Shown here one piece after another: positions 1-43,838 of a stretch of DNA of 43,838 bases; the stretch's first letter is position 1; each line of letters begins with the position of its first letter. The DNA is from an uncultured Deferribacteraceae bacterium (GTDB lineage: Bacteria; Chrysiogenota; Deferribacteres; CAMZNJ01), in assembly GCA_947313855.1 (NCBI GenBank), contig CAMZNS010000022.1, positions 1-43,838 of the forward strand. The letters run 5' to 3'. The position numbers were made by a program, and so were the translations under genes. Below the pieces are notes generated by a model. The model saw nothing but the letters and a program-made list of their open reading frames with translations. It was not told the origin of the DNA and did not search any database.

Positions 1-58
1 CGTTGAATAACAGACTAGTAAGCCGAACCGCCTACCCCAGATACCCAACTAACACTAC

Positions 59-94
59 AACAAAAGGGGCTTTGTCGAGGGAGGCTCTTTTGTT
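59..94. terminator. Hairpin AACAAAAGgGg...gCtCTTTTGTT, possible 3' boundary or terminator of the leftward transcript
   Basis: 8-bp perfect arms AACAAAAG/CTTTTGTT extended by a wobble pair; the minus-strand copy ends in TTTTGTT. Confidence 0.3.
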
Positions 95-99
95 AAGTC

Positions 100-312
100 A
101 AGCAACGGTCTAACAGATAGTTGTTATGGCTAGAGAAACAACGTAACCCACTAAGGAAAGACCTTGCGAGCGACCACAGAACTTTTATGAGCTCCGAAAC
201 GCTCGTTTCTCTTGTCAGTTATTAAACGAGTGTCCCCTTCTGAAACTTATGACTAATAGTCGATAAGGCAACGCACTAGGGAACACTAAGACAACCGCAG
301 ATGTCTAGATAC
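100..312 (-). ncRNA. Candidate type V-B tracrRNA (3' end uncertain)
   Basis: Sits between cas2 and the expected array. Minus-strand fold: outer stem AGTGTTCCC (287-279) with GGGGACACT (237-229, one U-G pair), then GTGCG (276-272), then inner hairpin CTTATcGACT-att-AGTCATAAG (267-246). This matches the layout of known Cas12b tracrRNAs. A promoter lies just upstream. Confidence 0.55.
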
Positions 313-318
313 AAAACC

Positions 319-347
319 AATCTAACACCTAACAAATACTTTGTCAA
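319..347 (-). promoter_or_regulatory. Sigma70-like promoter for the candidate tracrRNA
   Basis: Minus strand TTGACA (347-342), 17-nt spacer, TAGATT (324-319). Confidence 0.5.
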
Positions 348-382
348 CACTTTATTTACAACTAAAATATATTTACGAAAAA

Positions 383-676
383 TCAGTATATCATATAGCG
401 ACTCTCCGACTCATAAACACGCCTGCCGTAAGTCTCCCAACGATCAACCTCGAGATATTTATCTGTGCGGTGGAGCGGAATAAATATTACCTGATCATGA
501 TGATAATGGATGGTACTGGATATTTTGTCCTGAAGAATGGAAAGGTGGCTAGGGCTCAGTTGGCACAAAAATACGGACTTCTGAATGCCGTCACCATAAT
601 CTTTGACGATGCGGTGAACCTGCTGAAGGCGTTTGCTGTCGGATATGTCGTAAACAACTAACCAAGTCTTTTGCAT
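383..676 (-). CDS. cas2: CRISPR-associated endoribonuclease Cas2
   Basis: 97 aa; starts MQKTWLVVYDISDSKRLQQVHRIVKDYGDGIQKSVFLC, a typical Cas2 N-terminal beta strand with YDISD; adjacent to cas1. Confidence 0.93.
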   Translation of the reverse strand: MQKTWLVVYDISDSKRLQQVHRIVKDYGDGIQKSVFLCQLSPSHLSILQDKISSTIHYHHDQVIFIPLHRTDKYLEVDRWETYGRRVYESESRYMIY

Positions 677-717
677 AATCTCTGCTCCCTACCCCCCCCA
701 CTCCATTAAAAGCTATG

Positions 718-2517
718 TTAACGCACGGTTAAAGGGGTATAATCCGAAATGTCGCCCTGAATGTAGCGCGCAAGGAGGCGTGACTCCAATACAAGAGTCC
801 GACGGTAGCTGAGGGAGTAGTCGAAGCTGGGGTGTGTAATCACCTCCCCCATGCGTTGCTCGTAAACATTGATGAAACGTCGCTTTGCCCTAGGACGAAT
901 ATAGCAACCACCCTTGTAAATACTGAAATCGGAAGACTTCACAATACCCTGATTAATACTGCGAAGAACGCTGGAATCAACAATGATAGGACGATAAGGC
1001 TCCATCATATCCAACGCAAGGGACGGACGCTTATACTCTGATGCATGATAAAAGCCGCGGTAAGGATCGAATCCGATGCTAGAAAGAGCGATGTAGACGT
1101 CGCGAAGAAGAAGTGTGTAGCCCAAAGACAGAAGGACGTTCACAGGATCGCGAGGTGGACGACGATTGCGACCCGTAAACGGAAAATCACCACCCTGAAA
1201 CTGATACGGAAACAAACTCCAATAAGCCTTCGCAGCATAACCCTCGATACCCAAAAGACTCTCCTGACTCTCACACTCCTGTGACTTCACATACATACGA
1301 CGAAGATCGTCCAAACAGTAAGGTGAACCGGAAATGTCAACCTTCAAATTACGACGTAGAAGTGTGCGCTGGTTGCGTATCTTAGACTCAACTATACGAC
1401 GAGAAAGATAAAGACGACGAGAGGAACTACCAAACTCATCGAACTGCTTAATGCGAAGCTTGATATTGGTCGACAAAGGGGAATGGCAGATAGACTCATA
1501 ACGACCATAGTAAGACAAATATTGGACGGCACAACCGCGTGCCCCCAACGAACGAATAAGCTGAGTCGATAACTGAACATTACCAAATACACACACACTC
1601 GAAATATTAATAAGGGGAATATTATCCGAACGACCATCAGGAGTCGTAAGAACAAGAATCTCACCCGACTTACGCAAATAACTACCCTGAGTCGTTACAT
1701 ACAAAATACCACCACTAACATGGGGAACCATTAACCGACGAGGCTTAGACTCCTGAACACTATTCAAATAGTTCAACTCGTTAGGAAGGCATATCTCATT
1801 CAACGAACAACCAGAACACTTGGGCGAATTAACCAACGGAGACGGACGACTAACGCTCGAAAGGGTCTGGGCATCACGTATCAACGCTCGTGCATAACCC
1901 AAAAGTGACTCAGTAAACTCAATGGAAACACGACGCTTGCTACCCAAATACGAAATATGGGCGGAACTGCAAACATAACCATTGGACGCAAGAAGAAGGT
2001 AGTAGCAGGCAACCTGAGCCTGATCGTTGTGGTAGGCATGGGGGGAAAGCTGGAACGTCTTACCGTTGGCACGAACGCTAATGCTGGCAGGAGGGGTAGC
2101 GTCAACGTCAGCGTCATCGTCAACAGCGTCAACAGCGTCAACGTCATCGTCAACAGCGTCAGCAGCGTCAACAGCGTCAGCAGCGTCAACGTCAGCAGAG
2201 AGGCTCGCCCTGGCAATCATACTGCGTGTGGGACCGCGACCAACCTTGTCCTCAATCAATGTAACACTACCATTCTCCGCAATAAAACCATCGAATACGC
2301 CCGTGAGACCAAGGGACGGACAACTTAGCTGAAACCCCTTCTGCTCCAAGGTGCCACCCTTCTGCGTGTCCCCCTTAAAGTTTGAGCGGCGACGTTTTTT
2401 GTGGCGAAGAGTGCCGTCGATAGTGTGAACATTGTGTTCAAACAGACCGTCCACGTACATTAAATAGGCGAGTCGGGGGCAGTAGGCGATTTCGTTTATC
2501 ATGCGAACTTCGATCAT
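718..2517 (-). CDS. cas4-cas1: Cas4-Cas1 fusion
   Basis: N-terminal Cas4: EIAYCPRLAYL, GVFDGFI, EDKVGRG, CSGCSLNEIC cysteine cluster. C-terminal Cas1: GIEGYAAKAYW, FYHASEYKRPSLALDMMEPYRP. The ORF extends to 2565; the start at 2517 (MIEVRMINEIAYC) follows a GGGGGT stretch. Confidence 0.92.
   Translation of the reverse strand: MIEVRMINEIAYCPRLAYLMYVDGLFEHNVHTIDGTLRHKKRRRSNFKGDTQKGGTLEQKGFQLSCPSLGLTGVFDGFIAENGSVTLIEDKVGRGPTRSMIARASLSADVDAADAVDAADAVDDDVDAVDAVDDDADVDATPPASISVRANGKTFQLSPHAYHNDQAQVACYYLLLASNGYVCSSAHISYLGSKRRVSIEFTESLLGYARALIRDAQTLSSVSRPSPLVNSPKCSGCSLNEICLPNELNYLNSVQESKPRRLMVPHVSGGILYVTTQGSYLRKSGEILVLTTPDGRSDNIPLINISSVCVFGNVQLSTQLIRSLGARGCAVQYLSYYGRYESICHSPLSTNIKLRIKQFDEFGSSSRRLYLSRRIVESKIRNQRTLLRRNLKVDISGSPYCLDDLRRMYVKSQECESQESLLGIEGYAAKAYWSLFPYQFQGGDFPFTGRNRRPPRDPVNVLLSLGYTLLLRDVYIALSSIGFDPYRGFYHASEYKRPSLALDMMEPYRPIIVDSSVLRSINQGIVKSSDFSIYKGGCYIRPRAKRRFINVYEQRMGEVITHPSFDYSLSYRRTLVLESRLLARYIQGDISDYTPLTVR
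2096..2203. repeat. In-frame tandem repeat (GTCAACAGC/GTCATC variants) inside the Cas4 domain
   Basis: Encodes DVDAADAVDAADAVDDDVDAVDAVDDDADVDA. Confidence 0.9.
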
Positions 2518-2603
2518 AGTACCCCCACAATAGCGGATTGACGCACAAGGCAAGCAGAGTAGCACAGCCGTAGCGTGCGTGCCGACCTTGACGTCATCGC
2601 CGT

Positions 2604-2655
2604 AGCCCCCTAGCCCACGAGCCCCCTAGCCCACGAGCCCACGAGCCCACGAGCC
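2604..2655. repeat. Short tandem repeat (TAGCCCACGAGCCCC / GCCCACGA) between cas12b and cas4-cas1
   Basis: Direct reading: ccccctagcccacgagccccctagcccacgagcccacgagcccacgagcc. Confidence 0.85.
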
Positions 2656-2656
2656 A

Positions 2657-5600
2657 CTACTTCTGTAACTTTTTAGTTTCACGTTCCATAGCTTTGTAGT
2701 CGTAAAGTGTAATCCCATTGCCATTACGTCCATTCTGTGTAAATGGTGTGGCTAGTTTGTTGAGTCTATTCCTCACCATCGTCCAGAAGATCCCTTTTTG
2801 TGCGGTGTAGTAGTAGTCTTTGTTGAAAAGGATACCGCTGGGGTCACGGAACAGGTTAAATGTACCTTTGGCAACAACGCTACTATTTTTCTTTGTGCTT
2901 AGCTCCATGAGTTCGTCTACAACGGCTTGGTCTTCCCTTACCTCTTCGGTGTTGAGCAGGTTTGCCTCCCCCTGTGCACTGACTACTTGGAATGTAATGT
3001 CACTATTGCCAAGTCGTTTGAATTGGTAGTTTTTGCCAAATTCATGTTCGAGGTTTTTGTGGAACGATATCATAAACATGTTGGAGTTCTTTTTCACCGC
3101 ATTCTCGCAGTATTTGGAGTCGGGGGAGCTTTTGACAAGCATTTTGTTCCAGGATTTGTCCCATTTGAGGTATCGTGTTTGCAGGTTGGTGGCAGCGTTT
3201 TCGTCGGCGTTAACAACTTGCAACACCTTGTTGCCATTTTCATCGTAGGCAACACTCAAAAAGTCTGGGCCACCAGCTTTGATGACAAACCCTGTAATGC
3301 GGTCTTCGTGCGTTCCCATTCTAAAGAGTTCCTGCATCTCTGCCGATTTGCTTTCGCTGATATTTTTCAGCAAGTGATTCTGTAGCATTGTTGGTGCATA
3401 TTTCTGATCATTTTTGTTGCGACCGCTATGACGACCGATGGCAAATCCACGCACACCTGGGGCACCATTCTCGGAGTAGAATTGGCTGGTGTAATCGGCA
3501 TTGACGCTGATGACACGCATTTTGTAGGCATCGGCGGCTTTCTCCACTGTTTCCACAATGGCACGATGGGACCATGTCATTAGTGTACGGTTTCCCTGTC
3601 TGTCGCTTGAAAAGGAGGTTCTGTAGCTGGCGAGGTCTTCGAACAGGATAAGTTTGCATGTTTTGGCACCGTCAACAAGTTCCCAGCCGATTTTTTGTCC
3701 TGTTTGGAGGTCTTTTTCGACACTATTGCCGGCACTTTTTACAGGTCGATACCCTAAAGCAGCACGGATAATTAGGTCGGAGCCAACCTTCACCCTGTCG
3801 TCGCGGAGGCTTAGGATGTGGTCTTTGAATGTACGAAGGAACCTGCCGGTACGTTCTGCAGTTTCCATGCCCCTGTTCATATCGACTTTGCCGAGGTTTT
3901 GCCAGCTTTTCAGTAGCTGAAAAACGCGGTCGTAGTAGTCGATGGCACTGGCTGTTTTGCCCCATACAACCTTACGACTCCCATATTTGGTCGCCTTGCT
4001 GGTTCGTTGTATCTTGTACCAAGCGTAGATTAGGGTGCTGAAGCTCTTGCGTAGTTCGACCATCCCCTTGCGACGAATACTGTCCGCTTCGCTTTCGGGT
4101 AGGAACCTCATGTCGTGCAGGTCTAGCTGTTTCCCCTCTTTGACATCGCTCAGCCCGACCATAGTTGGGTTATTGGCGATGTTTGTTTTGATGCTGTGGA
4201 GGATATTGCTGTACACTCGGTGGCACACATCCATGTAGTTGGCGGTTTCTTGTGGCAGGATGCTTGCGAGGGATTCGGGCACACTGGGGTAGTGTTTTTT
4301 CAGTAGTGCGACTTGGTCAGCCACACTCCCTATATTTTGCATCTCTTCGGACACATTAGTGTTGGCATCGAGGTTCGCCGAAAAGTGCCTCGACATGTCT
4401 GAGATAGTGTCGGGAGCATCCTCTTTCCGACTAGTGTGCGGGTTTACGGATTTGATAAATCCGATATGCCCTTTGAAGAAGCCGATAATGTTGTACTGAT
4501 TGTTGCGTATGTTTTCGGCTCTTTTTGCGTCTGAGTGGGTTGCCCCTGCAACGATGGAGCCCTCGCCAGGCATATTGAGTGGGAAGGAGCGTACCTTTAC
4601 CGCATAAAGGTTGTCTTTTTTGCGATCGGGAATGGGGAACCACAGCGTACTGTTGCCTGCCCTTTCGTGTGTTGGTTCTTTGTCTGTAATCTCGAATACG
4701 GAGCAGGAAGCGAATGTGCGAACGCCCAGATCGATACTTAGTATGTTGTCGCCAACAGATAGGGCTTTGGTGATATTTTCGTTACCTGTACCATGGTTGC
4801 GGACAATCTCTTTTTGAATACCATTGGCAATTATTGGTGTAACATCAACGGTCATGCTGATAAAAGCAGGTCCGCCCATTGCTTTGTCGGGTGATGGTAT
4901 TTTTTCGTTGTTGAGGGTGTCGTTATCGTTATCGTTGGCGTTGGCGTTGGCAGTGTTGCGATTGTTGGCACGGTTGTTAGCACGAATACGTTCCATCTCC
5001 ATGCGTTCGAGCAGGTGTCGATCGTACACTATTTTACCGCCACCGAGTTCGCCACTGAACTGCTTGTAGTTCGAGTTAAATTCGACTTTAACTTTCTTGC
5101 CTGCAGTAGTGATATCGAAGCCGTCGAAGTGTGTTGTTCGTATGGCATGAATTTTGGGGTAAGTGTCGCCAACGGTGGGGATATCGTCTTTTTTGGATTT
5201 TTTCTGTTTGGGAGGTTTGCCCATGTTACCGAGGGATATTTCGTACATCCGTCGACCCTTGAGGTTGCCGTGGAATTCGTATGTGTCGTAGTTGCTTCCA
5301 CTGCTTTCGTATCGCGACCACTGTGGGTTGAAGATATGGTTCGGTGGCGTGTAGAGTGCGAAGTCACGGGTACGACGTTTTTCGAGTTTCCACATCCCTG
5401 TGGTTGCGACTAGCACGAATAATGGTACTTGGTTCTGATCGTCAGGACATGCCAAGGAGGTGGTATCTTTGTTGATACTTCTCCAGAGGAATGTTTTCGG
5501 TTTTTCGGCGTCTTTGACATCGTCCATGAAAATATCTTGTTGCCAGAGGTATTCGTTCCCTACTCGAGCGATAAACTGAAAGAAAGGGAAGTCGCCGAAG

Positions 5601-7174
5601 TTTTTGTTTTTTTGTTGCACAAGTTTGATAGCGGACTCTCTTCTGCTTTCGAGAACATCATCGCTCCACGGTTGATTGTCGTTTCTGGCTTTGACCCTGC
5701 CGATTTCGATACCGTACAACCCTTCGACCACAAGTTGCCACTGTTTGATTGTGCCTGTGTTCATGATGAAGTTTTCTTTTGCTTGATTGCCACTTGCCTT
5801 GCTTTGCGTTTGTGTGTATTCCTCTTCATAGTTGCCGATATCGTCAAGTGCTTTTTGGCCATGGTTCTGTTTTTTTATAAAATCGACACCCTTTTCGATG
5901 AGGTCGCTTGCACCTTTGAGTGATTTTTCGGCTTTGTCCACCCATGTTGTCCACGCTTTCATGTGTTCGATGGCAACAATGAGGGACATTTTCATTGGTA
6001 CAGATCCGGCGGTATTGTTGAGGCATGGCACGATGCATAATTCTTGCAATCGCCCCCTATCTAGTTCAACTTTAAGTTTGTGTTGCTCTTTTTGCTTGCT
6101 GTAGAATGTGTAGATCCATTCAACTTGAGCCATATTTTGGGGCATTAGTCGCCCTTGGTTGTAGCCTTCGTACCATTGAGTGAAGTACGGATCTTTGAGC
6201 CAACCGGGGGTGTTCCCTGTTCTGTTGTTGATTAGGGTATCGACTCCCATGTGGAAGTCGCCTTTGTTCATTATGCTCCCTGCTTTTTCCAGTGCCTCTG
6301 CTGAAATGGTGAACTGTTTCGGTTTGAGGCTTTTGCCTTCGTCGTCAAGTTTTTCGGTTTTGCCAGCGTCAAGAGTTGCGATGATTTTCTCTAGTGTAGC
6401 GTAGGTTTCGTCGCCGATATAAGCCTTTGTGCCTGCTTCAGAGGAGAAGTTGTATAAAAACGATGGTTCGCCACCAAAGGAGTTGGCAGGTTTCCCTTTA
6501 GCGTTAGGGTCAAGGTTGCCGTCGTCGCCTAGTACCGCTTCGGGGAGTATGAAGTCGTGGTATGCTTTGAGTAGTTTGAGGATGTCTTCGTCAGTTCCGC
6601 GTGCTGTTTCGTTATCGATCTCCATGCGGTTTTGTGCTTCGCGAGCCGTATCGATCTCTTTTGCGTTTGCTTTGGCAGTTTTTTGGTACTCCTCTAGGTT
6701 TAGCTCGGCGATACGTTTTTGGTTTAGTCGTACGAACTTGAGTCCAGCATCTTTGATCTCATCAGCACCGTAGAAGTAGAGCACTTTGGTGCTATCGGTA
6801 ACAATGGTGTTGTTATCCAATGTTTTGCCCATTTCGTTCTGTACTTGAGGTTTGATGTCTGTGAGGCATCTGAGTAGGTCGTAGTTGATTGAGTTTTGCA
6901 CTCCAATACCGCTATGTATGCCGTATGCGAGTGGGCTGTGGCTACGTACGATTGCATTTTTGTCAGCATCTGACTTGGCAGTGTCGTCGCCGAGGTGAAC
7001 TCGGAATTCTGGGTGAGCTCTCATTCGTAGTGATTCGCCGCGAAAGATCAGTAAAAGGAGTTCGTATTCTCGTGCGAGTTGGTTGACTTCTTTGTGTTTG
7101 TGCCATAGTTCTTTTCGTAGTTTGTTGGATCCTTTTGGGAAAAACAGCTTTAGTTTGTAGGCTTTGCTTGCCAT
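2657..7174 (-). CDS. cas12b: Type V-B CRISPR effector Cas12b (C2c1), unusually long
   Basis: 1505 aa. RuvC-I NILSIDLGVRTFASCSVF (D815), RuvC-II LILFEDLASY (E1179), RuvC-III VNADENAATNLQ (D1324). Further Cas12b-like blocks: FSGELGGGKIVYDRHLLERM, LLKSWQNLGKVD, FRDPSGILFNKDYYYTAQKGIFWTMVRNRL. Next to a Cas4-Cas1 fusion and cas2. Confidence 0.92.
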   Translation of the reverse strand: MASKAYKLKLFFPKGSNKLRKELWHKHKEVNQLAREYELLLLIFRGESLRMRAHPEFRVHLGDDTAKSDADKNAIVRSHSPLAYGIHSGIGVQNSINYDLLRCLTDIKPQVQNEMGKTLDNNTIVTDSTKVLYFYGADEIKDAGLKFVRLNQKRIAELNLEEYQKTAKANAKEIDTAREAQNRMEIDNETARGTDEDILKLLKAYHDFILPEAVLGDDGNLDPNAKGKPANSFGGEPSFLYNFSSEAGTKAYIGDETYATLEKIIATLDAGKTEKLDDEGKSLKPKQFTISAEALEKAGSIMNKGDFHMGVDTLINNRTGNTPGWLKDPYFTQWYEGYNQGRLMPQNMAQVEWIYTFYSKQKEQHKLKVELDRGRLQELCIVPCLNNTAGSVPMKMSLIVAIEHMKAWTTWVDKAEKSLKGASDLIEKGVDFIKKQNHGQKALDDIGNYEEEYTQTQSKASGNQAKENFIMNTGTIKQWQLVVEGLYGIEIGRVKARNDNQPWSDDVLESRRESAIKLVQQKNKNFGDFPFFQFIARVGNEYLWQQDIFMDDVKDAEKPKTFLWRSINKDTTSLACPDDQNQVPLFVLVATTGMWKLEKRRTRDFALYTPPNHIFNPQWSRYESSGSNYDTYEFHGNLKGRRMYEISLGNMGKPPKQKKSKKDDIPTVGDTYPKIHAIRTTHFDGFDITTAGKKVKVEFNSNYKQFSGELGGGKIVYDRHLLERMEMERIRANNRANNRNTANANANDNDNDTLNNEKIPSPDKAMGGPAFISMTVDVTPIIANGIQKEIVRNHGTGNENITKALSVGDNILSIDLGVRTFASCSVFEITDKEPTHERAGNSTLWFPIPDRKKDNLYAVKVRSFPLNMPGEGSIVAGATHSDAKRAENIRNNQYNIIGFFKGHIGFIKSVNPHTSRKEDAPDTISDMSRHFSANLDANTNVSEEMQNIGSVADQVALLKKHYPSVPESLASILPQETANYMDVCHRVYSNILHSIKTNIANNPTMVGLSDVKEGKQLDLHDMRFLPESEADSIRRKGMVELRKSFSTLIYAWYKIQRTSKATKYGSRKVVWGKTASAIDYYDRVFQLLKSWQNLGKVDMNRGMETAERTGRFLRTFKDHILSLRDDRVKVGSDLIIRAALGYRPVKSAGNSVEKDLQTGQKIGWELVDGAKTCKLILFEDLASYRTSFSSDRQGNRTLMTWSHRAIVETVEKAADAYKMRVISVNADYTSQFYSENGAPGVRGFAIGRHSGRNKNDQKYAPTMLQNHLLKNISESKSAEMQELFRMGTHEDRITGFVIKAGGPDFLSVAYDENGNKVLQVVNADENAATNLQTRYLKWDKSWNKMLVKSSPDSKYCENAVKKNSNMFMISFHKNLEHEFGKNYQFKRLGNSDITFQVVSAQGEANLLNTEEVREDQAVVDELMELSTKKNSSVVAKGTFNLFRDPSGILFNKDYYYTAQKGIFWTMVRNRLNKLATPFTQNGRNGNGITLYDYKAMERETKKLQK

Positions 7175-7333
7175 ATTCGTTCTCCTGTTGACACTTTAGT
7201 CCAGTTTTTTCCCGAGTGTGTTTAGTCTAAGTTTGTCGGGCAAGGAGTAAGGAAGCCTTTCCTGCTTGTACTTTCGGTTATGTTGAAGTTAAGTTCTCGA
7301 CTAAAGGTTAAAAAATATTAATAAATTAGATAT

Positions 7334-7362
7334 ACTTTACAGTTAATAAGTTAGTTTGTCAA
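7334..7362 (-). promoter_or_regulatory. Candidate promoter for cas12b
   Basis: Minus strand TTGACA (7362-7357), 17-nt spacer, TAAAGT (7339-7334), about 160 bp upstream of the start codon. Confidence 0.45.
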
Positions 7363-7502
7363 CAGTATGTATGTTTCATTCGGGTATCGTCCTGCTATTC
7401 GGTGATTTTTGTAACGGTTTTGCGTGTGTGGTTCTGCGGTTCTGTGCGAGGTTCTATGATAAATTATTCCATAAATACACGACAGCGACGCCCTTTTCGG
7501 GG

Positions 7503-7592
7503 TTGGAATAGATTATTCCATTTGGAATAGATTATTCCATTTGGAATAAATTAGCACATTTGGAATAATTTAGTATGGAATAATTTAGTACG
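7503..7592. repeat. Cluster of palindromic GGAATAgATTATTCC-type units
   Basis: Two near-identical tggaatagattattccattt units followed by three decayed tggaataa/ttag units. Confidence 0.75.
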
Positions 7593-7640
7593 GACAGGCG
7601 TGTTTATTGGTAGTTGCCTCTGTGTTGCTCTGTGTTGCCC

Positions 7641-7989
7641 AGCGTCGCCCTACCTTGCTCCACCTTATTGCCCCGTTGTTGTTGTGTTTCGTGGCGTGGC
7701 GTAACTTGAAGTTGAAGTATTATTATCGTTGCCCAGCACTGTCCAGCCCAGCACTGTCCAGCATCGCACTGTCCAGCGTTGCACCGTCCAGTGTTGCACC
7801 GTCCAGCGTCGCCCTACCTTGCTCCACCTTATTGCCCCGTTGTTGCTGTGTTTCGTGGCGTGGCGTAACTTGAAGTTGAAGTATTATTATCGTTGCCCAG
7901 CACTGTCCAGCATCGCACTGTCCAGCGTTGCCCTACCTTGCTCCACCTTATTGCCCCCCGTTGTTGTTGTGTTTCGTGGCGTGGCGTAA
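7641..7989. repeat. Tandem repeat of ~107-bp units (2.5 copies) with an internal 15-bp CCAGC-type minisatellite
   Basis: gccctaccttgctccaccttattgcccc(cc)gttgttg(t/c)tgtgtttcgtggcgtggcgtaa occurs three times (about 7648, 7811, 7930). ccagcatcgcactgt / ccagcgttgcaccgt / ccagtgttgcaccgt lie in between. Confidence 0.9.
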
Positions 7990-8597
7990 GCGTACAGCAA
8001 CTCTGTGGCAGTATCTTTGGCAACATCGATGTAGCTAGTATCCTTGTGGATGGTGCTAGCAACGATACCCCCTTCGTACAGCAGGTATATTGCTGTGGCA
8101 ATGGTTTGTCTGCTAGTTTTGTGCCCCCGTCCAGCTGTTCCGCTATGGGCGAAGTGCGACTCTAGGGCATCGGAGATGCATCCCTGCAGGGCAGTTTTGT
8201 AGTTAGCAACAATACTGCTCATTTCGTCACTTAAAGTGGTGTTACTTGTGCCTATGTAGGTGCTGATGAAGGGGCATCCGAGGCTTATGTCGTCGTTGAA
8301 GAGGGTTTTGGCGTAATTAAACACCACTGTAGCCTTGGAAATGCTGTCGGTTTTGCGTTCCATGAGTGTTTTGATGACTTCCAGGGAGGATTTTTGTCTT
8401 CGCGTTAGGTATTCGACCCCGAGTTCCTCTTTTGAGGCGAAGTTGAGGTAGAATGATGATTTGGAGACTCCAGCCTCTTTCAGGATTTCGTTTAGCGATG
8501 TTGCTTCGTACCCTTTTTGGCGAAAAAGTACGGAGGCTTTGCCGATTATGTTTTGTTGAGTGTTGTGTCGTTTTTGTCTAGCGTTGAGGCTGTCCAT
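7887..8597 (-). CDS. TetR/AcrR family transcriptional regulator
   Basis: N-terminal HTH: IIGKASVLFRQKGYEATSLNEILKEAGVSKSSFYLNFASKEELG. The C-terminal ~35 aa are encoded by the repeat region. Confidence 0.88.
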   Translation of the reverse strand: MDSLNARQKRHNTQQNIIGKASVLFRQKGYEATSLNEILKEAGVSKSSFYLNFASKEELGVEYLTRRQKSSLEVIKTLMERKTDSISKATVVFNYAKTLFNDDISLGCPFISTYIGTSNTTLSDEMSSIVANYKTALQGCISDALESHFAHSGTAGRGHKTSRQTIATAIYLLYEGGIVASTIHKDTSYIDVAKDTATELLYAYATPRNTTTTGGNKVEQGRATLDSAMLDSAGQR

Positions 8598-8646
8598 GTT
8601 TGTGTGTCCTCCGTTGGCAAGGCTTTCTGATGTATTTTAGCAATTA

Positions 8647-8662
8647 TGGACTAGTCAGTCCA
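8647..8662. promoter_or_regulatory. Palindromic operator TGGACT-agtc-AGTCCA upstream of tetR
   Basis: Perfect 6-bp arms, 50 bp upstream of the tetR start; form typical of TetR-family operators. Confidence 0.6.
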
Positions 8663-9037
8663 GTGGAATCTTTAAGGCGGGGGGATGTGCTTGGTTGTGG
8701 TGGTTTTTGAGCTAAGTGTGGTGGTGATTATTTATTTAGCTATTTGGGAGGGATATTTTTCAGCATGATGATGGCGATGAGCCTTTGCTTTGGGGTTGGC
8801 AGGTGTCTGTATGTGAGTAATAGAAGGCTTCACCCCTCTCACAACTAACCAAACAGTGTTGTATTGTTTTTCATAACAGTGTTTGTTTGAATAAAATTAC
8901 GACGTTATATAAAAAACGCTCTTTCTTTGGTTGTGTGCAACGTGTTTAACTACTTTTTGAATGGATTAATACACAGCACACACACAGCACACACCTACCC
9001 TCTTGCGGGGTTCAAATACAATTATTTAGGGGTTAAT

Positions 9038-11545
9038 ATGTTTAACACTGAGCCGAAGTTTACTCAAAACGCATTGTCTATTTTGGAGAAGCGTTACCTA
9101 CATCGTGGGTTGCTTGCTGAGGAGAAGGGTGACCTTGGTCATGGTCAGACTAGTAATGCCACCGATAGTACGACCGATAGTACGACCGATAATGCCACCT
9201 CTAGTACCACCGCTAAGGCTACCGATAGTGCCACCGCTAAGGCTACCGATAGTACGACCGATAATGCCACCTCGAGTACCACCGCTAAGGCTACCGATAG
9301 TGCCACCGATAATGCCACCTCTAGTACTACTGAGACGCCTAGGGAGATGTTTATTCGTGTTGCGTCTAACTTGGCTCTAGGGGATGCTAAGTACGGTGTA
9401 AGCGACTCTGAGATTGCTTCTACGACGGGTATGTTTTACGATGAGATGGCAAGCTTGCGATTCCTACCGAACTCCCCTGCTCTTATGAATGCGAACACCT
9501 ATTTGCAACAGCTTTCGGCATGTTTTATGTTGCCTGTTGGCGATTCTTTGGGTGGAATTTTTGATTCGGCGAAAACAACGGCGATAATACATCGTTCGGG
9601 TGGTGGAACAACGTTTTCGTTTTCTCATTTGCGTCCTAGTAATATGTTGGCGTCTACAGATAAGGGTGTTTCCGGTGGTCCTGTGTCGTTCATGGGTGTG
9701 TTCAACGCTGCGACGGAGACCATTAGTCATACGGGAATACGTTGCGGTTTGAATATTGCGCGGCTTCATATGAGCCACCCTGATATTGAGGAGTTTGTTT
9801 ACGCTAAGTCGAGTGGTAGGTTGAATTTGTCGAGTTTTACCCTTGCTGTTGTTATGGATAGCGAGTTTATGGAGGCGGTGAGTTTGAATCGGAGCTACGA
9901 TCTTCGCAACCCTTCTACGGGAGAGGTTGTTGGTAGTTATGATGCTCGGGGTATGTTGGGTAAAATTGTAGCTTTGACTGTTGCGAATAGTGGCACAGCA
10001 CCGCGTATTATTTTTGATGATGGTGGTTCGGGTAGTTTGCAGAGTTATGAGGCGTGCAATCTTGGTTCTATTAATCTTGGTAAGTTTGTTGTTGGTGGCG
10101 AGGTGGACTACGATGGTTTGCGCAAGACAGTGCACGTTGCTACCCATTTTTTGGATAATCTCATCGACATGACCCGTTACCCTACTGAGGAGATAAAGTT
10201 GGCGACAACGTCTAATCGTAAGATAGGCATCGGTGTTATGGGTCTTGCTGATATGTTTGCTTTGTTGGGAGTGTCTTACGGTTCAGCTGAGTCGTTGTTG
10301 ATTGCTTCTGAAGTTATGTCGTTCATCCGCAGTGAGAGTCGTGTTAAGTCTTGTGAGTTGGGTACGGTTCGCGGTTCATTTGTTGGGTTCGAGGAGTCTG
10401 CGTTCCCGGGTATGGGTTATTCTGCCATGCGTAACGCGGCGACCACGACCATTTCGCCAACACGTTCCATCTCGATTATTGCTGATGCGTCGTCGGGTAT
10501 CGAACCTTACTTTAGTATTGCCCATCGTCGTGTTGCTAGTGGTTCAGATACGAACGCGGTAGCAATCGATTCCAATGGCAACTTCATGGATGTGGCTATT
10601 GCTGAGGGGTTTTACTCGCAGGAGCTTATGGAGTCCATCGCCGATGCGAGTAGCTTGAAGAGTATTACGGATGTGCCGGAGAGATGGCGGAATATCTTTG
10701 TGACAACTTATGATGTTGGTTCAGACGAACATATCAGCATGCAGTGGGCATTTCAGCAGCATACTGATGGTTTGGTAAGCAAAACAATCAACATGGGGGA
10801 GAACGCTACCCACGACGATGTTGAGCGTGCGATTATTCATGCCCATGATTTGGGGTGCAAAAGTATCGATATTTACGTCCACAAGGGTACGACGGAGTCA
10901 CCAGAGCCTGCTGCGTCAAGTGTTGGTGTTGCTGTTGGTGTTGCTGTTGGTGTTGGGGGTGGTGCTACCCTGCCCCCTAGCATGGACGAAATGAAACCGG
11001 TGGTACGAGCTCGCCCCAAAGTGCTTGTGGGTAAAACCATGGAGATGATGACGGGTTGTGGCAAGCTGTACGTTACCACAAATATGGACAAAGATGGGAA
11101 CGCCTTTGAGGTGTTCACGCGTATGGGTAAGGTTGGCGGATGTGCTAGTAGTTACACGGAGGCGATAGGTCGTCTTGTGTCTGTGTCCATGCGTGCGGGT
11201 ATCGGGGTGGACAAAATCTCTCGACAGCTCAAAGGGATATCCTGCCACATGCCATACGGGTTCGGTCAAAACAAGGTGCTCTCATGTGCGGACGCTGTGG
11301 GCAAGGCATTGGAAGAGGTTTACGAAGATAATGTTATGATATCGCCGAGTCGCAAGCAGGGTAATGACGCTACCATGATGGATGCCCTTTTACAGGGCAC
11401 GACGCCACCTACTCCAAGGGAGAAGCCTAGTAAGAAGGCGGTTGTTGTTCATCACCCTGGTGCGTGTCCGGAGTGTGGTGGTCCTGTGTCTCCTGTTGAG
11501 GGTTGCGATGTATGTTATTCGTGTGGTTATTCCCACTGCAACTAG
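9038..11545 (+). CDS. nrdJ: Class II (adenosylcobalamin-type) ribonucleotide reductase homologue, atypical catalytic region
   Basis: [91 protein letters not shown], C-terminal CPECGG...[10 protein letters not shown] zinc ribbon. ATG at 9038 preceded by TTAGGGGTT. Confidence 0.85.
   Translation: [835 protein letters not shown]
9149..9335. repeat. In-frame 12-bp-unit tandem repeat near the 5' end of nrdJ
   Basis: Encodes [60 protein letters not shown]. Confidence 0.92.
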
Positions 11546-11613
11546 CGTTCGTAGGTGGTTTTGGCTTAGCGAGTGGTTTAGTTGTGGTTCAGGTTCCACT
11601 ACTGATTGGGCGT

Positions 11614-11650
11614 AAAAAAGGGGAAGCATGTTTGTGTGCTTCCCCTTTCT
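11614..11650. terminator. Bidirectional intrinsic terminator between nrdJ and htpG
   Basis: aaaaaaGGGGAAGCA-tgtttgtg-TGCTTCCCCtttct between convergent genes. Confidence 0.9.
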
Positions 11651-11678
11651 GTTTGTGTAGAGCTTGTGTTCCGTGTTG

Positions 11679-13637
11679 CTACAGTATTTTGGTCATAAGG
11701 TTTGTGACTCTTTTTACGTAGTCTCCAGGGTTGTCCAGTGTGCCTCCTTCGGAAACGACGGCGTTATCGTAGAGTAGTTGTGCGTACCCTTTGAGGTCGT
11801 CGGAGTTTGCGTCCTTGGCGTGGAGTTGTTGCAATTTTTTCACAAGTTCGTGGTTCATGTTAATCTCCATCCCTTTTTTGGGTGGAGTGTATTCTTGTCC
11901 CATGGATTCGAGAATTCGTTGCATGTGGGGATCGGGAGCGAACCCTTGGTTTGTGAGTAGTGAGGGGTAGCTTCGCAGGCGTGTGGATGGGATAACGTCT
12001 GATACGTTGTCGGTTAGCGCCTCTTTGAGGAAGTCGACGAAGTTTGTTTCGTCGTCTGAGAGGTTTGGTTGTTCTTTGTTGTCTTCGTCGTCGTTCGTTG
12101 TTTTCGGTGTAGCGTCGGAGGCAGAGAGTAGTTGTTTCCCTTTGAATTCACCTAGTGTTCGCAATATCATGTCGTCGATGTCGTCTGTTGCGAAGATTAC
12201 TTCAAGCCCTTTGCTTTGTAGTTCTTCGATGTATGGAGATTCTTGTAGTTGGCTTCTTGATTGTCCTGTGATGTAGTGTATGTTGTTTTTGTTTTCGGGT
12301 AGTCGTTGAATGTATTCGTCCAGCGTTGTGAAGTTTCCGGGTTCGGTTGCTGTTGATTCGAATAGTAGTAGTGCGGCGACGTCTTCTTTACGTTCCATAT
12401 CGTAGTGGATCCCTTCTTTGAGTACTTTGCCGAATTCGCCGTAGAATTTTGTATATTCGTCGCGTTCATTTTTGAGTGTAGATTTTAGTGTTGCGAGTAT
12501 TTTTTTGGATATGCTTTTGCGCATCATGTCCACTTGTTTGTTGCTTTGCAGTATTTCTCTTGAGACGTTGAGTGGTAGGTCGCTGCTGTCTACCACACCT
12601 TTGACGAATCTCAAGTGTAGGGGTACAAGTTGTTCGCAGTTTTCCATGATTTGCACTCGTCGTACGTACAGTGTTGGTCCTATTTTGTAGTCTTTGTAGT
12701 AGATGTCCAGCTGTACTTTTGATGGTATAAAGAGCATGGCGTTGAATTCGTTTGTGCCTTCAGCTCGGTAGTGAATGGTTTTGAATGGTTCGAGGAAGTC
12801 TCTTGTTTGTTGTTTGTAGAATTGGTTGTATTCTTCGTCGGTAACTTCCGATTTTGGTTTCATCCACAGTGCTTGCATGGAGTTTAGAGTAACGTCTTTC
12901 ATTTCGGTGGTAGTTTCTTCGGTGGTATCAGCGTCGTCGGTATCGCTATCGGTATCGGTATCGGTATCGGTATCGGTGTTGTCAACGGGTACAACAGTTT
13001 CTTCCTGCATTATGATTGGGTATGATATGAAGTTTGAGTAACGTGTAACGAGTTCTTTGATTGTGTAGGCGTCGAGGAATTCGTTGTTGTCGTCTCCCAA
13101 GTGCAGTATAATTTCTGTGCCTTCGGTTCTTGGGTTGTCCAGTTCTACTAGGGAGTATGCACCCTCTTTCAGGGATGATTCCCATTTGATGGCTTTGGAA
13201 ATTTTGCCATTTTCGGGTACACGTTGGGATAAGACAGTCACCTTGTCGGCAACCATGAAAGAGGCATAGAATCCGACTCCGAATTGACCGATGAGGTCAG
13301 CATTATCGTCCCCCCCTTCGGCCATTTTTTCCATAAAGGCTTTCGTGCCTGAGTGTGCGATTGTTCCCAGAGCAATTTTGGCGTCTTGTAGGTTCATCCC
13401 TATTCCGTTGTCGGAAATGGTTAGAGTTTTGGCATCGTTGTCGATGTTCAGGCGTATTTCCCACTGTTTTTCGTCAACACTTTTGTCGGTCAAGGATAAG
13501 ACACGAGCTTTGTCGATGGCATCCGATGAGTTTGAGATTAGTTCACGTAGGAATACTTCTTTGTTGGAGTATAGTGAGTTGACTACGATATTTAGTAGTT
13601 GGCTCACCTCTGTTTGAAATTGAAATTGTGTACTCAT
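11679..13637 (-). CDS. htpG: Molecular chaperone HtpG (Hsp90)
   Basis: MSTQFQFQTEVSQLLNIVVNSLYSNKEVFLRELISNSSDAIDKAR; SDNGIGMN; GQFGVGFYASFMVADKV. Confidence 0.96.
   Translation of the reverse strand: MSTQFQFQTEVSQLLNIVVNSLYSNKEVFLRELISNSSDAIDKARVLSLTDKSVDEKQWEIRLNIDNDAKTLTISDNGIGMNLQDAKIALGTIAHSGTKAFMEKMAEGGDDNADLIGQFGVGFYASFMVADKVTVLSQRVPENGKISKAIKWESSLKEGAYSLVELDNPRTEGTEIILHLGDDNNEFLDAYTIKELVTRYSNFISYPIIMQEETVVPVDNTDTDTDTDTDSDTDDADTTEETTTEMKDVTLNSMQALWMKPKSEVTDEEYNQFYKQQTRDFLEPFKTIHYRAEGTNEFNAMLFIPSKVQLDIYYKDYKIGPTLYVRRVQIMENCEQLVPLHLRFVKGVVDSSDLPLNVSREILQSNKQVDMMRKSISKKILATLKSTLKNERDEYTKFYGEFGKVLKEGIHYDMERKEDVAALLLFESTATEPGNFTTLDEYIQRLPENKNNIHYITGQSRSQLQESPYIEELQSKGLEVIFATDDIDDMILRTLGEFKGKQLLSASDATPKTTNDDEDNKEQPNLSDDETNFVDFLKEALTDNVSDVIPSTRLRSYPSLLTNQGFAPDPHMQRILESMGQEYTPPKKGMEINMNHELVKKLQQLHAKDANSDDLKGYAQLLYDNAVVSEGGTLDNPGDYVKRVTNLMTKIL
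12938..12984. repeat. 6-bp microsatellite TATCGG inside htpG
   Basis: Encodes the acidic linker VDNTDTDTDTDTDSDTDD. Confidence 0.9.
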
Positions 13638-13685
13638 GTTAAATATTCACCTCTCCTGTTTTTTAATGGAATTATTCACCGCACT

Positions 13686-13714
13686 ATTTTACTTGAGTTG
13701 TCAGAAAATGACAA
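13686..13714 (-). promoter_or_regulatory. Promoter candidate for htpG with overlapping inverted repeat TTGTCA-N5-TGACAA
   Basis: Minus strand TTGTCA (13714-13709), 17-nt spacer, TAAAAT (13691-13686). Inverted repeat at 13698-13714. Confidence 0.5.
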
Positions 13715-13749
13715 GTTTAAGTAAAAATATACATTGTGTGTTATTTCTG

Positions 13750-13855
13750 TCGGGGTTGTGATGCTGGCGGGGTTGTGATGCTGGCGGGGTTGTGATGCTG
13801 CTCTGGCGGGGTTGTGATGCTGGCGGGGTTGTGATGCTGGTTGGGTTGTTGGTTG
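13750..13855. repeat. 17-bp minisatellite (CGGGGTTGTGATGCTGG), about 5 copies
   Basis: Direct reading; one copy carries an extra ctctg. Confidence 0.92.
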
Positions 13856-14311
13856 TTATTGAACTGAGTAGATAGATGGTTTGTAGATTAGGTGGAGTGT
13901 TTTTTCGGATCGAATAAGGGTTGTTGTTTGGTCGTAAGATACGAGTTTGCCTGCGAGTCGATCCCCTGTTCGGAGTATTACGGATATTTTGGCATATTTG
14001 TTTCGTAGTTTGTTGTTGTAGAAGCGATTTTGGGCATTGGTGTTGGTATTTTCGAGTCTGTAGTCTTTGATGTTGGCGAATGATTTGGTAAAGTTGGACA
14101 TATCTTTGCCACTGGTAAAGTGTATTGCTATGCAGACGGTTTGGTGTTTTTGGATAACGGAGTCACGCATTTTTGTATCACGAATGGCAATATCAGCTTG
14201 GGAGTATGTGAGGATATATGTTTCAATGGTGAGTTTTCGCAACTTGATACAGCATTTCACTTGGTTGGTGATGATGTAGTCTAAGAAGTTGTTTTCACAC
14301 GTATGCAACAT
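13856..14311 (-). CDS. Protein with two tandem Hfq/Sm-like domains
   Basis: Domain 2 ISVILRTGDRLAGKLVSYDQTTTLIRSEKTLHLIYKPSIYSV fits the Hfq core (G-x-x-L-x-G...FD...IYKHAIS). Domain 1 FLDYIITNQVKCCIKLRKLTIETYILTYSQADIAIRDTKMRDSVIQKHQTV has the same pattern in degenerate form. Confidence 0.65.
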   Translation of the reverse strand: MLHTCENNFLDYIITNQVKCCIKLRKLTIETYILTYSQADIAIRDTKMRDSVIQKHQTVCIAIHFTSGKDMSNFTKSFANIKDYRLENTNTNAQNRFYNNKLRNKYAKISVILRTGDRLAGKLVSYDQTTTLIRSEKTLHLIYKPSIYSVQ

Positions 14312-14441
14312 ATATCCTCCACTTTTTTTAGTTTGCTACTAATTGTACCTGTTGATTAAGTGGTGTGTATACTATTAATCTTGTCAATTGTACATGAAAA
14401 AATAGTTTTAGTCAAACCAAGAAGTATTAATTAAAGATATA

Positions 14442-16133
14442 TTATTTGTGCAAAATATATCTGAGGTATCCTCCCGAGAAGTTTTTGCATTTGAATCCGT
14501 TGTTCATCAGGATACGGCTAGCGATGTAGCCACGTAGCCCTACTCGGCAGTAGAGTAGGTATTCGGTATTTTTATCCAGATCGCCAAGTTTGCCACGTAG
14601 TTCGTCCACGGGGATATTGATGCTGTTGTGGATATGTCCGTCGTCATACTCACTAGGTGTGCGTGTGTCGATGATGACCTGATTTTTGTTTGGTGTGTTA
14701 ATATCGTTGTAGGAGCAGTGTACAACATCGCCACGCATTTCGTCTGAAGCGATTAGTCCGAGCATGTTGTTTGCATCCCGTGTGGAGCCGTATGGTGGTG
14801 CGTATGCTAGCTCCATCTCTTCCAGGTCGAAAACGCTCATGCCGGCTTTGATTGCCACTGCGATAACGTCGATACGTTTGTCCACACCATGTTTCCCCAC
14901 AGCTTGCATACCGAGGATGCGACCGTTGTCGGGGTTGTAGAGTAGTTTCATGGTGATGGATTCGCTGCCGGGGTAGTAGGATGCGTGGCTTGCGGGGTGT
15001 GCGTAAGCAGTTTTGTAAGGGATGCCTGCTTTGGTGGCAGTTTTTTCGTTAATGCCAACAACGGCTGCGGTGTAGTCGAGTACTTTGCAGACGGATGTGC
15101 CTATTGCACCGCCGAATTTGCTTTCGCGTCCGAATATTGTGTTGGCGGCGATGCGTCCTTGTTTTGCAGCGTTCCCTGCGAGTGGTAGTCGCACTTTGGT
15201 GTTGGAGACGATGTGATGGACTTCTACGGCATCACCCACGGCAAAAATATTCTTATCGGAAGTTCTCATCTGCTCATCCACAGCGATAGCTCCGGTATCG
15301 CCCAGTTTTAGTCCAGCTTTTTGTGCAAGATCTGTATTGGGCACAACTCCGATGGCGAGAACAACCATGTCTGTTGTTAGTGTTTCGCCGTTTGTTGTGG
15401 TTAGGGTTAGTGTTGCGTCGGGGTTTTTCGCAATTTTGGTGATACTTGTGCCGAGTTTGACGTCAATGCCGTTGTTTTGTAGTTCGTTGAGTAGCGGTGT
15501 GGACATCTCTTTGTCTAGGGGGGCGAACACCTGATTAGCGAGTTCGATGATAGTAACTTTTTTGTTACGTCTGTGCACCTCTTCGGCGATTTCGAGTCCG
15601 ATGAAGCCAGCACCGATAACAACCACAGATTTAGCGTCATTGTTGTCGGCAATTTTCTTAATTTTGTCCATATCGGGGAGTGTTTGCAGTGTGTAAACGC
15701 CGTCAGTGGCATGGGTTGAGATTTCGATGTCGTGTAGTTCCATTGGTGGTACAATGGATTTTCCGCCAACAGCCACAACAAGTTTGTCGTAGGTTTCGGT
15801 GTATTCGCGACGTTCACCGTTGGACGTATCCACAACTGTTACTGTTTTTGCATCTTTGTCGATGTTTAGGACTTCGCTGCTTAGTCGAACGTCGATATTG
15901 AATCGTTGTCGTAGTAGTGATGGTTGTACGACGAGTAGTGAGTCGCGATTTGGTATTGTTTTGCCAACGTGGTATGGAAGCCCGCAGTTTGCGAAAGCGA
16001 CGTACTCCCCTTTTTCGAACATGATGATTTCGGCTGTTTCGTCTAATCGGCGTAGTTTTGTTGCGACGGCACCGCCACCGGCAACGCCACCTACGACCAA
16101 TACTTTCAGTATTTTTTTCGAGTTTGAGGACAT
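14442..16133 (-). CDS. CoA-disulfide reductase-like FAD/NAD-dependent oxidoreductase with C-terminal rhodanese domain
   Basis: VVGGVAGGGAVATKLRRLDE; FANCGLPYHVG; C-terminal VIIDTRTPSEYDDGHIHNSINIP...YCRVGLRGYIASRIL. Confidence 0.9.
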   Translation of the reverse strand: MSSNSKKILKVLVVGGVAGGGAVATKLRRLDETAEIIMFEKGEYVAFANCGLPYHVGKTIPNRDSLLVVQPSLLRQRFNIDVRLSSEVLNIDKDAKTVTVVDTSNGERREYTETYDKLVVAVGGKSIVPPMELHDIEISTHATDGVYTLQTLPDMDKIKKIADNNDAKSVVVIGAGFIGLEIAEEVHRRNKKVTIIELANQVFAPLDKEMSTPLLNELQNNGIDVKLGTSITKIAKNPDATLTLTTTNGETLTTDMVVLAIGVVPNTDLAQKAGLKLGDTGAIAVDEQMRTSDKNIFAVGDAVEVHHIVSNTKVRLPLAGNAAKQGRIAANTIFGRESKFGGAIGTSVCKVLDYTAAVVGINEKTATKAGIPYKTAYAHPASHASYYPGSESITMKLLYNPDNGRILGMQAVGKHGVDKRIDVIAVAIKAGMSVFDLEEMELAYAPPYGSTRDANNMLGLIASDEMRGDVVHCSYNDINTPNKNQVIIDTRTPSEYDDGHIHNSINIPVDELRGKLGDLDKNTEYLLYCRVGLRGYIASRILMNNGFKCKNFSGGYLRYILHK

Positions 16134-16211
16134 TATTTTGGTCTCCTGTATAATTTTGTAGTTTTGGTATTTTGTTACGTTACTGTTATCTTATCGGAAG
16201 TTTTGTGGTAC

Positions 16212-16233
16212 TATATTCATCATTATGAATATA
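16212..16233. promoter_or_regulatory. Palindromic operator TATATTCAT-catt-ATGAATATA
   Basis: 9-bp perfect arms upstream of the CoA-disulfide reductase/rhodanese gene; contains ATTC-N8-GAAT. Confidence 0.6.
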
Positions 16234-16249
16234 CCACCATAGTTTGCTA

Positions 16250-16286
16250 TGTCAATCAACACTTTTGGTGTGATTGACATTTTTTT
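16250..16286 (+). terminator. Terminator-like hairpin with a T7 tract on the plus strand, overlapping the mfd 3' end
   Basis: TGTCAATCA-acacttttggtg-TGATTGACA-TTTTTTT. Confidence 0.5.
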
Positions 16287-19200
16287 CGTCCTGTTCTTTT
16301 TGTGTGTGAATCAGGGCTTGGAGTTTGCTAAACAGGTTGTGTATCGTGTCAAAGTTGTGGTCGTACAGGATACTTATTTCATAGGTGCCGACAAAAGTGA
16401 ACGGTGCATCCATTTCGCTTAGTGCTTCCATGAGGTCGACTATGTTGTAAGACATTTTGTCGGAGAATTCGAGTTTCATGTGTTTTGCGGTGATTACTAT
16501 TTTTGTGACGAATAGTCGTGCTCCCCTTGCTTTGATGAGCATGATGTTTGCTAGGTTACGTACTTCGTCGCCGAATTCGCCGAAAGTGGATTCCATGCCG
16601 TAAAGTAGGTTGTTCATCTGTTCTGTGGAGTCGGCGTCTGCGAGTGCTCTGTAGTATTCAAACCGGACACGTGTGTCGTCGATGTAAGATGCTGGGATGT
16701 AGTATGGTATGCTTACGGCGGCAATATTCACAGTGGAGAAGTCTGTTGAGTGCCCTTTCATCTCTTCCAGTGCACTTTCCACCATGCGAATGAATAGTTC
16801 GTACCCTATTTTGACAGCCAATCCGCTCTGCTCTGCTCCGAGTAGGTTTCCTGCACCTCGTATTTCCAGGTCGTTCATGGCGATTTTGAATCCGCTTCCC
16901 AGTGCAGAGAGTTGTTGAATAGTGTGTATCCGTTTCCTCGCGATTTCGCTGAGAGCGGTGATATCTTTTATGAATAAGTAGGCGTGCCCTTTTTGGTAGC
17001 TTCGCCCTACTCGTCCTTTTAGTTGGTAGAGTTGTGCTAGTCCGTACATGTGTGCTTGGTTGACAATCATGGTGTTTGCGTTGGGCACATCTAGTCCGTT
17101 TTCGATTACGGTGGAAGCAACGAGGATTTGTATTTCGCCGGCGTAAAATCTGAGTAGTGTATTTTCCAGTTGTTTGATGGGCATTTGTCCGTGTGCCATG
17201 CCGATGACGGCTTCGGGGATCATGGTTTTGAGTTTGTAGACGATGCTTTCCATGCTTTGAACGTTGTTGTGTAGGTAGTACACCTGCCCGTTTCGCTGCA
17301 ACTCGAACTCAATTGCTTCACGCACCTGTGTGTTGCTTGAGATAATATGCACCCCAACCTCTTGACGCCTAGCTGGCGGTGTGTTGAGTGTTGATACGGG
17401 TCTCAGTCCTGAAAGTGATAACTGCAATGTTCTTGGTATGGGTGTGGCACTTAGCGTTAGGACATCGATATGTGTTTTCAGTTTGGTGATGCTCTCTTTG
17501 TGGCTTACGCCAAAGCGTTGTTCTTCGTCCACCACGAGTAGCCCTAAATCTTTGAAGACAACATCTTGTGAGAGGAGTCGGTGCGTACCGATGATAATGT
17601 CGATATCCCCCCTTTCCAACAGTTGAAGTATTGCTTTAAGTTCCTTAGGTGATTTAAGTCTGGATAGGTATTCGACGCGTACCGGGATATCTTTAAAGCG
17701 TTCCTTGAACTTAATAAAGTGTTGTCGAACAAGTACTGTTGTGGGTGCAATTAGTGCCACTTGTTTTGCTGATTCCACTGCTTTTGCTGTGGCACGAATG
17801 GCGATTTCGGTTTTGCCATACCCCACGTCTCCGCAAATAAGCCTGTCCATGGGTTTTGCGTTACTCATGTCGTTGTAGACGTCTTCTAGTGCTGTGAGTT
17901 GGTCGGGTGTTTCTTCGAATGGGAAGTCGGTTTCGACAATTTTGAGGAATTCCCCTTGATTGTTGAATGCATGTCCGGGTACTGTTTTACGGTCAACATA
18001 GAGTTTGAGCAGATCCATGGCGATTTTGCGTGCAACTTTGCGTGCAACTTTGCTGGCTTTGCTCCAAGCGGTACTGCGTAGGTTGCTGACGGATGGTGAG
18101 TCTGTGCCGATGTATTTTTGTACAAGGTCTATTTTTTGTATTGGAACGTAGACCATGTCGCCGGATTCGTATTCGAGTGCTAGGTAGTCCCCCTTGGATC
18201 CACCGATTTCACGGCTTACAATCCCTTTGTAGATGGCAATTCCGTAGTCGACGTGTACAACGTAGTCGCCGGTGTTGATGTCTGCAAGTGTGGTTCTGAA
18301 GGGTGAGTTTTCAACTTTGGCGTGGAATTTATTGTGTCCGAAAATCTCTTCGGGGGTAACAATAACTAATTTGAGAGTATTGAAGACTGCTCCGACCCCT
18401 ATTTTACGGGGATAAACACTGATGACATCGCCCTTTTGGGCATTATTTTGTGCGTCTTCGAGGTGTTCAATATTTTGCAGTTTTAGGTTATGGTCGTGCA
18501 TGAATTTGTCGAGAAATTCACGTTGCATCTGCGATTCTATGGTTAAAACAATCTTAAAGTTTTCCTTTAAGTATTTCTGTAACACAGCGTAGAAGCCGTC
18601 TACAGCTTTGTATTTGTTGGTTTTGTCGTAGGTAAATTCTTGTATGGATGAGTGACATTGTAGCTGTTCCCATTCCGAGTCCACGTTTTTTGCAAACTGA
18701 GTATTGGTGTGTGTTTCGATGTATTTTTCGATGGTGTGTCGTTGGGCGTAGTTTTGGGCAAAAACAGGGTCAATGCCCTTTTCAGCAATGGTTTCGTCCA
18801 TAGTGGAGTACATTTTTTCTAGAATACCTTTGTGCTCCATGGCGTCGAAAATATAAACATGGGCATTTTGCGGAATATAATCCATGAAGGTGGCGTATTC
18901 ATTGCTGTTGTGTACGAAAGGGTAGAGCCAGTAGAAGCCAGCAATTTTCCCAAATTCGGAGACACGATGTCCGATACTGCTTTTCAGTGCGTCGGGTGAT
19001 CCGCTCAGTATTTGGGCAAGGTCTGAGCCAGCAATGACAAGGTCTGTGGCGGGTAGAATAGTTACACTTGAAGTAGTGGTTGAGGTTTTTGCGTCGGTAT
19101 TATTTGTGCCATTGCTTGCTGATTTGCCTGCTGATTTGCCTGCTGATTTGCCTGCGTCTGTGTTAGCTGCTTTTACGAATATGCTAGCGGTGTCGTGTGG

Positions 19201-19869
19201 GTTGTAGAAGTCGATACGTTCTAGTTCGTTGTCGAAGAAGTCTAGTCTTGCGGGTGCGTCTTGTCCGCTTCCGTAAATGTAGACCAAGCCACCCCTTGTG
19301 GAGTACTGTCCGGGTTCGGTTACGTATTCCACGTTGATGTATCCGAGTAGTTCTAGTGCGTCGAGTAGTTGTATTCGTCCTATTTGCATCCCTATGAATA
19401 GTTGTAGTGTGGCGTTTTGGAAGTTTTTGGGTGGTGTAATGTGTTTGCATAGGGCAGCCATGGTTGTTATTACCACAGGTGCTGTACCGTCGTCTTTGTC
19501 GTCGGTATTTTGTGCGTGTATCATTGCGTGTAGGGCTTTTGTTCTTTCGGCTGTTATGTTTGGGTTGACGTATGCTTCTTCGAGGGGGGCTGTTCCGTAG
19601 TCGTAGAATCTGAAAGCCTTATTTGACAATGGTGGGGGGGGTGTATTGGTGTTAGTAGGGGGGTGCCCCCCTTCACTACTTTCGGAAATTTTTACCCCCC
19701 CCCGACCCCCCTTTTGGGGTTTGGCGAGGGTATAAATGTTGTGAATGATGTCCACCGCGTTGTTATCCTTTGCGATGAGGATAAGTGGTGTATTGCGAGT
19801 GCGTTTGGATGCTAGGTTTAGTGTTTTTGGGAGGTAGAAGTCGAGTATGTTATTCAAGGGCTTCCTCAT
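16252..19869 (-). CDS. mfd: Transcription-repair coupling factor Mfd
   Basis: GDYVVHVDYGIAIYKGIV; RLICGDVGYGKTEIAIRA; VDEEQRFGVSHKE; TLSATPIPRTLQLSLSGLR; QLKGRVGRS. Confidence 0.96.
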   Translation of the reverse strand: MRKPLNNILDFYLPKTLNLASKRTRNTPLILIAKDNNAVDIIHNIYTLAKPQKGGRGGVKISESSEGGHPPTNTNTPPPPLSNKAFRFYDYGTAPLEEAYVNPNITAERTKALHAMIHAQNTDDKDDGTAPVVITTMAALCKHITPPKNFQNATLQLFIGMQIGRIQLLDALELLGYINVEYVTEPGQYSTRGGLVYIYGSGQDAPARLDFFDNELERIDFYNPHDTASIFVKAANTDAGKSAGKSAGKSASNGTNNTDAKTSTTTSSVTILPATDLVIAGSDLAQILSGSPDALKSSIGHRVSEFGKIAGFYWLYPFVHNSNEYATFMDYIPQNAHVYIFDAMEHKGILEKMYSTMDETIAEKGIDPVFAQNYAQRHTIEKYIETHTNTQFAKNVDSEWEQLQCHSSIQEFTYDKTNKYKAVDGFYAVLQKYLKENFKIVLTIESQMQREFLDKFMHDHNLKLQNIEHLEDAQNNAQKGDVISVYPRKIGVGAVFNTLKLVIVTPEEIFGHNKFHAKVENSPFRTTLADINTGDYVVHVDYGIAIYKGIVSREIGGSKGDYLALEYESGDMVYVPIQKIDLVQKYIGTDSPSVSNLRSTAWSKASKVARKVARKIAMDLLKLYVDRKTVPGHAFNNQGEFLKIVETDFPFEETPDQLTALEDVYNDMSNAKPMDRLICGDVGYGKTEIAIRATAKAVESAKQVALIAPTTVLVRQHFIKFKERFKDIPVRVEYLSRLKSPKELKAILQLLERGDIDIIIGTHRLLSQDVVFKDLGLLVVDEEQRFGVSHKESITKLKTHIDVLTLSATPIPRTLQLSLSGLRPVSTLNTPPARRQEVGVHIISSNTQVREAIEFELQRNGQVYYLHNNVQSMESIVYKLKTMIPEAVIGMAHGQMPIKQLENTLLRFYAGEIQILVASTVIENGLDVPNANTMIVNQAHMYGLAQLYQLKGRVGRSYQKGHAYLFIKDITALSEIARKRIHTIQQLSALGSGFKIAMNDLEIRGAGNLLGAEQSGLAVKIGYELFIRMVESALEEMKGHSTDFSTVNIAAVSIPYYIPASYIDDTRVRFEYYRALADADSTEQMNNLLYGMESTFGEFGDEVRNLANIMLIKARGARLFVTKIVITAKHMKLEFSDKMSYNIVDLMEALSEMDAPFTFVGTYEISILYDHNFDTIHNLFSKLQALIHTQKEQDEKNVNHTKSVD
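19631..19716. repeat. G/C homopolymer-rich insert in mfd (G8, G6-TG-C6 palindrome, C9, C6)
   Basis: Direct reading; encodes a Gly/Pro-rich segment KPQKGGRGGVKISESSEGGHPPTNTNTPPPPLS. Confidence 0.85.
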
Positions 19870-19909
19870 AGGTTTTGGGTGTGTTGAAAGGTATTCGTCA
19901 CCCTTGCCT

Positions 19910-20746
19910 TTAGTCTTCTTCGTTGTTGTCGGTATTTAGCCAAGCCACTAAGTGGTCGTAGATTTTGGTTGAGAGTTCGTCATCGTTTTTGAGTTCGGTG
20001 ATATTTTTGAGTTCGTCGTCGTTAATGAGTAGGAATTCGGCAATAGTTTCGAGGTTATCGTAGAAGAGTGTTTCTTTGCCGTCAGTGATTTCTGAGATGA
20101 TTGTTGTGTCTTCGGCGATGTGCACAAATTTGATATAGGACATTGTGCATGTGTTTGCAAGTTCGATGACTTTGTCGAGTAGGTCTTCGGAGCAGTACAT
20201 GGCTGGGAATAGCACTGTATTTTGGTGGATAATGATGTCTTCGTTCTCTTCAGTGTTAGTGTTGGGGTTGGTGTCATCCATGATACAGCGGTATGAGTTG
20301 TGGTTGCTGTGAGCGATTAGTTTGGTGTCCACAAGGTTTTCCATAACGTCTTCGAGTTCTTGTTTGGAGTTGAATTCGAGTCCACCATGTAGTAGGCAGA
20401 CTTCCATGGCATTTTTGTTATTTGTGTTTAGTAGGTTGAGTGTGAAGGGGTCGTGTAGAGGGTCACCATCGATGAGATAAAGGGGGTTGAGTAGGTTTGT
20501 TGTTGCGTCTGGGTGGGGTATTGCGTGTCCTAGTGCGTCTTTGGGGTTTGGGAAATCGTCGTCAACGTTGAGTAGTGTTGTGAAGTCACTGTCGCCGCCG
20601 TGTATACTATTGAGGTAGTATGGCATAGGTGTGGTAGATTTTTCTAGGGGGTCGAATTCGTCATTATCTATGTATGTTGCAGAGCCTTCGTCGTCATGAT
20701 TGATTTCGTCGAAGCTGCCATATCTATCGTCGTAACTGTTATCCAT
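19910..20746 (-). CDS. Acidic hypothetical protein
   Basis: 278 aa, strongly Asp/Glu/Asn-rich, in line with flanking genes; no family recognised. Confidence 0.7.
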   Translation of the reverse strand: MDNSYDDRYGSFDEINHDDEGSATYIDNDEFDPLEKSTTPMPYYLNSIHGGDSDFTTLLNVDDDFPNPKDALGHAIPHPDATTNLLNPLYLIDGDPLHDPFTLNLLNTNNKNAMEVCLLHGGLEFNSKQELEDVMENLVDTKLIAHSNHNSYRCIMDDTNPNTNTEENEDIIIHQNTVLFPAMYCSEDLLDKVIELANTCTMSYIKFVHIAEDTTIISEITDGKETLFYDNLETIAEFLLINDDELKNITELKNDDELSTKIYDHLVAWLNTDNNEED

Positions 20747-20990
20747 TAGTAATTACCTTCCCGCCTGTGGTATTACGGTACTCCCCTCGTTATATAATTT
20801 AAGTTTTGTTTGTTATGATTGTTCGTTACAATTGTTCGTTACAATGTTGTAAAACTTATTGTTTATGGTTATTGTTCTATTTCTAGGACGGCTCATTATA
20901 ACAGAAACATAGGATATTGAAACAAAAAATTTATAGATATTTGAGAAAATCGTACTGAAAGTTATTTTGTGTGTGATTTTTGTGTGTGGT

Positions 20991-21380
20991 TTAGCCTTCG
21001 TTGTCGAGGAAGCTTTTGTCGCGATCGATAAAGATATTGCTGTACCCTTTGTAGGCTTGTTTGCGTTTGCGTGTGGAGTTTAGGTTCTCCACGAGTTCGC
21101 CGTGTAGTTTTTCCACGTGTGTCAATACTTTGTCGTGAGAGTTGGTGTATTGTTGTACCATGGTTCTGATTTTGGATCTGATTTGGCTGTTGTTGTGTGA
21201 GTTATTTGTTAGGGAGTCGAGTACGTCTTGAATTTGCAGGAAGTTGTTGTTGTAGTTGTTGAGTAGTTTGTCCATGAGTTGTTGGTCGGTACTGCTGAGA
21301 ATCTCTTCAGCAATACCGATCCCTTGGAGCAGTAGTATTTCGAGGTTAGCGATTATTGTGTTGTTTTGGTTATTGTTCAC
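20991..21380 (-). CDS. Small helical hypothetical protein (possibly a FlgN/FliT-type chaperone)
   Basis: 129 aa, predicted coiled-coil character, C-terminal RKRKQAYKGYSN; assignment weak. Confidence 0.6.
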   Translation of the reverse strand: MNNNQNNTIIANLEILLLQGIGIAEEILSSTDQQLMDKLLNNYNNNFLQIQDVLDSLTNNSHNNSQIRSKIRTMVQQYTNSHDKVLTHVEKLHGELVENLNSTRKRKQAYKGYSNIFIDRDKSFLDNEG

Positions 21381-21403
21381 GATGCGAATACCTACTGTGT
21401 TGT

Positions 21404-22699
21404 TTAGTACCCCGGTTTGCCGAGTAGTTTGAAGACGTTTGTTTTGTAGATTTCGACACCGGGTTGGTTGAAGGGGTCGACACCGTTGAGGTATCCTGCC
21501 ATTGCGGTGGTTTTCATGAACATGTACATGAGGTACGCCAATGATTCTTCGTCGAGGTTGTCCATTTCCAGTGAGATGACGGGTACGTTCCCTTCAACAT
21601 GAGCGAGAGCGGTTGCGTGCATTACGGTTTGGTTGACTTCGTTGACGGTTTTGCCTACGAGGTAGTTGAGTCCGTCGATGTCGCCGTCGAGTGTTGGTAC
21701 GGGTATATCGGCAGTGGGTTTGCCTGTGTTGATGAATGTTTCGAACATGATATTTTTGCCATCTTGCACGTATTGTCCGAGTGAGTGTAGGTCGGTGGAG
21801 AATGTCATTGCGATGGGTAGTATCCCTTTGTTGTCTTTGCCTTCGCTTTCGGCGAATAGTTGTTTGCACCATTCTGTTAGGTAGTACAAGTTTGGTTCGC
21901 TGGAGACGTAGTTTTCCACGTCCCGCCCTTTTCTGTTCAGGATTAGTCGTAGTACAGCGTAGTGGTAGGCTTCGTTTTGTTCGATGTTGTGGTTGTTGAG
22001 GTGTTTGTGAGCTTTTGTTAGTCCTTGTGTTAGTTTGTGAATGTCTATTCCGGCGATAGCCATCGGTAGTAGTCCTACTGGTGTGAAGGCTGAGAATCTG
22101 CCGCCGATATCATCTGGTATGATGAATGTTTGGTACCCTTGTTTGTCTGCTAGTTTGCGTAGTGCACCTTGTTTTTCGTCTGTGATTGCGACAATTCGTT
22201 TTTTGACATCGTCTGGTGAGAATGATTTGTCCATGAAGTTTTTGAGGAATCGGAACGCGAGTGCTGGTTCGGTGGTTGTTCCTGATTTTGAGATGACGAT
22301 GATTGATACTCGTTTCCCTTCGAGGTAGTTTAGTAGTTCGACCATGTAGGTGGAGCTAATGTTTAGTCCTGCGTAGAGGATTTCTGGTGCGTTGTTGTCT
22401 TTTTGGAATAGTTGTGGTTTTAGGGTATCGATGACCGCCCTTGCCCCGAGGTACGATCCGCCGATGCCGACAACGACAACAATGTCGGAGTTGTTTCGCA
22501 TCTCTTGTGCAACATATTGAATGCGGTGTAGTGATTCTGTGTTTAGTGTGTTCGGGTAGTCCACCCAGCCGGTGAAGTCTGGTGCGTCTGTGGAGTGTAG
22601 CATCTGGTGTATTGATGTGACCTGTTCCTGCAGTGCTGTTACTTCATGTGTTGCCATAAAATTATGCAAAAAAGCGGTATTAACTCGAACTAAGCTCAT
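21404..22699 (-). CDS. pgi: Glucose-6-phosphate isomerase
   Basis: VVVGIGGSYLGARAVIDTL; VISKSGTTTEPALAFR; DDIGGRFSAFTPVGLLPMAIAG. Confidence 0.95.
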   Translation of the reverse strand: MSLVRVNTAFLHNFMATHEVTALQEQVTSIHQMLHSTDAPDFTGWVDYPNTLNTESLHRIQYVAQEMRNNSDIVVVVGIGGSYLGARAVIDTLKPQLFQKDNNAPEILYAGLNISSTYMVELLNYLEGKRVSIIVISKSGTTTEPALAFRFLKNFMDKSFSPDDVKKRIVAITDEKQGALRKLADKQGYQTFIIPDDIGGRFSAFTPVGLLPMAIAGIDIHKLTQGLTKAHKHLNNHNIEQNEAYHYAVLRLILNRKGRDVENYVSSEPNLYYLTEWCKQLFAESEGKDNKGILPIAMTFSTDLHSLGQYVQDGKNIMFETFINTGKPTADIPVPTLDGDIDGLNYLVGKTVNEVNQTVMHATALAHVEGNVPVISLEMDNLDEESLAYLMYMFMKTTAMAGYLNGVDPFNQPGVEIYKTNVFKLLGKPGY

Positions 22700-22785
22700 G
22701 TTAAGTTCCTCCTAAAATATATGGGAAACCCCAAACTATTGCGATTATACACTCTTTGAGGTTGGTTCGCAACATGGAATTAACC

Positions 22786-22814
22786 TTGACAAGCAAAACG
22801 TCGCAACGTAAAAT
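22786..22814 (+). promoter_or_regulatory. Sigma70-like promoter TTGACA-N17-TAAAAT
   Basis: TTGACA 22786-22791, 17-nt spacer, TAAAAT 22809-22814. Confidence 0.65.
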
Positions 22815-22846
22815 TGATAATAAAGATGGAGAACGATTTGAGCTGT

Positions 22847-24001
22847 ATGTTTCCATATTCAATACGCAGAAGAGATAGTCTGAAATACACTCCCCCTTCG
22901 TCGTTAATGTTAATACTGCTTGCACCCCTACTCTTTCTACTCTTTGCGTACCCGAGCACGCTCAATGCTGAGGTGGAGATTGCTCAAACCAACGCCATCT
23001 TTGCCGCTAACGGGATAGTGACAGAAAATCCGGAGGTTATGCCTCAAGGGTTTGTCAATATCTACATGTACCGCGATCCTAGTACAATTGCTCCCCTCCT
23101 CGAAATCTTTACAAAACAAACGGGGATACGTACAAGGGTTGTGGTTATCCCTCAAGTTTCCGATGAGATGTTGAAGCGTCAGGGGTTGTCAACCTCTGTG
23201 GATATTATTATCTCAGACAATATCGTAGCACTGGAAACCATTAGCAAAGAGGGATTACTCGTGCGTGTCTACGACATTGGTGTTCGAAACAATATCCCTA
23301 ACTACCTTGTTGCCAAGGATGAATCCTGGTTCGCCATCAGCACGCGGGCACAAGCCATTTACACAACAAAAGCTGGACTAGGCAAACTACCCGACAACTT
23401 CACATACATGGATCTTGCCGATCCAAAATACAAAGGACAAATATGCATCAGCTCAGGGGAACGATCGAATAATAATATGGAGCTGTTGGCACTAATGATT
23501 GGCAAGTATGGTGAGAGTGTTGCCGAAGAGTGGCTGATTGGGCTGAAGAGCAACCTTGCACGCAGACCAAAAGGTGACGACAGAACTCAGTTGAAAGATC
23601 TAAACAAAGGGTTGTGCACCATAGCTTTGGCAAATAGTCGTTACCTTGGCATGGCGATTAGTAATCTGAAAGAGCGTTCAAGCGTGAGCAATACAGTGAT
23701 AAACTTCCCTGTGTTCGACGAGAAAAAACCGACAACTTTTGTGACCATGACCACCATCGGTGTTGCTAGGTATGCGACGAATAAGCAAAGTGCACTTCGA
23801 TTTTTGGAGTTTATGCTGTCTGTAAGGGCACAGCGTTCGTATGCCTCCATCAATTACGAGTACCCTGCACGTAAGGAGCTTTCGCCACCATCAATTACAA
23901 AATCTTGGGGTGAAATCGTACCGAACAATAATTTTAGAAAGGTGATAAGTAACTACTCCAAAGCAGTGGATATGGCAACTAGGGTTGATATCGACCTGTA
24001 G
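22847..24001 (+). CDS. Fe(3+) ABC transporter substrate-binding protein (FutA/FbpA-like)
   Basis: Signal peptide; VNIYMYRDPSTIAPLLEIFTKQTGI; WFAISTRAQAIYTTKAGLGKLPDNFTYMDLADPKYKGQICISSG; ALANSRYLG. The TTG start at 22814 overlaps the -10 box, so a start at 22847 (or 22826) is preferred. Confidence 0.85.
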   Translation: MFPYSIRRRDSLKYTPPSSLMLILLAPLLFLLFAYPSTLNAEVEIAQTNAIFAANGIVTENPEVMPQGFVNIYMYRDPSTIAPLLEIFTKQTGIRTRVVVIPQVSDEMLKRQGLSTSVDIIISDNIVALETISKEGLLVRVYDIGVRNNIPNYLVAKDESWFAISTRAQAIYTTKAGLGKLPDNFTYMDLADPKYKGQICISSGERSNNNMELLALMIGKYGESVAEEWLIGLKSNLARRPKGDDRTQLKDLNKGLCTIALANSRYLGMAISNLKERSSVSNTVINFPVFDEKKPTTFVTMTTIGVARYATNKQSALRFLEFMLSVRAQRSYASINYEYPARKELSPPSITKSWGEIVPNNNFRKVISNYSKAVDMATRVDIDL

Positions 24002-24016
24002 CTTCGCAAGTATTTC

Positions 24017-24835
24017 TTACAGAATATGTCGTTTGCTGATACCGATAAGGTCGTGTATCCCTTTGTACGCGTCTGTTAGATCTTTGCTGTACTTGTTGAC
24101 ATAGGTCTGAATATGGTGTCGTGCGATTTTTGGGTCATCGCTATGGGCATGTTTTAAAATATGTTCTTCCATTTTATCATAGTTTTTTGCGGCAAAAATC
24201 ATGGATTCGCATATCATGTTGTTGACTGTTTCGGCAAGGTGTGCGTTTTCGTTATTGATAACAATGCAGCCAAGTGGTAGTGGTGATTGGTATTTTGTTT
24301 GCCAGTTGTCGCCTAAATCGGCAACGAGTTTCAGGTTGAAGTCTTTGTAGACCAGCCGACCTTCGTGAATGAGTATCCCTCCGTCCACCTCACCCGTTTC
24401 GACCATGCTTGGTATTCGGCTAAAGAGTGCTTCGGTGTATCGATATTTGGGGTTATTGTCATCGTTGTCGTAGAATAGTTTAAATATTTTGTAGGCAGTG
24501 GTGGTAACCCCGGGAACAGCGATTAGAGAGTTTGGTGGTAGTTCGCCGTGGTCATTTTTGCTAACAACAATGGGTCCACCGGCGTTTGATAATGCTCCAC
24601 CGGATCGTAGGATGTGGTATGCGGATTTTAGTTCGGGGAAGAAGCCCATGGATATTTTTACGATGTCGAATTCGCCACTAAGGGCAGCGTTGTTGAGTTC
24701 GGCAATGTCCATGAGTTCTGTTTCGATTTTGATATCGCCGTAGTCGAGATACCCCCATATTAGTGCACCAAAGATAAAGGTGTCGTTTGGGCATGTTGAG
24801 ATGGCAAGTTTCAGTTTGTGAGGTTTGTTGTCCAT
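24017..24835 (-). CDS. mqnD: 1,4-dihydroxy-6-naphthoate synthase (futalosine menaquinone pathway)
   Basis: LKLAISTCPNDTFIFGALIWG; ALSGEFDIVKISMGFFPEL; LRSGGALSNAGGPIVVS. Confidence 0.88.
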   Translation of the reverse strand: MDNKPHKLKLAISTCPNDTFIFGALIWGYLDYGDIKIETELMDIAELNNAALSGEFDIVKISMGFFPELKSAYHILRSGGALSNAGGPIVVSKNDHGELPPNSLIAVPGVTTTAYKIFKLFYDNDDNNPKYRYTEALFSRIPSMVETGEVDGGILIHEGRLVYKDFNLKLVADLGDNWQTKYQSPLPLGCIVINNENAHLAETVNNMICESMIFAAKNYDKMEEHILKHAHSDDPKIARHHIQTYVNKYSKDLTDAYKGIHDLIGISKRHIL

Positions 24836-24932
24836 AGTTTGTAGATTCCTCGTTCTGGTTATTTGGTAGGTATTAGTATATGCCAGCTTAGGGTTTCTGC
24901 AACTTTTTGCCGTGCATGTTTGGTTTTTCTGT

Positions 24933-26297
24933 TTAGAATGCTGTTGCAAGTGGTAGGAAGCTAATGGCTTTGCCGAGGTCTCTGTCCCAGATAACAGTAC
25001 CGAGTCCTAGGTACATGAGTGGTTGGTCTTTGTCGACATAGTCGTCTATTCCAGCTGTTATGTAGAATATATTTTTCACGTAGTAGTTGAAGCCGGTGGC
25101 AACACGCGGTAGAGTTCGTCTTCCCCCACCGATGTCCCATATGTTTGTTTCGATGTCGAAGTTCCACTGTGGGAAAGAGTATGCTACACCTAGTCCGGCG
25201 GAGCTTTCCATTAGTCCACCTTGCACAGTTAGTCGTTGGTCGAAGAATCTTAGTCCGTAAAGAGCGGACAGTTTTATTTGTGTTGTGGCGTTGCTGATTT
25301 GTTCGACGGATGTTATCTCTTCGGTGGAGATGATGTTACCGTTGGCGTCTCTGATTACCACAGTTTTGTTGCGAATTTCTTCACTAAAGCTTGATCCGGC
25401 GGATAGTCCGAATTTGTAGAATTTGTTTGGATTTGGTGCGATGGCGAGGCTGACTGCCCCACGGTAGTGTGTTCCGAAGTTGTCGTTGTAAATATTTTGT
25501 TCTTGGAAGTTAGTGTAGATTCCTGCTTCCAGTCCCATGAAGAATTTTGTGCTAGAGTAGAGTTGTATGGTGTCGTTGATTGCTTGCACAGTGGATCGAA
25601 GTTGTACTGTGAGGTTGTCGTCGTTGATGAGAGCGGGGATGACCCCGTCGCCGTTGTCGATGTTGTCGACGAGGAAGGTGATTCTGTTGACAAGCAAGTC
25701 CATTTGAGCGATGAAGGTGGGTATTTGGTCAGCGGCGATACTTAGTTGGTCAGCGATGTTTTTGGATTGGTTGGTAATATTTACGATATTTGCTAGAACT
25801 TGTCCATCGATTAGGGTTTTGTCTAGTGCGGCACTAATGTTGTCCATGTAGTTTACGATGTTGATAACTTTTGCTTCGATGTCGGTTATGTCGAAGTCAA
25901 CTGTTGAGTCGGCATAGAATTCGCCGTCTTGTAGCACTCCTGTGGATGGTTTGTCGGGGTCTCTCAGGATGTCCACGTATTTGAATCCGAGTAGCGAGTC
26001 TGTTTTGATTCGCACGGTAATGTTGTTTGGTATTGGTGCTTCTTGCGGTTCGATGCCTACACGTACGACAACGTCGTTGCCGTCGAAAGTTATTCCCCTT
26101 ACGGATCCGACGTCTATGCCGTGGTAGTAGACTCTAGCACCACGGAACACTCCTTTTGCGGAGTTTGTTTTCACGTAAATGCTGATTGCATCTGAGCCGA
26201 TATTTTTACCAATGGTGGAGTATCCGAGGATCATTGTGCCGAAAATGAGTAGTCCTAGGATTACGAATATTCCAACACGCGTTTCTGTAGAAATCAT
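24933..26297 (-). CDS. mlaD: MlaD/MCE-domain protein with long C-terminal beta-rich extension
   Basis: N-terminal TM; TNSAKGVFRGARVYYHGIDVGSVRGITFDGNDVVVRVGI; SLLGFKYVDI. Confidence 0.88.
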   Translation of the reverse strand: MISTETRVGIFVILGLLIFGTMILGYSTIGKNIGSDAISIYVKTNSAKGVFRGARVYYHGIDVGSVRGITFDGNDVVVRVGIEPQEAPIPNNITVRIKTDSLLGFKYVDILRDPDKPSTGVLQDGEFYADSTVDFDITDIEAKVINIVNYMDNISAALDKTLIDGQVLANIVNITNQSKNIADQLSIAADQIPTFIAQMDLLVNRITFLVDNIDNGDGVIPALINDDNLTVQLRSTVQAINDTIQLYSSTKFFMGLEAGIYTNFQEQNIYNDNFGTHYRGAVSLAIAPNPNKFYKFGLSAGSSFSEEIRNKTVVIRDANGNIISTEEITSVEQISNATTQIKLSALYGLRFFDQRLTVQGGLMESSAGLGVAYSFPQWNFDIETNIWDIGGGRRTLPRVATGFNYYVKNIFYITAGIDDYVDKDQPLMYLGLGTVIWDRDLGKAISFLPLATAF

Positions 26298-26299
26298 AG

Positions 26300-27079
26300 T
26301 TAAGCAACCTCAATGGGACCGTCTTTTTTTGCGTTAATGAATTGTACTATGTAAGGGTTGTCGGATGTTTTGATGTCTTCTTTGGTTCCTTGGTAGACGA
26401 TGTACCCTTTGTATAGCATATAAATATAATCTGGAATAGTCAATATACTCTGTATGTCGTGTGAGACAACAACTGTTGTGATTTTAAATTGTTGTTGAGT
26501 TGTGTAGATTAGGTTGTCGATGACGCTTGACATTATGGGGTCTAACCCTGCCACAGGTTCGTCGTACATTAGTATTTCGGGGTGCAGGATAACGGCACGA
26601 GCTAGTGCTACACGTTTTTTCATCCCTCCTGAGAGTTCCCCTGGCATTTTGTAGATGGCATGTTTGAGTCCGACTTTTGTGAGCAGGCTGACGACTTTGG
26701 ATTTGATTTCGGTGGCGGGTGTTTTGGTGTGTTCTCTGAGGGGGAAGGCAACGTTATCGAACACGCTCATGAAGTCGAACAGAGCACCTTGTTGGAATAG
26801 CAGGCTGAAACGTCGACGCAGTAGTAGTAGTTCTTTTTCGCTCATTTTGGTAATATCTTCGCCATCCAGCAGAATTGCACCTTTGTCGGGTCGAATGAGT
26901 CCTATCATCTCTTTGAGCAAAACACTTTTGCCTGTACCGGAGGGTCCAACAATGTAGGTTATTTTTCCACGGGGTATTTTCAGTGTAATATCTTTGTGTA
27001 CTTCCTGCGTGCCGAAACGTTTGGCAACGCCTTGGAATTCGACAATGACATCCCTCATATCAGGGGTGTTGCTTTTCAT
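26300..27079 (-). CDS. mlaF: ABC transporter ATPase MlaF
   Basis: Walker A VGPSGTGKSVLLK; signature ELSGGMKKRVALARA; Walker B EILMYDEPVAGLDP. Confidence 0.93.
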   Translation of the reverse strand: MKSNTPDMRDVIVEFQGVAKRFGTQEVHKDITLKIPRGKITYIVGPSGTGKSVLLKEMIGLIRPDKGAILLDGEDITKMSEKELLLLRRRFSLLFQQGALFDFMSVFDNVAFPLREHTKTPATEIKSKVVSLLTKVGLKHAIYKMPGELSGGMKKRVALARAVILHPEILMYDEPVAGLDPIMSSVIDNLIYTTQQQFKITTVVVSHDIQSILTIPDYIYMLYKGYIVYQGTKEDIKTSDNPYIVQFINAKKDGPIEVA

Positions 27080-27088
27080 AAGTGTCCC

Positions 27089-27892
27089 CTAAAAAAGTAT
27101 TAGTGTTAGCACTGAGTCGGAAAGAAGTATCATAACACTTGACCATATCACAGCATTTGTTGTGGCAACGCCGACACCAGTGGCATCGGCACGGGAGTAG
27201 TAGCCTTGGTAGCACGAAATGGAGCTGAGGATAAACCCAAACACCGCCGCTTTAATCATCCCTTTAACATAGTCGCTGAACGACAGGAGCAGATCTACGT
27301 ATTGGCGGTACATGTAGTCGTTGACGCCAAGGATTACGACAACAAGGAGGTAGCTACTGAGAAGGCTGACAACAAGACCGATGCTCATAAGTACGGGCAT
27401 AACAAGTGTTGTGGCGAGTATTCGGGGTGCGATGATGTAGCTGTAGGGGCTAACGGCCATGGCACGAAGGGCGTCAACCTGTTCGCCAACTTTCATGGAC
27501 GATATTTCGGCGGCCATGGCACTCCCAGCACGGGCAGTAACCATCAGCCCTGCAAGGATAGGTGCGAGTTCGCGAGTCATGGAAACGGCAACCATGCCAC
27601 CAGTAATGTAGGTAATGCCAAACGCTTGTAGAATGATGTACCCTTGGACGCCCATAACAAGACCTATGGCAGCACTAGTGAGCACAACAATAAGCATGGA
27701 GCCGAAGCCGATTGTGTCGAGGAAGCCGATAAAAAGGCGGGGTCGGTAGGGTGGTCGAACAATGGCGGACATGGCGTTGGCTACGAACAGGGTAAATTTG
27801 CCCAAGGAGTGCATGTTGCTTAAAGTTATTTGACCGACTTTATTGAATAAAACCATAGATACTTGCAGTCTGGGGGGGGAAAGACGCTCCAT
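27089..27892 (-). CDS. mlaE: MlaE family ABC transporter permease
   Basis: VTRELAPILAGLMVTARAGSAMAAEISSMKVGEQVDALRAMAVSPYSYIIAPR-like MlaE core. Start could be 27856. Confidence 0.93.
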   Translation of the reverse strand: MERLSPPRLQVSMVLFNKVGQITLSNMHSLGKFTLFVANAMSAIVRPPYRPRLFIGFLDTIGFGSMLIVVLTSAAIGLVMGVQGYIILQAFGITYITGGMVAVSMTRELAPILAGLMVTARAGSAMAAEISSMKVGEQVDALRAMAVSPYSYIIAPRILATTLVMPVLMSIGLVVSLLSSYLLVVVILGVNDYMYRQYVDLLLSFSDYVKGMIKAAVFGFILSSISCYQGYYSRADATGVGVATTNAVIWSSVMILLSDSVLTLILF

Positions 27893-28089
27893 AATAAAAT
27901 TTAGTCAAAAGCTTTAATCATATCGTTGTACAGCTGAAAAGTGCTGAAAATATTGAGAATAAGCCATACATAAACAGCATGTTAGTACATAAATACATAT
28001 TTTGCAAATAAATTTTTCAACATAAAATATTAGCTTCTGAAAGACACCTTACACCTAATATAAGTAGTATCGGTCAGAACTTCAAGATA

Positions 28090-29211
28090 TTATGTTTTTG
28101 AGCTTGTTTTGTTGTGCCAAGTGTGCAGGAGGTATTCCTTGATAAAAATATCGATGTTGCCGTCCATGACCCCGTCCACGTTGCCAACCTCCACCCTTGT
28201 GCGTAGGTCTTTCACCATCTTGTAAGGGTGCATGACGTAGGATCGGATCTGACTTCCCCAAGCAATATCCTCTTTGACACCCTCCAGCTCTTTCTGTTCG
28301 AGGAGTTTTTGGTGTTGTTGTAGGTCGAAGAGTTTCGACGTTAGTATTTTCATCGCTGAGGCTTTATTTTTGTGTTGGCTACGTTCAGATTGGCAGCTGA
28401 CAACAGTCCCTGTGGGTAGATGTGTTATGCGGATTGCCGAGTCGGTGGTGTTAACATGTTGTCCCCCTGCCCCACTTGCTCGGAAGGTATCGATACGCAG
28501 GTCGGACGGACTGATTTGGATTTCGAGTTGTGAGTCGTCGATTTCGGGTAGTACGGCAACTGAGGCGAAGGAGGTGTGTCGTCGGCTGGATGAGTCGAAG
28601 GGTGAGATGCGTACGAGTCGATGAATGCCTACTTCTGAGCACATGAGACCGTAGGCGTATGAGCCTTGAATGCGTGCGGTAATGGATTTGTAGCCGGCGG
28701 AGTCGCCCTGTTCGAAGTCCAGTATTTCCCATGAGAAGCCACGTCTATCGGCCCAGCGGTCGTACATTCGTCCTAGCATGGCACACCAGTCGTCAGCCTC
28801 AGTCCCCCCTGCTCCTGAGTGGAGTGTTACGATGGCGTTATTTTCGTCGTAATCCCCACCCAGCATGAGTTTTACGTCGAGGTCGTCCACCATATTTTTC
28901 AGTGTATTGTAGAGCGGTTCGATATCGTCGAAGCCCCCCGCCTCCCCTTCGTCGTATAGTTCCCATAAGGTATGGATGTCGTCCATAGTGTTTTGGATTT
29001 TGTTCACCATGGCGATGTATGTTTCGATCCCCCCTTTCTCTTTGAGGAGGTGCTTACTATTTGTCAGTGACCAGAAGTCTGGTGTTGATGCGATCATCTC
29101 TTCAATCTCCCTGAGTCGGGTGATGGATGGTGATGCGAGGTATGATTCTGCAAGTGCAGAGCCTTTGCTATTGAGTTGCAAGCAGGCTTCGCGTAGCTCT
29201 TCTGGAAGCAT
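28090..29211 (-). CDS. prfB: Peptide chain release factor 2
   Basis: RASGAGGQHVNTTDSAIRITHLPTG; SPFDSSSRRHTSFASV. SPF tripeptide and no in-frame stop seen. Confidence 0.95.
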   Translation of the reverse strand: MLPEELREACLQLNSKGSALAESYLASPSITRLREIEEMIASTPDFWSLTNSKHLLKEKGGIETYIAMVNKIQNTMDDIHTLWELYDEGEAGGFDDIEPLYNTLKNMVDDLDVKLMLGGDYDENNAIVTLHSGAGGTEADDWCAMLGRMYDRWADRRGFSWEILDFEQGDSAGYKSITARIQGSYAYGLMCSEVGIHRLVRISPFDSSSRRHTSFASVAVLPEIDDSQLEIQISPSDLRIDTFRASGAGGQHVNTTDSAIRITHLPTGTVVSCQSERSQHKNKASAMKILTSKLFDLQQHQKLLEQKELEGVKEDIAWGSQIRSYVMHPYKMVKDLRTRVEVGNVDGVMDGNIDIFIKEYLLHTWHNKTSSKT

Positions 29212-30180
29212 TTATGAACCGTATGAGTGGCGATACATTTGGCGTTCTAAAAACCTATCGTAGTAGCTCCACTCCCCCTCTTCTAATTCGTTTTTCTCAA
29301 AGATACCTTGAATGGAGTTCATTTTGGCGTCAAGATCGTCTATGCGACTTAGCAGGAATGCTTCAATGGTTTTGGGAACCTGAGGCGAGCCGAATTCTAG
29401 GAGCCCATGGTGTGAGTAAATTATGTGTAGAAGCAGGTCAAGCTCCTCTTCAGGGAAATCGGGTAGCGTCCGTGCATAGGTTTCCAAAATACGTGCGGAG
29501 CCAACAATATGACCGGTAAGGCGACCGTTGGTGGTGTAGTCAAACCCCTTGACCATGGTGAGTTCATCGATCTTGCCGAGGTCGTGGAATAGTGCTCCAA
29601 GAATAACGTGTTCCCTGTTGATTTTCATGTTGGTGGTTGTGCGGTAGAAGTCGCAAACGCTCAACGCCAAGCGGACAACAGAGAGGGTGTGTTCGAGAAG
29701 TCCGTAAACGGTGGCGTGGTGCAAAGCCTTTGCTGCGGGGGATTTGGTAAACGCGTCCATACGGTGTGTGTCGTTTAGTAGGCATTCGGCAAGTTGCAGT
29801 AGATGGGGGGTGGTGATGTGTTTGCGAATGATATCTTCCAGACTTGCGAGCATGTCGTCGGGGTTGAATATGGATTTTGGGAGGAACTCTTCGATGCTCG
29901 ATGTTCCCTCTTCAATGGTTACAACCTTAACCTGCATGGTGGAGTTGTACTCTTGATAGTTCCCTGTAATTGTGTAGATTTCCCCTTTTTCGACGGCGAT
30001 TGTGAGGGTATCGGAGTTAAACATAATTGCGGGGAAGTGGTTATTTTTCCCGTCAACAAGTGTCATTTTCAGGTACGGACGATTATCTTTCGTTAAGAGG
30101 GTAGTGACCTCATGGCAAAGCATATTTTGCTTGACAAAGCTCCCTACCATCGGTTGTGCCGTTGCGTCTGTTTTGTTCAT
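29212..30180 (-). CDS. YhaM-like 3'-5' exoribonuclease (OB fold + HD domain)
   Basis: HATVYGLLEHTLSVVRLA; HVILGALFHDLGKIDEL; IIYSHHG. Confidence 0.85.
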   Translation of the reverse strand: MNKTDATAQPMVGSFVKQNMLCHEVTTLLTKDNRPYLKMTLVDGKNNHFPAIMFNSDTLTIAVEKGEIYTITGNYQEYNSTMQVKVVTIEEGTSSIEEFLPKSIFNPDDMLASLEDIIRKHITTPHLLQLAECLLNDTHRMDAFTKSPAAKALHHATVYGLLEHTLSVVRLALSVCDFYRTTTNMKINREHVILGALFHDLGKIDELTMVKGFDYTTNGRLTGHIVGSARILETYARTLPDFPEEELDLLLHIIYSHHGLLEFGSPQVPKTIEAFLLSRIDDLDAKMNSIQGIFEKNELEEGEWSYYDRFLERQMYRHSYGS

Positions 30181-30231
30181 TTTTGTATTCCCCCATATTT
30201 ATGTTTATGTTGTTTTGTAGTTTGTTGTATT

Positions 30232-30477
30232 TTATTCGACTGTTGAAGATATTTCGACGTGTACGTTAAAAATATTTAGTTTTTCCTTTTTGATAAGGTT
30301 GTTGATAAGTGTCAGGCATTTTTCGACCATCCAGACATTGGTGTAGATGCACATATGTGTTGTTTCGGAGTTTATGGTTCTGAGTAGTCCAATCCCTTCG
30401 TATGATTCGAATATTTGGCTAACGTATGAGATATCTTCTTGGTTCATGTTGAAGTGTATTTTTCTATTTGACTCCAT
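30232..30477 (-). CDS. Small conserved-type protein (DUF4911-like)
   Basis: 81 aa: KIHFNMNQEDISYVSQIFESYEGIGLLRTINSETTHMCIYT; family recalled, not searched. Confidence 0.6.
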   Translation of the reverse strand: MESNRKIHFNMNQEDISYVSQIFESYEGIGLLRTINSETTHMCIYTNVWMVEKCLTLINNLIKKEKLNIFNVHVEISSTVE

Positions 30478-30635
30478 GATAAGTATCCTCTTTGTTGGTA
30501 TTGTTGTGTGTGTGAGAGTGTGTGTGAGTAGTTGTGGTTACACACTTTATAGAGCATACTTGCTGCAATATGTTCATAAAAACAACCCAATGCGTCGGTT
30601 GTATTTTTGTTATTTAGTTACGATTATGTTCGTTT

Positions 30636-31142
30636 TCATTTTGGATTAGGAGATGATTTTTGTTCGTCAGGCGTGGTGTCTTTGTTTGAGTCTCCCATTT
30701 TGATACTGAGTATTCCCAGCTGTATATTTTTGTTGAGAGCTGTTCTTAGTTTTTTGACAAAGCTTTTGGTTGCGTCGTTAAATATGTAGATGACTTTGGT
30801 TTGCCCCATTTGGTTTGCACATTTCACTATTTGGTCGATACACCTTGGGTCTTGGTAGTCTACAACGAAGAATCCTTGTGGCATGAAGAATTCTTTACGT
30901 CTTACGAATAGCATTTTGCTTTTGGGTATTTCGCCTGCTATTTTGGTGAGTTCTCCAGAAGATAGGAAGTCGATGTAGAGCATTGATCCACGGATGCGTT
31001 TATTTTTGATATCAAAGTCGGCGAATATTGGTGTTTGAGTCATTTCCCATGGATCTTGCGGTTTTAGGTGTATGATATCGCCTTCTATTTCGTTGTTTGC
31101 GTTGGTATTCGCGTTATGTTTTGTATTTTTTGTTTTGCTCAT
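30636..31142 (-). CDS. Hypothetical protein
   Basis: 168 aa; overlaps the nusB start in operon fashion; no family recognised. Confidence 0.65.
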   Translation of the reverse strand: MSKTKNTKHNANTNANNEIEGDIIHLKPQDPWEMTQTPIFADFDIKNKRIRGSMLYIDFLSSGELTKIAGEIPKSKMLFVRRKEFFMPQGFFVVDYQDPRCIDQIVKCANQMGQTKVIYIFNDATKSFVKKLRTALNKNIQLGILSIKMGDSNKDTTPDEQKSSPNPK

Positions 31143-31567
31143 TTGTTTTTTTCAAAGTCCTTCAGTATTTTGTTTAGAATACTATTTATGAAGTCCACTG
31201 TTTTGGTATCGCAGAAGCTAGCGGATACGGTAACATACTCTTCGAATATTGCATACATCGGGGTATTCATGTATAGAAACTCAACAATGGCACTTGAGAT
31301 GAGCCCACGCTCGAAAAAGCCGATACGATCGATTGTCCAGCTGTTGCCTAAGTATTTGGTGATAATACCTTCGCAGTATTCCATATGTGTTTTGTAGTGT
31401 AGAAAGACTGTTTCGGCATGTCGTTTGCTGGATTTGGATGCACCTTCGGCCCCATCCATTGTCCAGAATTGTTCTGTTGTAAAGTTGTTATTTAGCCTGT
31501 ATGCGTAAGCCATTTGCACAGCATAGTATCGTGCTTGTCGTAGTGTTGAGTTATTTTTGTGTTCCAC
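31139..31567 (-). CDS. nusB: Transcription antitermination factor NusB
   Basis: RQARYYAVQMAYAYRL; IDRIGFFERGLISSAIVEFLYMNTP...; EYVTVSASFCDTKTVDFINSILNKI. Confidence 0.88.
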   Translation of the reverse strand: MEHKNNSTLRQARYYAVQMAYAYRLNNNFTTEQFWTMDGAEGASKSSKRHAETVFLHYKTHMEYCEGIITKYLGNSWTIDRIGFFERGLISSAIVEFLYMNTPMYAIFEEYVTVSASFCDTKTVDFINSILNKILKDFEKNK

Positions 31568-32044
31568 TTATTTGATGCTCCTGAGGAGGCTGACCATTTC
31601 GATGGCGACAACAGCGGCTTCGGCACCTTTGTTGCCTGCTTTGGTTCCTGCCCGTTCGATAGCTTGTTCAATATTTTCTGTTGTGATGATTCCGTTGATA
31701 ATTGGTGTGTCGGTTTTGAGTGCGACGCTTGCGAGTCCTTTGGCAGATTCGGAGGCAACATAGTCGAAGTGTGGCGTTGCACCTCGAATGATGGCTCCGA
31801 GTGCGATAATTGCGTCGTAATTTTGTGTATTTGCTAGTCGTTGTACAACGATTGGTGTTTCGAATGCCCCTGGTACTTTGTAGTGCTGTATATTTTTTGT
31901 ATCCACGCTGTGTCTTGTTAGTGCGTCCACGCATCCGTTTGTGAGCGAGTTGACGATAAAGTCGTTGAATCGGGAGGATACGATGGCGATTTTCATCCCT
32001 TCGCCGTTGAAGAGTCCTTCGTGTGTGGAGATATTTTGGTTCAT
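31568..32044 (-). CDS. ribH: 6,7-dimethyl-8-ribityllumazine synthase
   Basis: [46 protein letters not shown]. Confidence 0.95.
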
Positions 32045-32068
32045 TGTTTGTGTTCCTCGGTTATTTTG

Positions 32069-33286
32069 TTAAGTTGGTTTGTTTATTTTGTGTCCGTTAT
32101 TTTTTTTTGTATTAAGGTATCGTTCGTTGTGTTTGTTGAAAGTTGGTTGTAGTTCGAGGGTGCTTTCGATATGTACACCATATTTTGTGAGCATCTGTAT
32201 TTTGTGTGGGTTGTTTGTGATTAGTTGTACGGATTTTACGCCTAGTGTATGGAGTATGTTTGCTTGTAGGGAGTAATCACGTTGGTCTTTGTTGAACCCT
32301 AGTTTTTCGTTAGCTTGGTATGTATCCAGCCCTTTTTCTTGTAATTCGTATGCTTTTAGTTTGTTGATTATACCTATTCTGCGTCCTTCTTGCAATTGAT
32401 AAATTATAAGACCTGCACCTTTTTCGTTGATTATTGTCATGGCTTTGTGTAGTTGTTCTTGGCAGTCGCACCTGCAGCTACCGAAAACGTCTCCGGTCAT
32501 GCATTGGGAGTGGACTCTGACAGGGATATTTTTTGCGTTATGTAGTTGTTGTGTGGTTCCTTTGTAGAGTACGAGGCATTCTTCGTCGGTGTATTTGTGT
32601 GAGTACGCGAGTATTTTGAAGTTGCCGAAAGTGGTTGGCAGGATTGTGTCTGCTTCTAGGGTGGCGAATGTGTGGTGTTTTATTTTGTATGATTTGATGG
32701 CGTCGACGGATATTATTTTTAGGTTGTGTTGTTGCGCGAATTTGATGAGTTCGGGTTTGCGTGCCATTGTTCCGTCGGCGTTCATTATTTCGCAGATTAC
32801 ACCTGACGGGTTTAGTCCGGCAATGATTGCTAGGTCGACGGATCCTTCGGTTTGTCCGCCTCTTGTGAGTACTCCGCCATTTTGTGCACGTAGTGGGAAG
32901 ATGTGTCCGGGTGTTGCGATTTGGTTTGGAGTGGCGTCTTTGTGAATGGCTGTGAGAATGGTGTGTGATCGGTCATGGCTTGAGATGCCTGTTGTTACCC
33001 CTTCAGCGGCTTCAATGGAGTATGTGAAGGGTGTTTGGAATTTGGAGTTGTTGTCGCCAATGCTCATCATGGGTAGTCCGAGTTGTTGAACTTGTTTGTC
33101 GGTTAGTGTTAGGCAAACAAGTCCTCGTCCGTGTGTTACCATGAAGTTGATGGTGTCGGGTGTTGCGAATTCGGCGGCACATACGAGATCCCCTTCGTTT
33201 TCTCTATCTTCGTCGTCCACCATGATGATCATGTTCCCTTTGCGAAGTTCGTTGGCGGCGTCTTCCACTGAGCATATGTATGACAT
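32069..33286 (-). CDS. ribBA: Bifunctional DHBP synthase / GTP cyclohydrolase II
   Basis: [44 protein letters not shown]-type GCHII site. Confidence 0.95.
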
Positions 33287-33329
33287 GGGTTGGTTCTCCG
33301 AGTAGTGTTTGTTTTTTTGCAGTAGTTTG

Positions 33330-34001
33330 TTAGAGTAGGTTAATTAGTTCTGCGATGTTTTGTTTGCTGTTGTTGTTTTTGGTGGTATCCATCAGTGTTG
33401 CCATATGTTTTTCAGCATACCTTGCGATAATGTCTGTTTCGATGTTGACCTTTTGTTCTGTTGAGATATTTTCGAGGGTGGTGTTAGCGAGTGTGTGCGG
33501 TATGACAACAACTTCGAAGGTGCTGTGTGCGACCATGGTAACGGTGAGCGATATGCCGTCTATGGCGATGGAGCCTTTTTCGACGATGTATTTTGCGAAT
33601 TCGCCATGTTTGAGTGTAAAGCGTAGTGTTTGGCTTCCCCCTGCATTTACCTTGCTGACTAGATGTGCTGTTGTGTCGATATGTCCTGCGACAAGGTGTC
33701 CTCCGAGTCGTGTTTGCAGTGTGAGTGCTCGTTCGAGGTTGACCTTGCTACCAGTTTGCATATCTTTGTCGCCTAGTGTTGTTCGTTGCAGTGTTTCGTG
33801 TGCTGCGTGAGCGTTGAATCCGTGTTGCGTCATGTTGGTGACGGTGAGGCAGATACCGTTAACGCTGATGGAGTCCCCTATTTTTGTGTCATTAAGAACA
33901 GTGGAGCAGCTGATAAAAACTTCAGCGTTCCCGTTATGTCCTTGTCCCCTTTTGGAGATTCGGCTCAGGGTTCCACGTTCCTCTATGATACCAGTAAACA
34001 A
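33330..34001 (-). CDS. ribE: Riboflavin synthase alpha chain
   Basis: MFTGIIEERGTL; SVNGICLTV; LGGHLVAGHID; SIAIDGISLTV. Confidence 0.95.
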   Translation of the reverse strand: MFTGIIEERGTLSRISKRGQGHNGNAEVFISCSTVLNDTKIGDSISVNGICLTVTNMTQHGFNAHAAHETLQRTTLGDKDMQTGSKVNLERALTLQTRLGGHLVAGHIDTTAHLVSKVNAGGSQTLRFTLKHGEFAKYIVEKGSIAIDGISLTVTMVAHSTFEVVVIPHTLANTTLENISTEQKVNIETDIIARYAEKHMATLMDTTKNNNSKQNIAELINLL

Positions 34002-34073
34002 AGTCTTCCCTCCGTGAGCACAGATTTCCGCAATTATATCACAACCACACGTTTCAGGCTAGAGATAAAATTT

Positions 34074-35348
34074 TCAGGTACGAAAAACGTTAAATTCTAG
34101 TAGTGTGTCGTCCCCTATTTGTCGTGAGTGTTTGAGTTGGAGTGTGGTGGCGTTGCCTAGTGTGATGCCCTGTGGTGGCTGTGGTGATTGTGGTGATTGT
34201 GGTGATTGTGGTGGCTGTGGTATTTGTAGAGCGTTTGTGCCACCGAATATTAGTTTTGGTGCGATAAACATGTGAATAGCGTCGATGTGGTTTTCGTGGA
34301 GCATCGCCGACGTTAGTGTTGCTCCTGCCTCGAGCATAACATTGTTGAAGCCTAGTTTGTGAATGGTTTGTAGCATGTGCAAAAGGTTTAGGCGAGGTGT
34401 GTGGGTGTCTGCCTTGGTGTCCACTGTGATGACGGCGATTCTGCTACTTAGGTTGTTGAGTTTTTGTACTTGTGGTGCGTTTTGCGGTTCCCCAGTGAGG
34501 ATGTACAGCATGTCGGTGCCGTCACCATTACCACTACCATCCCGTTGCGACGCGTACCGTTGCACAACCCTGCTACTCAGCGGTGTTCGACAGTGTGTAT
34601 CGGCAATGATTACGCTAGGGTTGCGGTGTTGATTAGGAGTTGTCGTAGTATGTAGTCGTGTGTCCAGTATGCTATCGTCGGCTAGGATAGACCCTATTCC
34701 TGTTAGAATGGCGTCGGCACCGTGTCGAAGGGCGTGAACGTGTTCTCGAGCAGGCAGCCCTGTTATCCACTTCGACGTGCCAAACGAGTCGGCGGTGTAT
34801 CCGTCCAGGGTTTGGGCGATTTTGGCAAAAATGTACGGTGTCTGCGTCGCAATCCCCTTGGCAAAAGGTGCCAGCAGGGTCGTAGCACTCTCAGCCATCA
34901 CACCGACGGTAACATGAATCCCATGGTTGCGGAGAAGCTCTATGCCACGACCAGAGTGCAGAGGGTTAGGGTCGAGAATAGCAACGTAAACACGTTTGAT
35001 GCCACTTGAGAGAATAATATGGGTGCAGGGGGGGGTACGTCCGTGAGTGGAGCATGGCTCTAGGGTGATGAATAGTTCGCCACCAGCAGGGAGAGTGGTG
35101 TTGGTTGCGTCGGTGATGTTGGTTGCGTCGGTGGTGTTGGTTGCGTCGGTGGTGTTGGTTGCGTCGGTGGTTTCTGCAAGGCGATTAAGGGCGGAACCGA
35201 TGGCAAGACGCTCAGCATGAAGACCACCGCAACGCTGATGTGCCTCCAAGGCGATAACCTTGCCGTCAACAACAACAGCTGCCCCAACGCAAGGGTTCGG
35301 CGAAACAGTTCCACGATATTTGTATGCCTCAGCGATGCAGCGTGCCAT
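34074..35348 (-). CDS. ribD: Riboflavin biosynthesis deaminase/reductase RibD
   Basis: SPNPCVGAAVVVDGKVI; GLHAERLA; LEPCSTHGRTPPCTHII; AKIAQTLDGYTADSFGTSKWITG. The ORF opens at 35489; 35348 preferred. Confidence 0.93.
   Translation of the reverse strand: MARCIAEAYKYRGTVSPNPCVGAAVVVDGKVIALEAHQRCGGLHAERLAIGSALNRLAETTDATNTTDATNTTDATNITDATNTTLPAGGELFITLEPCSTHGRTPPCTHIILSSGIKRVYVAILDPNPLHSGRGIELLRNHGIHVTVGVMAESATTLLAPFAKGIATQTPYIFAKIAQTLDGYTADSFGTSKWITGLPAREHVHALRHGADAILTGIGSILADDSILDTRLHTTTTPNQHRNPSVIIADTHCRTPLSSRVVQRYASQRDGSGNGDGTDMLYILTGEPQNAPQVQKLNNLSSRIAVITVDTKADTHTPRLNLLHMLQTIHKLGFNNVMLEAGATLTSAMLHENHIDAIHMFIAPKLIFGGTNALQIPQPPQSPQSPQSPQPPQGITLGNATTLQLKHSRQIGDDTLLEFNVFRT
34160..34222. repeat. 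9-bp tandem repeat GGTGATTGT inside the 3' part of ribD
   Basis: Encodes PQPPQSPQSPQSPQPPQ. Confidence 0.9.
35096..35172. repeat. 18-bp tandem repeat GTCGGTGGTGTTGGTTGC inside the 5' part of ribD
   Basis: Encodes TTDATNTTDATNTTDATNITDATNTT. Confidence 0.9.
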
Positions 35349-35457
35349 GATGTGTTCTTCGCGGGACAGAGTGCTCGCCGTGCCTGCTGTGCTCACCGTG
35401 CTAATATGGTTGAAAAGTTGTGGCAAAACTACCATGGGCGAATTCAATGCACGCCCC

Positions 35458-36099
35458 CTACTTACGCATGATGAACGAAACAATCTCAACCTGAGGCTCT
35501 GTTCCAGCCTTAATGCGTTTCATATTTGTCCGATGGTTGTAGATAACAAATCCAGCCAACACGATTACCAAAATACGTACTGTCCAGTGGTAATCCATCA
35601 CTAACGCAGCAAAGACCATACTTAAGGCTGCTGTAATGGATGAAATGGACACGGTTTTCTTGATAACAAGGGACACAGCAAACCCCAGTATGCCAAATAG
35701 TGCGGCCATGGGGAATAGTGCTAACGCAATACCCACACCGGTAGCAACACCCTTCCCGCCACGAAAATACAGGAATATGCTGTAAACATGACCAACAAGA
35801 AGCATGATAGCACTTGCCATAATTAGCATACCGTTGTCAGTAAGATTACGTAGGGCAATAATGGTCATGAACCCTTTCAGCAGGTCGAAGCCGAAAACAT
35901 AAATAAACCCTTTGAAGCCTAAAACGCGGGAAACATTGGTTGCACCGGAGCTACCACTCCCGATAGTGCGAATATCTATTCCGCGTGATAGTTTTACGAG
36001 GACATAGCCGAATGGTAAAGCACCAATCAGATAGGATATGCCCATAACGAGAATATAAGATAGCATAGTTTGTGCTCCCAGTATTCGGGGGTACGCCAA
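35458..36099 (-). CDS. plsY: Acyl-phosphate glycerol-3-phosphate acyltransferase PlsY
   Basis: YLIGALPFGYVL; IRTIGSGSSGATNVSRVLG; FRGGKGVATGVG. Start may be 36066. Confidence 0.93.
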   Translation of the reverse strand: MAYPRILGAQTMLSYILVMGISYLIGALPFGYVLVKLSRGIDIRTIGSGSSGATNVSRVLGFKGFIYVFGFDLLKGFMTIIALRNLTDNGMLIMASAIMLLVGHVYSIFLYFRGGKGVATGVGIALALFPMAALFGILGFAVSLVIKKTVSISSITAALSMVFAALVMDYHWTVRILVIVLAGFVIYNHRTNMKRIKAGTEPQVEIVSFIMRK

Positions 36100-36131
36100 A
36101 ACGGATGCCCTGAATACGGATTAAGTTGTTT

Positions 36132-36797
36132 TTATTGATGTTGATCTTTCATTGCGAGGTACTGCACACAGTATGTGTAGAACGAGTACCATGCAACAAC
36201 AATAGCGGCGTAAAGCAGGATGGTTCCTATGATCATTGTGCTCTGTCCGAAGATGCTAGTGTTGATAATCACAAGTCCGATACCGGTCATTTGCAGAGTT
36301 GTTTTCACCTTCCCCCAGATGTTTGCGGGCATGATTACGCCTTTGCTAGATGCCAAGTCACGAACAACGGATATGGAGAGGTCTCGTGCAAGTAGTAGTG
36401 CAAACACCCAGAACCCGACTGAGCCGATGGATAGGAGTGCGGCTAAGGTGATGAATACCAGCAATTTGTCGGCTATGTGGTCGGTTACTTTGCCGAAGTC
36501 GGTAATGAGTCCGCGTTTGCGAGCGATGTATCCGTCAACGAAGTCGCTAATGGCAGCGATTGCGAATAGTCCGAATGCTAGATAGGTTAGGAATTCTTTC
36601 TGCCATAATATTAGGCATCCGATGGGTATTACTGATAATGCTCTAAGTACTGCTATTTGGTTTGGTAGGTTTAGGTTTTTGAATAGTACAACGAGGGGGC
36701 TGAGTAGGTTTTTGATTCCTTGTACGGAGATTCCTTTGATTAGCGACACCGGCGTAGTTATTATTCTTTTCATAATAGCTCCTTTTTTGAGAGACAC
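36132..36797 (-). CDS. pgsA: CDP-diacylglycerol-glycerol-3-phosphate 3-phosphatidyltransferase
   Basis: NLPNQIAVLRALSVIPIG; AISDFVDGYIARKRGLITDFGKVTDHIADKLL CDP-alcohol phosphatidyltransferase motif. Start may be 36773. Confidence 0.93.
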   Translation of the reverse strand: MSLKKGAIMKRIITTPVSLIKGISVQGIKNLLSPLVVLFKNLNLPNQIAVLRALSVIPIGCLILWQKEFLTYLAFGLFAIAAISDFVDGYIARKRGLITDFGKVTDHIADKLLVFITLAALLSIGSVGFWVFALLLARDLSISVVRDLASSKGVIMPANIWGKVKTTLQMTGIGLVIINTSIFGQSTMIIGTILLYAAIVVAWYSFYTYCVQYLAMKDQHQ

Positions 36798-36851
36798 AAG
36801 TATTTATAAGTATTTATTTGTCATGGGTATTTTTAGGGGTGTCGTATTTTT

Positions 36852-37328
36852 TTAGTAAGAGACTTCTAGTATTTCGTAGTAAAATTCTCCTGAGGGTGCT
36901 GTTACGGTAACTTCGTCGCCGATTGTTCTGCCGATTAGGGATTTGGCGATTGGTGAGACGATGGATATTTTTCCGCTACTGAAGTCGGATTCGTATTCGC
37001 CTACAATGGTGTATGTGCGTAGTTCGTCGGTGTCGGCATTTTTGAGTTTGACGGTAGCTCCGAATTCTACTTTGTCGGTATTGTGTCCATCGGTTTCGAT
37101 TACGTCGAAGAGGGTCATTTTGGCTTCGAGGTCGATGATTCGTGTTTCGAGTAGAGCTTGTTGTTCTTTTGCGGAGTGGTATTCGGCGTTTTCGCTGAGG
37201 TCGCCATGAGCTCTTGCCACCTTGATTGCTTCACCGATTTCGCGTCTATCTATTCGTTTCATCCTTTCCAGGTCGGATTTTGCTTTTTCGAACCCTTTGG
37301 GTGTAATGGGAATTCGTCGATTTGCCAT
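36852..37328 (-). CDS. greA: Transcription elongation factor GreA
   Basis: ITPKGFEKAKSDLERMKRIDRREIGEAIKVARAHGDLSENAEYHSAKEQQ. Confidence 0.95.
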   Translation of the reverse strand: MANRRIPITPKGFEKAKSDLERMKRIDRREIGEAIKVARAHGDLSENAEYHSAKEQQALLETRIIDLEAKMTLFDVIETDGHNTDKVEFGATVKLKNADTDELRTYTIVGEYESDFSSGKISIVSPIAKSLIGRTIGDEVTVTAPSGEFYYEILEVSY

Positions 37329-37336
37329 GGGGTTGT

Positions 37337-38881
37337 TTACTCCTCTTTTTCATCTGTGGCACTTAAAACTTCGGCTTTGAGCCAGCCGGTTTTGAGTTGA
37401 ATATTAACGATAGAGTGTGGTTCGATCGTTGTTAGGTTTTCCACTATGTTTCCTTCATGATACACGATGGAGTACCCTTTTTGCAACAATAATTCCGGAT
37501 TATTATTGATAATAAGTTGTGTATCGCGTGATATCGTCCTTTTGTGGTTATACAGTATGTTATCCATGTATCGCGTTAGTTTCATTGTTTGTTCGTCGAT
37601 ATTCCCTCTGGATATTTGGCATGTTTTGGTGATGAGTGTTGGTGAGCATCTTCGACTAATGTTGTTTAGTTTGTGTTGTAGAGTTTGAGTTCGGTTTATG
37701 ATATTGCGTTTTAAGTTTACGCCCATGTAGTTGAGTATTTGTGTATGGTTTTGGAGTTGTGGTTGGTGCGATCGGACTATTTGTGCATGGTGGTTGAGCT
37801 GATTTTTGTGTTTTGCGATGGTAGTGTTGAGTGCGAGTTTGAGTTGTTTTTCGTAGGCGTCGATATTTCGGGTAAAGCCGTAGTCGATTGAGGAGTAGAC
37901 TTTGGTGAGTAGCATTTCTAGCTCAGCACGGTAGGAGTTGATCTGATGGCTTGACACCATTTGCAGTAGCATGGCGTATGTGTGGTCGAGGTTTTGCCAT
38001 TTATCTTCTAGTCGTCGGGTAATGATGTGTGTGATGGTTTGTTCTATTTCGAGGGATTTGTTGCGTGCATTGGAGTATTCGGTGGCGAGGAGTGTGGCGG
38101 CGTCGGTTGGTGTTGATGCTACAACGTCGGCAACGAGGTCGCATATTGTTTGGTCTCGTTCGTGCCCTATTGCTGAGACAACGGGTGTGTGGCATGCGTG
38201 TATTGCTCGAGCAATGGATTCGCTGTTGAAAACTGCTAGGTCGTCTTGGGATCCCCCTCCCCGCATGACAACAATTGCGTCGTAGTTGTATCCGCGTTGT
38301 TCAAGGCTTTTGGCGGCACGTTGTATCCCTGATGTGATGAGTTGTTCGGCACCCTGTCCTTGTACTGGAACGTTGTAGAGGTCCACTTTGAATATTGCAC
38401 CAGCACTGTTGGCGACCTTAATGAAGTCACCTAATGCGGCACCGTGGGATGATGTTATGAGGGCGATGTGTTTTGGGTATTTGTTTAGTTGTTGTTTTTT
38501 TTGTGAGTCGAAAAGTCCTTCCCTTTCTAGTAAGCGTCGCACCTCTTCGAAGCGTTTGTAGAAGTCGCCGATGCGTTCGTAAACAACACGTCGAGCACGT
38601 AATTGGTAGGTGCTACTAGCTGGGTAGGTATTGAGTTCGCCATGTACGACAACAAGGTCGCCATTTTTGACAGTAATGTTGTTAAGTTGGGCATAGTTTT
38701 TGAACATAACAACATTGATGGTGCTACTGGTGTCTTTGATTGAGAAGTAGAGGTGTCCTGCAGGTGATACGGATCGATTGAGGACTTCCCCCACAACAGC
38801 AACACTCCCTTGGAATAAGGTTGCGATAGCGGAGTTGATGACTTTAGACAATTCGTCAACTTTGTAGACCTTACCATTCAT
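37337..38881 (-). CDS. xseA: Exodeoxyribonuclease VII large subunit
   Basis: VVGEVLNRSVSPAGHLYFSIKDTSSTINVVMF; ALITSSHGAALGDFIKV; VMRGGGSQDDLAVFN; SAIGHERDQTICDLVADVVASTPTDAA. Confidence 0.95.
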   Translation of the reverse strand: MNGKVYKVDELSKVINSAIATLFQGSVAVVGEVLNRSVSPAGHLYFSIKDTSSTINVVMFKNYAQLNNITVKNGDLVVVHGELNTYPASSTYQLRARRVVYERIGDFYKRFEEVRRLLEREGLFDSQKKQQLNKYPKHIALITSSHGAALGDFIKVANSAGAIFKVDLYNVPVQGQGAEQLITSGIQRAAKSLEQRGYNYDAIVVMRGGGSQDDLAVFNSESIARAIHACHTPVVSAIGHERDQTICDLVADVVASTPTDAATLLATEYSNARNKSLEIEQTITHIITRRLEDKWQNLDHTYAMLLQMVSSHQINSYRAELEMLLTKVYSSIDYGFTRNIDAYEKQLKLALNTTIAKHKNQLNHHAQIVRSHQPQLQNHTQILNYMGVNLKRNIINRTQTLQHKLNNISRRCSPTLITKTCQISRGNIDEQTMKLTRYMDNILYNHKRTISRDTQLIINNNPELLLQKGYSIVYHEGNIVENLTTIEPHSIVNIQLKTGWLKAEVLSATDEKEE

Positions 38882-38923
38882 AATAAAAACCTAGTGTGTT
38901 TGGGAGTAATGTATTGCACCACA

Positions 38924-39313
38924 CTATTGACTATCGCCTAAATTCGTCATACCTGAAGTATTGGCAATCGGTTTGGGTGTTTTGGGTTTGTCGGATGTGC
39001 CTGCAGTTTGTGAAATATTGAGGTAAATGCCGTATTGTTTCTGATTTAGGGGTCGGTTAATGTAAAGTGTTTCATTTGGGGTAGTGAGGTAGAGGTGTGC
39101 TTTGATTAGGTCTTCGGTAATGTTCGTGTTGTTGCGTATTTCGTTGATTTGGATTTCGTAGTTTTCGATACTCGTTAGTAGCATCTCTTGTCTGTGCATG
39201 TACTCTTTGAGTATCGCCTTTTTGTTAATAATATCGATCATCCCGTTGCGTCCAAACAGTAGGATGGAGGATAAAATAAATAAAAATATTAATCCCGAGA
39301 AGGCTATTCGCAT
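38924..39313 (-). CDS. Septum formation initiator (FtsB/DivIC-like) small membrane protein
   Basis: N-terminal TM followed by a short coiled coil, 129 aa; weak family assignment. Confidence 0.55.
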   Translation of the reverse strand: MRIAFSGLIFLFILSSILLFGRNGMIDIINKKAILKEYMHRQEMLLTSIENYEIQINEIRNNTNITEDLIKAHLYLTTPNETLYINRPLNQKQYGIYLNISQTAGTSDKPKTPKPIANTSGMTNLGDSQ

Positions 39314-39319
39314 ACAAGT

Positions 39320-41914
39320 TCATCCTACAAATGAAAATTCTAGAAGGTGTTTCCATTTTGTTTTTAATGACAGAGCAACAGCCCTGCTACTTATTTTATC
39401 TAAAAACTCATCATCTTTCAAGAGCATTTCGGCGTCCTCCCTTGCATGTTCGAGAATAAGGGCATCAGCAAGGATATCAGCGTATTTAAAGTTTGGTAAT
39501 CCGGATTGATTTATGCCGAAAAAGTCGCCAGCACCGCGTAATTCGAGGTCGATGGCAGCAAGTTTGAATCCGTCGTTGTGGTCGACCATGGCGTCTAGTC
39601 GTCTACGTGATACCTCGCCGATGTTGTCGTCGTGTAGTAGTAGGCAGTGGCTGGGCAAGTTGCTACGCCCCACACGTCCACGCAATTGGTGAAGTTGCGA
39701 CAAGCCGAATCGTTCCGCATGGTTGATCATCATTACGGTGGCGTCTTTCACGTCGACACCCACTTCGACAACGGTAGTGGATACGAGTACCTGTATTGCA
39801 CCGGTGGTAAAGTCGTCAATGAGTTGTCGTTTTTCTGAAGCTTTGAGACGTCCATGCATGAGACCGACGCCGTATTTGCCAAACACCTGCGTCATCTCTT
39901 CGAACCCCTGCTCAGCCGACACAAGGGGTAGGTTTTCGCTTTCGCTGATAAGGGGGTAAACGCAGTAAGCTTTGTGTCCTTTTTCCAGTTCGTCTTTGAG
40001 GATACCGTGGGCACCATGTGTGAACTGACTGTTGAACACTTTTGTTTCGATATGGATTCTGCCGGGTGGCATTTCGTCGATTACAGAGAGATCAAGGTCG
40101 CCGTACATGGCAAGGGCTAGAGTACGTGGTATGGGTGTTGCTGTCATCAGTAGTACGTGTGGGTTGAACCCTTTCGCCATGAGGTTTTTGCGTTGTAAAA
40201 CGCCGAAGCGTTGCTGTTCGTCTACAATTATCATGCCTAGGTTGGCGAACGATACATTCTCTTCTAGTACGGCATGAGTTGCGATTACGAAGTTGATGGC
40301 ACCTGAGGCGATTAGTGTTTTGACGTTCTGTTTCTCTTTGGCACCCATGGATCCTGTGAGCAGCACGCACTCTTCGTTTGTGCCCCCTAGGAATTTTGTA
40401 AGGTTTTTGAAGTGTTGATCGGCTAAGACCTCTGTGGGGGCGATGATGACAGATTGGTAGCCGTTTTGGGCAGCGATCATGCATGTGATGAATGCGACGA
40501 TGGTTTTGCCACTCCCCACATCCCCTTCGAGGAGTCGGTTCATCTGGTGTTTGGAGGAGATGTCTTTGATTATGTTTGCTAAAACGCGACGTTGTGCATC
40601 GGTTAGTGTAAATCCTAGTAGTTTTTTTATCTGTTTTTCGCCATGACTAGACATGGTCATAACTTCGCCACAACTGCTACTGTATCCAACTCGTCTCATG
40701 AGCATCATTAGTTGGTGGTAGAAGAGTTCTTCGTAGATAAAGCGTTTGTAGGCGACGTGTTCGCGATTTAGTATGGTTAGGCAGTTTGCTGTTGTTAGGG
40801 GTTGGTGTAGTGTTTTGAGTGCGTCGTCGAGTTTTGGGAAGTGGTGTTTGTTGCGAATGTGTTCTGGCAGTGTTTCCCCTACTTCCCCTAGGTAGTTGTC
40901 TAGAGCAGTGTTTACGATTCGTGCGTAGGTTGCTTGTTTGACACTTTTGGGTATGGCGTACTTTGCTTTGATGATGTTCATTTCATCGTCTTTGATTATT
41001 CGTGGGTAGAATATTGCATGTCGTCGTGAGTATTCTTTGAGGGTGCCGTAGAGGTTGTAGATTCTGCCCGGTCGGAGCATGGTACGCAGGTAGCCCACAG
41101 AGCCGAACCAAAGTCCTGTAATTGTTTCGCCGGTATAGTTGTGGCTATGACTGTTGTCGGTTGTTTTGGTTCCTACAGCTAGGGTAACGCCCCCTTCGGC
41201 GAATTTGTGGGCAGTGTTGTTCGGCGTGTTGTTCGGCGTGTTGTGGTGGTTGGTGTGTGCGGAGTTGGCTTCAACAGCCACTCGTTGGAATGTTGCGATG
41301 AACATATCTCTGCCATTTCGGGTGCGGATATTTTGTCCGCTGGAGTATTGGACACGGAAAACATGTGGATTTGTGTCCATGGTGTGTGCAATTTCGTTAA
41401 GGGGTGTGGTGGATAGTTCGTGTATTTTGTAGTCTGTTGGCAGGGCATGGAGCACGTCGCCCACTGTTTTCACCCCTATTTCTGCCAATAGCTCCATGGT
41501 TTTGGCACCCGCCCCTGGTGTTTTGGGTATGGGTACGTTCATGATGTCTACTGTGGTGGTGGTATGGGTATCATCGGTATGGGCAACGTTTGGTGTGGGT
41601 GTGTGCCCTAGATTATGGAGCCATGTTTGGTTGAGCAGTTCCGCGAGTCTGTTGGTGTTGTGTCGAAACGATTGAAATTGGTGTTGTGATTTGGGGTTTT
41701 CTTCGAGTAGTAGGTCGATGGTCGCAATTAATTCGGTGTTGGCGGAATTATCGGTGTTGGCGGAATTATCGCCACCGTCGCCACCGTCGCCATCGCGTGC
41801 GACAGCTTTACGTAGCCGAACAAGGTCGTCTCTGTACGATTCTACAAACTTGCTGTAATCCTCTCGTAGCAAGGACAGTACCTGTCGAATGTCCTTATGA
41901 GCCATATTTGTCAT
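39320..41914 (-). CDS. recG: ATP-dependent DNA helicase RecG
   Basis: RLLEGDVGSGKTIVAF; IIVDEQQRFGVLQRKNLMAKG; LMTATPIPRTLALAMYGDLDLSVIDEMPPGR; QLRGRVGRS. Confidence 0.96.
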   Translation of the reverse strand: MTNMAHKDIRQVLSLLREDYSKFVESYRDDLVRLRKAVARDGDGGDGGDNSANTDNSANTELIATIDLLLEENPKSQHQFQSFRHNTNRLAELLNQTWLHNLGHTPTPNVAHTDDTHTTTTVDIMNVPIPKTPGAGAKTMELLAEIGVKTVGDVLHALPTDYKIHELSTTPLNEIAHTMDTNPHVFRVQYSSGQNIRTRNGRDMFIATFQRVAVEANSAHTNHHNTPNNTPNNTAHKFAEGGVTLAVGTKTTDNSHSHNYTGETITGLWFGSVGYLRTMLRPGRIYNLYGTLKEYSRRHAIFYPRIIKDDEMNIIKAKYAIPKSVKQATYARIVNTALDNYLGEVGETLPEHIRNKHHFPKLDDALKTLHQPLTTANCLTILNREHVAYKRFIYEELFYHQLMMLMRRVGYSSSCGEVMTMSSHGEKQIKKLLGFTLTDAQRRVLANIIKDISSKHQMNRLLEGDVGSGKTIVAFITCMIAAQNGYQSVIIAPTEVLADQHFKNLTKFLGGTNEECVLLTGSMGAKEKQNVKTLIASGAINFVIATHAVLEENVSFANLGMIIVDEQQRFGVLQRKNLMAKGFNPHVLLMTATPIPRTLALAMYGDLDLSVIDEMPPGRIHIETKVFNSQFTHGAHGILKDELEKGHKAYCVYPLISESENLPLVSAEQGFEEMTQVFGKYGVGLMHGRLKASEKRQLIDDFTTGAIQVLVSTTVVEVGVDVKDATVMMINHAERFGLSQLHQLRGRVGRSNLPSHCLLLHDDNIGEVSRRRLDAMVDHNDGFKLAAIDLELRGAGDFFGINQSGLPNFKYADILADALILEHAREDAEMLLKDDEFLDKISSRAVALSLKTKWKHLLEFSFVG
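41733..41796. repeat. 18-bp and 9-bp tandem repeats inside the 5' part of recG
   Basis: cggtgttggcggaattat twice, then (cgccaccgt)n; encodes DGDGGDGGDNSANTDNSANTE. Confidence 0.9.
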
Positions 41915-41945
41915 GGGACTATCCTATATTATTGCGTAAAATAAA

Positions 41946-43838
41946 TCAATGAAGAGATGCGTAAGGCTCTAGTGTTGCTCCCTGCATGGGAGTGTTTATG
42001 AGGATATACATTGCGTCTTCTTTGGGTGTAGCTTCTTGAAACCCTTTTGTGTTGTAGAAGTAGTATTTTGTTCCGTTTGGGCAATGGTATCCCACCATCC
42101 CTCTTGCGAATACCTCTTTGGGGAATGTGTTGTCCATGGTGCACCCTGCTTCAATATTTGTGTTGTGGATAGGTTGGCGATTATTGAAGCTACTTCGGTT
42201 AGCACTTAGGTTGTAGTAGTAATTCTCCTTGCCGTTGTTGCTGAGGACATAAAGTTGACCGCCATTATTTGGGTTGAATGTTGTATGGTCGGTTATGTTC
42301 ACTTGAATAGTGTCTGCAAGTGGTGTTGAGTTATTGGTTGTGTCCTCGGCAATGCTGGCGTTGAGAAGAAACACGGCGTTCCCTCGACGTAGTAGGGCAA
42401 ACTCTTTGTTGGCAAGGGTTTGAGCATCTGCCACAAGTGTGTACACAAAGTTTGCTGCCATGGTTTGTTCCCATTGTGCGGTTCTTGGGTTGGCAAATTC
42501 CCCCGTGGAAATATTGTAGATACGCCTTACTCGTAGACTGTTTGTCTTTTGTTTGTCGGCAAGGTAGAGCAGGAGAATAGTCTCGTTCACCAATATGTGT
42601 TGATACCAGTGTTTCCCTACCCCCCTCGCTGTTAGTGAGGCATCAAGGCTTCGCTTATCTTTATCGTACAACATGTAGTGCAGGTCACCCGTATTTGAAA
42701 GAATATACGCAGGTAGATTTATCTCATGGGGGTAGAGGAATCGGGCATCGGCTACAGTAAAGTGCTCGCTAGCATGTTCAAATATCGCCCGATAACTAGT
42801 CCGACTCATGGTTATCCCGTAAGAGAAGTTTGAAGCGATACTACGCTCTTCAATGCCGTCGGTGGTGGGGATATAAACTATGTCCGAGCCGTATAAGCTC
42901 TCCACGTCGAGGATATTTTTGGGATCAAACCTGCTTGCACTAGGGGTAACGTTAAAAGATAAAACAAGGTCGGTGTCACGCATGGTAAACTGATTCGAGG
43001 CAGGATCGTCATCCGCACTAAGCGTAAAGGGGAGGGGTATGGTGAAAAGCATAAACCTTACGTCGTCAGTGCCTACTGAGCTGTACAGACCGTAAAACAG
43101 TTTACCATCGTGCACCTTCATGAGTGGTGGCATGTATCCTTGTGCGTCAGTAGTATTGCCATGTCTTAGCTGGAATTTAGACATATTCTCTTGCTCCATG
43201 ACGTTGTAAATATCCCACGGGGTAATGTGGTAGACTTCAGGGGAGTTGCCACTGAGCAGAAGCAGTAACTGTTCATTCGGTTCCCCCTCCCCGTTGCGAT
43301 ACCGTGCTGTTGCAAGGTAATAGTCGCCATCGCGAACCATGTCGTCGATGTATATTGAGTCGATAGCACTAGCATTCGCATCACTAGCATTCGCATCACT
43401 TATTCCAAACCCTGGGGTGGGAGCATTGTAGATAGCCGTTGCAAAGGTTGACTCCTGAATATCAGCCAAAACTACCCCCTGCGAGTTAATCCCCTTGGCG
43501 TAGGTGTAGTGACCGAGACTGTTGCCACGGTTCATCGTATCGTTGGAGGTAGTTGAGGGGATCGGACTGCTAATAAAAAAGCTAGCGGTATAATTGGATG
43601 TGTGTTGGTTGTAGGGTGCTGAAATGCCAAATTGAACAGATAATGTGCGTGAAATATTAAGTACAGGTGCAGGTTTGGTATCGGGTGGGATAACCGGTTG
43701 GTAAGGATCGAGGGGGTCGGGGGGGACGCTATCCTCAGGCGGGCTACTGCCAATCTTCAAGCCCGATCCACAGGCTGTTACGACTACGAGTGTCAACATC
43801 AGCATTAATAGTAATATTGCGATAAGTCTATTTTCTGA
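41946..43838 (-). CDS. Hypothetical lipoprotein, 5' end probably beyond the window
   Basis: LVVVTACGSG lipobox. The frame stays open to the window edge (RENRLIAILLLMLMLTLVVVTAC), so the ATG at 43805 may not be the true start. Confidence 0.75.
   Translation of the reverse strand, partial: SENRLIAILLLMLMLTLVVVTACGSGLKIGSSPPEDSVPPDPLDPYQPVIPPDTKPAPVLNISRTLSVQFGISAPYNQHTSNYTASFFISSPIPSTTSNDTMNRGNSLGHYTYAKGINSQGVVLADIQESTFATAIYNAPTPGFGISDANASDANASAIDSIYIDDMVRDGDYYLATARYRNGEGEPNEQLLLLLSGNSPEVYHITPWDIYNVMEQENMSKFQLRHGNTTDAQGYMPPLMKVHDGKLFYGLYSSVGTDDVRFMLFTIPLPFTLSADDDPASNQFTMRDTDLVLSFNVTPSASRFDPKNILDVESLYGSDIVYIPTTDGIEERSIASNFSYGITMSRTSYRAIFEHASEHFTVADARFLYPHEINLPAYILSNTGDLHYMLYDKDKRSLDASLTARGVGKHWYQHILVNETILLLYLADKQKTNSLRVRRIYNISTGEFANPRTAQWEQTMAANFVYTLVADAQTLANKEFALLRRGNAVFLLNASIAEDTTNNSTPLADTIQVNITDHTTFNPNNGGQLYVLSNNGKENYYYNLSANRSSFNNRQPIHNTNIEAGCTMDNTFPKEVFARGMVGYHCPNGTKYYFYNTKGFQEATPKEDAMYILINTPMQGATLEPYASLH

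Follow-up and report, generated by a model that had tools for sequence, protein, structure and literature searches.

A predicted tracrRNA and a diverged second copy in the Cas12b locus of an uncultured Deferribacteraceae bacterium

The window analysed here is a single contig of 43,838 nucleotides (C22) from a 1.34 Mb genome in 49 contigs assigned to an uncultured Deferribacteraceae bacterium, and its position 1 is a contig end. Close to that end lie three genes on the minus strand: cas2 (383-676; PF09827, E = 2.6e-17), a cas4-cas1 fusion (718-2565; PF01867, E = 3.5e-85, and PF01930, E = 1.6e-13, with NF049935 above its cut-off) and cas12b (2657-7174), whose 1505-residue product scores 334 bits against NF033949 (cut-off 150). 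All three RuvC acidic residues are retained in this protein, namely D815, E1179 (by alignment) and D1324 (by motif). The locus is ordered cas12b, cas4-cas1, cas2, a predicted tracrRNA gene (t1) and the CRISPR array, with the cas genes beside t1 and on the same strand throughout. An earlier, sequence-only reading of this DNA had assigned the system to type V-B, and we agree: a Cas12b effector with its RuvC catalytic residues is accompanied by adaptation genes and, across a contig join that we infer below, by an array. Within the cas4-cas1 fusion, positions 2100-2200 hold low-complexity 9-bp repeats (CAGCGTCAA) encoding a run of Asp, Ala and Val, and similar DNA is present at several places in a related genome (G001). 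Upstream of cas12b an operator-like palindrome of the TTGGAATAGATTATTCCA type recurs in several copies spaced 19 bp apart (7452-7590), near a TetR-family gene (7887-8597, minus strand). Around the 3′ end of the latter (7626-7957) are tandem 15-bp units (GCACTGTCCAGC...) and two 132-nt copies that are 95% identical.

Positions 1-28 of the window (minus strand) are the first 28 nt of the CRISPR repeat, and the array therefore begins inside the window before running off the contig. It reappears at positions 1-2208 of contig C25, which opens within the same array and carries 31 repeats of GTTCGGCTTACTAGTCTGTTATTCAACGGGTCGCAC with 30 spacers of 34-40 nt. Both contigs end in the same array, from which we infer that they adjoin; an array had been expected to the left of position 1, and it extends from window position 28 onto C25. 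Twenty-nine of the C25 repeats are identical, one has a single change and one has four differences. The last of these, an internal repeat (GTTCCGCCTACTAGTCCGTTATTCATCGGGTCGCAC), lies at 292-327 of C25. The repeat contains GTTATTCAACG and terminates in CGCAC. No copies of it were found outside the array elsewhere in the genome or in viral contigs, and comparison of the array with phages gave no match.

The t1 gene is predicted on the minus strand at 312-200 (ends approximate) from its promoter, its structure and its pairing with the array repeat. A sigma-70-like promoter, TTGACA-N17-TAGATT, occupies 347-319 (TTGACA at 347-342, TAGATT at 324-319), with a TG preceding the -10 element. Downstream of it come a 5′ hairpin (AGACA/TGTCT, 306-289), the 5′ arm of an outer stem (AGTGTTCCC, 287-279), TA, the short anti-repeat GTGCG (276-272), an inner hairpin seen in the sequence (CTTATCGACTATTAGTCATAAG, 267-246) and the 3′ arm of the outer stem (GGGGACACT, 237-229), followed by CGTTTAATAAC. 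The two outer arms are complementary except for one U-G pair. The promoter, the outer pairing and the order of arms, TA, GTGCG and inner hairpin had all been read correctly from the sequence, base for base; the 5′ hairpin is additional. The long anti-repeat (AR1, ACTCGTTTAATAACTGACAAGAGAAACGAGC) spans 231-201. Further downstream, a possible 3′ hairpin (AACAAAAG...CTTTTGTT, 94-59) is without a U tail and absent from terminator predictions, and a role as terminator is uncertain. An Rfam search of the window returned zero family matches.

With the array repeat, AR1 forms a duplex of -25.6 kcal/mol over repeat nt 1-31, a value reached by 0/3000 shuffled anti-repeats (mean -11.4, sd 2.8), while GTGCG, enclosed by the outer stem, pairs with the last five repeat bases in a pseudoknot. 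The latter pairing had been anticipated. Reasoning from the GTGCx element of other Cas12b loci, the sequence-only reading proposed that the repeat should end in CGCAC, and this is exactly the end of the repeat on C25. It was a real prediction, because the window stops short of the final 8 nt of the repeat. The rule behind it also holds in our control, the A. dauci locus, where GTGCC is accompanied by a repeat ending GGCAC. A more speculative suggestion, that the sequence after the outer stem is anti-repeat as well, was right as to pairing, with GTTATTAAACG predicted and GTTATTCAACG found (10/11), but fell short in extent: the anti-repeat covers about 31 nt (231-201), not 11. The GTTATTCAACG part of the repeat was already present in window 1-28, where it had passed unmentioned. 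Both predictions together, the CGCAC end and the 10/11 match, were satisfied by 0/20,000 shuffled repeats, and the 10/11 match alone by 15/100,000. The tracr sequence can thus disclose how a repeat ends even before the array itself is known. AR1 begins inside the outer stem, sharing its first three bases (ACU) with the 3′ arm, and the lower three stem pairs may therefore be displaced upon crRNA binding; one of these three pairs is broken in the paralogue of t1 that we describe next. For t1 itself, pairing with a pseudo-repeat in cis was not significant.

When window positions 1-700 were compared with the whole genome, an extra match appeared at C25 2347-2395 (E = 1.3e-10). It lies in a second tracr-like gene, t2 (C25 2279-2467, plus strand), which is on the same strand as the array, adjoins its far end just beyond the last repeat and carries a diverged repeat in cis. 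No gap interrupts the alignment of the two genes between the -35 box and the end of the outer stem, and t2 has the same parts: a TTGACA-N17-TATGTT promoter, 5′ hairpin, outer stem, GTGCG and inner hairpin. Both TTGACAAAG and the spacing of the promoter hexamers are retained, as is the structure of the inner hairpin, and three of the five pairs of the 5′ hairpin are compensated. In a comparison that covers the t1/t2 pair alone, from one metagenome-assembled genome, 21/21 core pairs are kept in both copies, six of them with both partners changed and two with only one. When the partners were slid by 1-3 columns as a control for compensation, at most one two-sided change was seen. A covariance model built from t1 and t2 matched only these two places in the genome. 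No recognisable terminator was found for t2.

The pairing preference of t2 is opposite to that of t1. Its long anti-repeat (AR2, from C25 2395) pairs with the array repeat at -10.4 kcal/mol, which is at chance level (1252/3000 shuffles), but with a pseudo-repeat just downstream (C25 2426-2467) at -17.9 kcal/mol (36/3000 shuffles); AR1 against the same pseudo-repeat gives a chance-level -11.7. The pseudo-repeat aligns with positions 4-34 of the array repeat in 24/33 columns, its CGCGC end pairs with GTGCG through one U-G, and an extra G in AR2 is faced by an extra C in the pseudo-repeat. Among shuffled sequences, the similarity to the repeat alone arises in about 0.3% and the pairing with AR2 alone in about 1.2%, whereas the two together occurred in 0/4000 shuffles and 0/1618 genomic tiles, figures that are somewhat optimistic because the pseudo-repeat was spotted by eye before testing. 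By free energy the cis hairpin of t2 is not unusually stable (z = -1.1). No second array fitting AR2 was found in the genome. The second copy therefore has, as a single-guide RNA would, a tracr scaffold that pairs with a diverged repeat, presumably on one shared transcript. Its candidate guide (TGTAGTTCAATTTAA...), which follows the pseudo-repeat, itself forms a strong hairpin. We found no target for it: there was no match above chance to the cas promoters, t1 or the leader, PAM-proximal matches at cas regulatory regions did not exceed 6 nt, 15-mer matches elsewhere in the genome were about as numerous as expected by chance, and viral contigs held none.

The repeat has the CGCAC end and carries GTTATTCAACG, and the anti-repeat at 231-201 pairs with it at the energy given above; we therefore conclude, with a probability of roughly 0.93, that the minus strand at about 312-200 is the tracrRNA gene of this type V-B CRISPR-Cas system. 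The structure at 229-287 could in principle be a product of chance or belong to an unrelated structured RNA, such as a leader hairpin or an attenuator. The empty Rfam search would suit such an origin, but a repeat end foretold before it was seen, a 31-nt anti-repeat without equal in 3000 shuffles, a Cas12b-like layout and a paralogue with compensatory changes together make it very improbable. As the tracrRNA of this locus, t1 would be transcribed from its own promoter and fold into the 5′ hairpin and the outer stem enclosing GUGCG and the inner hairpin. It would then bind each array repeat twice, through the 31-nt long anti-repeat and through GUGCG with CGCAC, the latter forming a Cas12b-type pseudoknot. 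By analogy with Cas12b relatives, from which its transcription, trimming, loading and cleavage activity are extrapolated, the duplex would be trimmed and loaded into the 1505-residue Cas12b, and the spacer would direct DNA cleavage.

The duplicated copy seems to have exchanged the array, as its pairing partner, for a diverged repeat carried on its own transcript. Judging by sequence features, we see an even chance that t2 is a natural single-guide RNA, co-evolved with its own diverged repeat and able to load Cas12b independently of the array. Terminal CRISPR repeats often degenerate, and t2 might instead be a decaying, functionless duplicate of t1 whose apparent cis repeat is a worn-out terminal array repeat. 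A guide-like part for which no target was found, the lack of a recognisable terminator and the occurrence of t2 in one genome only would all accord with decay. Such a copy would not, however, be expected to show 0/21 broken pairs and six two-sided compensatory changes, and the retained promoter hexamers and spacing, the extra base of AR2 matched in the pseudo-repeat and the joint result for similarity and pairing (0/4000) also speak against decay, which we regard as possible but doubtful. A further reading, in which t2 works as an additional ordinary tracrRNA for this array from the array's far end, is distinctly unlikely. The core, GTGCG and promoter of t2 are retained and it adjoins the array on the same strand, as such a gene might, but for the array repeat AR2 is no better a partner than shuffled sequences are, and no other array that AR2 would fit was found in the genome. 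As a single-guide RNA, t2 could possibly repress a gene or hold the nuclease in check. Repression of the cas genes would be an analogy with the tracr-L of Cas9 and not a result, because the guide has no match above chance and folds into a strong hairpin. If t2 does act as its sequence suggests, guide RNAs that need no array, as known for Cas9, would exist in type V-B systems too and could be probed with one short RNA.

The organisation of t1 resembles that of the Cas12b tracrRNAs of Alicyclobacillus and Bacillus hisashii, which likewise have a 5′ hairpin, an outer stem with GTGCx and an inner hairpin inside it, a long anti-repeat immediately behind the stem, a short pairing with the five bases at the end of the repeat and a position between cas2 and the array. 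The guide of BhCas12b combines a long repeat/anti-repeat stem with a 5-bp short stem in a pseudoknot (PMC11246509). Unlike the type V-B loci of Alicyclobacillus and Bacillus, the one described here has a longer Cas12b (1505 residues, compared with about 1110-1140 in the solved chains) and a second, diverged tracr copy beyond the array. Searches for other Cas12b relatives returned none in viral contigs and, among plasmids, that of A. dauci only. The A. dauci locus has the order of parts seen in t1 (CCAACGG-TT-GTGCC-hairpin-CCGTTGG-GCTTCTCA, with a repeat ending TGAGAAGTGGCAC), and its anti-repeat pairs with its repeat; the t1/t2 model misses this tracrRNA, and the sequences have therefore diverged far. 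Across 51 genomes of the phylum, Cas12b was found in just the two of the same genus. The relative, G001, gave no match to t1, t2 or the repeat, and its contig breaks off inside cas12b with the rest of the locus unassembled. A literature search, which left out PMC6546382 (on tracrRNA evolution), found no published type V-B locus with two tracr genes.

For t2 the closest parallels come from Cas9 systems. The tracr-L of Streptococcus type II-A is a natural single-guide RNA, and both it and the scaRNA of Francisella act with Cas9, their known targets being a cas promoter or a lipoprotein operon (PMC8730458). Like these RNAs, t2 is CRISPR-derived, lies outside the array and has a repeat or anti-repeat that has diverged; given a common transcript, its anti-repeat and repeat would pair within one RNA, in the manner of a single guide. 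Unlike them, it forms a separate gene, a duplicate, and belongs to a type V-B locus; no target was found for it. A type V system with Cas12b, cas1, cas2 and 70-190 spacers has been described in Deferribacterota from the gut of Rimicaris kairei (PMC10344455), and resembles the present locus in its cas12b, cas1, cas2 and array; that symbiont of vent shrimp shares the phylum, and probably the lineage, of the bacterium studied here. The existence of a Cas12b system in shrimp-gut Deferribacterota was thus already on record. That report makes no mention of a tracrRNA or a second copy, and what is added here is the predicted tracrRNA t1 together with its diverged copy t2. For this large Cas12b of an uncultured symbiont lineage, t1 would be the RNA half that had been missing, and the system could now be reconstituted.
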